Shown here: positions 1 through 64,000 of the stretch, one piece after another
How the letters are laid out: each line of letters opens with the position of its first letter
Position numbering within the stretch: the stretch's first letter is position 1
Assembly (NCBI GenBank): GCA_016649875.1
Contig: JAENWW010000002.1
Location: 1-64,000, forward strand
Source: Coriobacteriia bacterium
Lineage (GTDB): Bacteria > Actinomycetota > Coriobacteriia > WRKU01 > JAENWW01
Length of the DNA stretch: 64,000 nucleotides
Direction: 5' to 3'
Program-made: the position numbers and the translations under genes
Notes under the pieces: generated by a model
The model's database searches: none
What the model saw: only the letters and a program-made list of their open reading frames with translations
What the model was told of the DNA's origin: nothing

Positions 1-50
1 AGCGCTTTGACTTAATCGGCTTATAACCGCAGGTCAAAGCGCTGTTTTTT
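1..50 (+). terminator. Rho-independent terminator of an upstream gene
   Basis: A perfect 11-bp inverted repeat (1-11 with 33-43, AGCGCTTTGAC and its complement) closes a 21-nt loop and is followed at once by GTTTTTT. The gene it ends lies left of the window. From 51 to 203 I see no gene. Confidence 0.8.
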
Positions 51-203
51 ATTTGTCAAAGTTGCAAGTACTGCCTAAAGTCAACGGAAATAATGGCATT
101 TGAGGGCAGGATGCGACACAAATGGCGGGAAAAGGGCAGGAGGCAAGGTCTCTGCATAGCAGTGTTATCATTCATACATTGAAACGATTCTGTGGGAGGA
201 TGT

Positions 204-1163
204 ATGGAGCAAGCTGATAGTCCGATACTAAATATCGAAGAGCAGATTAAACACCTTAGAAGTAAGAATGTGAATTTCTATATTTGTTCCGAAAAAGATG
301 CGCTACAGTATCTTTCAAAAAATAATAATTACTTTAAGCTGCGTGCATATCGAACGGGATTCGAAAAATATCTCGAAGGTAAAAATAAAGGGAAATATAT
401 TGATTTAGATTTTGGGAAATTGCAGGATCTTGCCATTATCGATATGGAACTACGTTACTTGCTGTTACATATGACTCTTGATGTTGAGCATTTTGCGAAA
501 GTGCGGCTCTTAAAACTAATAAGTGACAAAGGGGAAGACGGGTACTCGATTGTCAAAGACTACATTAATAGTCTTGACGATACGAGCAAAAATATACTAA
601 TTGGCGGTTTGAAGCGACAAGAAGATAGCTGTTATTGCGGCGGCATCGCGACTAAATTTTCTGGCAACTATCCCGTATGGGCTTTTTTGGAGATAATATC
701 GTTTGGAACGTTAGTCCATTTCTATAGATTTTGCTGGAAAAGATTCGACAGCGACAGTTTAAAAAGTGAACATTTTTTATTACTTGGGGTGAAAAGTTTG
801 CGAAATGCCGCAGCGCATAATAGCTGCGTGATTAATGATTTGAGCCCAGGTAAGCCGCCCTTCAAAACCCATGATTTAGTTACGCGGGCATTGGCTAAAG
901 TTGGGCTAACGCCAGATTCGCGCATAAAGAAAATGAGTAATACAAAGATTCAACATATAGTGACATTATTGTTTGCTCATACATACTTTGTTGCAAGTGA
1001 CGGGGTACAGCAACATGTGAGCCGAAGTCTGCAATTGGTTACTACTAGGATGTTTAGAAATATAGATTATTATGAAAAAAATGAAACCATTAGCACCAGC
1101 TTTCTCTTTATAAAAACTGTCATTGACAAGTGGTTCCCAAATACGGATAATAAGAGCACATAA
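204..1163 (+). CDS. Abi family (Abi_2/AbiD-AbiF type) abortive-infection protein with HEPN motif
   Basis: A 319-residue protein of the Abi family, which in lactococci and other bacteria is linked to abortive phage resistance. The N-terminal signature is visible as YLSKNNNYFKLRAYR at about 36-50, and the family block PVWAFLEIISFGTLVHFY lies at about 157-174. An R-N-A-A-A-H motif at residues 200-205 fits the R-x4-6-H active site of HEPN ribonucleases. RNase activity is therefore an inference from family and motif. I chose the ATG at 204 because GGGAGGA lies just upstream; a GTG at 192 is also in frame. It is A+T rich compared with the rest of the window. No partner antitoxin is visible; downstream lie only decayed integrase and rhuM pieces, so it looks like the surviving gene of a mobile defence patch. 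Confidence 0.8.
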   Translation: MEQADSPILNIEEQIKHLRSKNVNFYICSEKDALQYLSKNNNYFKLRAYRTGFEKYLEGKNKGKYIDLDFGKLQDLAIIDMELRYLLLHMTLDVEHFAKVRLLKLISDKGEDGYSIVKDYINSLDDTSKNILIGGLKRQEDSCYCGGIATKFSGNYPVWAFLEIISFGTLVHFYRFCWKRFDSDSLKSEHFLLLGVKSLRNAAAHNSCVINDLSPGKPPFKTHDLVTRALAKVGLTPDSRIKKMSNTKIQHIVTLLFAHTYFVASDGVQQHVSRSLQLVTTRMFRNIDYYEKNETISTSFLFIKTVIDKWFPNTDNKST

Positions 1164-1236
1164 AAAAACAGATTACTGTTTTGCAGGGTGGCATTATGAG
1201 TTTGTGATGTCAGCCTGTTTTTTGTTTATATAAGAG

Positions 1237-1598
1237 TTAACTGCCAGCTGCCGCTTCATACCCTTTATCGATAATTGCCACATCATCGTGCAAGTTGGTG
1301 AGCAGCGGACGCACGTACTTATTCAGAGTTGTTGTAACGTCGCAGTGGCCAAGCCATTTGCTGACACTAGCAACATTCATCCCAGAACGTACGGCGGCCG
1401 TAGCAAAGCTGTGTCGCAGTGACATGATTGTGATGCGTGGCACATCGTTCGTTGTTGTGAACGTGCGTACGAGTCGGCCACCTGTTTGTGGATTCAAGCG
1501 CTTGCCACGAGCGTCGGGTACCACGGGCCAAATCTTTACGATGTTGCCTTCATTTTGAAGCTCGCGTAGACGCTTGAATGCATAGGCGGGCCCTAGTT
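1237..1598 (-). pseudogene. C-terminal remnant of a tyrosine recombinase/integrase
   Basis: The frame encodes the catalytic C-terminus of a phage-type integrase: SLRHSFATAAVRSGMNVASV, then WLGHCDVTTTLNKY. These carry the Arg-x-x-His box, the LGH box and the nucleophilic Tyr in normal order and spacing. The N-terminal and core-binding domains and the first catalytic Arg are missing. The frame is open back to a stop at about 1599-1601 with no start codon at the break. It ends exactly where the rhuM remnant begins on the other strand, so a deletion or rearrangement joined the two. It could not act as a recombinase alone. Confidence 0.8.
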
Positions 1599-1608
1599 AT
1601 AGTCCGGA

Positions 1609-2023
1609 ATGATTTTGGTGTTTTCGGAGGTGTCAGAGCGGGCCCATTGTGCCCCTGTGTGTATTGTGTTTGGCTGTGCCGCCGACAATATATCGCTGCA
1701 TCTTAAAAACATTTATGCAGAACACGAATTGGATGAAACCGCAACTACCGAGGAATTCTCGGTAGTTCAAAAAGAGGGTGAACGAGAGGTCGCAAGAACC
1801 GTTCATTGCTATTCGTTAGAAGCGATCATTGCGGTCGGCTATCGCGTCAATTCCGAACGTGGCACACAGTTCCGCCAATGGGCAACGAACATTCTGCATC
1901 AGTATATTCAAAAAGGATTTGCAATCGACGATGACCGATTCAAATATGGCTCGCGGTTCAGTACGCGCTATTTTGATGACTTGCTCGAAGAGATTCGGGA
2001 TATCCGCGCCAGTGAAAGTATAG
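1609..2023 (+). pseudogene. RhuM-family protein, truncated at both ends (copy 1)
   Basis: Family-like sequence starts at about 1665 with FGCAADNISLHLKNIYAE and runs through VGYRVNSERGTQFRQWAT, KGFAIDDDRFK and LLEEIRDIRASE, a pattern typical of the virulence-RhuM family found on mobile elements. The usual N-terminal block with the W-L-T-Q motif is missing; in its place is unrelated sequence next to the integrase remnant. After the IRASE segment the frame runs into the start region of the second rhuM copy and is no longer RhuM-like. The molecular function of RhuM is not established. I treat this as a pseudogene. Confidence 0.7.
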
Positions 2024-2024
2024 T

Positions 2025-2566
2025 ATGGCGAAGAAGAAAAAGAACGAAATCACAGTTCGTTCCAGCGCAGCTGAGTACCTGACATTCGTCGCGGCGACAG
2101 GCGCTAACGAGCAGAGTGTCGAAATGCGTTACGAGGACGAGAACATATAGTTGACGCAGAAAATGATGTCTGTGCTATACGATGTCAGTATTCAGAACGT
2201 CGGTCAGCATATCAAGAAAATTTTCGCCGACAGCGAGCTTGACCGGGGGGCAACTATAAAGAAATACTTTATAGTTCAAAACGAGGGCTCACGCGAGGTT
2301 GAGCACTACAACCTGCAAATGATAATCACAGTCGGCTTCAAAGTGAATAACGAACATGCCGTTCAATTCCGTAAGTGGGCTAATGCCATAGTCAAAGACT
2401 ACACCACTCAGGGGTGGGCTATGGACGCCGACCGTTTGAAAAATACCGCATCATACAAGACCGCCTGTTCGAGAGTGACTTCGACCACTTTGTCGCACTC
2501 GAACAGGGTGCAAAGCAAATTCAGCAGACATTGTCTGCGGAATCCGACGTGAGTGACAACGAATGA
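2025..2566 (+). pseudogene. RhuM-family protein with internal amber codon and frameshift (copy 2)
   Basis: An ATG at 2025 opens MAKKKKNEITVRSSAAEYLT, which resembles the normal N-terminus of RhuM proteins, and reaches a TAG at 2148-2150. The expected residue there is Trp of the W-L-T-Q motif, so this is TGG to TAG. The same frame continues after the stop with LTQKMMSVLYDV, then HYNLQMIITVGFKVNN, QFRKWANAIVKDYT and GWAMDADRLKN. After about 2450 the frame breaks; RLFESDFDHFVALEQ is readable in another frame to a TGA at 2564-2566. Both lesions mark it as dead unless an amber suppressor is used. It is a second member of the family rather than a duplication of copy 1, as their sequences differ clearly. 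Confidence 0.75.
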
Positions 2567-2591
2567 AGTTGTAGTTCAGATATCGGCAGTT

Positions 2592-3542
2592 TCAGGCGTT
2601 GCTCGCCGCTTTGATTTTTTCACGGGTCGCCAACTCGTCGAGGTCATAAGGCGTTTCTTGATATACACAATAGTTTACCCAATTGCTGAACAGCAGACTG
2701 GCATGCGCTCTCCACGTCATTTTCGGCTCGCGTTGGGGATCGTCGTCAGGGAAATAATTGTGAGGAGTCTCAATGTCGAGGCCTGCCGCCTTGTCGCGCT
2801 CGTACTCGAGTTTCAACGTGTCGGCATCGTACTCGCTGTGACCGGTTACGAACACACGCCTGCCGTCCTTCGAAGCCATGAGAAATGCCCCGGCCTCATC
2901 GGAGTAGGCGAGAAGTTCTATCTCTGCGCAGTCGATGATGTCTTGGTAGAGCACGGTTGTGTGACGCGAGTGGGGAGCATTGAATGTGTCGTCGAACCCA
3001 CGTGTGAGCTTGTTCTTGTCGTCGGTGACCGTGTGCGAGAAGATACCGAAGACTTTCTCGCTGAGCGTGCGCTTATCGATACCGTAATAGTGGTAAAGCC
3101 CGGCTTGAGCGGCCCAACAGATGTGGAGGGTGGAGTAGACGTTCTCATCCGCCCAGTTCATGATCTCGACCAGCTCATCCCAGTATTCGACCTCGTTGAA
3201 AGCGAGGTGCTCGACCGGCGCTCCCGTGATTATCAAGCCGTCGAACTTTTGCTCCTTGATGTTATCGAATGTGTTGTAAAACACATGCAGATGCATCGGG
3301 TCGCTATGCGTCGGTTTGTAGGTCGCGGTGTGCAGGAACGTCACCTCGACTTGGAGCGGCGAGTTGCCCAGCACGCGCAAGATCTGAGTCTCGGTCGTTT
3401 CTTTCGTCGGCATCAGATTGAGAACCACTATTTTCAGCGGTCGGATATCTTGTTTCGATGCACGTTTATCAGTCATCACGAAGACGTTCTCTTTTGCGAG
3501 AACGTCTACCGCGGGTAAACCGTCTTTTATTTTTACAGGCAT
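2592..3542 (-). CDS. metA: Homoserine O-acetyltransferase, MetA type
   Basis: 316 residues of the MetA (HTS) family, full length. It activates homoserine as its O-acyl ester for methionine synthesis in the cytoplasm. The catalytic Cys142 sits in HICWAAQAG, His235 in VTGHSEYD and Glu237 two residues later. Residue 111, known to set acyl-CoA choice (Glu for acetyl, Gly for succinyl in the enterobacterial enzyme), is Glu in ITGAPVEHL, so the acetyl ester is expected even though the family is often labelled succinyltransferase. It lies 18 bp after metY, whose product uses O-acetylhomoserine; the pair forms an operon for direct sulfhydrylation. Confidence 0.95.
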   Translation of the reverse strand: MPVKIKDGLPAVDVLAKENVFVMTDKRASKQDIRPLKIVVLNLMPTKETTETQILRVLGNSPLQVEVTFLHTATYKPTHSDPMHLHVFYNTFDNIKEQKFDGLIITGAPVEHLAFNEVEYWDELVEIMNWADENVYSTLHICWAAQAGLYHYYGIDKRTLSEKVFGIFSHTVTDDKNKLTRGFDDTFNAPHSRHTTVLYQDIIDCAEIELLAYSDEAGAFLMASKDGRRVFVTGHSEYDADTLKLEYERDKAAGLDIETPHNYFPDDDPQREPKMTWRAHASLLFSNWVNYCVYQETPYDLDELATREKIKAASNA

Positions 3543-3560
3543 AAAACTTCAGTCCATTCT

Positions 3561-4835
3561 TTAAGAAAGTGCTTGCTCCAAATCGGCGATGATGTCTCTC
3601 GGATCTTCGATGCCGACCGAAAAGCGAATCATCCCGGGAGTTACGCCGCAAGCACGGAGTTGTTCGTCGTTGAGCTGGCGGTGCGTATGGCTCGCGGGGT
3701 GGAGTACGCACGTCCGAGCATCGGCCACGTGTGTCACGATCGCCGCAAGCTTGAGTGAATCCATGAACTTCACGGCCACTGCTCGTCCACCCTTGATTTC
3801 AAAGGAGATGACACCGCACGTGCCGTTCGGCATGTACTTTCGTGCGAGTTCGTAGTAACGGTCGCCGGGTAGTCCCGGGAAGTTCACGAGTTCGATGTCA
3901 TCGCGGTTTTTCAACCACTGCGCCACCTCCAAAGCATTTGCGCAATGCCTCTGCATTCGAAGCGACAATGTTTCCAACCCGAGGTTGAGGAGGAACGCAT
4001 TTTGCGGAGCCTGAGTCGAACCGAGGTCGCGCATAACCTGAACGGTCGCCTTGGTGATATAGGCGCCCTTGCCGAAACGTTCGGTATAGGTTACGCCGTG
4101 ATAACTCTCGTCGGGCTCGGTGAGACCGGGGAACTTATCGGCGTGGGCATCCCAATCGAAATTGCCGCTGTCGACTATCGCGCCGCCGACCGCGCTGGCG
4201 TGCCCATCCATATATTTGGTGGTGGAGTGCGTGACGATATCGGCGCCCCACTCAAACGGGCGACAATTGATGGGCGTGGGGAACGTATTGTCAACGATGA
4301 GCGGAACGCCGGCTTCATGGGCGAGCGTCGCGAACTTTTCAATGTCGAGTACCGTCAGCGAGGGGTTTGCGACGGTTTCTCCGAACACACATTTGGTGTT
4401 TGGGCGGATAGCCTTGCGGAGTTCCTCGAGAGGCGCATCGGAGTCGACGAACGTGACGTCGATGCCCATCTTTTTCATGGTCACGCCGAACAGGTTGAAT
4501 GTTCCGCCGTAAATCGAAGCGGCGGACACGATGTGGTCTCCGGCACTGCAAAGGTTGAACGTCGCGAAAAAGTTCGCAGCCTGTCCGGAAGAGGTGAGCA
4601 TCGCCGCGACACCGCCTTCGAGCTCTGCGATTTTTTCTGCGACTGCATCGTTTGTGGGGTTTTGGAGGCGCGTGTAAAAGTATCCGCTTTCTTCCAAATC
4701 GAAGAGGCGGCCCATCTGCTCGGTCGAATCGTACTTGAACGTCGTGCTCTGATAAATCGGAAGTACGCGCGGTTCTCCGTTGGCAGGGTGCCAACCCGCT
4801 TGGACGCATAGGGTATCTCGTTGATAATCGCTCAT
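3561..4835 (-). CDS. metY: O-acetylhomoserine sulfhydrylase (aminocarboxypropyltransferase)
   Basis: A 424-residue PLP enzyme of the Cys/Met metabolism family. It joins O-acetylhomoserine with sulfide to give homocysteine, bypassing cystathionine. The PLP lysine is K207 in VTHSTTKYMDGH, and the cofactor-phosphate loop SSGQAANFF is at 82-90. The long form with QAGWHPANGEP near the N-terminus is typical of O-acetylhomoserine rather than O-succinylhomoserine enzymes. I chose the ATG at 4835, which has GGAGGA 6 nt upstream; an in-frame ATG at 4868 lacks such a site. It is first gene of the metY-metA pair. I saw no convincing S-box (SAM) riboswitch in the about 260 bp upstream. Confidence 0.93.
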   Translation of the reverse strand: MSDYQRDTLCVQAGWHPANGEPRVLPIYQSTTFKYDSTEQMGRLFDLEESGYFYTRLQNPTNDAVAEKIAELEGGVAAMLTSSGQAANFFATFNLCSAGDHIVSAASIYGGTFNLFGVTMKKMGIDVTFVDSDAPLEELRKAIRPNTKCVFGETVANPSLTVLDIEKFATLAHEAGVPLIVDNTFPTPINCRPFEWGADIVTHSTTKYMDGHASAVGGAIVDSGNFDWDAHADKFPGLTEPDESYHGVTYTERFGKGAYITKATVQVMRDLGSTQAPQNAFLLNLGLETLSLRMQRHCANALEVAQWLKNRDDIELVNFPGLPGDRYYELARKYMPNGTCGVISFEIKGGRAVAVKFMDSLKLAAIVTHVADARTCVLHPASHTHRQLNDEQLRACGVTPGMIRFSVGIEDPRDIIADLEQALS

Positions 4836-5097
4836 GTTTCCTCCGATATATGTGGCGCATTGAGTCATAGTGTCAGTTTGTATTGTTTCAGGGTAACGGA
4901 TTTAGCCGGGTCTTGCGGGGGGAAGTTGGTAATATAAGTTGCATTTTTCGTGTATGGTCATTTACGGCGCGGTTCTCACCTGCCGGATGCTGTTCATGCG
5001 AGTATCGATTTCTGCGGGCTTTCGGTTTTTTGAAGTCGGCTCACCCATCTTCTGCTATCATAATGAACGCAAACACGAGCAAGGTGTTGCCCCATGC

Positions 5098-5190
5098 GGA
5101 GGGGTGGCAGAGTGGTTGAATGCGGCGGTCTCGAAAACCGTTCTACGGGCAACCCCCGTAGCGAGGGTTCGAATCCCTCCTCCTCCGCCA
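5098..5190 (+). tRNA. tRNA-Ser (anticodon CGA) with encoded CCA
   Basis: A complete class II tRNA. The acceptor stem GGAGGGG pairs with CTCCTCC (one G-U). The anticodon arm GCGGT-CTCGAAA-ACCGT shows CGA, followed by a long variable arm (TACGGG/CCCGTA) and the T arm GAGGG-TTCGAAT-CCCTC. The CCA at 5188-5190 is encoded. The 3' half is the attachment-type site of the island that follows. Confidence 0.95.
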
Positions 5191-5191
5191 G
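5133..5191 (+). repeat. Left attachment-type repeat (3' half of tRNA-Ser)
   Basis: 59 bp from the anticodon loop through CCA plus one base; it matches 7664-7722 with three mismatches. It lies within the intact tRNA-Ser gene. Confidence 0.85.
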
Positions 5192-5657
5192 CGATTTTTT
5201 ATACTGTCAGGCGCTTTCCGGGCCTGCAGTTTTCTTTTTATATGCCATCATATACTGTCATGTCATTCATGCATTTTTACGTCAAAATATGGTTCGATCT
5301 GTGTCACCTTTCCGTCCCCATGATACGCAAATGCTGTGCCAACACTTTTTGTGATATGCCGCTCTAGTTGCTTTTTGTAAGTCGGTTTGCTTGCTTTTTG
5401 TATGTTAGGAAACTTGCATATTGTAAATCGTTCCTACTTTCGCTGACTTATGAAGACATCCAGAATGACACTCACTCCCAATGGATATAAGGCACGCGTC
5501 ATCGTTAGGTCTGAGGCGATTAGGGTTTTCATGGGTGAGGGGGATCCCATTCGGTTTTGTGGGCTGGTAGGCAAGGTGGTTGTTGCCTCAAACAATGGTG
5601 TTGTGCGGATTGCGCAACATATAATTTCGAGACAACACACTAGGAAAATGGGGGCGC
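5192..5657. other. Non-coding left end of the island
   Basis: No gene is supported in this 466-bp stretch. It is A+T rich after the tRNA. At 5598-5624 a near-palindromic GTTGTGC...GCGCAAC element and nearby ACAACAC half sites resemble the arms of the operator at 5668-5724, so extra binding sites for the AbiEi-like regulator may lie here. Confidence 0.4.
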
Positions 5658-5686
5658 TTGACGGTTTTGTTGTCTGGATTTATACT
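5658..5686 (+). promoter_or_regulatory. Sigma-A type promoter of the AbiE-like pair, leaderless
   Basis: TTGACG (5658-5663), 17-bp spacer, TATACT (5681-5686). The first ATG is at 5694, only 7 nt after the -10 box, so transcription would begin at or next to the start codon, and no ribosome binding site is visible. This predicts a leaderless mRNA. Confidence 0.65.
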
Positions 5687-5724
5687 ATTGTGCATGATGA
5701 ACAACACGGCATATCCAGACAACA
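5668..5724. promoter_or_regulatory. Inverted-repeat operator over the AbiE-like promoter and start codon
   Basis: Perfect 12-bp arms TGTTGTCTGGAT (5668-5679) and ATCCAGACAACA (5713-5724) are centred near the -10 box and ATG, 33 bp apart. The left arm fills most of the -35/-10 spacer. AbiEi proteins are known to bind inverted repeats in their own promoter and repress it; that this pair does so is inferred. Confidence 0.6.
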
Positions 5725-6785
5725 CCCCAACACCGATCGAGGTGCAGAAACGGCTGCAGGAACAGCTACCCCACACGTGGCGAGTTTGCCTTCTTGGGCG
5801 GGTTGAGAATCAGCGAGGTCCCGACGCTGTGTTGGAGGTCCAAACCCCTGACAGCCGGCGCATAAGGATATTCGTCAAGATTATGCGTCGACTGGAGCCA
5901 GCCGTCGTGCCTCGTGTGGTTGAACAGATGCGGTCGTGGGTCGACTCGTCAGCGATGGAAAAACCAATGGGGGAATTTCTTGTGGCGGCACCCTACTTGA
6001 GCGAACGCACTCGTGAGAAGCTACGCGATAGCGACCTCAACTACCTGGACTTCACGGGCAACAGTTATGTGACTATCGAAAAACCTGTTGTTTGCATACG
6101 TACGCAGGGAGCTTCGAAGGACCCCGACAAGTCATCTCGACCGATGCGGTCTCTGCGTGGAATCAAGACGGCCAAGATTGTGCGCACTCTGGTGGATCTC
6201 CGCCTGCCCTTGGGAGTCCGACAGATTGCTGAATTTGCAAAGACGGACCCCGGGAATGTTTCCCGTGTGCTCAATCTTCTTGGACGCGAGGATTTGGTTC
6301 AGCGGAGTTCGCGGGGGGGCGTTCAGCAGGTCGATTGGAACGGGTTGCTCAGGGCATGGTCTCGCGATTACTCAATGATCGGTTCGAATAGGTATTACAT
6401 GTATCTCGACCCTCGCGGACTCGGAAATTTCCTTTCGCGGTTGCAGACACTCCCAACCGGTATGCGCTATGCGGTAACGGGCTCCCTCGCTGCGGCACGA
6501 CTGGCACCTGTGGCTCCTGCAAGGTTGGGGGTCGCTTTTGTCGACGATGCAGCAACTGCTGCCGACTCCCTGGGGCTGGTGCCAGCCGAAACGGGCGCGA
6601 ATGTAATGCTTTTGGTACCCAGAGGTGACTTCGTCTTCGATAGAGTGAGGATTGATGAAGGGGTGCGGTACGTCGCTCCCAGCCAAGCGGTTGTTGATCT
6701 GCTTACGGGCTCGGGTCGCAATCCATCAGAGGCTGAGGAGCTCTTGGACTGGATGAGAAGGAACGAGAATGTCTGGAGAACTTAG
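5694..6785 (+). CDS. AbiEi-like antitoxin/transcriptional regulator (type IV TA family)
   Basis: About 363 residues from the ATG at 5694 (a second ATG follows directly at 5697). The N-terminal about 115 residues are unassigned. A helix-turn-helix is visible in the middle, at about 150-200 (IKTAKIVRTLVDL, RQIAEFAKTDPGNVSRVLNL). It is followed by a segment with YAVTGSLAAARLAP and a C-terminal part ending in EELLDWMRRNE, as in AbiEi-like regulators placed upstream of AbiEii nucleotidyltransferases. The downstream gene overlaps by 17 nt, which fits a coupled antitoxin-toxin pair. The internal position of the helix-turn-helix differs from the classic N-terminal winged helix of lactococcal AbiEi, so the subfamily assignment is tentative. 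It probably represses its own promoter through the inverted repeat at 5668-5724. Confidence 0.65.
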   Translation: MMNNTAYPDNTPTPIEVQKRLQEQLPHTWRVCLLGRVENQRGPDAVLEVQTPDSRRIRIFVKIMRRLEPAVVPRVVEQMRSWVDSSAMEKPMGEFLVAAPYLSERTREKLRDSDLNYLDFTGNSYVTIEKPVVCIRTQGASKDPDKSSRPMRSLRGIKTAKIVRTLVDLRLPLGVRQIAEFAKTDPGNVSRVLNLLGREDLVQRSSRGGVQQVDWNGLLRAWSRDYSMIGSNRYYMYLDPRGLGNFLSRLQTLPTGMRYAVTGSLAAARLAPVAPARLGVAFVDDAATAADSLGLVPAETGANVMLLVPRGDFVFDRVRIDEGVRYVAPSQAVVDLLTGSGRNPSEAEELLDWMRRNENVWRT

Positions 6786-7641
6786 CCAAGAATATGTCGT
6801 TGCGCGTCAAGCGCTACTGGATGCCCTAGAGGCGTTTGGCCCTCAGCGGGTAGCCGTGGTGCTTGTCGGGGCGCAGGCAATCTACCTGCATACCGGGAAT
6901 GCCGGTCTTGCGGTTGCTGAATCCACCACGGATGCGGACGTCGCTTTTGATCCTTCGTGGCTCGTCGAAGACCCTGTATTGGCTGTGGCTATGAGAGAAG
7001 CTGGGTTCTTCCGTGAGGAGAACGGAAGCGGGATTCCTGTTGGCACCTGGTCATCCCTGCGGGTGATATCCGGCGTGTCAGCTGTAGTGAAAGTGGATCT
7101 TCTAGTTCCCGCGGTACTGGGAGGTGGCGGTAGACGCGCAGCAAGGATCGAGGGTCAGGAACTGGGCTCAGTGCTCAAAGTGTCTGGGATTGAAGGCTGT
7201 CTGGTTGACTGCGAGATCCACACCATCTCCTCGTTTGACCCAGCCGATAATCGTTCGTTCGAGATAAAGGTGGCGGGTTCGGCCTCACTGTTGGTCGCAA
7301 AGGTCATTAAGCTTAATGAGCGAGAAAATCAAGCAGCGACTGGTCGCGACAGACGAAAGTACAAAGATGCTCTCGATGTGCTGCGGCTACTTCGTGCGGT
7401 GAAGATTGAGGAGTTGGTCGATGGTCTCAGACGGCTCTTAGGCAACGAGTTGTCGAAGGACGTAACTGAAACGGCAATTGACGCGCTTCCGAGACTCTTC
7501 GGCGACCCTGATAGCCCTGCCAGTCTGATGGCTGGTGAGGCGGCTGCGCCGGCGGAACCAGCCGACGTGATTGCCAGTTCATGCGCAGCGTTGGTTGGAG
7601 AGTTGATCGAGACTCTCGGTGAGGCTGGTTTGACAGCGTGA
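6769..7641 (+). CDS. AbiEii/AbiGii-family nucleotidyltransferase (toxin)
   Basis: 290 residues with a minimal nucleotidyltransferase fold. The nucleotide-binding part is VLVGAQAIYLHTG at about 31-43 and the metal-binding D55-A-D57 is in TTDADVAF. A conserved helix, KVIKLNERENQ followed by YKDALDVLRLLR, lies at about 180-207. AbiEii toxins modify an intracellular target by NMP or NTP transfer, with tRNA shown for related toxins; the target here is unknown. The ATG at 6769 follows AAGGA and overlaps the upstream gene by 17 nt. It is the last gene in the island before the right repeat. Confidence 0.72.
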   Translation: MSGELSQEYVVARQALLDALEAFGPQRVAVVLVGAQAIYLHTGNAGLAVAESTTDADVAFDPSWLVEDPVLAVAMREAGFFREENGSGIPVGTWSSLRVISGVSAVVKVDLLVPAVLGGGGRRAARIEGQELGSVLKVSGIEGCLVDCEIHTISSFDPADNRSFEIKVAGSASLLVAKVIKLNERENQAATGRDRRKYKDALDVLRLLRAVKIEELVDGLRRLLGNELSKDVTETAIDALPRLFGDPDSPASLMAGEAAAPAEPADVIASSCAALVGELIETLGEAGLTA

Positions 7642-7663
7642 ATCCGTACCGATAATCCTCTTT

Positions 7664-7722
7664 GAAAACCGTTCTACGGGCAACCCCCGTAGCGAGGGTT
7701 CAAACTCCTCCTCCTCCGCCAG
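7664..7722 (+). repeat. Right attachment-type repeat (partial tRNA-Ser copy)
   Basis: 59 bp, identical to 5133-5191 except for three substitutions in the T arm region. The changes keep a formable T stem (GAGGG/TCCTC with a G-T pair). Only the 3' half of a tRNA is present, so this is not a tRNA gene. Confidence 0.85.
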
Positions 7723-7736
7723 ATAATGACATGAAG

Positions 7737-7771
7737 ACGCCCGCCCCCCGATGACGAGGGGCGGGCGTTTC
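7737..7771 (+). terminator. Strong G+C-rich terminator
   Basis: An 11-bp stem, ACGCCCGCCCC (7737-7747) with its complement at 7758-7768, followed by TTTCT. It separates the island from the convergent lysR gene and may work in both directions. Confidence 0.75.
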
Positions 7772-7803
7772 TATTGGAACCTTTTGCTCTCTTACTTACA
7801 GAA

Positions 7804-8742
7804 TTACTTCTCAGTCGACTTGTGAATCGGCGTGGGCTTCCGCGTCCACGTCTCCAGCGGGGTCATGTACCTCGAGGAGAAGTGCTCGACCAGCCGCTGC
7901 GCGGGCGCGGTGAGGGCGCGGTCCTTGGGAATCACGAGCCCGATCACGGTGTAGAGCGGTTCGCGGAGCGGGACGCAGGTGATCGACGACTCGTTCCCGC
8001 CGTGCGTCAGCCCGCGGGGGAGCGCGGTGATCCCGATGTTCCGCGCCACGGCGGCGATGAGGGGTTCGTGGCGCGTGTGAGTGAACGTGACGTTCGGGAA
8101 GAAGTCGTGCTTGCCGCATTCCTCGGCGAACGCGATGTAGACGCCCGAGTGCTCATTGAGCATCACAAAGCGCGCGTCCTTGAGCTCCTCGATTGAGACG
8201 CGCTGCTGGCGGGCGAGAGGATGCTGGTTCGAGCACACGATCACGATCTCGTCGCGGATGAGCGGGATGCAGTCGTACTCGTCGGGTGAGACCAGGTCAG
8301 TCCGCAGGATCGCGATGTCGAGGCGGTGCAACTCGAGCCTCTTGAGAATCTCCTCCTGGTTGCGCTCGCAGAGGTCAACCTGGACGCCGAGGTTATCGGC
8401 CTGAAAGTCCGCGAGGTCCGTGACGAGGTCATAGGCGCTCGTGAGCGGAAGTGCCCCCACACGTACTCTGAGCTGGGCGGAATCGCTGTACTGCGCCAGC
8501 CGCATGATGACGTTCTCGTAGTTCGTCGAGGTGCTGTTGGCAAACTGGAGGAACGTCTCCCCGGCCGGGGTCAGGGAGACGCCGGCCGAACCCCGGACGA
8601 ACAACTCGGTGCCGAGCTCCTCCTCCATCGCCTTGATCTGCTTGGAGAGGGCCGACTGCGACACGTAGGCGCTCTCGGCGGCATGGCAGAAACTCCTGAA
8701 GCGCGTGACCGCGAGGAAGTATTTGAGTTGCGCGAAGTTCAT
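7804..8742 (-). CDS. LysR-family transcriptional regulator
   Basis: 312 residues. The N-terminal winged helix starts MNFAQLKYFLAV, with ESAYVSQSALSKQIKAMEEE as the recognition helix region and LFVRGSAGVSLTPAGE as the wing. A LysR substrate-binding domain occupies about 90-300. I chose the ATG at 8742, which has GAGGG upstream and begins exactly at the family N-terminus; the longer open frame to 8832 is unlikely. It is divergent from the prFMN decarboxylase operon and is G+C rich like it. LysR proteins usually control the divergent operon in response to a pathway compound, so an aromatic acid effector is a reasonable inference. It also carries a polar C-terminal tail (RKPTPIHKSTEK). Confidence 0.9.
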   Translation of the reverse strand: MNFAQLKYFLAVTRFRSFCHAAESAYVSQSALSKQIKAMEEELGTELFVRGSAGVSLTPAGETFLQFANSTSTNYENVIMRLAQYSDSAQLRVRVGALPLTSAYDLVTDLADFQADNLGVQVDLCERNQEEILKRLELHRLDIAILRTDLVSPDEYDCIPLIRDEIVIVCSNQHPLARQQRVSIEELKDARFVMLNEHSGVYIAFAEECGKHDFFPNVTFTHTRHEPLIAAVARNIGITALPRGLTHGGNESSITCVPLREPLYTVIGLVIPKDRALTAPAQRLVEHFSSRYMTPLETWTRKPTPIHKSTEK

Positions 8743-9119
8743 AGGCGAATCCCTCTGTTGGGGGCCGGCGCCGTCCTGTGGGCGGGGGCCTTGCGCGCGG
8801 TCATCGACCGTGCACTGCACAAATGATACCAATTATTTTACACTCGCGCAGGGCCGACATCCGGCGGCTGCGGGCCTGCGCGTTTCCATCGAGGCAACCC
8901 GTCTTTCCCTCCTGCTCATGGCCGCGGTCTGCCAACAGGGGTCTTTCGCAATCGGCAACCCGGAACGCTCAGACCGAATTGCACAAGCGCGTGGGGGAGG
9001 CCACAGTCGAAGTGCGTTCGGATGCCTGCGTAACCCGGTGGCATCATCTCTGGCCGCGCGGGACGCAGTATCCGGGATCCCGCAAGCGATTAATTAGATG
9101 CACTGAGAAAGGAGTTCAG
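8743..9119. promoter_or_regulatory. Divergent control region between lysR and the decarboxylase operon
   Basis: 377 bp without a supported gene; frames are open on both strands only because the DNA is G+C rich. An A+T-rich patch at about 8818-8850 holds TATCAT read toward lysR and TACACT read toward the operon, with dyad ATGATACCAATTAT between, a plausible LysR (T-N11-A-like) site. AAAGGAG at 9109-9115 serves the first decarboxylase gene. Confidence 0.45.
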
Positions 9120-10562
9120 ATGGCAAAGACCTACAAGGATTTACGGGAGTTCTTGGCGACCCTCGAAGAGGAGGGCCAGTTGGTTCGTGTGAAGGAGGAG
9201 GTCGACCCCGAGCCGGATATCGGCGCTGCGGGTCGTGCCGCATCGCGCGTTCCGAACGGCCCCGCGGTCCTCTTCGAGAAGATCAAGGGCTACAAGGGCC
9301 AGGTCGTCACGAATGTCCACGGCTCGTGGCAGAACCATGCACTCATGATGGGCATGCCCAAGGATACCTCCACAAAGGCGCAGTTCGAGGAACTCAACCG
9401 TCGCTGGGACAAGTTCCCGGTCCCTCCCAACGTCGTCTCCCGTGATGAGGCGCCGTGCAAGCAGAACACTATGTCGGAGGATATCAACCTCTTCGAGATT
9501 CTGCCGCTCTACCGCATCAACGAACAGGACGGTGGCTTCTTCCTCTCGAAGGCGTCCGTCGTCTCCGGCGACCCGGAGTTCCCCGACGACTTCAACAAGC
9601 AGAACGTCGGCACCTATCGCATCCAGGTCAAGGACAAGGATCGTCTCGGCATCCAGGCGCTGGCTATGCACGACATCGCGGTCCAGCTTGAGAAGGCCGA
9701 GCGCAAGAACGAGCGTCTGCCGATCGCTATCTCCCTGGGCAACACGCCGCTCGTGACGTTCATGGCCTCGACCCCTGTGGGCTACAGCCAGAACGAGTAC
9801 GAGTTCGTTGGCGCGCTGCAGGACGGCGTCCCGACCGACATCGTCAAGGCCGACACCGCACCGCACCTGTTCGTCCCGGCCGGCGCCGAGGTCGTGCTTG
9901 AGGGCTACATCATCCCTCGCGCTCGCGTCGTCGAAGGTCCGTTCGGCGAGTTCCCGGGTTCCTACTCAGGCGCCCGTCTGCAGTGCGAGGTACAGATCAC
10001 CCACGTCACGTACCGCACCGACCCGATCTTCGAGAACCTCTACCTGGGCATGCCCTGGACCGAGATCGACTACCTGATGGCTCTCAACACCAGCGTGCCG
10101 CTCTACAAGCAGATCAAAGAGAGCTTTCCCGAGGTCGTCGCCGTGAACGCCATGTACAGCCACGGCATCGGCGTTATCATCTCCACCAAATGCCGCTATG
10201 GCGGCTACGCCAAAGGTGTCGCCATGCGCCTGCTCTCCACGCCACATGGCATGCCGTACTCCAAGATTGTGATCATCGTCGACGAGTTCGTCGACCCGTT
10301 CAATCTCGAGCAGGTCATGTGGGCGCTGACCACGCGCGTCCAGCCTTCGAAGGACGTCACGCTCATCGAAAACGCCGCCGGGATGCCGCTCGATCCGTCG
10401 AGCTACCCAGCCGGCATGACCACCAAGATGATCATCGACGCCACCACTCCTGTTCCTCCGGAGCCCAACCCCCGCACGGTCGAGCTGCTCAAGGACCCGG
10501 TGGACACCGAGAAGTACATGACCATCATCCGCGACCTGCAGAAGGCCATTGAAGACAAATAG
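9120..10562 (+). CDS. UbiD-family prFMN-dependent decarboxylase, hydroxyarylic acid type (BsdC/VdcC-like)
   Basis: 480 residues of the UbiD family, starting MAKTYKDLREFLATLEEEG after AAAGGAG. These enzymes use prenylated FMN to remove (or sometimes add) CO2 on aromatic or alpha,beta-unsaturated acids in the cytoplasm. The catalytic acid segment EGPFGEFPGSYSG is complete, with both glutamates of the E-x5-E pattern. The prFMN-binding Arg region is in TYRIQVKD. The next gene encodes the small D subunit found only with the BsdC/VdcC branch, so a phenolic acid such as 4-hydroxybenzoate, vanillate or protocatechuate is the likely substrate class; the exact one cannot be read from sequence. It is the first gene of the operon. 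Confidence 0.9.
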   Translation: MAKTYKDLREFLATLEEEGQLVRVKEEVDPEPDIGAAGRAASRVPNGPAVLFEKIKGYKGQVVTNVHGSWQNHALMMGMPKDTSTKAQFEELNRRWDKFPVPPNVVSRDEAPCKQNTMSEDINLFEILPLYRINEQDGGFFLSKASVVSGDPEFPDDFNKQNVGTYRIQVKDKDRLGIQALAMHDIAVQLEKAERKNERLPIAISLGNTPLVTFMASTPVGYSQNEYEFVGALQDGVPTDIVKADTAPHLFVPAGAEVVLEGYIIPRARVVEGPFGEFPGSYSGARLQCEVQITHVTYRTDPIFENLYLGMPWTEIDYLMALNTSVPLYKQIKESFPEVVAVNAMYSHGIGVIISTKCRYGGYAKGVAMRLLSTPHGMPYSKIVIIVDEFVDPFNLEQVMWALTTRVQPSKDVTLIENAAGMPLDPSSYPAGMTTKMIIDATTPVPPEPNPRTVELLKDPVDTEKYMTIIRDLQKAIEDK

Positions 10563-10629
10563 TCCGGCCCGGCTGCGCTGGAAGCATCCTGTGTAGCGAA
10601 ACGAACGATAAGACTTAAGGAGGTACTAC

Positions 10630-10836
10630 ATGAAGTGTCCGCGCTGTGACAGCGAGAAAACCCGGACGATGGTCAAGTCCCCGGTGGGGGATGTCTGGGA
10701 GGTCTTCGTGTGTGAGAACTGCTGGTACTCCTGGCGCTCGACAGAGACGCCCGTCGTGATTGAGAAGTTCAAGCTCACCGACGATATGATCGCGGGGCTC
10801 GGAGTCATTCCGCCGATTCCGCCGCTCGACATCTAG
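10630..10836 (+). CDS. Small subunit D of hydroxyarylic acid decarboxylase (BsdD/VdcD-like)
   Basis: 68 residues with two CxxC pairs, CPRCDSEKT and CENCWYSWR, forming a likely zinc ribbon, and a short C-terminal tail ending IPPIPPLDI. Small proteins of this kind accompany the BsdC/VdcC decarboxylases (bsdBCD, vdcBCD) and are needed for full activity of some. It follows ubiD by 67 bp with TTAAGGAGG upstream. The assignment rests on length, cysteine spacing and position. Confidence 0.85.
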   Translation: MKCPRCDSEKTRTMVKSPVGDVWEVFVCENCWYSWRSTETPVVIEKFKLTDDMIAGLGVIPPIPPLDI

Positions 10837-10966
10837 ACTTCGGAGCCGGTCCGGGGGAGCTGCACCGCAGTTTCCGCGGACCGTCCGTCCGGTGTGTTCA
10901 CCTCAAACCCGGTGCGTACGACACGGGGAGTGTCCGTGCATCGGCCAACAACAAGAAGGAGAAAAA

Positions 10967-12430
10967 GTGGAACAGATCAAGCATTTAATCACGAAGCGTG
11001 AGATCGGCTTCGTGCTCGGAATCCTTGTCGCCGCTGTCATCTGGCTTATTCCGATCCCCGCCGCGGCACTGAGCACGGGTGGGCACATCACTCTGGCCCT
11101 CACGCTCATGACCGTCGTCTGGTGGGCGTTCCAGATCACACAGCCCGGCTACACTTCAGGTGTGTTCTTGGCGCTGCTGGTCATCTTCAAGGTCATCCCG
11201 GGCATCGCGGCTACAGCGACGGCCAAGGCCGTCCCGTCCGCGGTCGCAACGGCGGCCGTCGTGTTCAAGTCATGGACCGGCACGACCATGTGGCTCGTCA
11301 TCGGCGCCTACCTGATCGCGACAGCGGTCAAGACGTCGGGGTTGGGCGAGCGCATCGCCTACAACTATATGCTGCGGTTCGTGAAGTCGTATCGGAGCAT
11401 CATCGTCGGTATCTTCATCCTGACCTTCGGGCTGAGCCTGCTCATCCCGCATCCCTGGCCGCGCGCTTTCCTGATCATGTCGGTCATGGCAGTCGTCATC
11501 TCCAGCTCGAAAATCCCGCGGGTGGATGCGATTAAGATCGGTCTGACCGTCTTCGCGGCGTCGGTGCCGGTCTCGCTGATCTTCCTGACGGGCGACTCCG
11601 TCATCAACCCGCTGGCCATCGCGGCTTCCGGCGTCGAGCTCAGTTGGGTCGGCTGGTTCATCCAGATGGGCATCCCCGCCATCGTCGCCAGCGTCATCAC
11701 CTGCCTGCTCATCCTCGTGCTCTTCAAGCCCTCGCAAGAGGTCACCATCAACAAGGATGAGATCCGCGACAAGATCGCGGGTCTGGGCAAGCTGAGCGGC
11801 ATTGAGATCCGCACCATCGTCTGGCTCACCATCGCCATCACCCTGTGGATGACGAACAGCGTGCACGGCATCGACATCGGTTGGGTCACCCTGATTATCG
11901 CGATGCTCATGAGCATGCCGATCATCGGCAACATCCTGAAGCCGAAGGACTGGGCCCAGGTCCCGATGCAGGTGCTCATCTTCCTGACCGCGGCCATCGC
12001 GATCGGCACCGTCGGTGGCGCCACTGGCATGAACGCGTGGATCGCCCACACGTTGCTGCCATCCACCGCCCCGACGAACTTGTTCCTGTTCGCGGCGGTC
12101 GTCACCATCATCGCCATCGTGATCCACATGCTGCTCGGCAGCGTCATCGCGGTCATGGGCGTCGCCGTACCGGCGATTCTCGTCTTCTCGCAGGCCATGG
12201 GCCTCAACCCGCTGGTTCCGACGCTGCTCGTCTACACGGCGATCGCGTCGCACTACTTGCTGCCGTTCCAGCACCTCAACATGCTCGTCGGCGCCGCCGA
12301 GGACACGGGCGGCTACACGCAGAAGGAGACGCTCCGTCTCGGACTGCCTCTCACGCTCGGCGTGTTCATCGTGACGATGGGCGTCGAGATCCCGTGGTGG
12401 ACGTTCACCGGTTTCCTCCACAAAGGCTGA
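10967..12430 (+). CDS. SLC13/DASS-type anion permease, probable aromatic or carboxylic acid transporter
   Basis: 487 residues, about 12 hydrophobic segments. It starts at GTG (10967) after AAGAAGGAG. Its two halves each carry a re-entrant-like loop, with LIPHPWPRAFLIMSVMAV in the first and MLLGSVIAVMGVAVPAIL in the second. SLC13/DASS proteins carry dicarboxylates, sulfate or related anions; in this operon the cargo is probably the acid substrate of the decarboxylases. The longer open frame to 10892 has no ribosome site. Decarboxylation coupled to acid uptake can also give pH homeostasis or a proton gradient, which is inference here. Confidence 0.75.
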   Translation: MEQIKHLITKREIGFVLGILVAAVIWLIPIPAAALSTGGHITLALTLMTVVWWAFQITQPGYTSGVFLALLVIFKVIPGIAATATAKAVPSAVATAAVVFKSWTGTTMWLVIGAYLIATAVKTSGLGERIAYNYMLRFVKSYRSIIVGIFILTFGLSLLIPHPWPRAFLIMSVMAVVISSSKIPRVDAIKIGLTVFAASVPVSLIFLTGDSVINPLAIAASGVELSWVGWFIQMGIPAIVASVITCLLILVLFKPSQEVTINKDEIRDKIAGLGKLSGIEIRTIVWLTIAITLWMTNSVHGIDIGWVTLIIAMLMSMPIIGNILKPKDWAQVPMQVLIFLTAAIAIGTVGGATGMNAWIAHTLLPSTAPTNLFLFAAVVTIIAIVIHMLLGSVIAVMGVAVPAILVFSQAMGLNPLVPTLLVYTAIASHYLLPFQHLNMLVGAAEDTGGYTQKETLRLGLPLTLGVFIVTMGVEIPWWTFTGFLHKG

Positions 12431-12469
12431 CATTCCGGGCATTGCACGACTAGATTGGGAGTGACGATC

Positions 12470-13036
12470 ATGCGGATTATCGTTGGAGTATCGGGTGCGA
12501 GCGGTGTGGTGATGGGCTACTACCTGCTGTCCGCCCTCAAGCAGCACGAGGATGTCGAGGTCCACCTCGTCGTGACCGCGGGAGCTCACAAGACGTGGGC
12601 GCTCGAATGCGACAAGTCGCTGGACGACCTCTACGCGCTCGCCGACGTGGTCCATGACGACGCGAACCTCGCCGCTTGCATCTCGAGCGGGTCGTTCAAG
12701 ACCGATGGCATGATCGTCATCCCGTGCTCCATGAAGACGCTCGCGGGCATCTCGGCCGGTTACGCTGCCAACCTGCTCGTGCGTGCGGTCGACGTGTGCC
12801 TGAAGGAAGAGCGCAGGGTCGTGCTGGTGCCTCGGGAGATGCCGTTCGGCAAGGTTCACCTTCGCAACATGGCGACGGCGGCCGACCTGGGTTGCGTCAT
12901 CGTCCCGCCCATGCTCACGTTCTACAACGGCCCCGTGACCCTCGAGGATCAGATAGACCATGTCGTGGGCAAGGTCCTGCGGTTCTTCGGCCTCGAGCAC
13001 GACAAGTTCGTGCCGTGGGAAGGTGCTGATATCTGA
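12470..13036 (+). CDS. ubiX: UbiX-family flavin prenyltransferase
   Basis: 188 residues. It transfers a dimethylallyl group from dimethylallyl phosphate to reduced FMN, making prFMN for UbiD enzymes. FMN-binding GVSGASG is at 6-12, the family segment PCSMKTLAGISAGYAANLL is in the middle, and REMPFGKVHLRNM contains the conserved Arg-Glu. I chose the ATG at 12470 after GGGAG rather than a GTG-type start at 12455. It overlaps the next gene by one base. One UbiX can serve both decarboxylases of the operon. Confidence 0.92.
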   Translation: MRIIVGVSGASGVVMGYYLLSALKQHEDVEVHLVVTAGAHKTWALECDKSLDDLYALADVVHDDANLAACISSGSFKTDGMIVIPCSMKTLAGISAGYAANLLVRAVDVCLKEERRVVLVPREMPFGKVHLRNMATAADLGCVIVPPMLTFYNGPVTLEDQIDHVVGKVLRFFGLEHDKFVPWEGADI

Positions 13037-13449
13037 TGAAGCTCATAGCTGTCGGTCATGGCGAGGCCCCTCATCGTGTTGAGGCTGCGATTGTGTTCTG
13101 CGGTCCCGACGTCTCGGTCTGCTTCGGTGGCGGGGAAGCCCATCACATCGGGGCGGTTGCTTTGGGGATCCCCCGGCCGAGCCTGGCCGACAACTCGGCT
13201 CCGTCCGCGTCGGCGAGCGTCCTGTGCGTCACCGGTCACAAGGAGGACGGGCTTGCACGAGCGGCCGCCCTCGAGTTGGCCACGGAGTTCGGCTGTCGCG
13301 TGAACGTGGCGGCGGGCCTCCACGTGGACGGCGCCACCGCCGACGATATCCGGCTACTCAACGAGAACTACATCGCGGTGCTCGCGGATGTGAAGCGCCG
13401 CATAGCAAGCGAGATGGGCGAACCGTCCGAAGGAGGGCTTGATGACTGA
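13036..13449 (+). CDS. LpdD-like prenylated-flavin chaperone family protein
   Basis: 137 residues resembling the LpdD family encoded beside gallate decarboxylase in lactobacilli, which is described as a prFMN chaperone or maturation factor. Family-like points are RVEAAIVFCGPDVSVCFGGG, HHIGAVALGIPRPS, VTGHKEDGLARAAA and AAGLHVDGATADDI. It is coupled to ubiX by a TGATG overlap. Its own end overlaps the upstream start codon of the next ubiD gene. The assignment is from pattern memory without a search, so moderate confidence. Confidence 0.7.
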   Translation: MKLIAVGHGEAPHRVEAAIVFCGPDVSVCFGGGEAHHIGAVALGIPRPSLADNSAPSASASVLCVTGHKEDGLARAAALELATEFGCRVNVAAGLHVDGATADDIRLLNENYIAVLADVKRRIASEMGEPSEGGLDD

Positions 13450-13499
13450 GAACAACACCAACACGAAGGAGGGTTTTATGGCTGAGAACAACACCAACT
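13428..13499 (+). repeat. 36-bp tandem duplication of a ribosome site and start codon
   Basis: Copy 1 (13428-13463) and copy 2 (13464-13499) match at 32 of 36 bases and abut with no gap. Each contains CGAAGGAGGG, an ATG 5 nt later and codons for (T/A)-E-N-N-T-N. Copy 1 also encodes the end of the LpdD-like gene. Confidence 0.85.
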
Positions 13500-14974
13500 C
13501 CGACACCGACTTCCGCTCCATCCTGGAGCTCCTGAAGTCGCATCCGGGCCAGCTGCTCGAGACCGATGTCCTAGTCGATCCGAACGCCGAGCTGTCCGGT
13601 GTGTACCGCCACGTGGGAGCCGGCGGCACCGTCATGCGACCCACACGCATCGGCCCCATGATGGTATTCAATAACGTCAAGGGTCACGAAGGCGCGCGCG
13701 TCGCCATCGGGGTGCTCGCGAGCCGCGAGCGCGTCGGCATCATGCTCGGCTGCGACCCGAAGCGCCTCGGCTTCCTGCTCAAGGATGCCGTCGCCAACGC
13801 GATCGCACCGATCACGGTCGGCGCGGACAAGGCCCTGTGTCAGGAAGTGGTGCATCTTGCGACCGAGCCCGGGTTCGACATCCGGAAGCTGCTTCCCGCG
13901 CCCACGAACACGACCGAGGACGCCGGCCCCTACGTGACGATGGGCATGTGCTACGCCTCCGACCCGGAGACGGGCGAGTCCGACGTGACGATCCACCGGC
14001 TGTGCCTGCAAAGCGCCGACGAGATCTCGATGTACTTCGTCCCGGGCGCCCGTCACCTGACGGTCTTCCGCGAGAAGGCCGAGAAGGCCGGCAAGGCGCT
14101 CCCGATCTCCATCAGCATCGGCGTCGATCCCGCGGCCGAGATCGCCGCGTGCTTCGAGCCGCCGACGACCCCGCTCGGATTCAACGAGCTGAGCATCGCC
14201 GGAGCCATCCGCAAGCGTGCTGTGGAACTGGTCCAGTGCCTGACGATCGACGAGAAGGCCATCGCGAATGCCGAGTACGTCATCGAGGGCGAGCTCATCC
14301 CCGGCGTGCGTGTCCGTGAGGACCAGAACACCAACACCGGCAAGGCCATGCCCGAGTTCCCGGGCTACACCGGCGGCGCCGTCGCCGAGCTGCCCGTCAT
14401 CAAAGTCACGGCCATCACGCATCGCACCAACCCGATCATGCAGACCGTGATCGGCCCTAGCGAGGAGCACGTCAATCTCGCGGGCATCCCGACCGAGGCA
14501 AGCATCCTCAGCATGGTCGAGCGGGCCATGCCCGGACGTCTGCTCAACGTCTACTCGCACTCGTCCGGTGGCGGAAAGTACATGGCCGTCATGCAGTTCA
14601 AGAAGACGGTGCCGAGCGACGAGGGGCGCCAGCGTCAGGCCGCCCTGCTCGCGTTCTCAGCGTTCTCGGAGCTCAAGCACGTGGTGCTCGTCGACGAGGA
14701 CGTCGACCCGTTCGACAGCAACGATGTGATGTGGTCGCTGAACACCCGGTACCAGGGCGACATCGACACGATCTTCATCCCCGGCGTGCGCTGTCACCCG
14801 CTGGACCCGTCTCAGAGCCCCGAGTACAACCCGGCGCTCCGCGACAAGGGTATCTCGTGCAAGACAATCTTCGACTGTACGGTGCCGTTTAAGCTGAAGG
14901 ACAAGTTCAAGCGCGCCGAGTTCATGGACGTCGACCCCGCCAAGTGGGCGCCGTCGCTGTTCGAGAAGAAGTAG
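13478..14974 (+). CDS. UbiD-family decarboxylase, gallate-decarboxylase (LpdC) branch
   Basis: 498 residues from the ATG at 13478; an in-frame ATG at 13442 with its own AAGGAGG would add 12 residues (MTENNTNTKEGF). The active-site region reads [25 protein letters not shown], split here by R-E-D and M-P-E-F, as in the LpdC/gallate decarboxylase group and unlike the EGPFGEFPG type of the first ubi[15 protein letters not shown] and [17 protein letters not shown] are further family segments. The preceding LpdD-like protein is its natural partner. It is a second decarboxylase with probably different substrate, sharing UbiX. The C-terminus ends WAPSLFEKK. Confidence 0.85.
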
Positions 14975-15017
14975 CAGCACCGGAGCGGCTCGGGGGTCCC
15001 CTCGAGGCATTATCGCA

Positions 15018-15044
15018 GCGGGGCTCCCGGTCCGGGAGCCCCGC
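15018..15044 (+). terminator. G+C-rich perfect hairpin between ubiD and ribBA
   Basis: GCGGGGCTCCCGG (15018-15030) and its exact complement (15032-15044) are separated by one base, so the real loop is 3-5 nt. No T run follows. It may act as a partial terminator or mRNA-stability element that sets a lower dose of ribBA and the Idi-like gene. I see no FMN riboswitch consensus around it. Confidence 0.5.
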
Positions 15045-15078
15045 ATCGTGTGTACATCTCGATACCGAAGAAGGGTGT

Positions 15079-16338
15079 GTGAGCGCTGTGATCCCCAGCT
15101 CGCCGTTTTCAACAATCAAGGAGGGGCTCGCCGACATCGCTGCCGGCCGCATGCTCGTGGTGGTCGATGATGAGGATCGCGAGAACGAGGGCGACCTCGT
15201 CATGGCCGCGTCCAAGGCTACTCCCGACGCCATCAACTTCATGATCACCCAGGGTCGCGGTCTCGTGTGCCTCCCGCTGACGGGGGAGCGCCTGGCGGAA
15301 CTCAAGATCCCGCCGATGACCGAGACGAACACCTCGGAGCAGGGCACCGCTTTCCACGTCGCGATCGGGGCCGGCAAGATCACGACCGGCATCTCGTCCG
15401 CCGACCGCTGTAACACGGTGCTCGCCGCAATCGACCCGGCCACGCGTCCTGAGGACATTTCGATGCCCGGGCACGTGTTCCCGCTCAAGGCCCGCTCCGG
15501 CGGCGTGCTTGAGCGCGCAGGGCACACGGAGGCCGCCATCGATCTCGCGCGCCTCGCCGGCCTGATCCCTGCCGGAGTCATCTGTGAGATCCTCAATTCC
15601 GACGGCACGATGGCCCGTCGTCCTCAACTCGAGGCCTTTACGCAGGAGCACGGCCTCAAGATGATCACCGTGGCCGATCTCATCGGCTACCGGCGGCGCA
15701 CTGAGAAGCTCGTCGACCGCACGTCAACGGTCAATCTGCCCACGCGCTTCGGTGAGTTCACCGCGTACGGCTACACGAGCCGTGTGGACGATCAGACCCA
15801 TGTCGCCCTTGTCGTCGGTGACGTCGCCGGCAAAGAGAATGTGCTCGTCCGCGTTCACTCGGAGTGCCTCACCGGGGACGTCCTGCACTCGCTGCGTTGC
15901 GACTGCGGTGCCCAACTCGACGAGGCGATGAAGCGAGTGCAGGCCCAAGGCGAGGGCGTGGTCCTCTATATCGTCGGGCATGAGGGCCGTGGCATCGGTC
16001 TGTCCAACAAACTGAAGGCCTACGAATTGCAGGAGCACGGCTACGACACGGTCGAGGCCAACGAAGAACTCGGCTTCCCCGCCGACCTCCGCGACTACAG
16101 TATCGGCGCGCAGATCCTCGTCGACCTGGGTCTCAGATCTATCCGGTTGATGACCAACAATCCGAGCAAGATCGTTGGGATCGAAGGCTATGGCCTCACC
16201 ATCACGGAGCAGGTCCCGCTCGAGATCGAGGCGTGCCCCGAGGACTACCAATACCTGCGCACCAAGAGAGACAGGATGGGTCACAAATTGACCTTGAGCG
16301 ACACCGCGCCTCAACAGGAGAAAGGTCAGGGTGCATGA
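15079..16338 (+). CDS. ribBA: Bifunctional 3,4-dihydroxy-2-butanone-4-phosphate synthase / GTP cyclohydrolase II
   Basis: 419 residues from GTG at 15079 (AAGAAGGG just upstream; a second GTG at 15088 is possible). RibB occupies about 1-205, with [17 protein letters not shown] and the loop [12 protein letters not shown]. RibA follows from about 206, with the zinc site [18 protein letters not shown] and GHEGRGIGL. These are the two entry reactions of riboflavin synthesis. No other rib genes are near, so this copy is likely dedicated to raising FMN for prFMN. It overlaps the next gene by ATGA. It is of the same G+C-rich style as the operon. Confidence 0.9.
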
Positions 16339-16940
16339 CGGCACGAAACGAACCGCCCACCGAGCCTGCGGTCTCAGGCACCACGACCGCCGCATGGCGC
16401 CGAGATGAGGAAGTGATCTGCGTGGACCGAGACGACAACGAGGTAGGACCCGTTTCGCGAATCGCCGCCCACGGGCTCGACTGCAGCCTGCACCGAGCGT
16501 TTATGGTGCTGCTCATCGACGAGGCCGGCCGGCTGGTGTTGTGCCGACGAAGCGAGCACAAGCTGCTGTGGCCGCTCTACTGGGCAGACACCTGCGCAGG
16601 TCATCCGAGGCCGGGGGAAGATATCTTGGAAGCTGCCCGTAGACACCTGCAAGAGGAGGTGGGTTGCGCGGCGGAACTCAACTCGCTTGGACACTTCGTG
16701 TACAGAGCCCAGTATCAGGGCATCGGATGCGAGCATGAGCTTTGCCACGTGTTTGCAGGTCGCACCTGCGGCGACCTCTCTCCCAATCCTGCCGAGGTGT
16801 CCGAAATAGCCTTCTTCGACCCGAAGCACTTGGATATCCTGATGAGGGAGCGGCCGCAGGACTTCGTCCCGTGGCTTGTAACGTGCCTGCGGACCTTCCC
16901 GGCCTCCGCGTTCGTGGCGGCTAGCGAAAAATTTCAGTGA
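16335..16940 (+). CDS. Idi-like Nudix protein (IPP isomerase type I family) lacking the catalytic cysteine
   Basis: 201 residues, ATGA-coupled to ribBA. It is clearly of the type I isopentenyl-diphosphate isomerase/Nudix family: [25 protein letters not shown] and a Nudix box at about 89-110 ending QEEVG. In IPP isomerase the essential Cys (C67 in E. coli) directly precedes G-H-P. Here the order is T86-C87-A88-G89-H90-P91, so that position is Ala, with a Cys one residue earlier. H90, Y123 (FVYRA) and E133/E135 (EHELC) match the remaining active-site residues. Either C87 substitutes, or the protein no longer isomerises and instead acts on prenyl diphosphate, for example as a hydrolase giving dimethylallyl phosphate for UbiX. 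Its 3' end overlaps the convergent desulfurase gene by 20 bp. Confidence 0.75.
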
Positions 16941-18054
16941 GCGCTCGGATTGTCGATTCGATATCCTCGAATGACGTTTCGTGTGAAAAACTGAACCGCA
17001 CCGCTCCCCCCGATTGAAACGTCTCGAGGTGTTTATGCAACTTCGGAGCGCAATGAATACCGGGACGTGTTGCAATCCCGTACTTGCGTGACAACATAAA
17101 AGCGAGTTCATCGGGTGAATGACGATCCGAGGTTACCGAAACAATCGGCAAACGACGACCGCCCCCCGCTCCGAGAACGCGTATCCCCTCGATACCGCCG
17201 ATTCCCTCGATAAGCGCCTTCGTTCTCTCAGCTTCTTCACGCTCGATCTCTTCGAGCGAACGATTCTCGTTTTCAAGGGCTGCCCTCAACGCCATGATGG
17301 CCGGCAGCGGCTCGGTCCCCGCTTCATAAGATGTCGGCCTTTCCAGCGGGGGGACCGACTCATCGCCAAAACCCGTGCCCCCCGTAATGAGGGGCTGCGG
17401 CTTGAAATCTTCTCGCAAATACAGAACGCCGATGCCTTTAACGCCGCGCAGACCCTTGTGACCTGAGCAAATCCAGGCGGCAGGGTTCAGTGTCGCGAGG
17501 TTGACGGGGATGTGACCACCGGCCTGTGCGCCGTCCACGATAACGGGGATGCCGTGCTTATTCCCCAATGCGCAAATCTCCTCCACGGGTTGGAGCAAAC
17601 CGGTAACGTTAGAGCCATGCTGGCAGATAATCGCCGCCGCCCTGTCGTCATGAGCGAGAGACTGCTCCAACTCGGAAACATCTACGCGTCCCGCTGCATC
17701 CGACGCCAGCCACTCGACCTCGACTCCGCAAGCCGCAAGCTCGGCAAGCGGACGCAAAACAGCGTTGTGCTCCGAAATGCTCACGAGCACTTTGTCGCCC
17801 GGTTTTAAGTAACCTTTAAGCACAAGATTAGTTCCGTACGTCGCGCCCGGAACGAAAATGAAATTATCGGCTGAGTCGCACGAAAAATAATGAGCTACCA
17901 CACTGCGCGCGTGGGCAAGTTCTCTATCGGCGAGCGAAGGAAGCCCACGCGAAGAGCTCCCGAGAACATCGGCGCTTTGAGCTAACGCGTCAATCGTGGC
18001 TTTGCTTTTCGGCCACGACGTAGTAGCCTCGTCCATATAGATTTTACGTGTCAT
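16921..18054 (-). CDS. SufS/CsdB-type cysteine desulfurase or selenocysteine lyase
   Basis: 377 residues, class V aminotransferase fold. The PLP lysine is in CSGHKGLRGVKGIGVLYL, and the persulfide cysteine in GIHCAPKLHKH, placed as in group II enzymes. EHNAVLRPL and DGAQAGGHIPVN are further cofactor-pocket segments. It releases sulfur (or selenium) from cysteine for cofactor synthesis. No suf or isc scaffold is near. The next gene to the right is a selenocysteine formate dehydrogenase, and FdhD (sulfur transfer to the cofactor) is encoded at 28.7-30.2 kb, so supply of sulfur to FdhD or selenium to SelD are both reasonable roles. Start ATG at 18054 with GGAGACTTGC upstream. It is less G+C rich than the decarboxylase operon it meets. 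Confidence 0.82.
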   Translation of the reverse strand: MTRKIYMDEATTSWPKSKATIDALAQSADVLGSSSRGLPSLADRELAHARSVVAHYFSCDSADNFIFVPGATYGTNLVLKGYLKPGDKVLVSISEHNAVLRPLAELAACGVEVEWLASDAAGRVDVSELEQSLAHDDRAAAIICQHGSNVTGLLQPVEEICALGNKHGIPVIVDGAQAGGHIPVNLATLNPAAWICSGHKGLRGVKGIGVLYLREDFKPQPLITGGTGFGDESVPPLERPTSYEAGTEPLPAIMALRAALENENRSLEEIEREEAERTKALIEGIGGIEGIRVLGAGGGRRLPIVSVTSDRHSPDELAFMLSRKYGIATRPGIHCAPKLHKHLETFQSGGAVRFSFSHETSFEDIESTIRALTEIFR

Positions 18055-18067
18055 GCAAGTCTCCTTT

Positions 18068-18109
18068 TATGAACAATCGATACATCAAACGATATAGCAA
18101 TTGTTCATA
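18068..18109. promoter_or_regulatory. 10-bp inverted repeat upstream of the desulfurase gene
   Basis: TATGAACAAT (18068-18077) and its exact complement (18100-18109), 22 bp apart, lie 13-55 bp upstream of the minus-strand start at 18054. This is an operator candidate; the protein is unknown. Confidence 0.4.
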
Positions 18110-18118
18110 ATTTACCAA

Positions 18119-18176
18119 AAATTTCCGATGGCGCGCAGAGAACGACCGCTAAATTTCCGATGGCGCGCAGGGAACG
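18119..18176. repeat. Two 26-bp direct repeats, 32-bp period
   Basis: Copies at 18119-18144 and 18151-18176 differ at one base; the core is ATTTCCGATGGCGCGCAG. They sit in the 340-bp gap between the desulfurase and fdhA. The origin is unknown. Confidence 0.7.
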
Positions 18177-18265
18177 GCACTAAGGAGGTTCCACAATTAA
18201 GTTCACGCCAACTCAGATATATATGCTACCCTAAACCTATCTTGTGCCCGACGTCGCGCCATTCC

Positions 18266-18313
18266 TTCACAGGGATACCGATAACTGAATTCACAGGGAT
18301 ACCGATAACTGAA
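18266..18313. repeat. Perfect 24-bp tandem repeat, two copies
   Basis: 18266-18289 and 18290-18313 are identical and abut; the core is ACAGGGATACCGATAACTG. They lie 82-129 bp upstream of fdhA and could be duplicated regulator sites or simple slippage products. Confidence 0.8.
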
Positions 18314-18394
18314 TATTGCGAGAAAGGAGCAGCCTGACAAGCAAAGAACTTGTTTCAGTCGATTCTTTTAAGTGAGTTAAGAGAGAGGTGAACT

Positions 18395-21300
18395 ATGGAT
18401 AATATCTCCCGTAGAGACTTTCTCAAAGTATCAGGCTTTGGTGCTGCTTTCGCGGCGGGCACGGTTGGTGGACTAATCTCTGCTGATTCCGGTTTCGCTG
18501 CTGAAGCGTACAAGCCTCTTGCATTGAGAATTAAGGGGGCCACCGAAACAACCACCATCTGTTGTTATTGTTCTGTTGGTTGTGGCGGTATCTGTTCAGT
18601 TGTTGACGGGAAACTCGTTAACTTTGAGGGTGATCCCGATCACCCGATTAACCAAGGTGGTATGTGCGCAAAGGGCATGGCACAATTCAATGTTGTGAAT
18701 ATCTATGACCCGAAGACAGGGGCAGTAAAGCCGAACCCTGCAAGGCTCACAACACCGATGTATCGTGCGAAGGGTTCTTCCGAATGGAAGGAAATTTCTT
18801 GGCAAAAAGCGATTCAAGAAATTGCGAAAAGAACCAAGAGCCTTCGCGACAAAACTTTTGAAACAAAAAATGAAAGCGGCGTAACGGTGAACCGCACAAA
18901 CGCCATAGGATGGCTCGGAGGAGCCGCCCTTGACAACGAGGAATGCGCTGTTCTCGCAAAACTCGCGCGTTCTCTCGGTATCGTCTACATCGAGCATCAA
19001 GCCCGTATTTGACACAGCTCATCTGTTTCCGGTCTTGGAAACTCATTTGGGCGCGGCGCGATGACCAACCACTTTACCGACATGGCCAATTCAGACGTCA
19101 TTGTCGCTTGTGGTGCTAACCCTGCCGAGAACCACCCTGCTACCTTGCGTCACATCTTGAAAGCACGTGAGCATGGAGCAACTTTTATCGTTATCGATCC
19201 TCGTTACACGAAAAGTGCGGCGGTCGCTGACAAATACTATCCGCTTCGTTCAGGCACGGATATCGCGCTCTTCGGTGCGATCACAAACTACCTGCTTCAG
19301 AACAACCTCGTAAACGAGGAGTACGTTAAGTCGTATACGAACGCGTCTTACCTCATCAATCCCGGTTACAACTTTGAAGACGGTATGTTCGCTGGCTGGA
19401 CTGAAAAGGACGGTAAATTTTCGTATGACACTACACAGTGGGCATATCAGGTAGCTTCGCTGGCCGATTGGGACACTTCAGCAACCGGTGCGTTCGCATG
19501 GACCAAGGGCAAGAATGTTCCGAAATTCACCACCCCGAAGATTCCTACCGTAAAGCAAGACCCGACCCTGCAAGATCCTCAGTGCGTATTCCAGTTGATG
19601 AAGAAGCACTATGAGCGTTACACCCCTCAGATGGTCGAGGATGTCGTCGGTATGACCAAGGAGCAGTTCGAGGAATTAGCTAAGGTTGTCGCGAGCACCT
19701 GCACCGATGATCGTTCAGCTACCTTCGTGTACGCTATGGGACTCACCCAGCACACAATTGGTTCTCAGAACATCCGCGGACTCTCAATCATCCAGCTCTT
19801 ACTCGGTAACATGGGTATCGCCGGTGGCGGAATCAATGCGTTGCGTGGAGAAGGAAACGTCCAGGGTTCAACCGACTGGGCTCTTCTCTTCAATAACCTC
19901 CCCGGTTATCTCAGCGTACCCGCTGCAGCCAAGCACCCGACACTCAGCGACTATCTCTCTGTTGAGACAACGGCTGCCGGTTATTCAACGAACAGGGCGA
20001 AGTTCATAGTCGCAATGCTCCGCGAATTCTACGGCGCAAACGCAACGGCAAGCAATGACTATTGCTACGACCTGTTGCCGAAGATCGAGCCGAAGAACTA
20101 TTCGTGGATGCCTTTGTTCGAGGCCATGAACGAGGGAACCATCAAGGGGCTCTTCTGCTGGGGCCAAAACCCCGCGCTCGGCGGACCTAACGGTAACTTC
20201 ACAAGGAAAGCCATCTCAAAACTTGACTGGCTGGTTTGCACCGACCTTATGGAGACCGATACCGCCGGCTTTTGGAAGCTCCCGATTACCGCCGGCGAAG
20301 ATGCTCCCGATCCTGCAAGCATTAACACCGAGGTGTTCCTCCTCCCCGCATGCTCGCACATCGAAAAAGAAGGCACCGTTTCCAATTCGGGTCGCTTGGT
20401 CCAGTGGCGCTACAAGGCTATTGAGCCTTTGGGAGAGTCAAAGGACGATGGCGAGATCATAACCTTGCTCCACGAAGAGCTGAAAGGTCTCTACTCAACC
20501 GAAGGAGGCGCGTTCCCCGATCCTATTCTCAAGACGAGCTGGGATTACCTCGATGAGAACGGAGAGTTCAGTTCTCGCAAAGTCGCCCACGCGATAAACG
20601 GTTACACCACGGTCGATAATAAGAAGATCCCCAACTTGGTTTCTCTCACCGCCGATGGCTCAACCGCTTGCATGAACTGGATTTACTCCGGTTCCTTCAA
20701 CAACAACGACTCGGATAACCCAGCCGATCAGCCATGCGGCGCGCGCGATTCGAGCGACGCCACCCTGGCAAACGGCACGGGCGGCTTAAACCAGTTCCCG
20801 CAGTGGGCATGGGCGTGGCCGATGAACCGTCGCGTTCTTTACAACCGCGCGTCTACCTTTAAAGACACCGGTAAAGCCCGCAACCCGAAACGTATGTTGG
20901 TCGAGTGGAACACCAAGGTAGGCAACTGGGATCGCAACGATGTCCCCGACTTCGGATTCCAAAAGTCCCAGCCTGACGGCACCTTCATCGGTATCCCACC
21001 GGAGAAGTGCACGGCGTTCTTTATGAACACCGAACTTGTCGGACGACTCTTCGCCGCGGGTATGAAAGAAGGCCCGTTTACCGAGCATTACGAACCGGTC
21101 GAGTCCCCCGTTAAGAACAAGCTGTCAAAGACCGAGTCCAACCCGCTCGCGATGGTTTTCGATTCAGCCAAAAAAGGCGATGCGTCCAAGTATCCGATTG
21201 TCTGCTCGACTATTCGTGTTGTCGAGCATTGGCAGACAGGTAACTTTACGCGAAACAGCCCGTGGCTCGCAGAGGCGATGCCATTCATGTTCGTCGAAAT

Positions 21301-21583
21301 TCCTGAAGAATTAGCTAAGGAAAAGGGCATTAAAAGCGGCGATGAAGTCGAGGTATTCAACAATCGCGGAAAGATCGTTGTAAAAGCGATGGTAACGAAG
21401 CGCCTCAAGCCGTTCAAACTCAGCGGTAAAACTGTTTATGAGATAACCATGCCTTGGCATTGGGGCAAACTCGGAATCGCCACCGGCGAAAGCGCGAACT
21501 CGCTCACGCCGAATTTCGGCGATCCGAATTCATCTATTCCTGAATCGAAAGCGTTTCTTGTCGATATCAGGAAGGCGGGGTGA
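18395..21583 (+). CDS. fdhA: Selenocysteine formate dehydrogenase, catalytic subunit (exported, FDH-N type)
   Basis: 1062 residues when the in-frame TGA at 19010-19012 is read as Sec206. Upstream VYIEHQAR and downstream HSSSVSGLGNSFGRGAMTNH match formate dehydrogenases at exactly the catalytic Sec/Cys site. A twin-arginine signal (SRRDFLK, residues 5-11) exports the folded protein. The [4Fe-4S] ligands are C56, C59, C63 and C91. The bis-MGD (Mo or W) domains follow, with a C-terminal domain ending in SKAFLVDIRKAG. It oxidises formate (or reduces CO2) outside the membrane, passing electrons through fdhB to fdhC. AGAGAGGTG precedes the ATG. The metal-cofactor genes at 24.2-32.9 kb probably serve it. 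No selA, selB or selD is in the window. Confidence 0.95.
19010..19044 (+). promoter_or_regulatory. Selenocysteine UGA and bacterial SECIS hairpin
   Basis: The UGA (19010-19012) is followed 12 nt later by a hairpin with stem GTTTCC (19025-19030) and GGAAAC (19037-19042) and apical loop GGTCTT. A GGUCU-type loop at this distance is the recognition element for SelB in known fdh mRNAs. Confidence 0.85.
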
Positions 21584-21588
21584 TTCAA

Positions 21589-22515
21589 ATGACTATAGAA
21601 GCTAAAGATGTTGCGATTTATTACGATGCATCAAAGTGTACGGCCTGCAAAGGATGTCAGGTTGCCTGCAAGCAGTGGAACCAGCTTCCTTCTGCGTTGA
21701 GTACTGAGGATGTTAAGTTCAGCGATTCATTTGAATACCCCCCGAACAACAGCGGAGACACCTGGCTCCACATCGGTTTTGATGAGGGCGAGGATTCAAA
21801 AGGTGACTTCCGTTGGGCGTTTGGACGCGTCTCCTGCCAGCACTGCACTGACGCCGCTTGCGTAAGCGTCTGCCCTTCAGGCGCCTGCCACAAAACTCCT
21901 CAGGGAGCCGTCGTTATCGACAAGGAGCTCTGCATCGGCTGCGAGTATTGCGTTGCCGCATGCCCCTTCAGCGTACCGAAGCTCCGTGAGCGCGATAACA
22001 AAACACGGAAATGCTGGATGTGCTTGGACCGTATCGAAAACGGAAAAAGGCCGGCCTGCGTTAGCACCTGCCCGACCGGCGCGCTCGACTTCGGCGATCG
22101 TTATGAATTGATCGCTCGGGCAAAAGCTCGGGTTGAGGAAATCAAGCCGACCAAGCCGGATGCGGTTGTTTACGGCATCAAGGAAATGGGCGGCCTGCAT
22201 GTTATCCAGGTTCTCCCTTACGGAGCGAAGGCGGCTGGCCTGCCGGAGGATCCAAAGGTAAGCGCTCTCACGCTTGCTTCAAAGTACATGAAACCGATTA
22301 CCGGAATCGGCGCGCTCGCCGTCGCAGGATTTTCTGCCCTCGCATGGTTTAGGGGACGCGGCGCTGAGCATGGTCCTGAAGACCTGTCCTACGATCCAAA
22401 GACGGGAACCACCTACGATAAGGGCGTTCCTATCGATCACGACGAGCCTTTGGCCAAGGATGGTATCGGCGATACTGCTGCAGAAGCATCCAAACAGGAG
22501 AGGGGAGGAGAATAA
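21589..22515 (+). CDS. fdhB: Formate dehydrogenase iron-sulfur subunit
   Basis: 308 residues from the ATG at 21589 (a GTG at 21580 overlapping the fdhA stop is an alternative). Four ferredoxin-type cysteine groups are readable: CTACKGCQVACKQW, CQHCTDAACVSVCP, CIGCEYCVAACPF and CWMCLDRIENGK...CVSTCP. They carry electrons from the Mo/W site to the cytochrome subunit. A single hydrophobic span (ITGIGALAVAGFSALAWF, at about 240) anchors it, followed by a polar tail that is longer than usual. It is coupled to fdhC by a TAATG overlap. Confidence 0.93.
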   Translation: MTIEAKDVAIYYDASKCTACKGCQVACKQWNQLPSALSTEDVKFSDSFEYPPNNSGDTWLHIGFDEGEDSKGDFRWAFGRVSCQHCTDAACVSVCPSGACHKTPQGAVVIDKELCIGCEYCVAACPFSVPKLRERDNKTRKCWMCLDRIENGKRPACVSTCPTGALDFGDRYELIARAKARVEEIKPTKPDAVVYGIKEMGGLHVIQVLPYGAKAAGLPEDPKVSALTLASKYMKPITGIGALAVAGFSALAWFRGRGAEHGPEDLSYDPKTGTTYDKGVPIDHDEPLAKDGIGDTAAEASKQERGGE

Positions 22516-23189
22516 TGACTAAGTACATTAAACGCCACGACAAATTCGCGCGTGCAAACCATTGGGCTTTCTCAGTCGGAGGAGTCGTTCTCGGACTTAC
22601 CGGACTTCTTCTCTTTATCCCGGGCTTGGGACGACTTGTCGGCTATGACACGTTGAAAACGGCAACGATTATCCACCGGATTTTCGCGGTCTGCTTCATC
22701 ATGATTCCGGCGATTTCCTGGATTATCCGTCCGGCGAACCTCAAGCATACATTCCACAACCTCTTTATGAAGTGGGATGACGATGACAAAGAGTTCATGA
22801 AGTTGTTCTTCCCCTATATGCTCAATCCGAAGAAGTACCACATGCCAAAGCAGCAGTTCGTCAAGTCTGGACAGCGTTTTTCAGATATCTTGATGTACCT
22901 CTGCATCTTTGGCATCGCCCTTTCCGGTATTCTTCTCTGGGCCGGCTCCAATATCGTATCCCCCGAGCTCTATCAGATCTGGCTTGCCGGCCATGACCTG
23001 TGCTTCCTGGGTATCGGTATAATGTTCCCGATTCATATTTTCCTCGGTGGCGGCATCTTCCAACCATATCACCGCGTTTCGCGTGTTATGTTCGGAGACG
23101 GCCTGGTAACCGAGTCGGACGCCCTTTATCACTGGGGCCACTGGGCTGACGAGGAAATCGCTTCTGGAGAAAACATCGTAGAGAAATAA
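22515..23189 (+). CDS. fdhC: Formate dehydrogenase cytochrome b subunit
   Basis: 224 residues with four membrane spans, of the FdnI/FdoI-like cytochrome b556 type. Likely haem ligands are histidines in RANHWAF, TIIHRIFAV and the last span (FPIHIFL, with QPYHRVSR after it). It takes electrons from fdhB and reduces the quinone pool. ATG overlaps the fdhB stop by one base. It ends the structural genes; a hairpin separates it from fdhE. Confidence 0.9.
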   Translation: MTKYIKRHDKFARANHWAFSVGGVVLGLTGLLLFIPGLGRLVGYDTLKTATIIHRIFAVCFIMIPAISWIIRPANLKHTFHNLFMKWDDDDKEFMKLFFPYMLNPKKYHMPKQQFVKSGQRFSDILMYLCIFGIALSGILLWAGSNIVSPELYQIWLAGHDLCFLGIGIMFPIHIFLGGGIFQPYHRVSRVMFGDGLVTESDALYHWGHWADEEIASGENIVEK

Positions 23190-23215
23190 CGCTTGTCTGT
23201 ACTTCCTTCTGCCCT

Positions 23216-23245
23216 GTGGGTAGCCCTTACGAAAGGGCTACCCAC
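23216..23245 (+). other. Stable hairpin between fdhC and fdhE
   Basis: A 13-bp stem (GTGGGTAGCCCTT, 23216-23228, with 23233-23245) closes an ACGA loop. There is no T run after it, so it is more likely a 3' protection or processing element that lowers fdhE expression relative to fdhABC than a full terminator. Confidence 0.6.
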
Positions 23246-23271
23246 ACTAGGAAAAGACCCTTAGGAGAAAA

Positions 23272-24126
23272 ATGGATCTCTCTCAAAGTAAAAAAGCTCT
23301 GGAAAACAACATTGAAGAACTGGGAAAACCTTACGTCTCATTTTTCACCGGTCTGTGGGATCTCGAGGAATCGATCGAACCTGTTGACTGGACTCCTGCA
23401 GAGCCCGAAAAACTTACCGAGGCGATGAAGAACGGAACGGTCGCATTTTCTCTTGAAGCACCCAGCCTCACCCAGAAGTACGTCCTTGATAATGTTGAAT
23501 CTTCCCTTGCTTACATCGGCTTATATGTTAAAGAGCTTACAGAGGTAAGCAAAAAGCTTACCGAGTTGCGCGTGAAATACGACGAAGGCGAACTGAGTCT
23601 TTCCGAAAAGATGCTCGAGTCGCTTTTTACCGAGCCTGAACAGTTAATAAATGAACTTGCGAAACAGCTTGATGTCCCCGCAGAATCAGAGGCTTATCAC
23701 TATATCAGCCTTGCAGTGGTGACGGTACTCGAGCCGACCGCAACGCACGCCGCTTCAAAAATCGAAATCCCGAAAGAACCGGGATTTAAAACGGGCAACT
23801 GCCCTGTGTGCGGATCCCCGACGACAATCGGAGTTCTCAAAGATGAGGGCGCAGCGAAGGGGTCACCACGTGCGCTGCACTGCTCGTTCTGCGGTTCGAG
23901 CTGGAATTACCCCCGCATCAAGTGCACACGGTGCGGAAGCACCAACCCCGAAGACCTTACTTTTCATTTCGACGAGAAAGATATGAACAAACGTATCTAC
24001 CGGTGTAAGAAGTGCGGTGGTACGCAAAAGATCATGCTCGAATCACTCGAGCCCGTCAAAAGCGACCTTCGCGCCAATGAGCTTCTTATGCTTCCGCTCG
24101 AAGAAGCTGTTCTAAAAGCCAAATAG
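23272..24126 (+). CDS. fdhE: FdhE-like formate dehydrogenase accessory protein
   Basis: 284 residues. The C-terminal half has four CxxC pairs: CPVCGSPT, CSFCGSSW, CTRCGSTN and CKKCGGTQ, as in FdhE rubredoxin-like domains. The N-terminal half is helical. FdhE is needed for assembly of Tat-exported formate dehydrogenases in the cytoplasm before export. TTAGGAGAA precedes the ATG. It is the last gene of the fdh operon, ahead of a clear terminator. Confidence 0.88.
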   Translation: MDLSQSKKALENNIEELGKPYVSFFTGLWDLEESIEPVDWTPAEPEKLTEAMKNGTVAFSLEAPSLTQKYVLDNVESSLAYIGLYVKELTEVSKKLTELRVKYDEGELSLSEKMLESLFTEPEQLINELAKQLDVPAESEAYHYISLAVVTVLEPTATHAASKIEIPKEPGFKTGNCPVCGSPTTIGVLKDEGAAKGSPRALHCSFCGSSWNYPRIKCTRCGSTNPEDLTFHFDEKDMNKRIYRCKKCGGTQKIMLESLEPVKSDLRANELLMLPLEEAVLKAK

Positions 24127-24144
24127 GAATAATCATCGTCACAT

Positions 24145-24176
24145 AAAAAATAATCCCCGAAAGGGGATTATTTTTT
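24145..24176. terminator. Bidirectional terminator between fdhE and the moa/mob operon
   Basis: AAAAAATAATCCCC-GAAA-GGGGATTATTTTTT: 14-bp perfect stem with A and T tracts on both sides, so it can end transcripts from both convergent operons. Confidence 0.92.
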
Positions 24177-24209
24177 GTCTTATGAAGTCGATCCTCGCAG
24201 GAGCGCCAT

Positions 24210-25142
24210 TTAGTGCCCTGACCCGTGGACCATCTCAATCGCATGCTCGAACTGATCCTGAATGAATCCGAACGACTCGATAGCCGCTTTCTTCGAGCCG
24301 GGGAAGTTGATGATCAGCGATGTTCCTCGCAGGCCTGAAACAGCGCGCGACAAAATCGCGTGGTGCGTGACCTCGTAGGATTTCGCGCGGATTACTTCAG
24401 AGATTCCCGGAGCCATTTTGTTACAAACGTTAGCCGTCGCCTCAGGCGTCACGTCGCGCAGGCTGACTCCCGTACCTCCACAGGTGATGACGATGTCGGC
24501 TTTCAGATTGTCGACCGCCTCGACGAGCGCCTCCTCGATTGCCGCTTGGTCATCCTTAACGATAACGCGCGGACCGATGTTGTGGCCCTTTTCGCGTACG
24601 AGTTTTTCGAGCGCGGCTCCGGCCGTATCGTCTTCAAGCGTGCGGGTATCGGAAACGGTGATGAGTGAAAAGAGCAGGATGCGCGGGGTACGGTCGCAGG
24701 TTCCATCGCCGAGCTTGATGAGTTTGATCTCGTCGCCAACCGAAATCTTCGCGGCTTTTCTCACGACGGCGAAGATGCCTTCGCGCGGCATGACGCAGTC
24801 GCCAGCCTGGTAGTAAATGGCGCACTTGTTGTGGCAGATCTTGCCAATCTGGCTCAGTTCCAATATGGATTCGCCGACGGAGAACAGTGTGCCGACCGGC
24901 CACTCCAACAAATCGACGCCCTCGGTCGTGATGTTTTCAGCAAAATCACCCGCGCCCACGTCGAGCCCTTTGTCCTGCATCTTTTTTATTGACTCAGTGG
25001 CTAACAGCGAAACCTGGCGGTGCCAGTCTCCCGCATGCGCGTCGCCTTCAAAGCCTCGGTCGAAAATCAGTTCTCCCGACGTGTAGCACTTTTTTCGGAC
25101 GGTCTTTTTTTCCGATAGGTTAACTGATACTACTTGTCCCAT
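24210..25142 (-). CDS. MOSC domain - MogA/MoaB fusion protein
   Basis: 310 residues. The N-terminal about 145 form a MOSC domain ([44 protein letters not shown] with a conserved Cys). From about 155 a MogA/MoaB domain follows, with [34 protein letters not shown] and [11 protein letters not shown]. MogA adenylylates molybdopterin before metal insertion by MoeA; MOSC domains carry sulfur or assist cofactor delivery. The fusion is seen in other anaerobes. Start at 25142 after AAGGAGAAG; it overlaps moaC by 23 bp. Last gene of the operon. Confidence 0.88.
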
Positions 25143-25644
25143 TGTCTTCTCCTTTTAAAAATATGCCACTAGCGCCTCCGCGCTTTTCCTCAAGCATAAT
25201 CGAACTTATTTCCATACCGCGATCCATAGCTTTGCACATGTCGTAAATGGTCAGACATGCAACCGAAGCCGCGGTGAGGGCCTCCATCTCGACGCCGGTT
25301 TTACCGGTGACGCGCGCCGTGCTGTTAACGCAAAAACCGTAGGTGGCGATTTCGCTGTCCTCGATGGGCTCAAAATCAACGTCGACGGAAGTGAGCGCGA
25401 GCGGGTGACAGAGCGGAATCAAATCAGACGTCTTCTTGGCCGCCATAATGCCCGCGATTCGCGCGGTGCCTAAGACATCGCCCTTCTTTATCTGCGCGCC
25501 CACAACGGCGTCATACGTCGCCTTATTCATAAATATCTTTCCTGATACGCGTGCGATGCGCTGTGTGCTTTCTTTGTCTCCGACATCGACCATTTTTGCA
25601 GAGCCGTCTTGGGCGATGTGGGTTAGTTTCGTCATGTCTTTCAT
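25120..25644 (-). CDS. moaC: Cyclic pyranopterin monophosphate synthase
   Basis: 174 residues, full length. It turns 3',8-cyclo-GTP into cPMP in molybdopterin synthesis. Typical segments are [51 protein letters not shown] and the C-terminal KRGGASG. It starts immediately after the moaA stop with GGAGGATAG upstream. Confidence 0.95.
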
Positions 25645-26652
25645 CTATCCTCCAATCGCCGCCATGTCTTTTTGGGTGAAGTTGTGTGCGTCATGATTTT
25701 TGGGCTTCATTTTCAATGCTTCTTGCAAAATCGCACGCACACCTTCGGTATCCTTTCGGCGAAGCGCATCGCGCACGTCGATCTCGGCGTCCGAGAACAG
25801 ACACGGACGCAGCTTACCGTCGGAGGTGAGCCTGAGGCGGTTGCAACTCGCGCAGAAGTGGCGCGACATCGGCGAGATGAACCCGACGGTACCTTGCGCT
25901 CCCTCGAACCTATAATAAGACGCCGGTCCGACACCGATGGGACCTTGACCTTCTTCAAGCGGGATGAGCGCGCCCATCCCGTGCTCTTCGGCGGTTGAGG
26001 AGATTTGCTTGAAAATCTCCTCGCTACTGACGGCCTCCTCGGCGGCCCAGCCCTGCCCGTCGACGCCCGACGAATGCCCAATGGGCATGTACTCGATAAA
26101 GCGGATGTGCAGCGGTCGGTCGAACGAGAGTTTTGCGAAACCATACGGATCCTTGATGAAGGGTCGCACGCCTACCGCGTTGAGTTTGATGGGGCTCAGG
26201 CCAGCCTCGAAAGCGGCTTCGATACCCTTGAACACATCTGAAAGTTCCCCACGACGGGTGATGGTTTTGTAGACGTCGGGATCAAGCGTATCGAGCGAGA
26301 TATTGACGCGGTCGAGTCCTGCTTCTTTAAGCTCCTCGGCGTAACGCGGGAGTAGAATTCCGTTGGTGGTCAGCGAAATATCATCGAGTCCGTCGAGCTT
26401 GTGCAGCTCGCGAACGAGGTCGCTAAGGCCCTGACGAACGAGCGGCTCCCCGCCGGTAAGACGAATGTGCGAGATACCCATGGCGACGGCTTCTCGCGCG
26501 AGCGCAAGAAGCTCCTCATAGGTCAGAATCTCATCGTGCGCTTTAGGGATTATGCCGTTTTCCGGCATGCAGTAAATACAGCGCAAATTGCACCGGTCGG
26601 TGACCGATATGCGCAAATAGTTTATCGTGCGTCCGTGGCTATCCTTAATCAT
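25645..26652 (-). CDS. moaA: GTP 3',8-cyclase, radical SAM
   Basis: 335 residues. First step of molybdopterin synthesis. Radical SAM cluster CNLRCIYC, SAM-binding LTGGEPLVR, and the second [4Fe-4S] site in the C-terminal half, CASCNRLRLTSDGKLRPC. The middle region differs from textbook MoaA (KLNAVGVRPFIKDPYGFAKL). It overlaps mobB by 8 bp and abuts moaC. moaD and moaE are not in the window. Confidence 0.94.
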   Translation of the reverse strand: MIKDSHGRTINYLRISVTDRCNLRCIYCMPENGIIPKAHDEILTYEELLALAREAVAMGISHIRLTGGEPLVRQGLSDLVRELHKLDGLDDISLTTNGILLPRYAEELKEAGLDRVNISLDTLDPDVYKTITRRGELSDVFKGIEAAFEAGLSPIKLNAVGVRPFIKDPYGFAKLSFDRPLHIRFIEYMPIGHSSGVDGQGWAAEEAVSSEEIFKQISSTAEEHGMGALIPLEEGQGPIGVGPASYYRFEGAQGTVGFISPMSRHFCASCNRLRLTSDGKLRPCLFSDAEIDVRDALRRKDTEGVRAILQEALKMKPKNHDAHNFTQKDMAAIGG

Positions 26653-27172
26653 TTTTTTGCCTTTCGATGAAGCGGCGCGCCAAAAAATTGCAAAAACCTT
26701 CGCTATCGTTTAAATCATAGACCGGAACCGTGTCCGCGAATTTCCGAGCGAGCGCGGGATTGTTCGTAACGAATGCCTCGACCTCGTCGGGCTCGCATAT
26801 CGGCTCATCGCTGCGTTCTTTGCGGGACAACTCGACTTTGGGCAGGTCCAGTTTTTTAAATCCTTCGGCGAGCAGAATGTCGCAACCGGCCTCCTGCGCC
26901 TGCTTGATGCACTCCTCCATGGTGACTTCGCTCTCAACCTTGCGCACCACGCTGAACTGCATCGGGCTCGACACCATACTGACAACGGCACCCGCACGCG
27001 CATGGCGCCAGGAGTCTTTCTTCTCAGTATCCACATCGGTCGCGTGAGCGTGGTGCTTCACCGTCGCGACACGGTAGCCCCGCTCGGTCAAACAGGCGAT
27101 CACCTTCTCGAGAAATGTCGTTTTTCCCGAGTTGCTCTTGCCGACGAATGTAACTACCGGTGTCCGATTCAT
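26645..27172 (-). CDS. mobB: Molybdopterin-guanine dinucleotide biosynthesis protein B
   Basis: 175 residues. P-loop GKSNSGKTT at 11-19 and the MobB segment VATVKHHAHATDVDTEKKDSW (split here as VATVKHHAH and DTEKKDSW). It is a GTP-binding helper of MobA in making MGD, the cofactor form of formate dehydrogenases. GGAGG stands upstream of the ATG. It lies between the small unknown gene and moaA. Confidence 0.93.
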   Translation of the reverse strand: MNRTPVVTFVGKSNSGKTTFLEKVIACLTERGYRVATVKHHAHATDVDTEKKDSWRHARAGAVVSMVSSPMQFSVVRKVESEVTMEECIKQAQEAGCDILLAEGFKKLDLPKVELSRKERSDEPICEPDEVEAFVTNNPALARKFADTVPVYDLNDSEGFCNFLARRFIERQKND

Positions 27173-27184
27173 GAGTGGCCTCCG

Positions 27185-27412
27185 TTAAAAACAGCCGAGT
27201 CCGCAGTCGTAAACCCTGATGTCCATCTCGTCGATCATCGCACCCACCGATTTCGTGGAAACGCCGTACTTGTGAGCAAGACCGCGCGCGCTCTCGCACT
27301 GAATGCGACCGTCCTCGGTGCTTTCGAGAATATCTTTCTTGAGATCCGCGGCTACTTCCGCGATTTTGCCGGTGGTCAAATCAATCTTCGGCTTGTCTTC
27401 TGAATGTGCCAT
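27185..27412 (-). CDS. Small protein of unknown function in the molybdopterin operon
   Basis: 75 residues starting MAHSEDKPKIDLTTGKIAE after GAAGGAAT, with the ATG overlapping the moeA stop (TAATG). The C-terminal part, ESARGLAHKYGVSTKSVGAM, reads like a small helix-turn-helix. The protein ends in VYDCGLGCF, with two cysteines near the terminus. I do not recognise a named family. Position between moeA and mobB suggests a role in cofactor synthesis, sensing or delivery. Confidence 0.7.
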   Translation of the reverse strand: MAHSEDKPKIDLTTGKIAEVAADLKKDILESTEDGRIQCESARGLAHKYGVSTKSVGAMIDEMDIRVYDCGLGCF

Positions 27413-28707
27413 TATGCAATTCCTTCTTTCATATCGAGACGAATACATGTAACCTCTTGGCCCTTGTGTGCGGGGTCGAGGCCTTCGGGTAACACGATGA
27501 AACAGTTGCCGCGATGCGCCGAGGTGAGCAGCGCTGAGGACTGGCTCCCTTCCACGTGGGCGGCATAGGTTCCGTCCGGCTGCAATTCGACGGTACCGCG
27601 CAGGAAATACCTTCTGCCCTGGCGTTTCTTGACGTCATGAGCGAGAACGGCGGTGCATGTCGGACGCAAGAGCTCGGTTGCTCCTTGCATCTTCAACAGT
27701 GCGGGTCGGACAAACGTCTCGAACCCGACAAACGTTGAAGTCGGATTACCGGGGAGACCGAAAAACGGAATCGCGGGCTTCCCGGTAGTGGGTATCACTC
27801 CGAGCGTTTGAGGCTTTCCGGGACGCATATTGACGGCACTGAACAGCATCTTTCCCAGCTTCTCAAGCACGGGTTTTACATAATCGAAGTCGCCCACCGA
27901 AACGCCGCCGCTGGTGATGATGAAGTCGGCGTCTTGGGCGGCTTCGAGAATTGCTTCTTCCGTTGCCTCGTAGGTGTCTTTGATGAGCGGAAAACGCAGA
28001 GGAATTCCGCCTGCCTCAAGAACCTGAGCGGCCAGAGAGTAGCTGTTTGAATTGCGGATTTTTCCGCGCGCGGGTTTTTCGGCGATTTCGACGAGTTCGG
28101 ATCCGGTTGATAAAATCGCCACGCGGGGACGGCGGTAGACTTTCACCGTGCTGTGTCCCGTGGAAGCGAGAAGGCCGACGGCTGCGGGAGTTACGCGCTC
28201 GCCGCGGTTTAGAACGGTTTCTCCGGCTTTGGCTTCCTCCCCGGCTTTGCGTATATTGTCGCCTTTGCGCGGCGGCACCGGAAACGCGACTTTAGATCCG
28301 ATGAGGCCATCGCCCTCGATGATTTCGGTATCCTCGATTTTTATCACGGCGTCCGCGCCTTCGGGCATTGGCGCTCCAGTCATGATACGCATTGCGGTGC
28401 CTGCGGTAATCGGATGCTCCGGCCAATCGCCGGCGCCGATGTGCTCGGTAATCTTGAGCTGCACGGGAGTTTGAGCACCCGCGAAATCTTTGGTAAGCAC
28501 GGCGAAACCGTCCATCGCCGAGTTATCGAAAGGTGCGATGTCGATGTCGCTCAAAACATCCTGTGCGAGGATGCGCTCCAAAGAGCCGAGCGCGTCGACT
28601 TCTTCGGCATCTAAAACGTCGACGAGAGAGAGCACCTGTTCCCGCGCGTCCTCGACAGCGATTAAGTTTTGCGTTCCGTGTGTCTGTGTCTGTGTCTGTG
28701 TCTGCAT
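27412..28707 (-). CDS. moeA: Molybdopterin molybdenumtransferase MoeA
   Basis: 431 residues from ATG 28707, which follows GAAGG and starts 4 nt after the mobA-fdhD stop. It inserts molybdate (or tungstate) into adenylylated molybdopterin. Typical segments: FDNSAMDGFAV, MTGAPMPEGADAV, ILSTGSELVE, ITSGGVSVGDFDYV, MRPGKPQ and FGLPGNPTS. The first codons contain four CAGACA units giving Q-T repeats, an unusual N-terminus for this family. It is alone as MoeA in the window; whether Mo or W is the natural metal cannot be told. Confidence 0.94.
   Translation of the reverse strand: MQTQTQTQTHGTQNLIAVEDAREQVLSLVDVLDAEEVDALGSLERILAQDVLSDIDIAPFDNSAMDGFAVLTKDFAGAQTPVQLKITEHIGAGDWPEHPITAGTAMRIMTGAPMPEGADAVIKIEDTEIIEGDGLIGSKVAFPVPPRKGDNIRKAGEEAKAGETVLNRGERVTPAAVGLLASTGHSTVKVYRRPRVAILSTGSELVEIAEKPARGKIRNSNSYSLAAQVLEAGGIPLRFPLIKDTYEATEEAILEAAQDADFIITSGGVSVGDFDYVKPVLEKLGKMLFSAVNMRPGKPQTLGVIPTTGKPAIPFFGLPGNPTSTFVGFETFVRPALLKMQGATELLRPTCTAVLAHDVKKRQGRRYFLRGTVELQPDGTYAAHVEGSQSSALLTSAHRGNCFIVLPEGLDPAHKGQEVTCIRLDMKEGIA
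28681..28704 (-). repeat. Hexanucleotide repeat just after the moeA start codon
   Basis: Four exact TGTCTG units (CAGACA on the coding strand), encoding four Gln-Thr pairs. Changes in copy number would not shift the frame but could change N-terminal length and initiation context. Confidence 0.85.
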
Positions 28708-28711
28708 TGTG

Positions 28712-30190
28712 TCAGCCTTCTTCGTTCTCAAATTCTTCCGGTGGTATCAGACGCTCGGGATGAGCGTAGATGACCACTTTTCCGCCGCGAACGTATCCGC
28801 CCAGGGTGATACCGAGAGTCTCGGCGATTTCCGCCGCCAAGTCGGTCGCCGCGCTGCGCGACGCAACAAAGGGAATGCGGCATTTCGCTGCTTTGACAAT
28901 CATTTCGTAAGAAATGCGACCGGTCGAAAGCAGGATTGCGTGCGTCATATCGACGCGCTCGCGCCATGCGTGTCCGAGCAACTTATCGGCTGCGTTGTGT
29001 CTGCCGACGTCTTCGCGTACCGCGAGCAGCTCGTTGTTGACGACGAGACCGCACGAATGACTACCTCCATGCTCGCGGTACTCATCGCTGCGCGCCGACA
29101 TCTCGGCCATCCAGCGATAGAGGTCCGCCGGACCGACATGAATCATCTGCGTGATAGGTTCAAGCCCGCGTGCGTGACCGAGGCTCGAAAACGTGGTGCC
29201 TTTACCGCAGCCGCTCGTTACGTAGCGCGTCTTGTATACGAGGCCATCGGGCACGTCCTCATCGGAAGTGACGTAGACGAAGCCGCGCTTCTTATCAACG
29301 TCGACGCCCTTGAACTTTTCGCGGTCGGTTAAGAGACCCTCGGTGATGAGAAACCCGATGGCCATATCATCGATGTGCGTAACAGTCGCCTGAACCGTCG
29401 CCACCTCGACATCGTTGAGGTAAATGGTGATCGGCGTCTCGGACGGCATCTGGCGTCCGGTCTCCTCCGACATCATGACGCGCACCGGCTGAGGCTTTTC
29501 AGCATAGGGCAGCGATGCGAGCCTCTCGAGCAGTTCCTCGTCCTGTTCGGGAGTGGAAAGGCCCATTTTGTCGGCAAGCTCGCGCGCCTCGGCAAGCTCG
29601 ACTTGCGTGTTGATGTCGAAGAACGACCTGAGGTCCGGGTCGATTTTTTGGATATGCTCAATCGGAATCTCACAGACCCTCAGTTCATCGAACAGCGCAA
29701 TAAGTCGGCGCCTGCCCGAAGCAATCGCTTTGTCGGCGACGGGAGCTACCGTCGCGGTGCGATACAGCGCGCAGAGCGGCTCGGGTCCGTCGGGCCCCGA
29801 TGCGAGGACCACGTCGTAACCGTCGGTGTGGCGGTAGAGTTCCTCCACGACCTGCGGCATAATCCACGGCATATCGGCGGCGCATGCGAGTACCCATTCG
29901 TCTTTTACTTCTGCCAGAGCAGTGGCGAGTCCGCCAAGCGGGCCCTGATAGGCTACGCTGTCTTTGAGCACCGTGAGGTCTTCGGGCAAATACTCCGTCG
30001 GCAAATCTTCGACGCGGTTCGTGACCACGACGACATGATTTGAAAACGCCCCGGCGTTGGCGACCGCGCGCGCAACGAGCGGCAGGCCTCCCAATGGAAT
30101 CTGCGTTTTATCCATGCCCATGCGCATGGAGCGACCGCCCGCCAGGATGACGGTGGTTATCGGAAGCGATATGGTCTCATTTTCAGTCAA
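28712..30190 (-). CDS. MobA - FdhD fusion: Mo-cofactor guanylyltransferase plus formate dehydrogenase sulfurtransferase
   Basis: 492 residues. Residues 1 to about 205 form MobA (VILAGGRSMRMGMDKTQIPL, CAADMPWI), which makes MGD. Residues about 235-492 form FdhD (LITEGLLTDREKF, TSGCGKGTTF, REDVGRHNAADKLLG, STGRISYEMIVKA), which carries sulfur from a cysteine desulfurase to the cofactor of formate dehydrogenase. E. coli FdhD has two loop cysteines (C-x-x-C); here only the first remains (G-C-G-K-G). Start is probably TTG at 30190 with AAAGG 10 nt upstream, since no in-frame ATG precedes the MobA P-loop-like segment. The fusion puts the last two maturation steps in one chain, fitting the nearby fdh operon. 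Confidence 0.9.
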   Translation of the reverse strand: MTENETISLPITTVILAGGRSMRMGMDKTQIPLGGLPLVARAVANAGAFSNHVVVVTNRVEDLPTEYLPEDLTVLKDSVAYQGPLGGLATALAEVKDEWVLACAADMPWIMPQVVEELYRHTDGYDVVLASGPDGPEPLCALYRTATVAPVADKAIASGRRRLIALFDELRVCEIPIEHIQKIDPDLRSFFDINTQVELAEARELADKMGLSTPEQDEELLERLASLPYAEKPQPVRVMMSEETGRQMPSETPITIYLNDVEVATVQATVTHIDDMAIGFLITEGLLTDREKFKGVDVDKKRGFVYVTSDEDVPDGLVYKTRYVTSGCGKGTTFSSLGHARGLEPITQMIHVGPADLYRWMAEMSARSDEYREHGGSHSCGLVVNNELLAVREDVGRHNAADKLLGHAWRERVDMTHAILLSTGRISYEMIVKAAKCRIPFVASRSAATDLAAEIAETLGITLGGYVRGGKVVIYAHPERLIPPEEFENEEG

Positions 30191-30207
30191 GATTTTAACC
30201 TTTGATC

Positions 30208-31320
30208 TTATTTTTTATGTTGCGGGAATTCAAGGTGGTAAAAAGTGAGAATAGTGTGAACGTGAACGCCGGCTTTGAGCCCGAGTCTCTTGCAGTGCTC
30301 TCTCGAAATATGAGATTCAACATTTCCAAGAGGTGTTTGCACCAATACCCGCGCCCGTTCCCCTTGCTCGAAAATGCTCAGGACCGTGCCGTTTGTCGGC
30401 AGCCATCGAGCAACATCGGGGACTTTCTCATCCTCGGCAAGAAGCAAAACATCTTCGGGCGCAACAAAGATGTTGAGCTTACTTCCCCCTTCCATTTTAT
30501 GCTTAAATCCATTTATTTCTTCAGGTGCCAATGTGACAGGTAGATTTTCGCTGCCCAAATGGAGCTCTACCACAGTGCCGTCTGAAGAAATACTCCCCTC
30601 AAATTCAACATGCAACGGAGTCGATAAATTGAGAAATTCGCGCGCCTCCGGGTTTTCCGCCGCCCGATAAAAATGATTGACGTCTACTTCGGAGATAATC
30701 TCACCGTGCGACATGACGGCAAGGGTGTCGGCGACGCTCAGCGCCTCTTTGCGGTCATGCGTAACATAGACCGCGCTCATCTTCTGTGAGCGCAGGATAT
30801 GGGAAAACTCCACGGAGATATGCTCTTTCAGATTCGTGTCGAGAGACGAGAGCGGTTCGTCGAGAAGGAGCACAGCGGGCTTGAGCACCAAAGCGCGCGC
30901 GAACGCGACGCGCTGCTGCTCGCCGCCGGAAAGCTCGTGCACCGAACGATTCTCATACCCTTCGAGTCCTACGAGCGTAAGTGCTTCCTCAACCAGTGGT
31001 CCATATTCCGCGTGGGAGAGATGGCGCAGTTTGAGACCGTATGAGACGTTTTGAATCACCGTTCCCTTGATGAGATACGGGAACTGGAAAACCGCGGCGA
31101 TGTTCTTGCGTGCGACCTGACGCGTAAGCGGGCGTCCATCAAGTTCGACCGACCCTTGCGTCGGGTTTTCGAGTCCGCCCAAAATGGAGAGAAGCATCGT
31201 TTTTCCTGAGCCGGAGGGTCCTAAAATCGCCTTAATTTCTCCCTTTTTCAGCGTGAAAGACGGAATATCAAGCCGGAACGACTTTCTCTGAGCAACGATA
31301 TCGTGAGCTGATAATTTCAT
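30208..31320 (-). CDS. tupC: Tungstate/molybdate ABC transporter ATP-binding protein
   Basis: 370 residues. Walker A GPSGSGKT at about 34-41, signature LSGGEQQRVAFARAL, and Walker B LLLDEPLSSLD. The C-terminal about 130 residues carry a TOBE/Mop-like part of the kind that binds oxyanions. It energises uptake of tungstate or molybdate. One-base overlap with tupB (TAATG). Confidence 0.9.
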   Translation of the reverse strand: MKLSAHDIVAQRKSFRLDIPSFTLKKGEIKAILGPSGSGKTMLLSILGGLENPTQGSVELDGRPLTRQVARKNIAAVFQFPYLIKGTVIQNVSYGLKLRHLSHAEYGPLVEEALTLVGLEGYENRSVHELSGGEQQRVAFARALVLKPAVLLLDEPLSSLDTNLKEHISVEFSHILRSQKMSAVYVTHDRKEALSVADTLAVMSHGEIISEVDVNHFYRAAENPEAREFLNLSTPLHVEFEGSISSDGTVVELHLGSENLPVTLAPEEINGFKHKMEGGSKLNIFVAPEDVLLLAEDEKVPDVARWLPTNGTVLSIFEQGERARVLVQTPLGNVESHISREHCKRLGLKAGVHVHTILTFYHLEFPQHKK

Positions 31321-32051
31321 TAATTTATCGCCTTAGTATGTCGATCGCTGCTTGTCTGGCCGAGCGTCACGAATACATTGACCGCAATGATGATCGCCAG
31401 TAAAACGATGGCGAGCGCCACCGCCTCAGGATAATTGCCCATGCGCGTAAACTGCACAATCGCGGTCGTCATGACGCGCGTTTCTCCCTCAAGATTGCCG
31501 CCGACCATTTGCACGGCGCCGACTTCGGAGATAATCGATCCAAATCCTGCCGCAACCGCGGCAAATAGCACCATTCTGCTTTCTTTCAGTGTGAGAACCG
31601 CCTCTTGAATGCGGCTTGCTCCAAGTGAGCGCACTTGGAGCCTGAGCTGCGCGGGCACGGCGGAAACGCCCGAGGCGACAATTGCGGCTACAATCGGTGC
31701 TGCAATAACAATCTGTGCGATAACCATCGCTGTTTGAGAGTAGAGGAGCCCTAAATCTCCTAAAGGGCCCCTCCGTGATAACAACATTGATATAAACAGG
31801 CCGACCACCGTCGGTGGTAAACCCATACCGGCATTAGCAATAACGAGCGCGGTAGTTCGACTGACAGATCGCCGTGTTCCCAAGTAATAGCCAAACGGGA
31901 TGCCGATCAACAGAGCGATGGACACGGCAAGCGACGAGACCTTAAGCGATGTGAGGACAATCGTCCAGACGTCGATGACTCCCGAGCTCAGCAGACCGAA
32001 TCCGCCCTTGATGGCGTCCGTAAATATTGAGAATTTAGCAAAATCTATCAT
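31320..32051 (-). CDS. tupB: Tungstate/molybdate ABC transporter permease
   Basis: 243 residues from ATG 32051 with about five to six membrane spans and the permease loop EAVLTLKESRMVLFAAV. The long N-terminal extension to 32159 overlaps tupA and has no start support. The ribosome site is weak, so coupling to tupA 14 nt upstream is likely. Confidence 0.88.
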   Translation of the reverse strand: MIDFAKFSIFTDAIKGGFGLLSSGVIDVWTIVLTSLKVSSLAVSIALLIGIPFGYYLGTRRSVSRTTALVIANAGMGLPPTVVGLFISMLLSRRGPLGDLGLLYSQTAMVIAQIVIAAPIVAAIVASGVSAVPAQLRLQVRSLGASRIQEAVLTLKESRMVLFAAVAAGFGSIISEVGAVQMVGGNLEGETRVMTTAIVQFTRMGNYPEAVALAIVLLAIIIAVNVFVTLGQTSSDRHTKAIN

Positions 32052-32065
32052 AACTGTGCAAGCAA

Positions 32066-32935
32066 CTACTTCGCGTTTGGTGTGAACAACGGACTGCCGA
32101 AGTCTGCCGTGCCGAAGTTTTTGATGACCGTCTGCTGGGCTTCTTTTGACAAAATCCAATCATGGAAGGTCTGAGCCGCAGCTTCTTGCTTTGCACCCTT
32201 TACGACGAGAACGCCATACTGGTTAAACAAGTCAGGCGCACCCGCAAAGAGGACCTTGCTTTCGATAGCCTTTTCTTTCTCCATTACCAGATAAGTAGCC
32301 TGATCGGTGAGAGTGTAAGCGCCCAGCTCATCAACCATCTTGAGCGTTTCGCCCATGCCTTGCCCTGACTTCTTATACCAGGAACCGCTTGGGGTGATGC
32401 CCGCAGCCTTCCAAATCTTAAGTTCTTTTTTATTCGTCCCCGAGTCATCGGCACGTGAGACGAACTTCGCTTTCTCGTCGGCGATTTTTTTGAATGCCTC
32501 AGCGGCGGTCTTTGATCCTGCAATCTTTGCGGGATCGTTTGCGGGGCCGACAATCACGAATTGGTTGTACATGACGTCCGCACGTGAATCTGCATAGCCG
32601 TCTTTTACGAACTGCTCTTCATCCGACTTCGCGTGGACGAGCAAGCAGTCTGCATCACCGTCGCGACCCTTTTGGATCGCCTCTCCGGTTCCGATTGCTA
32701 CAACTTGAACCTTGATTGTTGGATTCGCCTTTTCGAAGGCAGGAATCAACACATCGAATAAACCTGAATCTTGCGTGGATGTGGTTGAAGCAAGGACCAT
32801 ATTTACCTGCTTCGGAGTTGGCGCTTTTGTGACCTTCTGAGGCGCCTTTGCTCCGCATCCCGAAAGAACAAACACCGATAGTGCCACCAGTAACGCCGCG
32901 CAAAGAAACTTAACCCTGTTCTTAACCAAACTCAT
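32066..32935 (-). CDS. tupA: Tungstate-binding lipoprotein, TupA type
   Basis: 289 residues. Lipoprotein signal with lipobox VLSGC at about 23-27. The ASTTSTQDSGL segment at about 49-59 contains the T-T-T-S-like oxyanion motif that marks TupA proteins, rather than the ModA type. Further family segment: FVSRADDSGTNKKEL. This suggests tungstate as the main ligand, hence possibly a tungsten formate dehydrogenase. It is the first gene of the minus-strand operon. The 236 bp upstream contain no gene. Confidence 0.92.
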   Translation of the reverse strand: MSLVKNRVKFLCAALLVALSVFVLSGCGAKAPQKVTKAPTPKQVNMVLASTTSTQDSGLFDVLIPAFEKANPTIKVQVVAIGTGEAIQKGRDGDADCLLVHAKSDEEQFVKDGYADSRADVMYNQFVIVGPANDPAKIAGSKTAAEAFKKIADEKAKFVSRADDSGTNKKELKIWKAAGITPSGSWYKKSGQGMGETLKMVDELGAYTLTDQATYLVMEKEKAIESKVLFAGAPDLFNQYGVLVVKGAKQEAAAQTFHDWILSKEAQQTVIKNFGTADFGSPLFTPNAK

Positions 32936-33136
32936 ATTTACTCCTTTTCAAATAATGGAAGGCACACCCGTTTCCAAGAGCACCCTATCGTCTAATAATC
33001 ATGCGCGCATATCTAATGCCGGTTAGAATTACTAGCTCGGAGATTTCATTCAAGTATCGCTTAGTTTTTGCAAATTGCCTATTTTTTTATTTTTGTAGGG
33101 TGGTTTTGTTCCGCAGACGGTTGTTGTTGCGGCAGT

Positions 33137-33159
33137 AAAACCCCGCCTCCTCGGGGGTT
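33137..33159 (-). terminator. Terminator of the pepO operon
   Basis: On the minus strand AACCCC(C)...GGGGTT forms a 6-7 bp stem with a short loop, then TTTTACT. It lies just after the pepO stop codon. Confidence 0.6.
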
Positions 33160-33172
33160 GCACAGCTTCGAC

Positions 33173-35131
33173 CTACCAGATATGGGCTCGTAGCGATTCT
33201 GGACGTCTCATGGCGGAGCCTTCCGGAATGTCGAACGCCTCGGCAAACGCCGGGGTGTTGGAAAGCGGTGCATTCACGCGAAACCGTGCAGGAGAATGCG
33301 GGTCGATATTGACGAGCAGGCGCGCGTATTCATCGGTGTAATTCATGTGCCAAACGGTCGCCCATGCCATGAAGAATCGTTGCCGGGGAGTGAAGCCGTC
33401 AATCGGTTCGCCCGTGTCGCCTCCGACATCGCGCAGCGCGACAAGCGCGAGCGAAAGGCCGCCCAAATCCGCTATGTTTTCGCCCAATGTGAGGCGGCCG
33501 TTGACATGCAGGTCGTCGACGACTCCATAGGCGTCGAACTGGTCGACGAGCACGTGGGCACGACGATCGAATTCGAGGCGGTCACTCTCGGTCCACCAAT
33601 CGCGAAGCGACCCGTTTGTGTCGAAGTGGCTGCCCTGGTCGTCGAAGCCGTGGGTGATTTCATGACCGATGACCGCACCGATTGCGCCGAAGTTTACGGC
33701 ATCGTCGGCATCGGCGTAAAAGAACGGTGGCTGCAAAATGCCGGCGGGAAAAACGATTTCGTTGAGGAGCGGGTGATAGTACGCATTGACCGTATGCGGC
33801 GGCATGGCCCATTCGTTGCGATTGACAGGTTGCCCGAGGCGGCCGATTTGGCGGTCGTGCTCGAAAGCGGCGCAGCGCATGCGATTTTCGGCATACGATG
33901 TCCGACCGACGGTAAGCCCCGAGTAATCTTTCCACGTGTCGGGAAATCCGATTTTATATTTGAAATCCGCGAGCTTCTCAAGCCCTTTTGGCTTGGTGTC
34001 CTCAGACATCCACTCGGCGTTTCGAATCGAGTCGCCCATCGCCGAAAGCAGACGGTCGACCATATGTTCGCAGCGACTCTTCGATTCTGCGGAGAACGCT
34101 TCATCGACATAGAGTTGCGAAACGAGTTCTCCGAGGTCTGTGCTCATCGCGTCGAGGATCCGCTTCCATCGCGGGCGCATTTTTTTCTGTCCGCCCAAAG
34201 TGCGTCCGTAAAAGTCGAACGATTCTTGTTCAAACTCGGCGGGCAGGGCGGAGGCGTAGGCACGAATGAGATTCCAGCGCAGATAATCGCGCACGGTGCT
34301 CAAAGGGGCTTCGTCAAGTGTCGCTTGAAGACCGGTGAAGAACCCCGGATTGTCGATGCATACTGTCGTAACAGATGGGCTGAGCGCGGTGATGAGTGCC
34401 GTGAGCTTGAGCGTCGGCATCAAATCGTCGAGTGCGGATACCTCATAACGATTCATGGTGAGTTGAACGTCGCGCATTTTCTCGGCAGGATAGGAAACTT
34501 GTGCCAGGCGGGTTTCGAAAGCGACGATACGCTTTGCCGCGTCGGCCGCACTTTCTTGCGAATCGCCGAGATTCGTCAGTTGGCGTGCGATATGCGCCTC
34601 GTACGCTTCACGAAGCTGCAGGGAACGCTCATCGTCGCGAATATAGTAATCGCGTTCGGGTAGTCCGGTTCCGCCTTGTCCGACGTAGAGCAGATACGCG
34701 TCTGCATTCTCGAAATCAGGAGCTATACCGATATCCATGAGCGGGCCGACGCCGATTCTGTTCAGTTCGACCACGACCGCGCGCACATCTTCGAGTGAAC
34801 TGAGAGAGGATATCCGTGCGAGGAATTCGTCGAGTGGCGTTGTTCCCGCTTGCGAAATCGACGCCTCATCCATGGCGGAGGAAAAGTAGTCACCGGTCAT
34901 CTGCGATGCCGTGCCGTTCGCAGGGGAGTTTTCGGCGGCATCGTTTAACAGGCGATGCAAAATATCAAGGTTCCGCTCGTTGACTTCATTGAAAGCGCCC
35001 CACGAACCGTAGGCGGGCGGCACGGGATTTTCGACCGACCAGCCACCGTTCACATAACCGAAGAAGTCATCTGCCGGAGAGATCTCGGGATCGAAAAATG
35101 CAGGGTCGAGAGGATACAAGCTGTTTTTCAT
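33173..35131 (-). CDS. pepO: M13-family zinc metalloendopeptidase (PepO type)
   Basis: 652 residues, full length for the neprilysin/PepO family. Zinc site VIGHEITHGFDDQG (H-E-x-x-H) and the downstream third ligand in LGENIADLGG. The N-terminus DPAFFDPEISPADDFFGYVNGGW is typical. There is no signal peptide or membrane anchor, so it is cytoplasmic, degrading oligopeptides. The start codon overlaps the stop of the upstream nucleotidyltransferase gene by 4 nt (ATGA), an unusual partner. Confidence 0.93.
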   Translation of the reverse strand: MKNSLYPLDPAFFDPEISPADDFFGYVNGGWSVENPVPPAYGSWGAFNEVNERNLDILHRLLNDAAENSPANGTASQMTGDYFSSAMDEASISQAGTTPLDEFLARISSLSSLEDVRAVVVELNRIGVGPLMDIGIAPDFENADAYLLYVGQGGTGLPERDYYIRDDERSLQLREAYEAHIARQLTNLGDSQESAADAAKRIVAFETRLAQVSYPAEKMRDVQLTMNRYEVSALDDLMPTLKLTALITALSPSVTTVCIDNPGFFTGLQATLDEAPLSTVRDYLRWNLIRAYASALPAEFEQESFDFYGRTLGGQKKMRPRWKRILDAMSTDLGELVSQLYVDEAFSAESKSRCEHMVDRLLSAMGDSIRNAEWMSEDTKPKGLEKLADFKYKIGFPDTWKDYSGLTVGRTSYAENRMRCAAFEHDRQIGRLGQPVNRNEWAMPPHTVNAYYHPLLNEIVFPAGILQPPFFYADADDAVNFGAIGAVIGHEITHGFDDQGSHFDTNGSLRDWWTESDRLEFDRRAHVLVDQFDAYGVVDDLHVNGRLTLGENIADLGGLSLALVALRDVGGDTGEPIDGFTPRQRFFMAWATVWHMNYTDEYARLLVNIDPHSPARFRVNAPLSNTPAFAEAFDIPEGSAMRRPESLRAHIW

Positions 35132-35685
35132 TGAGATAGTCCTCGATTCACGTGGGTTTTTAAGCGTTCGATGACCGCTGGGTCGATAGTTTCTTTAGTG
35201 CTCCATTTATTTAGGGCTTCCCAGTCGATTTTGTTCTTCCGGGCAATGGCGATAGCTTGATCGAAGGACTGGTTATCTGTCCAATGAACGTAGGCCGCGA
35301 TGCGATCCATTATGCTTTGTGTCGGGGTCACAATTCTTAGCGTCCCGTAGTCGGTGTGTATGAGGTGCATATCTTGTTCAAGAATGACGGTTTCGCCGAA
35401 AGAAAGTGGACCAGGAGGGAACTCAAGATAATATTCCGAGTCAGGATGTTCGAACTGCCTAGTTCTGATGACTTGATGAAATCCTAAAGGAGCAATCGCA
35501 TCAGCAATGATGGAGTTTCTCTCGCTGGTAACAAAATCGAGGTCGAAACTCATATAGTCATTCATGCTGTAGATTGTTACAGCACCGCCCCCTGAAAGTG
35601 TGGCAATGATGCCGGCCGTCTCAAGTGTTTGGCTGACAATCGCTGCAATTTCTTCCAAAGTGGTTTCCTTGCCAATGGGTGTCAC
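35128..35685 (-). CDS. Nucleotidyltransferase-fold protein (AbiEii/MNT-like)
   Basis: 185 residues from GTG at 35685, two bases after the stop of the winged-helix gene. LSGGGAVTIY at 30-39 and D48-L-D50 in MSFDLDFV are the nucleotide and metal motifs of the minimal nucleotidyltransferase superfamily. C-terminal helices include QSIMDRIAAYVHWTDNQSFDQA. With the upstream regulator it has the architecture of a small toxin-antitoxin pair, although its short length and lack of the C-terminal AbiEii domain leave antitoxin or enzyme roles open. Confidence 0.7.
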   Translation of the reverse strand: MTPIGKETTLEEIAAIVSQTLETAGIIATLSGGGAVTIYSMNDYMSFDLDFVTSERNSIIADAIAPLGFHQVIRTRQFEHPDSEYYLEFPPGPLSFGETVILEQDMHLIHTDYGTLRIVTPTQSIMDRIAAYVHWTDNQSFDQAIAIARKNKIDWEALNKWSTKETIDPAVIERLKTHVNRGLSQ

Positions 35686-35687
35686 CG

Positions 35688-36026
35688 CTATAGCCTCTTT
35701 CCTGTTCGACGGGGCCGTTGTCGCTGACGAAAGTATTTCTTTACTTGGTCGTCGGGGAGAAGGTCAAGCTCGCGTGCAAGGGATTGGCGAAGATTTCTCA
35801 CTGAAGGGTTTCGATCGTTGAATTCAAAGACGCGGGTTTTTCCGACGGTGCGACTGACCAACACTCCGCTTGCCTCAAGCCGAATGAGCTGTCGGTAAAT
35901 GCTTGTCTGCTGTGTATCAAATATGGTCGCAATTCGGGAAGCGTATCCGGAACCGTATGCTTGGATGAAAAGCAAAACTTGTGCGGCGGCTCTATTTCCG
36001 TAAATTCCCTCTAATATCGGTGTCAT
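35688..36026 (-). CDS. Small winged-helix transcriptional regulator
   Basis: 112 residues. A MarR/ArsR-like winged helix spans about 8-75 (RAAAQVLLFIQAYGSGYASR, TQQTSIYRQLIRLEASGVLV, GKTRVFEFND), then a basic tail KKYFRQRQRPRRTGKRL. AAAGGACTCC precedes the ATG at 36026. It is first gene of a three-gene unit with the nucleotidyltransferase and pepO. Two palindromes in its promoter suggest it represses itself. Confidence 0.75.
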   Translation of the reverse strand: MTPILEGIYGNRAAAQVLLFIQAYGSGYASRIATIFDTQQTSIYRQLIRLEASGVLVSRTVGKTRVFEFNDRNPSVRNLRQSLARELDLLPDDQVKKYFRQRQRPRRTGKRL

Positions 36027-36050
36027 GACGGAGTCCTTTCGTTAATGTTG

Positions 36051-36093
36051 ATATTAACACATATTGTGTTTATATCAACACGTTATGTGTTAA
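36051..36093 (-). promoter_or_regulatory. Promoter with two palindromic operators for the winged-helix unit
   Basis: On the minus strand TTGATA (36073-36078) and TAATAT (36051-36056) are 16 bp apart. Two near-palindromes with AACAC...GTGTT arms lie at 36054-36072 and 36075-36093, 21 bp centre to centre (two helical turns). The first lies between -35 and -10 and the second covers -35. Confidence 0.55.
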
Positions 36094-36295
36094 TAAATAG
36101 TTCAAATAATCGGTGTCGATGTTTCAGTCGAGTTCGTAAAGCAATACATAAGATTGGCAAAATAGCGGTCGGTCCCTCTTGGCAAACCGGCATTTCCCTT
36201 TGCTTTTGCTATGCTTATAATAATATTTGTCGCTGTGACGTTTTCGTGACGCGAGGATACTATCGAGGACAAATAGGCAGAGGGGGACGACCCGT

Positions 36296-36994
36296 ATGTT
36301 TTTATTTATTTTGGTAATCTTCGCTATTCTTATTCCTCCTATGGTGTGGATGCTGATATTTTTCCTCGGATATAGGGATACAATTTATCGGCGCGAAACG
36401 GGTGCGCCATGGTTCAAAGTACGTTTCGATAAGGGCGCGCACGGAGAATATCTGAGTTTCCGCAAGTTGGAGAAAGTTCCCGGGCATAAGCGGTTTTTGT
36501 TCAATGTCTATCTACCGACCGATGCGGGCGGAACATCTGAAGTCGATCTCCTCATGATTCACCCGATGGGCATTTTCGTCATCGAATCGAAAAATTATTC
36601 CGGTTGGATATTCGGGAAAGACACCGACAAAATGTGGACGCAATCACTCGAAAACAGACAGAAGAATCGGTTTGCCAATCCTGTATGGCAAAATTCAGGT
36701 CACATCAAGCACCTCAAGGCTAATTTAAAGAGCTACAACGATGTCCCTTATTATAGTTACGTCGTCTTCAGCGAAAAATGCGAACTCAAAAAAATATCCG
36801 TGTCCAAAGAAAACACGTGGGTTCTTCAAAGACAGAACCTTGCGAAAGCGGTGGGGGCGACGGTAAAACAAACTCCACTCGCCCTTTCGTTGGCGGATAT
36901 AGGAAATATCTATGCTGAGCTCAACCAGTACGCGCATGCCACTGCCGCCCAAAAGCAGGCGCATATCGATGCGATACGGGAGAAGGATTACTAG
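36296..36994 (+). CDS. Membrane-anchored NERD-domain protein (nuclease-related)
   Basis: 232 residues. A hydrophobic anchor at about 2-24 is followed by a NERD domain. The restriction-nuclease-like residues are E51, D84 (SEVDLLMI), E97 and K99 (FVIESKNYSG). NERD proteins are predicted nucleases of unknown biological role. GAGGGGGACG lies upstream of the ATG. It stands alone between a 269-bp gap and a terminator. Confidence 0.85.
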   Translation: MFLFILVIFAILIPPMVWMLIFFLGYRDTIYRRETGAPWFKVRFDKGAHGEYLSFRKLEKVPGHKRFLFNVYLPTDAGGTSEVDLLMIHPMGIFVIESKNYSGWIFGKDTDKMWTQSLENRQKNRFANPVWQNSGHIKHLKANLKSYNDVPYYSYVVFSEKCELKKISVSKENTWVLQRQNLAKAVGATVKQTPLALSLADIGNIYAELNQYAHATAAQKQAHIDAIREKDY

Positions 36995-37004
36995 ACTCTC
37001 ACGA

Positions 37005-37040
37005 CAAAGCAGCAGGGAAAAGTTCCCTGCTGCTTTGTTT
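37005..37040 (+). terminator. Terminator after the NERD gene
   Basis: 15-bp perfect stem CAAAGCAGCAGGGAA (37005-37019) with 37023-37037, 3-nt loop, then TTT. The complement also has an A/T flank, so it may serve the convergent ABC operon too. Confidence 0.85.
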
Positions 37041-37103
37041 GATAAAGGTCGCATCAGTCGGGCTCCGTCGCCCGGGTCCGTGCGTGCGCTTTTTCGATGA
37101 TGC

Positions 37104-37991
37104 TTATTTAACTATTCCACCTTCGACGACGAGCTTTTCGGGAGATACGGCACTGCCGTAAACAGGTGCCAATGTCTTGGCGTAGTCTGCATGGAAGAAC
37201 TTCTCATTTCCGAGCGTCTTGGTCTCGGCATTAATCCAGTTCAGCAAGTCGGTATTGCCCTTTTTAACAGCAGGGGCGATGGTGTCTTGGCTGCCGAGGT
37301 TGTCGATGCCGGCGGAGTAGCCTTTATTCTTCAATGCCCACGCCAGTACTTCGGTGTTGTCGGTGGAGAAAGCGTCTCCACGTCCGTCGAGCAGCGCGTT
37401 ATAGGCTTCGGCGTACTGGTCGAATTTCAACAGTTTGACCTTCGGGTAGTTCTTTGAAAAGAAGGTCTCCGCAGTCGTACCTTTTGCAATGATCAAAGTC
37501 TTGCCGTTGAGTTGTTCGGGCTTTGTGATCTCAGACTTCGTCGGGCTGACGACGCCGATTGCCACTTTCATGTAAGGGAGAGCGAAATCTACGGACTGCG
37601 CACGCTCCGCGGTAACGGTGAAGTTCGCCAAAATGATGTCGACTTTGCCGGCCTTCAAATATTCGACGCGGCTCGCCGGCTCCACTGAAACGTACTCGGC
37701 CTTCACGCCGAGATCTTTTGCGATGCGGTTACCGAAATATACATCGTATCCTTGATAGACACCATTTGAGTCGATGTATCCGAATGGCGCTTTATCACTG
37801 AATACGCCGATGATGACTTTGCCGCTTTTCTTGATTTCAGCAACTGATCGTGCCTCCCCGGTCGTCGAAGTAGTGCTTGAAGCGGCACTTGTCGTTGCGG
37901 TTTTGCCCTTGGTTCCGCTGCATCCCGCAAGCAGGGCGAATGCTAGAACAAGCGTAAGTGCAAGTGCTGTGAATCTGATTGGTTTTTTCAT
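37104..37991 (-). CDS. Amino-acid ABC transporter substrate-binding lipoprotein (family 3)
   Basis: 295 residues from ATG 37991 with GAGGAACC upstream. Lipobox LLAGC at about 19-23, then a Ser/Thr-rich linker of about 25 residues. The family 3 solute-binding fold shows GVFSDKAPFGYID, GYDVYFGNRIAKDLG and YLKAGKVDIILANFTVTAERA. The ligand is a polar amino acid, with cystine/cysteine-like or glutamine-like both possible. Last gene of the four-gene operon. Confidence 0.9.
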   Translation of the reverse strand: MKKPIRFTALALTLVLAFALLAGCSGTKGKTATTSAASSTTSTTGEARSVAEIKKSGKVIIGVFSDKAPFGYIDSNGVYQGYDVYFGNRIAKDLGVKAEYVSVEPASRVEYLKAGKVDIILANFTVTAERAQSVDFALPYMKVAIGVVSPTKSEITKPEQLNGKTLIIAKGTTAETFFSKNYPKVKLLKFDQYAEAYNALLDGRGDAFSTDNTEVLAWALKNKGYSAGIDNLGSQDTIAPAVKKGNTDLLNWINAETKTLGNEKFFHADYAKTLAPVYGSAVSPEKLVVEGGIVK

Positions 37992-38008
37992 ACTGGTTCC
38001 TCTATTCA

Positions 38009-38761
38009 TTATTCGAAAGTAAACATATTCAAAAACTTCTGTGCTCGTTCGGTCTTCGGTTGAGTGAAGAACTCTTCGGGTTTGCCGGTTTCGACGATCT
38101 CACCGTCATCGATAAATATGATGCGGTCGGCAATCGCTTGAGCGAACTGCATTTCATGGGTGACGATTACCATTGTCATGCCACCCTTTGCAAGCTCAAG
38201 TATCACGTCGAGCACTTCGCGAACCATCTCGGGATCGAGCGCTGCCGTGACTTCATCGAAAAGCATGACTTCCGGCTCCATCATAAGGGCGCGAACGATA
38301 GCTACGCGCTGTTTCTGACCGCCGGAGAGCTGACGAGGATAAGCATCTCTTTTTTCTAAGAGTCCGACCCGGAGCAGTTTTTGTTCGGCGGAAGCCGTCG
38401 CTTCTTGTTTCGTTCGTTTCTGCACCTTGGTGGGACCGAGCAGTACATTTTCTAAAACAGTCATATTGGGAAACAGATCGTAGCTTTGGAATACCATACC
38501 GATTTTTTGTCGGATCAGGCTCCATTTCGTCTTCCCGTCTGTTATCGATTGCCCATCCAAAATAATTCTCCCGGACTGGATATCCTCCAGCCCGTTGATA
38601 CATCGCAGAAGAGTACTTTTGCCGCTGCCCGAAGGGCCTATCACCACGGTCACTTCACCGATATCGACCTTAAAGGATATGTCCTTCAGAACTTCGGCAT
38701 CTTCGTATTTCTTTTGCAAATGCTCGATTTCGAGCAATGTGTTTACATTTTTTGTCATCAT
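38009..38761 (-). CDS. Polar amino-acid ABC transporter ATP-binding protein
   Basis: 250 residues of the GlnQ/HisP group. Walker [10 protein letters not shown], signature [15 protein letters not shown], Walker [16 protein letters not shown]-loop [11 protein letters not shown] 38761 follows GAGGTG. It lies between the permeases and the binding protein. Confidence 0.93.
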
Positions 38762-38768
38762 TTTCACC

Positions 38769-39446
38769 TCAATTCTTCCATTGTTTTTCTAATCTGCCGG
38801 CCAATTTGGAAATCGGATAACAGACGATGAAATAAAGGAAGAAAATGACCCCGTAGATCCACAATGCAGCATCGGGAGTGGTATAGCGGTTGGCATCGAT
38901 TATCTGCTGTCCGACCTTGAGAACTTCTACGACACCGATGAGAACGACGAGCGAGGTGGTTTTTATCATGCGTGTGGTCAGGTTTATGGCCGGCGGAGTC
39001 AGGCGTCGCAGAGTTTGGGGAATGACAACATAGCGATAGGCCTGTAGCTTTGTGAGGCCGAGCGCGGCGCTGCTGTCGTACTGATGTTTCGGGATTGAAA
39101 TCAGTGCGCTTCGGACCAAATCGCCCATTTCGGCGGTGCCCCACAAAGAAAAGACGATTATCGCCGAGGTCTGTCCGGAGAGGTCGATGCCGAACGCAGT
39201 GGTCAGCCCGAAATACACGAGGAACAACGACACCAACTGGGGCATCAGACGATTGAATTCGAGGAATATTTTGGTGAGAACTTTCGTTATCGGATTCTTG
39301 AGTGTCATCACCATGCCCAGCAAGACGCCCAAAACGAGGGAAATCGCCACGGAAACGAGCGAGATCTCGACCGTGACCCAGAGTCCGGAAAGCAGGCGCG
39401 TGAAGTTACTGCCCTCGAAGAGGACTTTAATTCCCAAATCCTGCAT
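38769..39446 (-). CDS. Polar amino-acid ABC transporter permease (2)
   Basis: 225 residues with about five spans and the EAA-type loop [27 protein letters not shown] precedes the ATG. It overlaps the other permease gene by 20 bp and forms a heterodimer with it. Confidence 0.9.
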
Positions 39447-40095
39447 AGCGAAGCCTCCTCTCCAAGAGCGATGAGAGAAGCGAGATCGGCAACAGTACCA
39501 CCAAATAAGCGATTACCAACATGAGAAGAGCTTCGTTGGTTTTGTAATAGAGCCCGATGAGGTCCTTCGCGACATACATCAAGTCGGCTAAAGCAACGGC
39601 GCTGAACACGGAAGTTTCCTTTATGAGAAAGATGACGTTTGCAAAAAGGGCGGGAACGGAAACCGAGAGCGCTTGGGGTAATACGACATAGCGAACGATT
39701 TGCAGTCGGTTGAGACCGATGCTCATGCCCGATTCGATCTGGCTTTTCTCCACGGATTCAAGACCGCTTCTGAAAACTTCGGCCATGTAACTTCCGCCCA
39801 AGAACGTCAGACCGATAATCGCACACCCTTCGGAGCTGATGATGATTCCCAATTTCGGGAGACCGAAATAGAGGAGGAAGAGTTGGACGAGGAGGGGAGT
39901 GTTGCGCGATAGCTCGATATATCCCGATACGATACGACTCGCTACCGGGATTTTGAAGTAGAGGATGAGCCCGCAAAACAATCCGACGACGAGTGCGAAC
40001 AGAATGCCCCAAAACGAGATGGACAACGTCAATTTCGCGGCTGTGACGAAGAGCGGAGCATATGTTTTCATGAAGACGAGATCCAAAACTTCCAA
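39427..40095 (-). CDS. Polar amino-acid ABC transporter permease (1)
   Basis: 222 residues, HisM/GlnP type, with the loop ESGMSIGLNRLQIVRYVVLP. First gene of the operon. The start is uncertain: TTG at 40095 is too close to AAAGGG, TTG at 40083 has good spacing, and ATG at 40071 lacks a site. It differs clearly from the second permease, so this is a two-permease system rather than a homodimer. Confidence 0.88.
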   Translation of the reverse strand: MEVLDLVFMKTYAPLFVTAAKLTLSISFWGILFALVVGLFCGLILYFKIPVASRIVSGYIELSRNTPLLVQLFLLYFGLPKLGIIISSEGCAIIGLTFLGGSYMAEVFRSGLESVEKSQIESGMSIGLNRLQIVRYVVLPQALSVSVPALFANVIFLIKETSVFSAVALADLMYVAKDLIGLYYKTNEALLMLVIAYLVVLLPISLLSSLLERRLRYAGFGN

Positions 40096-40159
40096 CCCTT
40101 TCAGCTCTATCTCGATACGTTGCTCATATATTCATATAAATCATATATGAATAGTATGA

Positions 40160-40188
40160 TTTATAAACCAGTGGCATAGTCTTGTCAA
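40160..40188 (-). promoter_or_regulatory. Near-consensus promoter of the amino-acid ABC operon
   Basis: On the minus strand TTGACA (complement of 40183-40188), 17-bp spacer, TATAAA (complement of 40060+100 to 40165, that is 40160-40165). Just downstream, at about 40128-40150, ATTCATAT...ATATGAAT forms an 8-bp dyad, an operator candidate. Confidence 0.7.
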
Positions 40189-40298
40189 CTCGAAAACGAG
40201 AATAAAGGAGATTTGTCGAGTAGATTTCGAAAATCGAAAATGCGTCTGCGCTGTGAAATCGGTATCAAAAGCCTCTTTCATGTGGGTATAATCACCCT

Positions 40299-41171
40299 AT
40301 GGAAGAGGCGATCCTATATACCAGGGAACCCGAGCACGTCGTCGTGTGCGGGGTGTGCAACCATCGCTGCCGCATCAAAGACGGCAAGCGCGGCATCTGC
40401 GGTGTCCGCGAGAATAGCGGGGGCGTGCTCTATGCTTTGAACTATGGCAAGGCCGTCTCCGTGAGTATCGACCCCATCGAGAAGAAACCGCTCTTCCATT
40501 TCATGCCCGGCACGACCACCTACTCCTTCGCCACCGTCGGATGCAACTTCAAGTGTGACTGGTGCCAGAATTGGGAGATATCCCAGAGCTCGAAGCCGAA
40601 CGGTCTCATCATGGGGTCGGACATCAGCCCACAGGAGCATGTCGCTCAGGCGCTCGACTACGGGTGCCCGTCCATCTCATACACGTATACCGAACCGACG
40701 ATATTCATCGAGTACGCGCTCGATACGATGAAGGTGGCGCGCGAGGCCGGGCTCAAGAACGTCTGGGTGAGCAACGGCTATATGACCCCCGAGGCACTTG
40801 AGGCGATCGCTCCGTATCTCGATGCGATCAACGTCGACTTCAAAGGCCCCGATGATGCCGTCTACCAAAGGTATTGCGGCGGCAGGGCGAAGTTCGTGAT
40901 GGAGAACCTGGTTGCGATCAAGCGGCTCGGCATCCATCTCGAGATCACCACGTTGGTCATCCCGGAAGTCAACGACAGAAAAGACCAATTGCGTGCGGTC
41001 GCCGAGTTTATCGCCAAAGAAGTCGGCGAGGATGTCCCCTGGCATATATCCCGCTTTTTCCCGGCGTGGAAGATGCCGCAAACGCCGGTCACCCCCATCG
41101 AAACCCTTGAGCTCGCCGCCGAAATCGGTCGCGACCTCGGTCTGGAACATATCCATATCGGCAATGTCTAA
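40299..41171 (+). CDS. amrS: AmmeMemoRadiSam system radical SAM enzyme
   Basis: 290 residues. An N-terminal zinc/Fe-S-like part has CGVCNHRCRI and GICGVREN. The radical SAM cluster CNFKCDWCQNW is at about 83-93. Family segments are SYTYTEPTIFIEYALD, NVDFKGPDDAVY and HISRFFPAW. It is related to pyruvate formate-lyase activases, but in this three-gene context is the RadiSam member, whose substrate is not known. It is followed 11 bp later by the Memo-like gene. Confidence 0.88.
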   Translation: MEEAILYTREPEHVVVCGVCNHRCRIKDGKRGICGVRENSGGVLYALNYGKAVSVSIDPIEKKPLFHFMPGTTTYSFATVGCNFKCDWCQNWEISQSSKPNGLIMGSDISPQEHVAQALDYGCPSISYTYTEPTIFIEYALDTMKVAREAGLKNVWVSNGYMTPEALEAIAPYLDAINVDFKGPDDAVYQRYCGGRAKFVMENLVAIKRLGIHLEITTLVIPEVNDRKDQLRAVAEFIAKEVGEDVPWHISRFFPAWKMPQTPVTPIETLELAAEIGRDLGLEHIHIGNV

Positions 41172-41182
41172 GGAGGCAATCG

Positions 41183-41797
41183 ATGTTGGTATTCGGTGTG
41201 ATATCGCCTCACCCGCCGTTGATCATCCCTGAAATCGGCGGGGACGACCTCGTGAAGGTGAAGCGGACCGTCGAGGCTTTGGAGGCGGCCGCTGAGAAAC
41301 TCGGTGAAGCCGATCCCGAGAGGGTGATAATCATCTCGCCTCATCGTGATTACGGTTTCGAGGTTCCCCTCCATTACCTGCGCAAACATCTCCGTCAAGA
41401 CGTCGATATCGAGAAGATACTGGTGACGAACCCCTCGTACGAGTATTACTACGATACCGGCAAGAAGGTCGGAGCCCAGCTAAAGCTGGATGGAAGGAGA
41501 TGCGCCATCATCGCCTCGGGCGATCTGTCGCACGTCCTTGAAAGCGACGGCCCCTACGGATACCACCCCTCCGGTCCGGTAATCGACGACATCATCATCA
41601 AAGCGGTGCGCGAACGCGATGCGCAGGCGCTTCTCGATATCGATCCGGTCACTTTGGAGGAAGGCGCCGAGTGCGGTTTGAGGTCGATACTCTTCCTCTT
41701 GGGCGCGCTCGAAGGATTGGAAGTCGAATCCCGGGTGTTGTCCTTCGAGGGTCCTTTCGGTGTGGGGTATCTCGTTGCGACTTTTGAGGTGGAATGA
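41183..41797 (+). CDS. AmmeMemoRadiSam system protein B (Memo/LigB-like)
   Basis: 204 residues of the class III extradiol dioxygenase/MEMO fold: VISPHPPLIIPEIGG with the first His pair, VIIISPHRDYG, IASGDLSHVLESDGPYGYHP, and EEGAECGLRSILFLLGAL near the end. The metal-type His residues are kept, but enzymatic activity has not been shown for most members. AAGGAGG precedes the ATG. Three bases separate it from the AMMECR1 gene. Confidence 0.85.
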   Translation: MLVFGVISPHPPLIIPEIGGDDLVKVKRTVEALEAAAEKLGEADPERVIIISPHRDYGFEVPLHYLRKHLRQDVDIEKILVTNPSYEYYYDTGKKVGAQLKLDGRRCAIIASGDLSHVLESDGPYGYHPSGPVIDDIIIKAVRERDAQALLDIDPVTLEEGAECGLRSILFLLGALEGLEVESRVLSFEGPFGVGYLVATFEVE

Positions 41798-41800
41798 AGA

Positions 41801-42313
41801 ATGGACATTTTGGGACTGGCCGGAGAGGCCATACGACAGTATCTCGATACGGGTGCGACGATGTCTGTTCCCGACGGCCTGCCTCCGAGCCTGGATAAGA
41901 AGGCTGCGTGTTTCGTCACTTTGCATGAGAAGGACGGATCGTTGCGCGGTTGCATCGGCACGATAGAGCCGGTTCGGGAAAGCCTCGCCGAGGAAGTCAT
42001 AGAAAACGCGATATCCTCCGCTGCTTATGATCCGCGGTTCTTTCCGGTGATCCGTGAGGAGTTCGACGCGCTGGATGTGAGTGTCGACGTTCTAGAGCCG
42101 CCGGTGCCGACCACCGACTTGTCCGTGCTCGACCCGCAAATCTACGGGGTGATCGTCGCCACCGATGATGGACGCCGAGGTGTGTTGTTGCCTCATCTCG
42201 AAGGCGTCGACAGCGTCGCGGAACAGATTGCCATCTGTAGACAAAAAGGTGGGATCAGGCCTGACGAGAAGGTGCACATCTACCGATTCACCGTGGTGAG
42301 ATATGCTTCATAG
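41801..42313 (+). CDS. AmmeMemoRadiSam system protein A (AMMECR1 domain)
   Basis: 170 residues. AMMECR1 family: ACFVTLHEKDGSLRGCIGTI with the conserved L-R-G-C-I-G at about 48-53, ENAISSAAYDPRF, VDVLEPPVP and GRRGVLLPHLEGVD. Biochemical function is unknown. It completes the conserved trio. Its stop lies 5 bp from the stop of the convergent baeRF gene. Confidence 0.92.
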   Translation: MDILGLAGEAIRQYLDTGATMSVPDGLPPSLDKKAACFVTLHEKDGSLRGCIGTIEPVRESLAEEVIENAISSAAYDPRFFPVIREEFDALDVSVDVLEPPVPTTDLSVLDPQIYGVIVATDDGRRGVLLPHLEGVDSVAEQIAICRQKGGIRPDEKVHIYRFTVVRYAS

Positions 42314-42318
42314 ACGAA

Positions 42319-43455
42319 TCAGAACCTGAAAATCGCCGCCGCGCCGCTTGTCGAAGGCATTCGGCTGGGTGGAAGTACCACAATTTCACCGCCGTTTCGG
42401 ATAGACATCTCTGCAAGTTGTTCGAGAAGTTCGGGAGCATCTTCTTCATCAAGATATTCGACCGACCCGGTTTTTTCATCAAGCGTCCCTCGGACCGTTC
42501 GACCGGACTCCATGAGGAGCGTCCAGACCCTGCCATCCACTGCAGCATGAGCGATTTCAGCGATGTCACTACTTGAACCACCGTGCCCGTAAACTGTGTT
42601 GAAGCGGTCGAGTATTTCGCCTTCAAACTCAATACGATGTCGCTCGATGATCTTGGTCGCCTGTTCACGCATCTCTTCGCCCGTCAGGGAGGCCGGATCG
42701 GCTTCGATTCCCTCCGCCTCGAGGTCCGGGTTTTTACTGATGCTGTGGAACTCCTTCTGATGCTCAGGGAGCGATGCCAGGATGAGCGGCAGCCCCGAAG
42801 GACGGGAGTAGCGTTCGAGCATCCACCGGTCGATGATGCGGAAGTATCTCGTAGCATCGGAATCGACCTCATCTTTGCGCGCACCCGTCCCGTGGAACGT
42901 CGATGGAGCTCCTCTCGCTCCGGAGGAAATCGTGGTGTACTTCTCGGTAAGTAAAGCACCGAGTGCATCTTCGATGGTTTTCGGCGCATCCGCGTGCAGT
43001 TCGATTTCACGAATCGAGTATCTGGTACCTTCGAAAAGGTATATCTTGTTCAGCTCCACGCCGAGGACGTGATAACGCTCCATCGGTTCCAAGATGTCAA
43101 CCAACGGTTTTGTGAAGAACCTATCGTCTACCACGACCGCCTCTGCGACCGAGGCTTGTAGCGAATATACTTGTGATTCTCCACCGGCGGCAAGAACCGC
43201 GAGCCCGCTGTGGGTGTTGTTCCAAAATTCTTTATCTTCGGCCAGCTTTTTAAGCGGGGCGAGGAGCGTGTCTGCATCGGCATCTGGATATTTCTGGCTC
43301 AGACTCTTTTCAACCCGGTGAATCGAATTGCGAAATCGAATGGGGTCTTGAAGGTTATCGGGATAATTCAGGTGAGTAGGGAGATAAATCGATATGCACG
43401 GTGGTTGATGACGTTCGGTGAGAAGCGACCGATAGTTCTGTGAAAAGGAATCCAT
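42319..43455 (-). CDS. baeRF-like protein (bacterial archaeo-eukaryotic release factor homologue, family 3 type)
   Basis: 378 residues. The C-terminal [22 protein letters not shown] is typical of eRF1-like domains of the baeRF3 group. The middle contains YHVLGVELNKIYLFEG and FRIIDRWMLERY. There is no G-G-Q peptide-release motif, as usual in this group. These proteins are proposed to act on ribosomes or as stress proteins; the role is not established. ATG at 43455 is preceded by GAGGAAAATC. Confidence 0.72.
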   Translation of the reverse strand: MDSFSQNYRSLLTERHQPPCISIYLPTHLNYPDNLQDPIRFRNSIHRVEKSLSQKYPDADADTLLAPLKKLAEDKEFWNNTHSGLAVLAAGGESQVYSLQASVAEAVVVDDRFFTKPLVDILEPMERYHVLGVELNKIYLFEGTRYSIREIELHADAPKTIEDALGALLTEKYTTISSGARGAPSTFHGTGARKDEVDSDATRYFRIIDRWMLERYSRPSGLPLILASLPEHQKEFHSISKNPDLEAEGIEADPASLTGEEMREQATKIIERHRIEFEGEILDRFNTVYGHGGSSSDIAEIAHAAVDGRVWTLLMESGRTVRGTLDEKTGSVEYLDEEDAPELLEQLAEMSIRNGGEIVVLPPSRMPSTSGAAAIFRF

Positions 43456-43589
43456 GATTTTCCTCTCGATGCAATAGTTGGTATATATATGTAGTCTACC
43501 CGTTAGAGGCCCGAGTTACGCAAGTGTGGAGATATTTTAGTCGTACTCTTGCGTGATTTATTTTATCGGTATATACTTGCGGACACTTG

Positions 43590-43868
43590 TACAGCAGTGT
43601 ACGCGATGGGGAATAGTAGGCAGGAACCGACGCACCAGAGAACCGGGGATAGTGGAATCCCGGCGCGAACGGACAAGCCGAATGGGCCCCCGAGCCTTCA
43701 GCATGCATTAATGCTGATGTGTTCCACTCTTGCAGTGGGCCGTGCATACATCGGAGATCTTGTTGCCGATAAGCTGACAGTTCTAAGTGGTCCGAACCTC
43801 CCGGTTTGGTCAACAAGGGTGGTACCGCGAGAAATCTTCTCGTCCCTTGGCTGACGGGAGGTTTTTTG
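43590..43868 (+). promoter_or_regulatory. Trp T-box riboswitch (tRNA-Trp sensing leader)
   Basis: The T-box AAGGGTGGTACCGCG (43815-43829) is followed by a terminator/antiterminator region whose CGGGAGG (43855-43861) pairs with CCTCCCG near 43797-43803, then TTTTTT. Stem I features are GAATAGTA (about 43611-43618), a CAGAGA bulge region near 43636, a distal loop with GATAGTGGAATC, and on the 3' side GAATGGG with specifier TGG (43683-43685), the Trp codon. Uncharged tRNA-Trp should stabilise the antiterminator and allow trp expression. Terminator and T-box together end 47 bp before trpE. Confidence 0.93.
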
Positions 43869-43914
43869 CTTCCCGAAGTAGAAATCCTCATACGTTCGGG
43901 AAGGATGGTTCCAT

Positions 43915-45465
43915 ATGTTCACACCAAGCAAAGAAGAGTACATCAGACTCGCATCCGAATACGATGTCGTGCCGGTCGTCCGCGAGGTCTATGCCGATCT
44001 CGCGACGCCGATCAGCGCATTCATGGCGCTTTCGGAAGGGGAGGAACACGCGTTTCTCCTTGAAAGCGTCGTCGGCGGCGAACGCCTCGGCCGGTACAGT
44101 TTCATCGGCGTCGGGGACAGATCGGTCATCACCGCGCGAGGGCACGAAGTGCTCATCGACGGGGAGATGGTACACGGAGAATACGCGGAGGATCCCTTGC
44201 GCGTCGTGTCACGCGAACTTTCTGTAGGTAAAGTCGCGCGCATTCCGGGGCTGCCGCTTTTCGTGGGCGGAGCAGTCGGTTACGTCGGCTACGAGACGGC
44301 CGCATCGTTTGAAAAAGTTCCTCGCCACCCCAACGATCAGATAGGCGCGCCTGATTTTTGCTTCATGATGACAGACGTCGTCGTCGCATTCGATCATGCT
44401 CGTCGCATCATGCAGGTCATCACGCCGACTCGGCCGGGAGGTGCTCCCGAACTTGCTTACGAGGCTGCGACCAAGCGCATTGATGCCTATTTGCAACGCA
44501 TCGATGCCGGACCGCGCGGCGCCGAGCTCGGTGTGGTCGGTGCCAGTACGGACGTTCCTCTCACGGCGCACACGAGCCATGAGGATTTCATCGAACAAGT
44601 CAACACGGCCAAGGAGCATATTCTGGCCGGCGACATTTTCCAAATCGTTCTTTCGCAACGTTTCACCACTCCCTTCGAAGGCGACGGGCTCGATCTTTAC
44701 CGCGTATTGCGCGCCGTCAACCCCAGCCCTTACATGTTCTACGTGCGAACACGCGACGTGACGCTTGTGGGTTCCAGCCCCGAACCGCTCGTTCGACTCG
44801 AAGGTGACACGGTTCTCACACGTCCTTTGGCCGGCACTCGTCCTCGCGGCAAGAGTGCCGCAGAGGACAGCAAGTTACGCGCCGATTTGCTCGACGACGA
44901 GAAAGAGCGGGCCGAGCATGTCATGCTGGTCGATCTCGGCCGCAACGACATCAGCCGGGTGTCGACACCGGGATCGGTGAGCGTCGATGAGCTCATGGAT
45001 GTCGAGTATTACAGTCATGTCATGCACATCGTGAGCAATGTCACCGGTACGCTTGCCGCGGATAAAGATGCATTCGATGCTCTCGAGGCGACGTTTCCGG
45101 CGGGTACGGTTTCGGGTGCTCCCAAAGTCCGTGCGATGGAGATTATCGCCGAGCTCGAAAAAGAAGCGCGCGGACCCTATGCCGGTACGGTCGGCTACAT
45201 CGGGCTCGACGGCGCTATGGACATGTGCATCACCATCAGAACGGTGGCTATCGCCAACGGCACCGCCTATTTGCAAGCCGGCGCGGGAATCGTTGCCGAC
45301 TCCGATCCCGAGAGCGAATACGAGGAGTGCCTCCATAAGGCCCGTGCTCTGCATCGCGCTCTCGAACTTGCCGCCGGTATGAGGAGCACGAAAGTGTTCG
45401 ACAAAGGAAACGAAAAAGCCGCGCCCGACTCCGCACACCCGGTGGAAGGTGGTGATGCGCAATGA
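43915..45465 (+). CDS. trpE: Anthranilate synthase component I
   Basis: 516 residues. Turns chorismate into anthranilate with TrpG. The feedback site segment LLESVVGGERLGRYSFIG (with the L-L-E-S motif) is at about 48-65. The chorismate-binding C-terminal half has QIVLSQRF, TRPLAGTRPRGK, LVDLGRNDISRV and FPAGTVSGAPKVRAMEII. GGGAAGG upstream. ATGA overlap with trpGD. Confidence 0.95.
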   Translation: MFTPSKEEYIRLASEYDVVPVVREVYADLATPISAFMALSEGEEHAFLLESVVGGERLGRYSFIGVGDRSVITARGHEVLIDGEMVHGEYAEDPLRVVSRELSVGKVARIPGLPLFVGGAVGYVGYETAASFEKVPRHPNDQIGAPDFCFMMTDVVVAFDHARRIMQVITPTRPGGAPELAYEAATKRIDAYLQRIDAGPRGAELGVVGASTDVPLTAHTSHEDFIEQVNTAKEHILAGDIFQIVLSQRFTTPFEGDGLDLYRVLRAVNPSPYMFYVRTRDVTLVGSSPEPLVRLEGDTVLTRPLAGTRPRGKSAAEDSKLRADLLDDEKERAEHVMLVDLGRNDISRVSTPGSVSVDELMDVEYYSHVMHIVSNVTGTLAADKDAFDALEATFPAGTVSGAPKVRAMEIIAELEKEARGPYAGTVGYIGLDGAMDMCITIRTVAIANGTAYLQAGAGIVADSDPESEYEECLHKARALHRALELAAGMRSTKVFDKGNEKAAPDSAHPVEGGDAQ

Positions 45466-47159
45466 TTCTCATCATCGATAATTACGATTCATTCACCTAT
45501 AACCTGGTGCAACTTTTGTCGGCACTCGGGGCACAAGTCGAGGTGCGTCGCAACGACGTGTTGACCGCTCGGGAAGCGCTTGCGCTCAATCCGAAAGGCG
45601 TGGTTATATCTCCGGGGCCGGGGACGCCCGATGACGCGGGTATTTCGCGCGATGTCATAAGGGCGGCTGCCGATGCCGGTATTCCGGTGCTCGGCGTGTG
45701 TTTGGGACACCAGTCGATCGCGGAGGTCTTCGGGGCATCGGTGGAGCGTGCCGATAAGCCGGTACACGGAAAAGCCGACAAGGTGATCCATGACGGTTCC
45801 GGTGTGTTTGCCGGTGTTCCGAATCCGTTTTCCGCGACTCGGTATCATTCGCTTCGAGTCGCAAACGAGAGTGTGCCGGATGTTTTGAACGTGACCGCGC
45901 GAACCGCCGACGGCACCATCATGGGGCTGCAACACGTTTCCCTCCCCGTATTCGGAGTGCAATTCCATCCCGAAAGCGTGCTCACTCCGGAAGGGACGAA
46001 ACTACTCGCCAACTTCCTCGATATCGCCGATGAGGTTCCACTGTCCCATCATGTGAGCGGTGCACCTTCAATCGTTTCGGCGTCGGGCGGCTCGCAAAGA
46101 GCCAGTGTTGCGGCGACCGAGGTCGACACCATCGTCGGCGGCATCGCACGTGTCGCGTCGGGGGGCTCACTTTCCGAAATCGAAGCACAACGTGTCATGG
46201 GAGAAATCATGGACGGCGAGGCGACCGCCTCACAAATCAGCGCGCTCATAGTCGCCATCCGCATGAAGGGTGAGACCGTCGATGAAATCGTCGGATTCGC
46301 CCGGGCGATGCGCGATCGCGCCACCCCCGTCGCACCGAAGGTTTCGGGCTATATCGATACCTGCGGAACCGGCGGCGACGGATTGCATACGTTCAACATA
46401 TCGACGACCGCGGCTTTCGTGGTCGCAGGCGCCGGAGTGCCGGTCGCCAAGCACGGCAACCGTGCGGTTTCCTCGTCGTCGGGAAGCGCCGATGTGCTCG
46501 AAGTTCTCGGCGTCGATTTGACGCTGAATCCGACGGATGTGGCGCGCTGCGTCGATGAAATCGGTATCGGTTTCCTGTTCGCCCAAGCTCTGCACGCAAG
46601 TATGCGCCATGCGGGGCCGACGCGTCGTGAAATCGGTATACGCACGGTGTTCAACATACTCGGTCCCCTCACCAATCCGGCCGGCGCAAAACGCCAGCTT
46701 CTCGGCGTCTATGACGCGAAGTTGGCGCCCATGATGGCAGAAGTCGCCGGGCGTCTCGGAGCCGAGCGGGCCATAATCGTCAACGGACATCCCGGGATGG
46801 ACGAGGTATCGGGAGACGGCGTCACCACCGTGGCCGACTACCACGACGGTCACGTCTTCCTCTATGAAATCACGCCCGAAAGCGTCGGTTTGAGGCGGGG
46901 AAGCGTTGCCGATATCGCCGGAGGCACGGTGGAGGAAAACGCCGATATTCTGCGAAAGATCCTTGCCGGAGAGCAGGGCGCGCGACGCAACATCGTGCTG
47001 CTCAACGCCGCCACGGCACTCGTCGCCGCCGGCAAAGTGGACGATGTGATCCAGGGCGTGAAACTCGCAAAGGAAAGTATCGATTCCGGTAAAGCGCTTG
47101 CCGCGCTCGACGCGTTGGTGGCTTTGTCGCAGCAGCTCGCAAAGGCGGAAGTGGAATGA
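45462..47159 (+). CDS. trpGD: Anthranilate synthase component II - anthranilate phosphoribosyltransferase fusion
   Basis: 565 residues. TrpG glutaminase (1 to about 190) has the nucleophile in GVCLGHQSIAEVFG and His/Glu in GVQFHPESVLT. A linker of about 25 residues leads to TrpD (about 218-560), with DTCGTGGDGLHTFNIST, KHGNRAVSSSSGSADVLE and FNILGPLTNPA. The fusion is well known in enterobacteria and seen elsewhere. It provides amide nitrogen for anthranilate and then adds the ribose phosphate. ATGA overlaps on both sides point to tight coupling. Confidence 0.95.
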   Translation: MILIIDNYDSFTYNLVQLLSALGAQVEVRRNDVLTAREALALNPKGVVISPGPGTPDDAGISRDVIRAAADAGIPVLGVCLGHQSIAEVFGASVERADKPVHGKADKVIHDGSGVFAGVPNPFSATRYHSLRVANESVPDVLNVTARTADGTIMGLQHVSLPVFGVQFHPESVLTPEGTKLLANFLDIADEVPLSHHVSGAPSIVSASGGSQRASVAATEVDTIVGGIARVASGGSLSEIEAQRVMGEIMDGEATASQISALIVAIRMKGETVDEIVGFARAMRDRATPVAPKVSGYIDTCGTGGDGLHTFNISTTAAFVVAGAGVPVAKHGNRAVSSSSGSADVLEVLGVDLTLNPTDVARCVDEIGIGFLFAQALHASMRHAGPTRREIGIRTVFNILGPLTNPAGAKRQLLGVYDAKLAPMMAEVAGRLGAERAIIVNGHPGMDEVSGDGVTTVADYHDGHVFLYEITPESVGLRRGSVADIAGGTVEENADILRKILAGEQGARRNIVLLNAATALVAAGKVDDVIQGVKLAKESIDSGKALAALDALVALSQQLAKAEVE

Positions 47160-48661
47160 ACTTCTTGACGAATATGGTGGAGCGCAGAACCGCTCGCATC
47201 GCAGTCGAATACGGTACGCGTTCGGTAGTCGAGCTCAAGCAACACGCCTTGAGTCGTGTGTCTTCGCATAGCTTCGAGGCCGCGTTGTCGTCTCGCACGG
47301 ATGTCGGAATCATCGCCGAGGTGAAAAAGGCTTCTCCGAGTGTGGGCCGTATCGCTCCCGATAAAAACGTCGCCGAGCAAGCCCGCAGGTATCAAGAGGG
47401 CGGCGCGGCCGCGGTGAGCGTGCTCACCGAGCCGGAAAGTTTCGCAGGTTCGTTCGAAGATTTGGCGCTGGTGCGAGATGCGGTGGAACTTCCCGTTTTA
47501 TGCAAAGATTTCGTCGTCGATCTCACGCAAGTTTACGTCGCTCGCGCTCTCGGAGCCGACGCGATACTACTCATGGTCAATGTGCTCGGAGATAAGCTCG
47601 AAGAATATCTTGCCGCGGTGCACGAGGTCGGGATGAGCGCACTGGTGGAGGTGGTCGATGAAACCGAACTCGCGGCGGCGCACGATGCGGGTGCTCGAAT
47701 CATCGGAGTGAACAGTCGCGATTTGCATACGCTCAAAGTCGATCGTTCGCGCGCGCTCGAAGTGGTGCGAGCCGCTGCCGGGATGGGCCTTGTCGTGGTG
47801 AGCGCGAGCGGAGTCAAGAGCAAAGCCGACGTGGAACAGGCCGCGGGCGCTTCTGCAAACGCCGTGCTTGTCGGCGAGATGCTCATGCGGGCACAAGATC
47901 CGGCCGCCACGCTCAATTCGCTGACAGGCGTGCCACGCGGGGGCAATCGAACCATCCGACAAACAGGCGAAGCTATCATGAAACACACGCTTGTCAAAAT
48001 ATGCGGAATCACTCGCCGACAAGATGCCGAGGCGGCCGTCAAGGCCGGCGCCGATGCCATCGGCGTGATACTGGCTCCCTCGAAACGTCGCGTCACCGTC
48101 GAAGAAGCGATGGAAATATTCGCAGTCGTTCCCTCGATAGGGGCCGGTTACGGCGGTGCCCCGGTTTTCGGTGGGCAGACTGTTGAGCGCGTGGGGGTAT
48201 TCGTGAATGCCGAACTCTCCTTCGTCAACGACGTAGTCAAGCGATGTGGCCTGTCCGCAGTCCAGCTCAGCGGGAGCGAGTCCCCCGATTACTGTGCGGC
48301 CGTTACCGTTCCCGTAATAAAGATGATTCCCGTCGGGAAGAATTTTTCCTGGCGACTTTTAGAGCGCTATCGCGGTGCGGCGTCGACATTTTTGCTCGAC
48401 ACCCACGTTCCCGGGCAAGCAGGGGGGACTTCGCAGACATTTTCGTGGGAGACCGTCGGTGTGCCTCCGCAGTGGGCTCAGGTGCTTGTGGCGGGTGGTC
48501 TCACCTCGAGAAACGTTGCCGATTGTATAAGAATATCGCGGCCGGCCGGCGTGGATGTATCTTCCGGAGTAGAGAAATCGCCGGGCGAAAAGGACAGAGA
48601 TGAAATGAATTCATTCTGCGACGCGGTTCGCAGTGTCGATTGTGAGGAGCAGCTACTATGA
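47156..48661 (+). CDS. trpCF: Indole-3-glycerol-phosphate synthase - phosphoribosylanthranilate isomerase fusion
   Basis: 501 residues. TrpC (1 to about 262): [36 protein letters not shown]. TrpF (about 275-495): [44 protein letters not shown] and a C-terminal [16 protein letters not shown]. The two consecutive pathway steps are on one chain in the order C-F, as in E. coli; TrpF uses the product of TrpD and feeds TrpC. Confidence 0.95.
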
Positions 48662-49893
48662 GTACGTTATTTCCTAATGCCCAAGAGGCGTATTTCGGAC
48701 CCGATGCAGAAGGTTTTTACGGTCCCTACGGCGGACGATTCGTGCCTGAAACCGTAATGCCCGCGCTTATCGAACTCACGGCTGCCTATAAAGAGGCGCG
48801 CGAGGATGAGGCGTTTGCGGCTGAGCTCACTGATCTTTACGTCAATTATGTCGGACGTGAGACGCCGCTTTATTCCGCGAAACGATTGGCCGAGGCGGTA
48901 GGATTAGGGCGGGTGTTGTTGAAGCGCGAAGATCTCTGCCACACGGGGGCGCATAAAATCAACAATACGCTCGGACAATGTCTGCTGGCCAAGCGCATGG
49001 GCAAAAAGCGCGTCATTGCCGAGACCGGTGCCGGTCAGCACGGAGTGGCGACCGCGACGACCGCGGCGCTCATGGGGCTTGAATGCGCCGTGTTCATGGG
49101 CGTCGAAGACATTCGCCGGCAGTCGCTCAACGTCTATAAGATGCGTCTTCTCGGTGCCGAGGTCATCCCCGTCGATGAAGGTTCCGGGACGCTTGCCAAC
49201 GCGGTCACCGCGGCTTTGCGCCACTGGGTCGAGCGTGTCGAAGATACCTTTTATGTTCTCGGCTCGGCCGTCGGCCCTCATCCGTATCCTTTGATGGTGC
49301 GCGATTTCCAGTCGGTCATCGGCAATGAAATCATCGCGCAACTTGCTGAAAAGAACATAGGTCACGTCGATGCGGTGTGCGCATGCGTCGGGGGCGGAAG
49401 CAACGCAATCGGGACTTTTTACCCGTTCGTTTCGGCGGGCGCGCAGTTCGCAGACACCGAACTCGTCGGTGCTGAGGCGGCCGGTAAGGGGCTGGACACG
49501 GGCGAAACCGGTGCATCGCTCACGCTCGGCAGTCCGGGTATCATGCACGGTTTTTACAGCTATCTGTTGCAAGACGAGGCCGGCAATCCGCTCGAGGCCT
49601 ATTCGATCTCTGCCGGGCTCGATTATCCCGGCGTCGGTCCCGAGCACGCGTTCTTCAAAGATGAAGGGTTCGTGCGTTATGAACCCGTCAGCGATACGGA
49701 GGCGCTGAAAGCATTCGAGCTCCTCACGTTGACCGAAGGAATCATTCCCGCCATCGAAAGCAGCCATGCGCTCGCGCTGTTGCCCGGTCTGGCTGAAAAG
49801 TATGGTCCACAGGCAACGGTCGTGGTCACCCTTTCCGGCCGCGGTGACAAAGATATCGATATCGTGAGGGAGGCGGGGCTCGGTGGAGAATAG
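48658..49893 (+). CDS. trpB: Tryptophan synthase beta chain
   Basis: 411 residues. PLP lysine in [18 protein letters not shown], cofactor phosphate loop [13 protein letters not shown], and [13 protein letters not shown]. It condenses indole with serine. This is the TrpB1 type that pairs with TrpA. ATGA overlap with trpCF. Confidence 0.96.
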
Positions 49894-49897
49894 TCGA

Positions 49898-50704
49898 ATG
49901 CAGGACGAATCGAACCGCGATGGCGCACAACGTCTGGGGAGGGCTTTTTCAAAAGGTCACCCGGCCCTTGTCACGTATCTGATGGCCGGTTATCCGACGC
50001 GTGAGACCTCGCTCGCCTCGTTGCACGCTCTCGCCGATGCGGGAAGCGATCTCATCGAGCTCGGGGTGCCGTTTGCCGATCCCTTGGCTGACGGACCCGT
50101 GATTCGGAATGCCGCCGATAAGGCGCGTCAAGCCAACGAGGGAGGCTTCGGCCTGGCCGAGACGATTGCCTTGGCAGCCGATTTTCTCAAAGAAGCCGGC
50201 CCCGATGCGCCTCCCGTTGCGCTTATGACCTATCTGAATCCTTTGATGCGCATGGGATTGCCGAAGGTTGCCGATGCCTTGCGTGCGGCCGGAGTGGGGG
50301 GCGTCATCGTTCCCGATATGCCTCCCGAGATGGCGGGGCCTTGGTTACGTGCGGCGCACGATCTCGACACCGTTTTCTTGGCTGCTCCGACATCGACTCC
50401 CGCGCGACTCGAGAAGGTGGCCTTGTATTCGAGCGGTTTCGTGTATTGCGTTTCGAGTCTGGGGGTCACCGGTGAACGATCGGAGTTGCCGGAGGAACTC
50501 ACGGCTCTCGTATCACGTGTGAGAGATGCAACTGTATTACCGGTCGCAGTCGGTTTCGGAATCTCGACGCCTGAACATGTCGCGGCAGTTGCACGGATTG
50601 CCGATGGAATCGTGGTCGGCTCGGCATTGGTGAAGCGTCAAGACGATCCATCCGAAGTTTTTTCCTTTGCTTCCGAGCTTGTCAAAGCCCGAGACATCTC
50701 ATAA
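49898..50704 (+). CDS. trpA: Tryptophan synthase alpha chain
   Basis: 268 residues from ATG 49898 (GGTGGAG upstream); a GTG at 49883 with GGGAGG is an alternative. It cleaves indole-glycerol phosphate to indole. Catalytic Glu in DLIELGVPFADPLADGP, with Asp in that segment and the phosphate loops VGFGISTPEH and VGSALV. There is an early gap to the next gene with no clear terminator. Confidence 0.95.
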   Translation: MQDESNRDGAQRLGRAFSKGHPALVTYLMAGYPTRETSLASLHALADAGSDLIELGVPFADPLADGPVIRNAADKARQANEGGFGLAETIALAADFLKEAGPDAPPVALMTYLNPLMRMGLPKVADALRAAGVGGVIVPDMPPEMAGPWLRAAHDLDTVFLAAPTSTPARLEKVALYSSGFVYCVSSLGVTGERSELPEELTALVSRVRDATVLPVAVGFGISTPEHVAAVARIADGIVVGSALVKRQDDPSEVFSFASELVKARDIS

Positions 50705-50743
50705 AAGATGGCGAAAAGCACGTTTCGTTGTCCGTTTTCCTCG

Positions 50744-50773
50744 TTGACAAGGGGAACGATTTATTTGTAACAT
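50744..50773 (+). promoter_or_regulatory. Promoter of the acyl-CoA synthetase gene
   Basis: TTGACA (50744-50749), 18-bp spacer, TAACAT (50768-50773), 61 bp ahead of the chosen start codon. Confidence 0.55.
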
Positions 50774-50834
50774 TAACTGATACGTCGGCATTGACGAATA
50801 GGTAAAGTCCACTCTACTAGTAATGGGTAGGTCT

Positions 50835-53516
50835 ATGAGTAAACACGATTTAGACAAGCTGTTCAATCCGAAGAGTATTGCCGTAATCGGCGCCTCAAGC
50901 AAGAAAGGCTCGGTGGGACATATCCTACTGAGAAATATCATCACCGCTGAGTATGACGGTGTGGTATTTCCCGTGAATATCACGGCGCCGTCAGTACAAG
51001 GCATCAAAGCATACCCGTCAATCAACGACGTTCCGAGCCAAGTCGACTTGGCGGTAATCGCCGTTCCCGCAAAGGCCGTTCCCGCGACCATTCGCCAGTG
51101 CGGCGAAGCCGGAGTCGGAGCAGCCGTTATCGTGACGGCGGGCTTCAAAGAGGCCGGTTCCGCGGGGCTGAAGCTTGAACAAGAAGTTAAGGCAATCGCC
51201 GAGGAGTACGGCATTCGCATCCTCGGGCCGAACTGTCTGGGCTATGCGAGACCTCCTCTCAACATCAACACCACATTCGCCAACATCGTTCCCGGCAGCG
51301 GGCGCGTCGCTTTCATCAGCCAGTCCGGTGCGCTCGGTACGGCGATTTTGGATTGGGCGACGGCCAACAACGTCGGTTTCAGTGCATTCGTCAGCGCCGG
51401 TGGAATGACCGATGTCGATTTTGGCGACCTCATCGATTACTTTGGTGACGACCCCAACACCACGAGTATCATCATGTACATCGAATCGATTACCGATGCG
51501 CGCAGTTTCATGAGCGCTGCTCGTCGTTTTGCCAAGAGCAAGCCCATCATCGTCGTCAAAAGCGGACGTACCGCGCGCAGCGCCTTGGCGGCCGCAAGTC
51601 ATACGGGCGCGCTCGCTGGAGACGATACACTTTACAGCGCCGTATTCCGTCGCGCAGGTGTCGTACGCGTCGATGAGATTTCCGACCTGTTCGACTCGAG
51701 CGAGGCGCTCAGTCGCGTCAGCAGTCCGAAGGGCAATCGCCTCGGCATCGTCACCAACGCGGGCGGTCCCGGAGTCATGGCCAGCGACAGACTTATCGGA
51801 CTCGGAGGAGAGCTTGCCGAGATTGCACCCGAGACCGATGAGCGTCTTCGTGCGGTACTCAGCGACTTCAACGCGCGCGGCAACCCCGTCGACGTCGGCG
51901 GAGACGCTTTGCCCGATCGTTTCGCTGCCGGAACGCAGGCCTTGATGGATGATCCCAATTGCGACGGTGTTTTGGCGATTCTCACGCCCCAGGCGACAAG
52001 CGACCCCACGACCACCGCGCACCTGCTCGTCGAGGTGGCGCGTTCCAATGACAAGCCTCTCCTCACTTCTTTCATGGGCGAGATCATGGTCAAAGAAGCC
52101 ATCGAAATCTTCCATAAGGCACATGTTCCGGTTTTCGCCACTCCCGAGGATGCCGTCAAAGCGTACATGAACATGTATGAGTACACGCGCAGTCTCGAGA
52201 CTCTCTACGAAACTCCGGCAGACATTCTGCCCGATTTCGAGCCCGATCGCGATACGGTCAAGGGTATATTCAAGCAGGTTGCCGACGAAGGACGCTCGAT
52301 TCTCAGCGAGTTCGAGGCGAAAAATGTTTTGGCTGCTTATCAAATCCCGGCGGTAAAGACCGTCATTTGCACCAGTGCCGAGGCTGCGGAAAAAGCCGCC
52401 GAGGAAATCGGGTTCCCTGTTGTCCTTAAGATTTTCAGTAACGATATCACGCACAAGAGCGACGTCGGCGGTATCGCGCTCAACGTACGTTCCGCTTCCG
52501 AGGCCGGCATCCAGTTCTCGAAGATCATCGATCGTGTCAAGATTGCTGCGCCCGATGCCGAGATTATCGGTGTGACGGTCCAAGAAATGAGTCGTGGCGG
52601 TCATGAGGTCATCGTCGGTGCGAAACAAGACCCGACATTCGGTCCTGTCGTGATGTTCGGTATGGGCGGAACGGGCGTCGAACTCTATCGCGACATCGCC
52701 GTCGAGTTTCCGCCGCTCAACCAAGCTCTCGCTCATTCCATGGTCAAAAGAACCAAAGTTTCAAAACTCCTCGAGGGGTATCGCGGTTCGGAACCGGTCG
52801 ATATGACTGCGCTCGAGCAGGTACTCGTCAAGGTGAGCTATCTCCTCGTCGATTTTCCTGAAATTCTCGAGATGGATATCAACCCGCTCCAAGTACGCGC
52901 AGACGGCCTCTGTGCTCTCGATGCCCGCATCGTCATCGATGCTGAAAATGTCGACGGCGATACGGTTCCCGGCGCGCATCTCATCTTGCCGATGTATCCG
53001 AGCACGTATAAGTGGAACCTTACGGAAGGCGACGAGCAGTTCGAAATCCGTGCCATCAGGCCCGAAGACGAGTATTCATGGACTAAGATGATCGAATCAC
53101 TTTCACCGACGACCGCCGAGTATCGTTTCTTCGGTTCGGTCAATGAAGTGACTAAGGCGATGCTCGTACGGTATTGCCATATCGATTATGATCGCGAAAT
53201 CGCGCTCGCCGTATTCTCCAAACCGAACGCCGGTGGGGAGAAGCAGATGATCGGAGTGGGACGCCTCACGCTCAAGTCGGCCGATGCGACCGAGGGCGAA
53301 TTCGCCGTGCTCGTCCATGATAACTATCAGCGCAAGGGCATCGGAAAGAAGTTGGTCGAGGTGCTTATCGAGGTCGCGCAGGACCGCAACCTCGAAGAGA
53401 TTCACGGTGATGTCCGTGCCGATGACCCTTCGATTCCGATGTTCACCGAAAGTCTGAGGTTTAAAGTCGAGCCCGGCAAAGAGTTCAGCATGCGTCGTTT
53501 GGTGTACAGATTTTAA
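50835..53516 (+). CDS. NDP-forming acyl-CoA synthetase with C-terminal GNAT acetyltransferase domain
   Basis: 893 residues from ATG 50835 (GGTAGG upstream; ATG 50823 possible). Order: CoA-binding domain (about 5-130, NPKSIAVIGASSKKGSVG), succinyl-CoA-ligase-like flavodoxin domain (about 150-440) with SHTGALAGDD holding the phospho-acceptor His, ATP-grasp domain (about 480-700, FPVVLKIFSNDITHKSDVGG), then GNAT domain (about 735-893, VHDNYQRKGIGKKLVEVLI). The layout is that of Pat/YfiQ protein acetyltransferases. Pat has lost the catalytic His, whereas here His seems kept. It may therefore make ATP from acetyl-CoA and also acetylate a target. No neighbour defines the substrate. Confidence 0.88.
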   Translation: MSKHDLDKLFNPKSIAVIGASSKKGSVGHILLRNIITAEYDGVVFPVNITAPSVQGIKAYPSINDVPSQVDLAVIAVPAKAVPATIRQCGEAGVGAAVIVTAGFKEAGSAGLKLEQEVKAIAEEYGIRILGPNCLGYARPPLNINTTFANIVPGSGRVAFISQSGALGTAILDWATANNVGFSAFVSAGGMTDVDFGDLIDYFGDDPNTTSIIMYIESITDARSFMSAARRFAKSKPIIVVKSGRTARSALAAASHTGALAGDDTLYSAVFRRAGVVRVDEISDLFDSSEALSRVSSPKGNRLGIVTNAGGPGVMASDRLIGLGGELAEIAPETDERLRAVLSDFNARGNPVDVGGDALPDRFAAGTQALMDDPNCDGVLAILTPQATSDPTTTAHLLVEVARSNDKPLLTSFMGEIMVKEAIEIFHKAHVPVFATPEDAVKAYMNMYEYTRSLETLYETPADILPDFEPDRDTVKGIFKQVADEGRSILSEFEAKNVLAAYQIPAVKTVICTSAEAAEKAAEEIGFPVVLKIFSNDITHKSDVGGIALNVRSASEAGIQFSKIIDRVKIAAPDAEIIGVTVQEMSRGGHEVIVGAKQDPTFGPVVMFGMGGTGVELYRDIAVEFPPLNQALAHSMVKRTKVSKLLEGYRGSEPVDMTALEQVLVKVSYLLVDFPEILEMDINPLQVRADGLCALDARIVIDAENVDGDTVPGAHLILPMYPSTYKWNLTEGDEQFEIRAIRPEDEYSWTKMIESLSPTTAEYRFFGSVNEVTKAMLVRYCHIDYDREIALAVFSKPNAGGEKQMIGVGRLTLKSADATEGEFAVLVHDNYQRKGIGKKLVEVLIEVAQDRNLEEIHGDVRADDPSIPMFTESLRFKVEPGKEFSMRRLVYRF

Positions 53517-53564
53517 TTCACAAGAGTCGGCTGATACTCAAGCTTGGCAGGTAGGGAGTCGAAG

Positions 53565-54014
53565 ATGGATAAGATAACAGCGCGTTGGACGGCTAATCGT
53601 CAGTTCGTGGGCAGCGATGAGAACGGACATGGAATAGTTCTCGATACACCTCCGAGTGCTGGAGGGGAGAACACCGGTTGGCGTCCGCTTGAGCTTGTTT
53701 TGTTGGGACTCGCCGGTTGTTCAGGAATCGACATCATCTCGATTCTCGAGAAAAAGCGTGAAGACGTGCGGGGCTTCGAGGTCGAAATCACCGGCGAGAC
53801 GTATACGGCTGATTATCCGCATTACTACGAGGCTATCGAGATAACCTATTTCGTGACCGGTGTCGGTGTGGGCGAGAAGGCTGTCGCGCAGGCAATCGAT
53901 TTATCGACGCAGAAGTATTGTTCGGTCAAGGGTTGCCTTGGACCGCAATGCGTGGTCACCACCAAGTTCGAGATCAGCGAGTTCGAGCCTCGAATCGGCC
54001 CGAACCACCGGTGA
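53565..54014 (+). CDS. OsmC-family peroxiredoxin-like protein
   Basis: 149 residues from ATG 53565 after GGGAG. The two redox cysteines are in LLGLAGCSGIDII and YCSVKGCLG, as in OsmC/Ohr-type peroxide reductases. Short N-terminal sheet ARWTANRQFVGSDENGHG is typical of YhfA-like members. It lies 48 bp after the synthetase gene and is probably cotranscribed. Confidence 0.88.
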   Translation: MDKITARWTANRQFVGSDENGHGIVLDTPPSAGGENTGWRPLELVLLGLAGCSGIDIISILEKKREDVRGFEVEITGETYTADYPHYYEAIEITYFVTGVGVGEKAVAQAIDLSTQKYCSVKGCLGPQCVVTTKFEISEFEPRIGPNHR

Positions 54015-54036
54015 CATTCAAAATTCGCTCTGCTAA

Positions 54037-54066
54037 AAGGCCGGAAACTATTCAGTTCCCGGCCTT
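54037..54066 (+). terminator. Terminator between OsmC and TM2 genes
   Basis: AAGGCCGGAAAC (54037-54048) pairs with GTTCCCGGCCTT (54055-54066) with one mismatch. A short T/C tail follows. It can serve both convergent genes. Confidence 0.7.
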
Positions 54067-54097
54067 CTCAGTAGATGCATACGTGGTTTTTGCGACG

Positions 54098-54583
54098 CTA
54101 TACGATGATGTTGCCATTCGCGTCCGCCGGTTTAATGAGCGCGATTACGCCTTCGATCAGGCCTGCGATGGCAGGTAGGCCCGTCCAGCAAAATACCAAG
54201 TAGAGTATTCCCATTCCAGTTTTCCCGGCATAGAATTTATGAACGCCTATGCTGCCCAACAATATGGCGAGAAGGACGTACGCGACTTTATTGACGACTT
54301 TACCGGTCTGAACATAGGTCGGACCCGAAACGCCTGTCGTGTTGTTGTCGTTGGAAATGGTGATGTTGATGCCTTCGCCGGCCGGTTTGGTTTCTTTTTG
54401 TGCCACAGGCTCCGGCTTGGGCTCGGCTTTGACGACTTGAACTGAGATTTCATTGGAAAAAATTTCGACCCGATCTCCGACCTCAGGAACAAAATTACAG
54501 TCCTCAAGCCGTACTTCCCTCAAAGAACCGTCATCCTGTCCGATTTTAACCGTCGTATCCGATACTGATATAATCTTTGCCAT
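54098..54583 (-). CDS. TM2-domain membrane protein
   Basis: 161 residues. The N-terminal about 55 form a small beta-like domain (VSDTTVKIGQDDGSLREV, VGDRVEIFSNE), then a Pro/Lys/Glu linker. The TM2 domain occupies about 98-155: two spans with LLGSIGVHKFYAGKTGMGIL between, including the family H-x-F-Y-x-G. The role is unknown. Located at the membrane with a cytoplasmic soluble part. Confidence 0.85.
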   Translation of the reverse strand: MAKIISVSDTTVKIGQDDGSLREVRLEDCNFVPEVGDRVEIFSNEISVQVVKAEPKPEPVAQKETKPAGEGINITISNDNNTTGVSGPTYVQTGKVVNKVAYVLLAILLGSIGVHKFYAGKTGMGILYLVFCWTGLPAIAGLIEGVIALIKPADANGNIIV

Positions 54584-54672
54584 TGTCCCTCGCCCCTTTG
54601 TTTGGATAATATTTCGCGTTCATTATACCAATATGAGTATTCAATCGTGTTGCCCAATTGGAAATTGACTAG

Positions 54673-55107
54673 CTATTGTTTGAGGCCGTCGATCCCGTCG
54701 GTGACGCCGGTTTGTTGAGATACAGGCACCTCTGTCAGCAGTACATTTCCCGCGCTATCCTCCAGGTAACTCTTTTTCCCGACGATCGCATATTTTGCAA
54801 CCTGGGTCTCGAGCATCTCGATAATAGGTTCGCTGTTGTCATCCGGAGCGCTATCGAGAAAGTCAACGTTCTTGATGGATAGAGGCCGGACCCCTTTGGA
54901 ATCGGCCTCGCCGAGAACATATCTTCCCGTTAGTGTGTTGATGTCGATATTTCCGGCAACGATATTCGCACCCTCGAAAAGTATCGTGGCGCCCCCGCCG
55001 GTGAACTGTTTTCCGCCGATTCCGATATCTGCCTTTTTGTTCCCGCAACCTGTCAAAAGCGCGAGCATTGCCACGGACAATGTAAAAAAGATGAGTAGTT
55101 TCTTCAT
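54673..55107 (-). CDS. Small putative lipoprotein
   Basis: 144 residues from ATG 55107 with GGGAGCAAA upstream. The signal peptide MKKLLIFFTLSVAMLALLTG ends in lipobox LLTGC. The mature part is small and soluble (GATILFEGANIVAGNI, MLETQVAKYAIVGKKSYLED). No family recognised. A longer open frame to 55566 is antisense to the methyltransferase and unlikely. Confidence 0.75.
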   Translation of the reverse strand: MKKLLIFFTLSVAMLALLTGCGNKKADIGIGGKQFTGGGATILFEGANIVAGNIDINTLTGRYVLGEADSKGVRPLSIKNVDFLDSAPDDNSEPIIEMLETQVAKYAIVGKKSYLEDSAGNVLLTEVPVSQQTGVTDGIDGLKQ

Positions 55108-55221
55108 TTTGCTCCCATCGAAAATATTTAGCCACGTAGCTAGAATACTCTTGTTATTGAGGTATTCTAGTAGCTCATGGAAACAACTCGGGTGCGCCGG
55201 CGATTGTTCGGAAAGGTTTAC

Positions 55222-55797
55222 ATGGATTTCCAGAAATTCGATACGAAAAAAATCAAAAAACTCGATGATAAGGCGCGTTTTGAGACTCTCGTGCCGGAGC
55301 TCATGTGGGAGGCACTTGGAAGTCCGGACCCGCAAGACATAGTCGACATCGGTGCCGGAACCGGGCTCTTCTCGGCGCGTTTTGCCGAGATGGCGCCGAA
55401 TGCGCAGGTATATGCAGTCGACATTGAGGCAGTTATGCTCGAATACATTGCAGAGAATACTCCATCCTCGCTCAAATCCCGTATCACCACCGTGCAAAGC
55501 GCTGAGGTGATCATTCCTCTCGATACCGAAACGATGGATATTGCGGTGATGATAAACCTGCATCATGAGTTGGCCGATCCTTTGGGCACATATACTGAAG
55601 TATTACGCATAGTGCGCCCGGGCGGTAAACTTCTCATCGTCGATTGGGCGCAAAACGATTTGCCCGGCGGCCCACCGCAAGATATTCGCGCCACTCCCGA
55701 GTCGATTATCGAGCTGCTCATGCACATCGGCTTTGATTCGGCCACCGTTCACGCCGGTCTACCGAAGCATTCGATGGTGACGGCCGAAAAGCGGTAG
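55222..55797 (+). CDS. Class I SAM-dependent methyltransferase
   Basis: 191 residues from ATG 55222 (GGAAAGG upstream). SAM motif VDIGAGTGLFSARFAE at about 43-58, acidic end of motif II in VYAVDIE, then DIAVMINLHHEL and VLRIVRPGGKLLIVDW. Similar to UbiE/ArsM-like small methyltransferases; substrate unknown. It is divergent from the lipoprotein gene. Confidence 0.88.
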   Translation: MDFQKFDTKKIKKLDDKARFETLVPELMWEALGSPDPQDIVDIGAGTGLFSARFAEMAPNAQVYAVDIEAVMLEYIAENTPSSLKSRITTVQSAEVIIPLDTETMDIAVMINLHHELADPLGTYTEVLRIVRPGGKLLIVDWAQNDLPGGPPQDIRATPESIIELLMHIGFDSATVHAGLPKHSMVTAEKR

Positions 55798-55877
55798 CCG
55801 CTCAGAATCATCGCAAAACAAATGCCTTTCGGGCAAACGTAAACCACTGCTGCCGAATCGAGTGGAAAGGGGAATGG

Positions 55878-57089
55878 ATGTCGAATCCGAGTGTATTGGT
55901 CGTCGGCGGAGGAGCGTCGGGTCTTGCGGCGGCGATTTCTGCTGCACGCTCGGGCGCAGACGTCACGATTCTTGAAGCGAATACCCGACTCGGCAAAAAG
56001 ATATTGGCGACTGGAAACGGTCGTTGCAATCTCACGAACACCCGATTGTCGCTTGATGCCTACAACCATTCCGACTTCGTCGCTCCGGTTCTCGCACGAT
56101 ATTCCTGCGATGATATCCGTGCATTTTTCGACAGCCTGGGCCTCCTCACGTATGCGGATGAGCAGGGGCGCGTGTATCCGATTACAAATAGTGCCAACTC
56201 CGTGCTCAACGTTTTACGACTCGAGTGTAAGCGGCTCGGCGTGAAAGAGCGCAGCGATTTCGAAGCGGTATCGGTTGAAGGAAAGTCGGCGGGAGCACCG
56301 GTCGAAAAAGGCTTTGCGGTAACTGCACGCGGCGGCGAAAAAGTCGTCGCTGATGCGCTCGTCATCACTGTGGGAGGCGGTTCCTCCATCCTTGCCGACA
56401 AGGGATATTCGGAAGAAAAATTCATGCCGATTCTTTGCCCGATAAAAACGGAAACGCAACTCATCCGAGGGCTATCGGGGATTCGTGTAAAATGTGTCGC
56501 TTCGATCTTGTCCGCCGACGGCGGCGAGACGGTTGCGTGCGAAACTGGTGAACTTCTGTTTCGTGATTACGGAGTCAGCGGCATCATGGTTTTCGATCTC
56601 TCTCGTTTTCTTGTGCCTCATGCGTTACTTTCGATAGACTTTTTCCCCGACACATCGGCAGGCGAACTCGTGGACGCGCTTTGCGCACGGCGCGCCGCTT
56701 TTCCCGAAAGAACGGCCGAGTCTTATTTTGAGGGTATGCTTCATTCGCGCCTCGCAGAGGTCGTATTGCGTGCAGCCGGCATAGAGTCGAATGTGCTTTC
56801 GGAGTACTTGCCGAGTGAAAAACTCGCCGGTTTGTTGAAAGACTTCAGGCTACGCGTGCTCGGACTCGGTGATGCGAAGCAGGCGCAAGTCACTCGGGGC
56901 GGCGTATCGGTTGCTGAGTTTGATTCGCGCACGATGACCTCAGAGCGCGACGAGGGACTGTTCGCAGCCGGCGAAGTGCTCGACATCGATGGAAGATGCG
57001 GCGGATATAATCTCCATTGGGCATGGGCCTCAGGCCTTGTCGCCGGAATGGGCGCCGCACGATTCGCAGCCGGGCACCATCATGATTGA
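55878..57089 (+). CDS. FAD-dependent oxidoreductase, HI0933/YhiN family
   Basis: 403 residues. Dinucleotide fold VLVVGGGASGLAAAISAARS at 6-25, family motif ILATGNGRCNLTN, and C-terminal LFAAGEVLDIDGRCGGYNL. The family is of unknown in vivo substrate; BaiN-like members reduce bile acids. It overlaps the next flavoprotein gene by 8 bp; the two are probably coexpressed. Confidence 0.87.
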   Translation: MSNPSVLVVGGGASGLAAAISAARSGADVTILEANTRLGKKILATGNGRCNLTNTRLSLDAYNHSDFVAPVLARYSCDDIRAFFDSLGLLTYADEQGRVYPITNSANSVLNVLRLECKRLGVKERSDFEAVSVEGKSAGAPVEKGFAVTARGGEKVVADALVITVGGGSSILADKGYSEEKFMPILCPIKTETQLIRGLSGIRVKCVASILSADGGETVACETGELLFRDYGVSGIMVFDLSRFLVPHALLSIDFFPDTSAGELVDALCARRAAFPERTAESYFEGMLHSRLAEVVLRAAGIESNVLSEYLPSEKLAGLLKDFRLRVLGLGDAKQAQVTRGGVSVAEFDSRTMTSERDEGLFAAGEVLDIDGRCGGYNLHWAWASGLVAGMGAARFAAGHHHD

Positions 57090-58746
57090 GATACGAAACC
57101 TCAAGTTTCCTCTCGCAGTTTTTGCTCCCGGTAACGAGGCTGAACTGGAACAAGTCGCCGCAAAGCGGTTGGGGATTGTTCCGGAGCATATCGAGAGCAT
57201 CAAATTACTCAAACGGTCGATCGATGCACGCCACAAGACAGACATTCATTTCGTCGTCACGCTTGGAGTGGTGCTCAAACAAAGCGCCGACTCTCGAGAG
57301 GAAGCCGAAAGACCGAACGAGGAGTCTCTCGTAAGGCGGCTCGGTGACGCTGAAGTTCTGCTGTCAACGCCCATGCAGCCTTCCGTTCTCCCGGAGCTGA
57401 AGACTCCCCCGCGTGTGCGCCCCATAGTAGTGGGGACCGGTCCCGCGGGGTTGTTTGCCGCTTTGTCACTGGCACGGGCCGGCGCACGACCGATTGTTCT
57501 CGAGCGCGGGGCGACTGTCGAAGAGCGTATGAGCGCAGTGAGCGCATTCGTCCGTGAGGGAACGCTGGACGCTGCTTCCAACATTCAGTTCGGCGAGGGC
57601 GGAGCCGGTACGTTCTCCGACGGGAAACTGACGACGAACACCCATAATCCCCGGTGCCGTATCGTTTTGGAGACATTCGTCGAGGCCGGGGCACCTGAAG
57701 AAATCTTGTGGCAAGCAAAGCCGCATATCGGCACGGACCTCCTCACGGGTGCGGTGATCGCCATTCGCAAAGAAATCGAGCGACGCGGCGGAGAAATTCG
57801 CTTCAAGACACGACTCGACGAGATCCTTATTAATGAGCGAAGTGAGCTCGAGGGCATCATCGTGGAGGGTGAGGATGGTCATCGGGAAGAACTGCCCGCT
57901 CAGGTGCTCATTTTGGCCACGGGCCATAGTGCGCGTGACACCTTCGAGATGCTTCATCGGACCGGCGCCGACTTGGCGCAAAAGGCGTTTTCTCTCGGTG
58001 TGCGAATAGAGCATGACCAAGAAATGATCAATCGCGCACAATACGGCACGGCGGTCGGACACCCGGCGCTCGGTGCCGCAGATTACAAGCTGTCATGTCA
58101 TCTGCCATCGGGTCGAAGTGTCTATACATTTTGTATGTGCCCGGGCGGAGAGGTCGTGGCGGCTGCAAGTGAGCCCGGCGGTGTCGTCACAAACGGTATG
58201 AGCCGGTTCGCGCGAAGCGGTGCGAATTCAAACGCGGCATTTCTTGTGAATGTCGTCCCCGGTGATTTCGAAAGTCAGCATCCGCTCGCCGGGATTTATT
58301 ATCAACGCAAATGGGAACAAGCGGCTTTTGAACTCGGTGGGAGAAACTTTCATGCCCCGGCGCAGCTTCTCGGAGATTTCATGCGGGGCGAGGCATCGTC
58401 GGGTCCCGGCGGTGTAGCACCGACGTATCCTCTCGGGGTGCGCTATACCGATCTTTCGAAATGCCTCCCGGGTTATGTCGTGGATTCATTGCGCGAGGCG
58501 GCCCCGATTTTCGATCGTCGTTTGCGGGGCTTCGCGACAAGAGATGCCATTCTCACCGGAGTCGAAACGAGATCCTCATCTCCGGTTCGTGTGGTGCGGG
58601 ACGAGTCGTTGCAGTCGAATTTGCGTGGCGTATACCCGTGCGGAGAAGGTGCCGGTTATGCCGGCGGCATTATGTCGGCGGGAGTCGATGGCATTCGCTG
58701 TGCCGAAGCCGTATTACATCATTTCAATGAAAGGATTTATGAATGA
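57082..58746 (+). CDS. FAD-dependent dehydrogenase (COG2509-like)
   Basis: 554 residues from ATG 57082. An N-terminal about 110-residue domain (KLLKRSIDARHKTDIHFVVT) is followed by FAD-binding RPIVVGTGPAGLFAALSLAR at about 120-139, FGEGGAGTFSDGKL, ILATGHSARDTFEML and C-terminal GVYPCGEGAGYAGGIMSAG. Function of this widespread family is unknown. ATGA overlap with the terC-like gene. Confidence 0.87.
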   Translation: MIEIRNLKFPLAVFAPGNEAELEQVAAKRLGIVPEHIESIKLLKRSIDARHKTDIHFVVTLGVVLKQSADSREEAERPNEESLVRRLGDAEVLLSTPMQPSVLPELKTPPRVRPIVVGTGPAGLFAALSLARAGARPIVLERGATVEERMSAVSAFVREGTLDAASNIQFGEGGAGTFSDGKLTTNTHNPRCRIVLETFVEAGAPEEILWQAKPHIGTDLLTGAVIAIRKEIERRGGEIRFKTRLDEILINERSELEGIIVEGEDGHREELPAQVLILATGHSARDTFEMLHRTGADLAQKAFSLGVRIEHDQEMINRAQYGTAVGHPALGAADYKLSCHLPSGRSVYTFCMCPGGEVVAAASEPGGVVTNGMSRFARSGANSNAAFLVNVVPGDFESQHPLAGIYYQRKWEQAAFELGGRNFHAPAQLLGDFMRGEASSGPGGVAPTYPLGVRYTDLSKCLPGYVVDSLREAAPIFDRRLRGFATRDAILTGVETRSSSPVRVVRDESLQSNLRGVYPCGEGAGYAGGIMSAGVDGIRCAEAVLHHFNERIYE

Positions 58747-59498
58747 ATGAGTTGTTTTCAATACAGTCCGTTGTGATACTTTTCACGTTGATCGTGCTCG
58801 AGTTGGTACTGAGCGTCGACAACATCATTTTCTTGGCGATAGTCTCTCAAGGCGCTCCGGCCGATAAGCGATCGTTTACGAGGAAAGCCGGTCTCGGTTT
58901 GGCGTTGCTCGGTCGTATCGTTATGGTGCTCGGCATATCGTGGTTGCTTCGCCTCGACATGCAGGTATTTGCGATTTTTGGGCATGCGTTCAATGCAAAG
59001 CAACTCATATTGCTAGCCGGTGGCTTATTTTTGACGTTTAAGTCCGTCACCGAGATTTACAAGGCAACTGAATTGAGAGAGACGGATGAAGACGAAGCGA
59101 ATGAAAAGCCAGCCGGAAGCGGAGCCTTGGTGGGAGTTATCCTCCAAATCATGATTATCGATATGGTGTTCGCCATGGATTCCGTGCTCACTGCGGTCGG
59201 TCTCACGAAGGAATACATTTTGATAATAATAGCGATGACCGTCGCCATAGTGGGCATGATGTTTTTTGCCGAAGTACTTTCGGAATTCATCGAGCGCCAC
59301 CCGTCGCTTAAAATGCTCGCTTTGGCATTCTTGGTGTTGGTGGGAGTTTTGCTCATCGCCGATGGCTTCGGTGATGAAATCAATCGAAACTATGTGTATT
59401 TCGCCATTTTGTTCTCACTTGCCGTCGAAGCACTCAACTTCCGTAGGCAGGCAAACCTCCAGCGAGAAAAAGATACACAGGGACCGGCGGGAATCTAG
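58743..59498 (+). CDS. TerC-family integral membrane protein
   Basis: 251 residues with about seven spans. The metal-site motifs of the TerC/Alx fold are ELVLSVDNIIFLAI near residue 20 and IIDMVFAMDSVLTAVGL near 140. Family members export manganese or relate to tellurium resistance and metal supply to exoenzymes. It is translationally coupled to the flavoprotein gene. Confidence 0.9.
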   Translation: MNELFSIQSVVILFTLIVLELVLSVDNIIFLAIVSQGAPADKRSFTRKAGLGLALLGRIVMVLGISWLLRLDMQVFAIFGHAFNAKQLILLAGGLFLTFKSVTEIYKATELRETDEDEANEKPAGSGALVGVILQIMIIDMVFAMDSVLTAVGLTKEYILIIIAMTVAIVGMMFFAEVLSEFIERHPSLKMLALAFLVLVGVLLIADGFGDEINRNYVYFAILFSLAVEALNFRRQANLQREKDTQGPAGI

Positions 59499-59584
59499 TC
59501 GGTGAGGGGGGGCATCCAAGAATACCATTCGTTCAATTTGCTCATGTCGTTTGCTTGACTCATCATGATTTCGGTGGTAACTTT

Positions 59585-59632
59585 CTATTAGTTCGAAAAT
59601 GTTCGAACTAATAGATTGAATTTATATTCAAT
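59585..59632. promoter_or_regulatory. Palindromic operators upstream of the ArsR-type gene
   Basis: A perfect 13-bp dyad CTATTAGTTCGAA (59585-59597) with 59602-59614, 4-bp spacer, is followed by a second dyad ATTGAAT (59615-59621) with 59626-59632. Imperfect dyads of this kind are bound by ArsR/SmtB repressors. A degenerate relative, TTAGTTCTATAAAATTCGAA, recurs at about 60018-60037 before the CxxC protein gene. Confidence 0.7.
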
Positions 59633-59674
59633 GTCAGTGCAGGCAAAGGAAATGGAATGCGGGTAGGTGATGAA

Positions 59675-59980
59675 ATGATGTCCGACATCGATACATGCGA
59701 TGCTATTTTTAAAGCGCTCGCCTCAAAACATCGTCGAGATATCCTTCAGATGTTAAGCGATGCGGCGCACGCAGGTGAAAAGACCTGTTGCGCACCTGAA
59801 GAGATATGCGCCTGTAAAGTATCCGAGCGGATCGGACTTTCGGCTTCGACTATTTCACATCATATTTCAGCTTTGCGCGATGCCGGTCTCATATTCGAGC
59901 GCAAAGACGGATTGTGGTCGTATTATTCATTGAATCGCGACACGTTGAAAATCGTCACAGACTTTTTAAACAAACTGTAG
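59675..59980 (+). CDS. ArsR/SmtB-family regulator
   Basis: 101 residues (ATG 59675 or 59678). Winged helix: CDAIFKALASKHRRDILQML, then VSERIGLSASTISHHISALR as recognition helix. The metal-type cysteines sit in an insertion before it, TCCAPEEICACKVSE (four cysteines), resembling As/thiol-sensing members where Cys pairs lie close to the DNA-binding helix. It likely represses its own gene and the CxxC protein and permease that follow. Confidence 0.88.
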   Translation: MMSDIDTCDAIFKALASKHRRDILQMLSDAAHAGEKTCCAPEEICACKVSERIGLSASTISHHISALRDAGLIFERKDGLWSYYSLNRDTLKIVTDFLNKL

Positions 59981-60051
59981 TTCAAAACTTGATCGGCAGT
60001 CGCACCATGCTGCGATATTAGTTCTATAAAATTCGAAATAGGAGGAATCAG

Positions 60052-60294
60052 ATGGAAATCAAAGTATTGGGAACGGGATGTTCGAAATGCAAGAAGTTGG
60101 AGGCCGTGGTGCAAGAAGTTATTGCAAAGACCGGGATGACAGCGCAGGTGTTGAAAGTTACCGATATTCAAGAGATTATGAGCTTCGGCGTCATGTCGAC
60201 TCCGGCGCTGGTGATTGACGAGAAGCTCGTTCTCGCGGGTCGCGTCCCATCCTACGACGAGGTCGTGACTCTTCTGTCTCGCCCAACGGCATAG
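60052..60294 (+). CDS. Small thioredoxin-fold protein (redox-active disulfide type)
   Basis: 80 residues. VLGTGCSKCKKLEAVVQEVI has the C-x-x-C active site at 10-13, and the cis-Pro site is in VMSTPALVIDEKLV. Such proteins accompany ArsP-like permeases and ArsR regulators, and may reduce or deliver metalloid-thiol compounds. AGGAGG upstream. Confidence 0.88.
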   Translation: MEIKVLGTGCSKCKKLEAVVQEVIAKTGMTAQVLKVTDIQEIMSFGVMSTPALVIDEKLVLAGRVPSYDEVVTLLSRPTA

Positions 60295-60321
60295 CGCTCA
60301 ACAAATGATTGGAGCATTGCG

Positions 60322-61290
60322 ATGGATCCGTTCTACCCACTTCAGCTACTGGCCGATTGGCTGACCTATACCGTGTTCGGGTTGGATAAGACCGGCAAAC
60401 TCGGCCTGTCGCTCGACTTCTTCCTGTTCGACGTGCCCAAGGTGCTTATCCTCCTTGCCGTTGTCATCTTCTTCGTCGCGATCATCCGGTCGTTCTTCCC
60501 GCCGGAGAAGACTCGCAAGCTCCTGTCGCACTCCAGGCTCTACGGAGGTAACATCGCGGCGGCGCTGCTCGGCATCGTGACGCCGTTCTGCTCGTGTTCG
60601 GCGGTCCCACTGTTCATCGGTTTCGTTGAGAGCGGCGTGCCGCTGGGCGTGACGTTCTCGTTTCTGGTGGCGAGTCCGATGATCAACGAGATCGCGATCA
60701 TCTTGCTTTGGGGCCTGTTCGGCTGGAAGATCACGGTGCTCTACATAGTTTCCGGTCTGCTCATCGCAATTACGAGCGGCATCATCATCGGCAAGCTTGG
60801 ACTTGAGAGCTGGGTGGAGGAGTACGTCTACAAGATCCGGATGGGTGACGCAGGCGAGCTCGCCGAGCAGACCTGGCCGGAGAAATTCAAGTACGCCAGA
60901 GACTACGTTGGAGAAATTGTCGGGAAGGTCTGGCCCTACGTCGTTGTCGGTATCGCACTCGGTGCGGTCATGCACGGCTACATCCCCGCCGACTTTCTCG
61001 CGAAGTACGCGGGGCCGAGCAATCCGTTCGCGGTGCCGATCGCGATACTCGTCGGCGTGCCTCTCTACAGCAACGCTGCCGGTGTCATCCCGCTCGTGAG
61101 TGTGCTGGTGGAGAAGGGTATGGCGATGGGCACCGTGCTCGCCTTCATGATGGCCGTCGTCGGCCTGTCGCTTCCCGAGGCGATTATCCTACGCAAGGTG
61201 CTCAAGCCCAAGCTCATCGCTGTCTACTTCGGCATCAACGCGATCGGCATCATGGCGATCGGCTATCTGTTCAACGCGGTGCTGCACTAG
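60322..61290 (+). CDS. ArsP/DUF318-type permease
   Basis: 322 residues with about eight spans. Conserved segment TPFCSCSAVPLFIGFVESGV at about 91-110 with paired cysteines, ending FLVASPMINEIAII, repeated in form by GVPLYSNAAGVIPLV. Members export trivalent organoarsenicals or other metal compounds. Its G+C-rich codon use contrasts with the small redox gene 27 bp upstream, marking a composition step. Confidence 0.85.
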   Translation: MDPFYPLQLLADWLTYTVFGLDKTGKLGLSLDFFLFDVPKVLILLAVVIFFVAIIRSFFPPEKTRKLLSHSRLYGGNIAAALLGIVTPFCSCSAVPLFIGFVESGVPLGVTFSFLVASPMINEIAIILLWGLFGWKITVLYIVSGLLIAITSGIIIGKLGLESWVEEYVYKIRMGDAGELAEQTWPEKFKYARDYVGEIVGKVWPYVVVGIALGAVMHGYIPADFLAKYAGPSNPFAVPIAILVGVPLYSNAAGVIPLVSVLVEKGMAMGTVLAFMMAVVGLSLPEAIILRKVLKPKLIAVYFGINAIGIMAIGYLFNAVLH

Positions 61291-61357
61291 ACGCGGCGCT
61301 TCGATCCCCCCTCAGCTACACGCCGGAATGATCCGGCCAGACAGAAGGAGTACAACC

Positions 61358-61756
61358 ATGCATGACCACACCGAGGTACCGACCGCTGAGCAGGTCTTGG
61401 CGAAGATGGCGCAGGAGATGGGCGGGACGCCTGAGACCATGGCGTTGCTGTCTAAGATCAAGCCGTCCATGGTCGTGGAGCAGGCGCGGAGCAAGCGCTT
61501 CGCCAGCGAAGGCAGTTCGATCCCGGACAAGTACCGTCAGCTCATCGCGATTGCCGCGGTCGCCGGCAGTGGCACGCCGTCGTGCCTGAAGGTCCAGATC
61601 GAGCAGGCGCTCCGACAGGGTATCGAGCCCATCGAGATAGTCGACGCGCTCGTCGCAGCGCGGTTCGCGCTGGCCTCGACAGTGTTCTCGAACTCGCTCG
61701 ACGGGCTGCGCATCCTAGTGGACTCCCTCGGTGAGGTATCTGCCGACAATGCCTGA
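61358..61756 (+). CDS. Carboxymuconolactone decarboxylase (AhpD-like) family protein
   Basis: 132 residues from ATG 61358 after AGAAGGAG. CMD fold: IPDKYRQLIAIAAVAGSGTP, CLKVQIEQALRQGIEPIEI, ALVAARFALAST. The usual C-x-x-C...H redox set is reduced to a single Cys with Gln at the His position, so peroxide activity is doubtful. It overlaps the CDF exporter gene by 8 bp. Confidence 0.82.
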   Translation: MHDHTEVPTAEQVLAKMAQEMGGTPETMALLSKIKPSMVVEQARSKRFASEGSSIPDKYRQLIAIAAVAGSGTPSCLKVQIEQALRQGIEPIEIVDALVAARFALASTVFSNSLDGLRILVDSLGEVSADNA

Positions 61757-62720
61757 CGACCACGATCACGCCGGACACGATCACGCCGGTCACGACCACG
61801 CGGGGCATGCTCACGTGCACGCAGCGCCGGACACCCTGGGCGCGAAGCTGCTCATCGGTGTCGCCATCAACCTCGGGATCTTCGTCGTCCAGATCATCGG
61901 CGGCCTACTCGCCAACAGCCTCGGCCTGCTGTCGGACGCGGCCCACAACCTGAGCGATGTCGTCTCGCTGCTGCTGAGTTACGGCGCCAACCGGGTCGGC
62001 AAGCAGGCCCCATCACCCGCTCACACTTTCGGTTTTCGACGTGTTGAGGTCCTGGTCGCATTCTTCAACGCGGCCGCGTTGATCGCGATTGCCGTGTTCG
62101 TTGCGTTTGAAGGGATCTTGCGCCTGCTTCACCCCGTTTCGGTTGGCGGCGCGACGGTCATGTTGGTGGCAGGCGTCGGGATGCTTGCAAACACTGCGGC
62201 CGCCTGGCTGCTCAAGGGTCACGACAGCCTCAATGCCCGAAGCGCGTTTCTCCATCTCGTCGCCGACGCGGTCACTTCGCTCGGCGTCGTTATCGGCGGC
62301 TTTCTTATATGGGCGTTTCATTTCAATGCGGCTGATGCGCTCGTTTCGATCGCACTGTCGATCTGGATGGTCAATGAGGCATGGGGCATCGTGAAATCGA
62401 GCGTCCATATCCTAGCGGAGGGCTCACCCGAGGGTCTCGACTTCTGGGAGATCTCCGAGGCGATGGAGGCCGAGGTCGGGGTGAAGGGCGTGCATGCGCT
62501 CCACGTGTGGTCGATCTCCTCGACCGAGGTCGCCCTCTCCGCGCACCTCGAGGTCGACGACGGACGGCTATCGGATGTCACGACAGTTGTGCGTACGGTC
62601 AAGGAGATGCTCAAGGAGCGCTTCGGGATCGGTCACCCCACGCTCGAGGTCGAATGTGCGGTGGGAGGTTGCGCCGGAGGCATGTGCGCACTGGCGGTGC
62701 AGGACGGCGAGAAGAAGTGA
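61749..62720 (+). CDS. Cation diffusion facilitator (Zn/Co/Cd exporter)
   Basis: 323 residues. A His-rich N-terminus made of H-D-H-A-G repeats (about 4-28) precedes six spans. Metal-site motifs LLSDAAHNLSDVVSLLLSY in span 2 and HLVADAVTSLGV in span 5 have the H-x3-D patterns of zinc-type CDFs. The C-terminal domain contains GVHALHVWSISSTEVALSAH. A Cys-rich end (VGGCAGGMCAL) is an addition. ATG overlaps the CMD stop. Confidence 0.92.
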   Translation: MPDDHDHAGHDHAGHDHAGHAHVHAAPDTLGAKLLIGVAINLGIFVVQIIGGLLANSLGLLSDAAHNLSDVVSLLLSYGANRVGKQAPSPAHTFGFRRVEVLVAFFNAAALIAIAVFVAFEGILRLLHPVSVGGATVMLVAGVGMLANTAAAWLLKGHDSLNARSAFLHLVADAVTSLGVVIGGFLIWAFHFNAADALVSIALSIWMVNEAWGIVKSSVHILAEGSPEGLDFWEISEAMEAEVGVKGVHALHVWSISSTEVALSAHLEVDDGRLSDVTTVVRTVKEMLKERFGIGHPTLEVECAVGGCAGGMCALAVQDGEKK

Positions 62721-63070
62721 GTACCGGGATCTGCGAGAACCTGTGTCCCCAGAAGGCGATCGGGAAGGACAAAGGAATAGCGATGACAAGCACCGACTAC
62801 ATCTTACCGGGCATCACGGCCGCGCTGCTCGCTAAGGGAGCTCGGATCGGCGTCGTCGTAGCCATCGTCTCGACTTGGGCGATCAAGCTGCCCATGATCC
62901 AGCTCGAACTGCGGCTCTTCGGTTGGAAGTTCACGCTGCTTTGCGAAGGGCTTCTGTTCGTGTCGGCGTTCATCATGGCTCCTCTGATGGAACTCATTAT
63001 CGGCAAAGACTGGGGAGCTCGTTTTCGCGACGCCTCTCAAGAAGAAGCGAGCACAATGGCGGACATGTGA
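62717..63070 (+). CDS. Small membrane protein, permease-associated, unknown
   Basis: 117 residues if it starts at GTG 62717 (GTGA overlap with the CDF gene), or 95 from ATG 62783 with AAAGGAATAG. Two or three hydrophobic spans: ARIGVVVAIVSTWAIKLPM and LLCEGLLFVSAFIMAPLMEL. The extra N-terminal part contains ICENLCPQKAIG. It resembles a fragment or small partner of a permease, but I do not recognise the family with certainty. Confidence 0.55.
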   Translation: MSTGICENLCPQKAIGKDKGIAMTSTDYILPGITAALLAKGARIGVVVAIVSTWAIKLPMIQLELRLFGWKFTLLCEGLLFVSAFIMAPLMELIIGKDWGARFRDASQEEASTMADM

Positions 63071-63116
63071 CAGGTTGAGACACGAAGGGGTGTTAGATTG
63101 AACACAGAAGACACAG

Positions 63117-63507
63117 GTGTACCTGTCCGCAAGACCCTGCAGCTGCACTCTGGTGCGCGACGACCCTGTTGCGGTATACGATACCGCCCTGAAGACGGGC
63201 AAGCCGATCTACGTGCTCTTCCACTCGCTCACGTGCGACCCATGCATCCAGATATCCGCTGTCGCTGACCAGGTGGTTATGGAGTATGAAGGCAAGGTGA
63301 CGTTCGTCAACGCCATCACCGATGACGCCGATGGAGGCGCTCTCTGAAGGCATCGGGCGGGTGCGCGCCGATGTCGCGGTCGAGGACATCGGCGTCGAGG
63401 ATGAGGAGCACGGGGTCGTCGTGGGTTTTCGAGGATCGCCGACCGTGTTGATCGACGGCAGTGATATCGAGCCTAATCCCCAGACGCCGCTCGGGTCTAT
63501 GGGTTGA
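63117..63507 (+). pseudogene. Broken thioredoxin-like genes
   Basis: A first frame (63117-63347) encodes DTALKTGKPIYVLFHSLTCD followed by PCIQ, a thioredoxin-type C-x-x-C, then stops after about 77 codons, before the cis-Pro half. A second frame (63322-63507) continues with VAVEDIG, FRGSPTVLIDG (a cis-Pro-like segment) and ends early. The two halves look like remnants of one or two thioredoxin-fold proteins joined out of frame. GTG 63153 may have been the original start. Confidence 0.55.
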
Positions 63508-63545
63508 CGGCGCTACCGGGTTTCCGCACGCTGTTCGGGACCATC

Positions 63546-64000
63546 CTAGTATCCGAACAACTTGAGCGCTCCGCCGATTCCTTTGAGGAGCAATTGTACG
63601 CCCACAACAGCAAGAACCAGTCCCATGAGCCGATTGAGCGCGCGAGTGCCTGTGCGCCCAAGCCAGCGAACGAGTGGTTTGCCAAACACGAACAGCAGGT
63701 ATGTGACAACGCACAGCACGCCGAACGCCGCGATCGTCAGCACGACTTTGATGGGATCGCCGTGCCCGGTGTAGCTCAGAGCCGTGGCGATGGTACCGGG
63801 GCCGACGAGGATGGGGACGGCCAGCGGAGATATAGCCATGTCCAGCGTGGTAGTGAAGTCCTGAGAGTCCATGCCATGCAACCTCGGATTCTGAATGGTC
63901 GACGAGTCGCCCTGAAGCATCCGGAAGCCGATGACGAACGCGATGGAGCCACCGGTGAGCTGAAGCGCGCTCACCGTGATGCCAAGAATCTCGAATATGA
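63546..64000 (-). CDS. MarC-family membrane protein (partial, 5' end outside window)
   Basis: At least 151 codons. The frame is open to the window edge, with IFEILGITVSALQLTGGSIA before the GTG at 63974, which is therefore not the true start. Spans and the segment MAISPLAVPILVGPGTIATA are typical of MarC proteins (multiple antibiotic resistance-related; function unknown). It is convergent with the broken thioredoxin genes. Confidence 0.85.
   Translation of the reverse strand, partial: IFEILGITVSALQLTGGSIAFVIGFRMLQGDSSTIQNPRLHGMDSQDFTTTLDMAISPLAVPILVGPGTIATALSYTGHGDPIKVVLTIAAFGVLCVVTYLLFVFGKPLVRWLGRTGTRALNRLMGLVLAVVGVQLLLKGIGGALKLFGY

Follow-up and report, generated by a model that had tools for sequence, protein, structure and literature searches.

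The window analysed here comprises 64,000 nucleotides at the start of contig 2 of a Coriobacteriia MAG (1.41 Mb, 98% complete). It contains a single tRNA gene, tRNA-Ser(CGA), located at 5098-5190 on the forward strand (ARAGORN). The features found at this gene and directly downstream of it are the following.

5098..5190, + strand: tRNA-Ser gene (anticodon CGA), intact, the integration site (ARAGORN; Rfam RF00005, 58.4 bits)
5133..5191, + strand: inner copy of a 59-bp direct repeat, attL-type, running from the anticodon loop to the tRNA 3' end (repeat search)
5192..5657, no strand: leader without a convincing gene, 44% G+C (window, 55%) (ORF list)
5658..5686, + strand: sigma-70-like promoter, TTGACG-N17-TATACT, ending 7 nt before the ATG at 5694
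5668..5679, + strand: predicted operator left arm, TGTTGTCTGGAT
5694..6785, + strand: EI, putative antitoxin/autorepressor, with an N-terminal PD-(D/E)XK/NucS-like region, a central winged helix and a C-terminal domain
5713..5724, + strand: predicted operator right arm, ATCCAGACAACA, within the first EI codons and 33 nt from the left arm
6769..7641, + strand: EII, putative nucleotidyltransferase toxin (NTP_transf_8/AbiEii-like; G34, D55/D57, K178/R185, D200/D203)
7664..7722, + strand: outer copy of the 59-bp repeat (56/59), attR-type, drifted in the T-arm (repeat search)

The first-pass annotation had described a tRNA-Ser gene and a 59-bp repeat matching it at 56 positions, and both were confirmed by ARAGORN, Rfam and the repeat search. 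The two copies (5133-5191 and 7664-7722) form a direct repeat of 95% identity with a start-to-start distance of 2531 bp; the next best repeats in 7 kb were only short, weak matches. All three differences of the outer copy (window positions 7702 G>A, 7705 T>C and 7706 C>T) are located in the T-arm, as expected of a copy that has ceased to contribute to a functional tRNA. Incomplete copies of tRNA-Ser(CGA) were also found in two other Coriobacteriia (G027:C3:2345-2406 and G085:C78:443-503), both starting 3 bp from the boundary of the window repeat. Hence, this boundary is a re-used recombination or attachment boundary rather than a product of chance. The att-type, site-specific origin that had been claimed for the repeat is supported.

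Between the two copies, 466 bp without a convincing gene are followed by the overlapping EI/EII operon, and there are no other substantial ORFs. An integrase is absent from this interval, the four PF00589 matches obtained in a profile search of the whole genome all lying elsewhere. The earlier description of non-coding DNA and a gene pair as the only content, with no integrase, thus holds. The att copies, the sole cargo, the operon, its predicted operator and the catalytic motifs described below can all be read directly from the DNA of the unit. Three Rfam matches (Plastid-psbl-rps4, ar14 and CRISPR-DR21) fell below the gathering threshold and were dismissed as chance. Within the first 2.5 kb of the window, a tyrosine recombinase and RhuM genes are present in broken form, together with an AbiD-like gene.

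The EI/EII operon

The EI and EII genes overlap by 17 nt (ORF list). EI likely starts at ATG 5694 or 5697, the TTG at 5658 chosen by the ORF finder being the -35 box, and the EI/EII transcript is probably leaderless, judging from the distance between promoter and start codon. Promoter-type sites are about as frequent as expected by chance (2 found, one of them 5658-5686, versus 1.6 expected), and the promoter call is supported by its position relative to a conserved inverted repeat. This perfect 12-bp inverted repeat, TGTTGTCTGGAT-N33-ATCCAGACAACA, spans both the promoter and the start codon and is for the most part retained among 17 homologous operons; TGTTG[TC]C[TC] of the left arm is kept in most of the 17 when aligned. 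In S. agalactiae, the operator of abiE, TGTTGCTTTTA-N27-TAAAAGCAACA (PMC3985639), has the same layout over its promoter. Since the inverted repeat covers promoter and start codon as it does at abiE, EI is likely to autoregulate the operon.

The AbiEii motifs required for toxicity are hG[G/S]...DhD, K(x6)R and +DxxD (PMC3985639). Motifs I-IV are all present in EII, as G34, D55xD57, K178...R185 and K199-D200-x-x-D203, and are invariant in 12 homologues, with alanine at the second position of the G34 motif and a somewhat longer spacing from the glycine to the aspartates than in AbiEii. AbiEii motif II also has an arginine, placed four positions ahead of its first aspartate (R63 versus D67); EII lacks it and has at that place a Glu51, which is invariant in the 12 homologues. 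The AbiEii profile PF08843 scored 14.5 bits on EII, below the cut-off of 22.5, and matched two of the 12 homologues at E<0.1 (best, 0.0019). NTP_transf_8 (PF12281) matched all 12 (best E, 5e-8), though below the cut-off for the window protein. A sequence search of the PDB retrieved no relative of EII among solved structures. EII is a nucleotidyltransferase of the DNA-polymerase-beta type and a putative toxin.

The partner protein is built differently. In AbiE, a winged helix is N-terminal and followed by an AbiEi C-terminal domain; in EI, the winged helix is central (residues 180-232), behind a nuclease-like region, and none of the AbiEi families matched the protein. Among homologues, the region ahead of the winged helix carries a conserved G-P-D and E-x-K pattern; in the window EI the E-x-K is replaced by K-x-M and the motif is lost. 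NucS/EndoMS-type folds were among the best fold matches of this region (E 0.002-0.02, from a weak model, and therefore a lead only), and apart from these the fold searches gave no significant match. AlphaFold models of two sequences (mean pLDDT 51 and 43) were too poor to confirm folds, and the PDB sequence search with EI returned only weak helix-turn-helix matches.

Consequently, the AbiEi/AbiEii-like label of the first-pass annotation does not hold as it was phrased. Motifs I-IV of EII agree with it, and the pair shares with AbiE (PMC3985639) an overlapping bicistronic operon with a winged-helix regulator ahead of the nucleotidyltransferase, inverted repeats over the promoter and a mobile setting. 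The likeness does not extend to the architecture of EI, and curated AbiE, PADLOC and NCBIfam models all failed to reach their cut-offs on the pair. Profile comparison of EII with canonical AbiEii, and of EI with canonical AbiEi and the genes upstream of AbiEii in the same class, was likewise not significant. These results would also suit a regulator and a nucleotidyltransferase with a role other than toxin and antitoxin, carried in a genuine att-flanked cassette. We consider this improbable, given that all four AbiEii motifs are invariant, that the genes form an overlapping operon with a repeat of autoregulatory type, and that the context is mobile, with canonical AbiE pairs found in cassettes of this kind as well.

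MenT3 extends tRNA 3' ends, with tRNA-Ser preferred in vitro (PMC10435456). By analogy with this enzyme, the most likely action of EII is the addition of nucleotides to tRNA 3' ends. The MenAT systems of M. tuberculosis (PMC10435456) resemble the pair in that their toxin is of the nucleotidyltransferase type, has catalytic positions in common with EII and is matched with diverse antitoxins; they differ from it in that EII has no sequence match to any solved structure. The location of the cassette beside tRNA-Ser and the preference of MenT3 for tRNA-Ser are for now to be regarded as coincidence.

Homologous pairs in other Coriobacteriia

Relatives of the host were searched for the pair in 150 draft genomes, all of one class, in which the host genus is represented by one genome, the family by one family-mate and the order by 13 order-mates. 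The EII pair was found in the window genome and 16 others, distributed over many families, and in none of the 13 order-mates. The only family-mate has another gene behind tRNA-Ser(CGA). The first-pass annotation had named, as the case against an island, an arrangement carried vertically by all relatives, and the absence from the order-mates is not what that case predicts. An ancient partial duplication of the tRNA, with the genes in between inherited vertically and no mobile element involved, is accordingly very improbable: the repeat, in addition, runs from anticodon loop to 3' end as att sites do, a form also present in G027 and G085. What speaks for it is that the genus is represented by one genome and that the pair has diverged about as much as the core gene purH. 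At the DNA level, the window pair shares 69-70% identity with its nearest relatives, as against 67-72% for purH, so that recent transfer is not supported for the window copy. The closest relative (L057/L058) shows 66-73% protein identity. A flank search of this relative with a small tRNA library showed no tRNA fragment, and pairs recorded as not being at a tRNA may be at one.

The pairs at L061-L063, L065, L066, L068, L071, L072 and L073 adjoin copies of the last 26 bp of tRNA-Glu(TTC). In five genomes (L065, L066, L068, L071 and L073) the pair is the sole cargo between two tRNA-Glu 3'-end repeats, and these cassettes measure 2521, 2523, 2496, 2420 and 2521 bp, respectively, that is 2.42-2.52 kb as compared with 2531 bp for the window unit. 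In L065 and L068 the tRNA-Glu gene itself forms the upstream boundary. Between families, the DNA of these pairs is 82-94% identical and that of purH 71-80% (for example, 94% versus 74% for G127/G083). Pair identity thus exceeds purH identity across families, from which we infer that the tRNA-Glu cassettes have spread horizontally. The search of relatives, which had been proposed for islands sharing the repeats, yielded five same-sized cassettes with homologous pairs, at tRNA-Glu and not at tRNA-Ser. Viral contigs searched with the EI and EII profiles and with the hairpin sequence described below gave no match.

Cassette arrays at tRNA-Glu and the origin of the window unit

Behind tRNA-Glu, the cassettes are bounded by an array repeat of about 165 bp. 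It consists of two GATTTGGTGCCC-type units and three 10-bp ACTnnTTGGT-type units, followed by the same units inverted and by the tRNA 3' end. One strand folds as a long hairpin (z -4.4), and the repeated units may be integrase arm-type sites. Matches to the hairpin part were found in at least 31 of the 150 genomes, always on the strand of the tRNA in the arrays that were read. The G023 array has intact tRNA-Lys and tRNA-Glu genes at its head and comprises eight sites spread across 38 kb. The first hairpin site of G059 and G035 follows the tRNA-Glu gene at 47 and 53 kb, respectively, and both intervals start with a tyrosine recombinase beside the tRNA (PF00589 and PF14659 domains; 89% identical between the two). 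The array head of G059 also encodes a MobL-like relaxase and ParA, VirB4-like and VirD4 proteins; conjugation genes were scanned in this genome alone, their counterparts in G035 being seen as similar ORFs. Hence, these two arrays are headed by a conjugative element, whose end is shared by the small cassettes behind.

Pairs of the EI/EII type are not the only cargo. Canonical AbiEii cassettes measure 1994 bp in G025 (from tRNA-Glu to one site), 1966 bp in L061 and 3406 bp in G023, and a Shedu-type gene occupies another tRNA-Glu array cassette. A literature search retrieved no report of these Coriobacteriia arrays, most subscription journals being outside its reach.

Membership of the window cassette in the tRNA-Glu hairpin system was rejected. 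No hairpin is present at 7641-7664, and the array repeat gave one weak match only in the window genome (G000; E 5e-6). Lacking a terminal hairpin, the window cassette has a recombination system different from that of the tRNA-Glu cassettes. Integrase-headed elements sharing an att site are known for the latter (G059, G035); no tRNA-Ser integrase was recognised in the window genome by profile search. The recombinases of this genome are XerC/D-like proteins, one integrase and one broken fragment. The integrase, on contig C9, was rejected as a partner of the cassette, the tRNA nearest to it being tRNA-Met. With such a set of recombinases, movement in the window genome is unlikely at present, and the window copy is probably dormant.

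With moderate confidence, we interpret the 2.5-kb unit as an integrase-less, att-flanked cassette of the CIME type, whose toxin-antitoxin-like pair serves its maintenance and may contribute to abortive infection. The cassette would have entered the 3' half of tRNA-Ser(CGA) by tyrosine recombination. EII would add nucleotides to tRNA 3' ends and thereby block growth, and EI would repress the operon through the inverted repeat and probably neutralise EII. In this way the pair would keep the cassette from being lost, and it may act in abortive infection as well; to move, the cassette would depend on the integrase of another element, resident or incoming, with the same tRNA as its target. EII toxicity, EI neutralisation, tRNA as the target and mobilisation in trans are inferred.

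The first-pass annotation had left the choice between a minimal island mobilised in trans and a stable remnant. Pair-only cassettes of the same size at tRNA-Glu, together with their horizontal spread, favour the former; the lack of a recognised tRNA-Ser helper does not. For the window copy, a stable remnant is at least as likely as a mobile unit, the outer repeat having drifted and no tRNA-Ser helper being recognised. A more specific version, in which a larger integrative element or prophage in tRNA-Ser(CGA) lost everything except the pair and its ends and is now fixed and kept by addiction, appears unlikely. CIMEs classically arise when integration and transfer genes are lost (PMC5704250), and the drifted repeat, the missing tRNA-Ser integrase and the broken recombinase and RhuM genes with the AbiD-like gene at the start of the window are all consistent with it. 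However, the broken integrase lies beyond metA and metY, outside the cassette, and pair-only cassettes of nearly equal length recur at tRNA-Glu in different families, for which independent deletions are an unlikely source.

The CIME-type reading can be extended, as a tentative proposal. Cassettes of about 2.5 kb with the pair only, or of about 2 kb with AbiE only, could be minimal selfish elements of Coriobacteriia, consisting solely of recombination ends plus an antitoxin and a nucleotidyltransferase toxin directed at tRNA. They would be kept by addiction and would move between tRNA genes and families by means of the integrases of conjugative elements, building integron-like arrays of hairpin sites.

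Comparison with known elements

The window unit fits a kind of element already described, the CIME or tandem island. CIMEs and ICE/CIME accretion were first described around ICESt1/ICESt3 of Streptococcus, and the decay of ICEs to CIMEs as well as tandem accretion have been described (reviewed in PMC5704250). Like CIMEs, the unit is flanked by attL/attR copies of the 3' end of a gene (59-bp repeat, 56/59) and contains no integration or transfer genes, and the related tRNA-Glu cassettes form tandem series that follow a conjugative element at a single tRNA. Unlike them, it measures only 2.5 kb, carries a single toxin-antitoxin-like operon and recurs at the same size in several families, and the window holds one cassette with no recognised partner element. 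The ssrA islands of Dehalococcoides are also tandem, each bounded by a 3'-end repeat, and 15 without an integration module were proposed to be CIMEs (PMC3146451). Tandem islands behind one RNA gene, many of them integrase-less, are common to these and the tRNA-Glu arrays. The Dehalococcoides islands, however, involve ssrA, a serine recombinase and rdhA cargo, whereas the cassettes described here involve tRNA-Glu or tRNA-Ser and AbiE-like or defence cargo; the two integrase-headed tRNA-Glu arrays have a recombinase of the tyrosine type, and every site is marked by a long hairpin. With integron arrays, the tRNA-Glu loci share small same-strand cassettes that terminate at sites carrying a long imperfect hairpin. 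They differ in that the sites include a tRNA 3' end and the array-head integrase is of phage/ICE type beside conjugation genes, and the window cassette differs further in having no hairpin. An assignment to integrons was considered and not adopted.

New here are a minimal form that carries the pair only and recurs with one size in several families, Coriobacteriia arrays at tRNA-Glu whose sites are marked by hairpins, and the combination of an AbiE-like toxin with a partner of different build. AbiE itself stabilises plasmids (PMC3985639). If the interpretation is correct, an integrated element needs as little as two recombination ends and one toxin-antitoxin-like operon, which would explain solitary toxin-antitoxin or abortive-infection operons behind tRNA genes. 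A nucleotidyltransferase toxin possibly acting on tRNA and located behind tRNA genes offers a further testable link. The tRNA-Glu arrays, in which toxin-antitoxin pairs, the Shedu-type gene and other cargo are shuffled across families, lend themselves to tests of how cassettes accrete behind conjugative elements.

Cassette arrays and other settings of homologous pairs

In related genomes, cassettes are arranged in arrays behind tRNA-Lys/tRNA-Glu, all cassettes of an array lying on the same strand. Each cassette ends in a conserved hairpin of about 165 bp together with the tRNA-Glu 3' end. Such arrays were present in at least 31 of the 150 genomes searched, and a conjugative element stands at the head of two of them. 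Three examples (genome:contig:positions, with extracted loci) are:

G023:C1:304184-342383, array, loci L131-L133
G059:C11:263821-317743, array, loci L135-L137
G035:C21:389870-463794, array, loci L139-L142

The second-closest homologue of the window pair (locus L059, G065:C64) is flanked on both sides by a duplicated segment of about 350 bp, the two blocks lying about 4.9 kb apart; we take this segment to encode, apparently, a MazEF-like pair. A further EII homologue (locus L074) was located directly upstream of a complete tRNA-Ser(GGA), on a contig that stops before the other boundary.

L074 (G137:C277), 1775-3010, minus strand, homologous EII gene

Insertions at tRNA-Ser(CGA)

Other elements were observed behind the same tRNA gene.

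L090 (G065:C23:12000-23532), 8453-10715, minus strand, different 2.2-kb cassette
L194 (G027), 2345-2406, outer att copy of an island
L196 (G085), 443-503, outer att copy of an island

The L090 cassette is terminated by a repeat that spans the tRNA-Ser(CGA) 3' end and roughly the next 35 bp; its cargo comprises a presumably DUF488-like gene and further genes. The att copies in G027 and G085 have nearly the boundary of the window repeat, and these islands contain large, repeat-rich, adhesin-like genes.

The window copy and its own genome

Nearly all EI homologues keep an E-x-K motif, in place of which residues 74-76 of the window EI (5658-6785) read K-x-M; judged from this substitution, any nuclease-type activity of the window protein should be lost.

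The left end of the window contig carries:

192-1163, plus strand, intact AbiD-like (Abi_2) gene, at the contig start
1237-1524, minus strand, tyrosine recombinase, C-terminal fragment of 95 aa
1609-2552, plus strand, two RhuM-family genes (PADLOC PDC-S05), both broken

The two broken RhuM-family genes suggest that an island at this end of the contig has decayed. The recombinase is apparently broken as well, and metA and metY separate it from the window cassette. The AbiD-like gene lies 3.9 kb left of the window tRNA-Ser. Elsewhere in this genome (G000), a likely integrative element was found:

L164 (G000:C9:22000-41900), 9336-12529, tRNA-Met with three genes behind it: one unannotated, one for an intact tyrosine integrase and one HTH gene

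What the first reader, a model, noticed from the sequence alone, without database searches (positions are those of the whole stretch)
33173..36093. Winged-helix/nucleotidyltransferase pair coupled by ATGA to an M13 peptidase
The regulator and NTase have a 2-bp gap and paired promoter palindromes, as in self-regulated TA modules, yet the third gene is a large metallopeptidase translationally coupled to the NTase. This is an unusual three-gene unit; it might be a TA inserted in front of pepO or a real three-part system.
Basis: partly seen in the sequence, partly recalled or inferred. Interest (0 to 1): 0.55.

Follow-up and report, generated by a model that had tools for sequence, protein, structure and literature searches.

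The report
Self-regulated NTase toxin-antitoxin-like pair
Two small genes found side by side across many phyla of microbes, and here lying directly in front of an unrelated peptidase gene, look like an unclassified toxin-antitoxin switch: a repressor that binds its own promoter and a nucleotide-adding enzyme.

Summary
The three-gene unit is not a system. The wHTH-NTase pair is a stand-alone module: 511 NTase relatives in one genome collection; of the 80 kept, 77 have the wHTH directly upstream and none has pepO. None of 19 pepO loci outside this genome has the pair. pepO probably sits behind the module by accident of insertion, though it is likely co-transcribed here.

The pair is the finding. 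The NTase has no Pfam, NCBIfam or PADLOC family, an intact active site, and a fold closest to MenT1 and aminoglycoside NTases. The wHTH ends in a near-invariant RxRPRRxGKxL tail. Two 15-bp palindromes exactly 21 bp apart recur across phyla (22 of 76 promoters; 0.8 expected). Recognition-helix residue 45 covaries with operator base 5, which argues strongly that each wHTH binds its own promoter. Carriage on plasmids and phage contigs, and lone wHTHs but almost no lone NTases, fit a toxin-antitoxin module of the AbiE/MenAT kind. Toxicity and substrate are untested.

The parts
35688..36026 (-). wHTH repressor / presumed antitoxin, 112 aa, ArsR/MarR-like fold with C-terminal tail RQRPRRTGKRL
   Evidence: ORF; conserved partner; read-through model and its Foldseek matches; tail counts
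35128..35685 (-). Nucleotidyltransferase, 185 aa (presumed toxin); GG32-33, S46-x-D48-L-D50, E88, D127-R128, D137, Q143
   Evidence: ORF; alignment and column counts; AlphaFold2 model pLDDT 96.5; fold matches
36056..36070 (.). Start-proximal operator palindrome AACACAATATGTGTT (minus-strand reading)
36077..36091 (.). Distal operator palindrome AACACATAACGTGTT (minus-strand reading), 21 bp from the first
36051..36078 (-). Promoter-like site TTGATA-16-TAATAT overlapping the palindromes (candidate only: site count at chance level)
33173..35131 (-). M13 zinc metallopeptidase (PepO-like), ATGA-overlapped by the NTase gene; neighbour, not part of the conserved module
33141..33156 (-). Terminator-like hairpin after pepO, likely end of the local transcript
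   Evidence: terminator-like sites in the region: 6 found, shuffle mean 4.3

Best explanation
The wHTH-NTase pair is a mobile, self-repressing two-gene toxin-antitoxin-like module. The wHTH binds two 15-bp palindromes 21 bp apart over its own promoter and shuts the operon off (strongly inferred from covariation). The NTase is a catalytically intact MenT1-like enzyme that, when free, probably transfers nucleotides to an RNA target such as the tRNA 3' end and stops growth (inferred from fold only). The wHTH probably also neutralises it, perhaps with its near-invariant basic tail, and Ser46 beside the DxD motif may be an inhibitory autophosphorylation site as in MenT1/MenT3 (inferred). In this genome the module lies directly in front of pepO, so that the NTase stop codon falls in pepO's ATGA; pepO is probably carried along on the transcript and has no part in the module.
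For: Pairing: wHTH directly upstream in 77 of 80 NTase loci; spacing -17 to +5 bp in 74 of 75 measured pairs; no recurrent third gene (largest neighbour cluster 3 of 80 loci). Operator: 22 of 76 promoters with two palindromes at 21 bp, shuffle mean 0.78. Recognition: residue 45 against base 5 ranks first of 109 columns; after removing sequences at least 90% identical, all 29 informative sites follow R-C, D-G, K/L/N/T-A, Q-T. Catalysis: D48 71/71, D50 69/71, E88 69/71; model pLDDT 96.5; MenT1 Z 12.4 and 12.0. S46 is S in 69 and T in 2 of 71, placed like MenT1 T39 two residues before D41 (passages of PMC11375011). Mobility: plasmids, 3 of 3 matching viral contigs hold both genes, related phage families for both, 18 labelled groups among the 71-row NTase tree, a tandem copy. 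Asymmetry in the class: 3 of 19 strong wHTHs stand alone (2 more at contig ends); no NTase away from a contig end lacks one (13 of 14 places with wHTH, the other at a contig start).
Against: No toxicity, rescue, binding or transcript data. The fold is shared almost equally with ANT(2'') and LnuA antibiotic NTases and with 5uvd, so target and toxicity do not follow from it. Two sampled loci keep an intact NTase beside a broken wHTH (L044, L127), though other Leptospira plasmids have both intact. The read-through wHTH-NTase model gives no confident domain arrangement (pTM 0.65) and the tail is poorly ordered (block pLDDT 61 and 71), so nothing shows the tail in the active site. 29 of 76 promoters show no palindrome at the threshold used. 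No empty site was found to prove insertion.
Confidence: 0.6

Rival explanations
1. A real three-part system: pepO is the effector or the protease that removes the wHTH, and all three genes act together.
For: ATGA overlap, a plausible Shine-Dalgarno sequence (GAGG) before pepO (sequence), no terminator between the genes and one after pepO.
Against: 0 of 80 NTase loci carry pepO; 0 of 19 pepO loci outside this genome carry the pair; G096 and G088 pepO orthologs (65-66%) stand in unrelated contexts; GC differs (wHTH 0.50, NTase 0.47, pepO 0.57).
Confidence: 0.06
2. The NTase is an antibiotic- or metabolite-modifying enzyme with its own local repressor, not a toxin.
For: ANT(2'')-Ia Z 11.9 and LnuA Z 10.8 lie close to MenT1 Z 12.4; wHTH fold is ArsR/MarR-like, the fold of many ligand-responsive repressors.
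Against: Near-obligate overlap with the wHTH, lone wHTHs but almost no lone NTases, plasmid and prophage carriage and spread over many phyla fit TA modules better; no conserved metal-site or ligand-pocket pattern was sought.
Confidence: 0.2
3. The NTase is the antitoxin or regulator and modifies the wHTH or an unlinked toxin, as MNT modifies HEPN.
For: MNT in HEPN-MNT is an NTase antitoxin (abstracts); the wHTH is homologous to the wHTH of PDC-M05A, filed with a HEPN partner.
Against: No recurrent HEPN or other third gene; no invariant hydroxyl in the tail (T 26, S 18 of 77 at position 108).
Confidence: 0.1
4. A generic self-regulated gene pair with a housekeeping role, neither toxin nor defence.
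For: No phenotype known; two loci keep NTase without intact wHTH.
Against: Patchy spread: 13 of 396 class genomes including this one; plasmid and phage carriage; decayed copies.
Confidence: 0.1

Closest known systems
MenAT (MenT1/MenT3 nucleotidyltransferase toxins of Mycobacterium tuberculosis)
   Same: NTase fold (8an5_B Z 12.4, rmsd 3.9, 159 aligned); Ser/Thr two residues before the first catalytic Asp, as the phosphoacceptor T39/D41 of MenT1; 185 aa, near MenT1 size.
   Different: No sequence match to any MenT chain in profile searches; partner is a 112-aa wHTH with a basic tail, not MenA1; MenAT1 is reported not to autoregulate (passage), this pair almost surely does.
AbiE (AbiEi wHTH antitoxin / AbiEii NTase toxin, type IV TA)
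   Same: wHTH gene before NTase gene, self-repression through paired inverted repeats; AbiEi itself matches the read-through wHTH-NTase model (6y8q_A).
   Different: AbiEi has a C-terminal antitoxicity domain that this wHTH lacks; AbiEii Pfam model not matched; AbiE sites are 23-bp repeats 3 bp apart (passage), here 15-bp palindromes 21 bp apart.
PDC-M05 (candidate defence, NTase plus HEPN)
   Same: wHTH region matches PDC-M05A in 76 of 77 wHTHs.
   Different: Match covers the wHTH only; no HEPN partner; NTase is a separate, larger protein with no PDC-M05 match.
phrog_18520 and phrog_13263
   Same: Near full-length matches to wHTH (E 1e-19) and NTase (E 3.5e-20); likely the same families in phages.
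   Different: Listed only as unknown function; no pair or mechanism assigned there.
ANT(2'')-Ia / LnuA antibiotic NTases
   Same: Fold (Z 11.9 and 10.8).
   Different: No sequence match in the profile search at E up to 10 with the wide alignment; a weak LnuA-type hit E 0.35-0.38 with the narrow one.

Membership tests
Toxin-antitoxin module (general) | Two small, tightly linked co-oriented genes kept together across hosts | tested here: met
   77 of 80 loci; 74 of 75 spacings within -17 to +5 bp
Toxin-antitoxin module (general) | Operon repressed by its own DNA-binding partner | tested here: met
   Computational only: operator and recognition-helix covariation; no binding assay
Toxin-antitoxin module (general) | Toxicity of one product and rescue by the other | not testable with these tools
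   Needs expression experiments
AbiE | AbiEii domain (PF08843) in the NTase | tested here: not met
   0 of 71 members match PF08843 at E 0.01; PADLOC AbiEii only E 0.017 and 0.043, one member each of 12
AbiE | Two-domain antitoxin (wHTH plus C-terminal domain) | tested here: not met
   112-aa protein: wHTH, two helices, tail
MenAT | MenT NTase fold with Ser/Thr-x-Asp active site | tested here: met
   Z 12.4 to 8an5_B; S/T46-x-D48 in 71 of 71
MenAT | Lys137 and Asp152 equivalents of MenT1 | tested here: inconclusive
   R128, D137 and Q143 are invariant, but no residue-level superposition was available
MenAT | Sequence homology to MenT | tested here: not met
   No MenT chain at E up to 10 with A1 or A3 profiles
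PDC-M05 / HEPN-MNT | HEPN partner gene | tested here: not met
   No recurrent neighbour besides wHTH and NTase in 80 loci
PDC-M05 / HEPN-MNT | wHTH fused to a minimal NTase (M05A) | tested here: not met
   Separate proteins; PADLOC match of the window wHTH confined to residues 17-83
Antibiotic NTases (ANT/Lnu) | Transfer of a nucleotide to a drug | not testable with these tools
   Fold similarity only
Peptidase family M13 | Peptidase_M13_N and Peptidase_M13 domains | tested here: met
   E 1.1e-108 and 3.5e-67; the Lactococcus PepO equivalog cut-off is not reached (317.7 of 1000 bits)

The most novel reading that the evidence does not exclude
The pair is an unclassified, cross-phylum TA family in which a small repressor controls a MenT-like NTase twice: by occluding the promoter, and through its near-invariant arginine/proline tail, which acts on the NTase active site (plugging it or driving autophosphorylation of Ser46). 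It would also be the unfused form of the wHTH-plus-NTase-like architecture seen in AbiEi, so that AbiEi antitoxins descend from such pairs by fusion and loss of catalysis.
Probability: 0.15. Interest if true: 0.65.

Novelty: new variant of a known kind. Interest (0 to 1): 0.42.

Why it matters
A two-gene module with at least 511 members in one genome collection has an NTase that sits outside Pfam, NCBIfam and PADLOC and is annotated 'hypothetical' in the plasmid records seen. If it is a TA system it adds a compact NTase class between AbiE and MenAT with a readable operator code (residue 45 to base 5), and its near-invariant tail offers a simple test of how a short antitoxin can control an NTase toxin. 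It also warns that an ATGA-coupled neighbour need not belong to the module.

Tried and rejected
Three-part system: rejected as a conserved unit. PDC-M05 and HEPN-MNT membership: rejected, no HEPN. Ribosome-binding-site origin of the GK codons in the tail: not supported for Gly (GGA 18, GGC 17, GGG 14, GGT 14 of 63), while Lys AAG is enriched (53 of 77 against 162 of 379 elsewhere). Active-site plugging by the tail: not supported by the read-through model, which is biased by the direct linkage and 1:1 stoichiometry. Empty-site search: nothing usable (NERD neighbour 0 of 9 relatives; TupA neighbour 3 of 9, not followed). Phage records: no match for the window NTase, and a first viral-contig scan with the single sequence found none; the alignment found three. 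Promoter assignment: consensus hits at chance level. Residue-level matching of R128/D137/Q143 to MenT1 K137/D152: not possible with the outputs. Separation by relatedness: residue 42 against base 4 led in the full set but fell to rank 2, 4 and 12 after clustering at 70, 60 and 50%, so only residue 45 is claimed; at 50% (8 clusters) residue 45 is rank 2. Broken-copy bias (intact wHTH with lost NTase: L033, L053 second copy, L067, L091, L104, L171, L180, L182, L212, L213; intact NTase with broken wHTH: L044, L127) is only suggestive: L212 and L213 were chosen after a wHTH search, and some breaks may be assembly errors. AbiEi evolutionary link: the match covers 285 columns but at rmsd 11.8 and TM 0.33, so it stays a conjecture.
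Full report
OBSERVATION. On the minus strand the window holds wHTH 36026..35688, NTase 35685..35128 and an M13 peptidase 35131..33173. The gaps are +2 bp and an ATGA overlap. Two 15-bp palindromes lie at 36056-36070 and 36077-36091. Each of wHTH and NTase is single-copy in this 1.41-Mb, 24-contig genome. A terminator-like hairpin follows pepO.

THE PAIR WITHOUT PEPO. The NTase gave matches in 19 of 149 relatives including this genome; the strong ones (E <= 6.5e-48) lie in 13 genomes including this one, six others being distant (E about 1e-4 to 1e-5). In the strong loci the wHTH lies directly upstream where the contig allows. A genome-collection scan found 511 relatives, 80 kept: wHTH in 77 of 80 by profile and PepO in none. 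Of the three misses, L127 holds a decayed wHTH by profile, L128 shows tail-like residues by eye in a broken frame, and L085 starts at a contig edge. Spacing was readable for 75 pairs: 74 lie from -17 to +5 bp, 37 of them ATGA-type -4 overlaps, and one at +38. No third gene recurs: the largest neighbour cluster spans 3 of 80 loci, and only 7 of 80 have a same-strand ORF within 60 bp downstream. In L028/L052 the NTase frame runs on into a 907-908-aa ORF, a second case of the NTase 3' end running into whatever gene follows. L029 carries two copies of the pair, one truncated.

PEPO WITHOUT THE PAIR. pepO is rare in the class: 4 of 149 and 17 of 396, own genome included. In the 19 loci outside this genome (L046-L048, L133-L148) neither wHTH nor NTase was found within about 1.5 kb. 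The two close orthologs (65-66%) stand behind unrelated genes. GC is 0.50 for wHTH, 0.47 for NTase and 0.57 for pepO, window 0.55. So the trio is a local coincidence, most likely insertion of the module in front of pepO. No empty site was found to prove it.

OPERATOR AND ITS READER. Of 76 upstream regions of 120 bp, 47 hold a 15-bp palindrome with at least 6 of 7 pairs (15.2 expected from shuffles). Two palindromes at exactly 21 bp occur in 22 of 76, against a mean of 0.78 (maximum 4) in shuffles and 1 to 7 at other spacings from 15 to 35; 42 bp, twice 21, gives 8. The outer bases are mostly ACC...GGT (36 of 63 palindromes begin with ACC), while the inner bases differ between lineages. In 34 loci with a usable site, wHTH residue 45, in the helix 40-52 of the model, ranks first of 109 columns for base 5 of the half-site. 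In the full set R45 goes with C in 7 of 8, the exception being L077. After removing sequences at least 90% identical, all 29 informative sites follow one rule: R-C 7, D-G 2, K/L/N/T-A 18, Q-T 2. It stays first at 70% and 60% clustering and is second at 50%, with 8 clusters. Relatedness is thus reduced, not removed. This is the strongest evidence that each wHTH binds its own promoter.

THE NTASE. Over 71 members, G32, G33, Y44, D48, G97, P121, D127, R128, D137 and Q143 never change; D50 is 69 of 71, E88 is E in 69 and D in 2, S46 is S in 69 and T in 2. The model has mean pLDDT 96.5. Structural matches: 5uvd Z 13.0, MenT1 12.4 and 12.0, ANT(2'') 11.9, LnuA 10.8, MenT3 about 9.8, AbiEi 9.4. Values within 1 are ties, so fold alone does not decide between toxin and drug-modifying enzyme. 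Pfam links are weak (DUF2204 in 9 of 71, best E 2.5e-5). Passages of PMC11375011 say that MenT1 is phosphorylated at T39, two residues before D41, and MenT3 at S78; S46-x-D48 has the same relation. PMC10435456 (passages) reports that MenT1 modifies tRNA and is blocked by MenA1.

THE WHTH. It matches PDC-M05A over its wHTH in 76 of 77 members; PMC12988326 (passages) describes PDC-M05 as NTase plus HEPN, which this is not. Its tail is the best conserved part: P105, R106 and K110 in 77 of 77, R102 in 76, R104 in 75. The Gly codon of the tail shows no bias, so the conservation is of protein rather than of a ribosome site. The read-through model of wHTH plus NTase (L049) has good domains but pTM 0.65 and a poorly ordered tail.

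MOBILITY AND ASYMMETRY. The NTase lies on 17 plasmid records, 14 of them Leptospira; in one the wHTH gene stands directly beside a ParB-domain gene. All three viral contigs found carry both genes, and both proteins match phage families of unknown function. The NTase tree of 71 rows spans 18 labelled groups and needs 23 label changes where 17 is the least; groups are partly clustered, so inheritance and transfer are probably both at work. In the class search, 19 strong wHTH places divide into 14 with NTase, 2 at contig ends and 3 alone (L171, L180, L182), all three ending in the conserved tail. Of 14 NTase places, 13 have the wHTH beside them and one begins at a contig start. Against this, two loci have an intact NTase and broken wHTH (L044, L127).

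MECHANISM. Shown by sequence: a conserved pair, an intact catalytic centre, an operator tied to the recognition helix. Inferred: repression, toxicity, neutralisation by the wHTH, RNA as target, Ser46 control. Unknown: role of the tail. I put the module reading above 0.9, self-repression near 0.9, toxin-antitoxin near 0.6, tRNA as target near 0.35.

LITERATURE. Searches in the held open-access library listed no paper on this pair by the terms used; most listed papers were seen only as listings. PMC2701414 (passages) treats MNT-HEPN; a search of its text for COG2253, COG4861 and wHTH gave no occurrences. PMC7319586 (passages) gave the AbiE operator geometry. Subscription papers and preprints were not searched, so prior description cannot be excluded.

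Noticed in passing
window 5658-7641 (+): A second HTH plus NTase pair (375 and 290 aa, 17-bp overlap); NTase weakly NTP_transf_8 and AbiEii in Pfam, no PADLOC match. Not a close relative of the pair studied: the own-genome search with the window NTase found only itself.
   Followed up: partly
window 192-1163 (+): AbiD/Abi_2 abortive-infection protein (PADLOC E 8.8e-25, Pfam E 5.3e-23).
   Followed up: partly
window 36296-36994 (+): Single NERD-domain protein (E 1.4e-28) divergent from the pair; no match in 9 close relatives.
   Followed up: partly
L158, L159, L161, L162, L166, L019: Distant NTase relatives carry a MerR-like HTH at their N-terminus and are followed by a small basic protein of about 73-86 aa: possibly another NTase module.
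   Followed up: no
L161 46-1070 (-): A wHTH-minimal-NTase fusion (210 aa) followed by a HEPN-like protein (134 aa), PDC-M05-like, next to one of those distant NTases (read by eye).
   Followed up: no
L052 557-3280 / L028: NTase reading frame continues into a large ORF (907-908 aa), apparently a natural fusion at the module's insertion site.
   Followed up: partly
L211 128-824 (-): A RelE/HigA-like pair stands beside the wHTH-NTase pair in a phage contig (read by eye).
   Followed up: no
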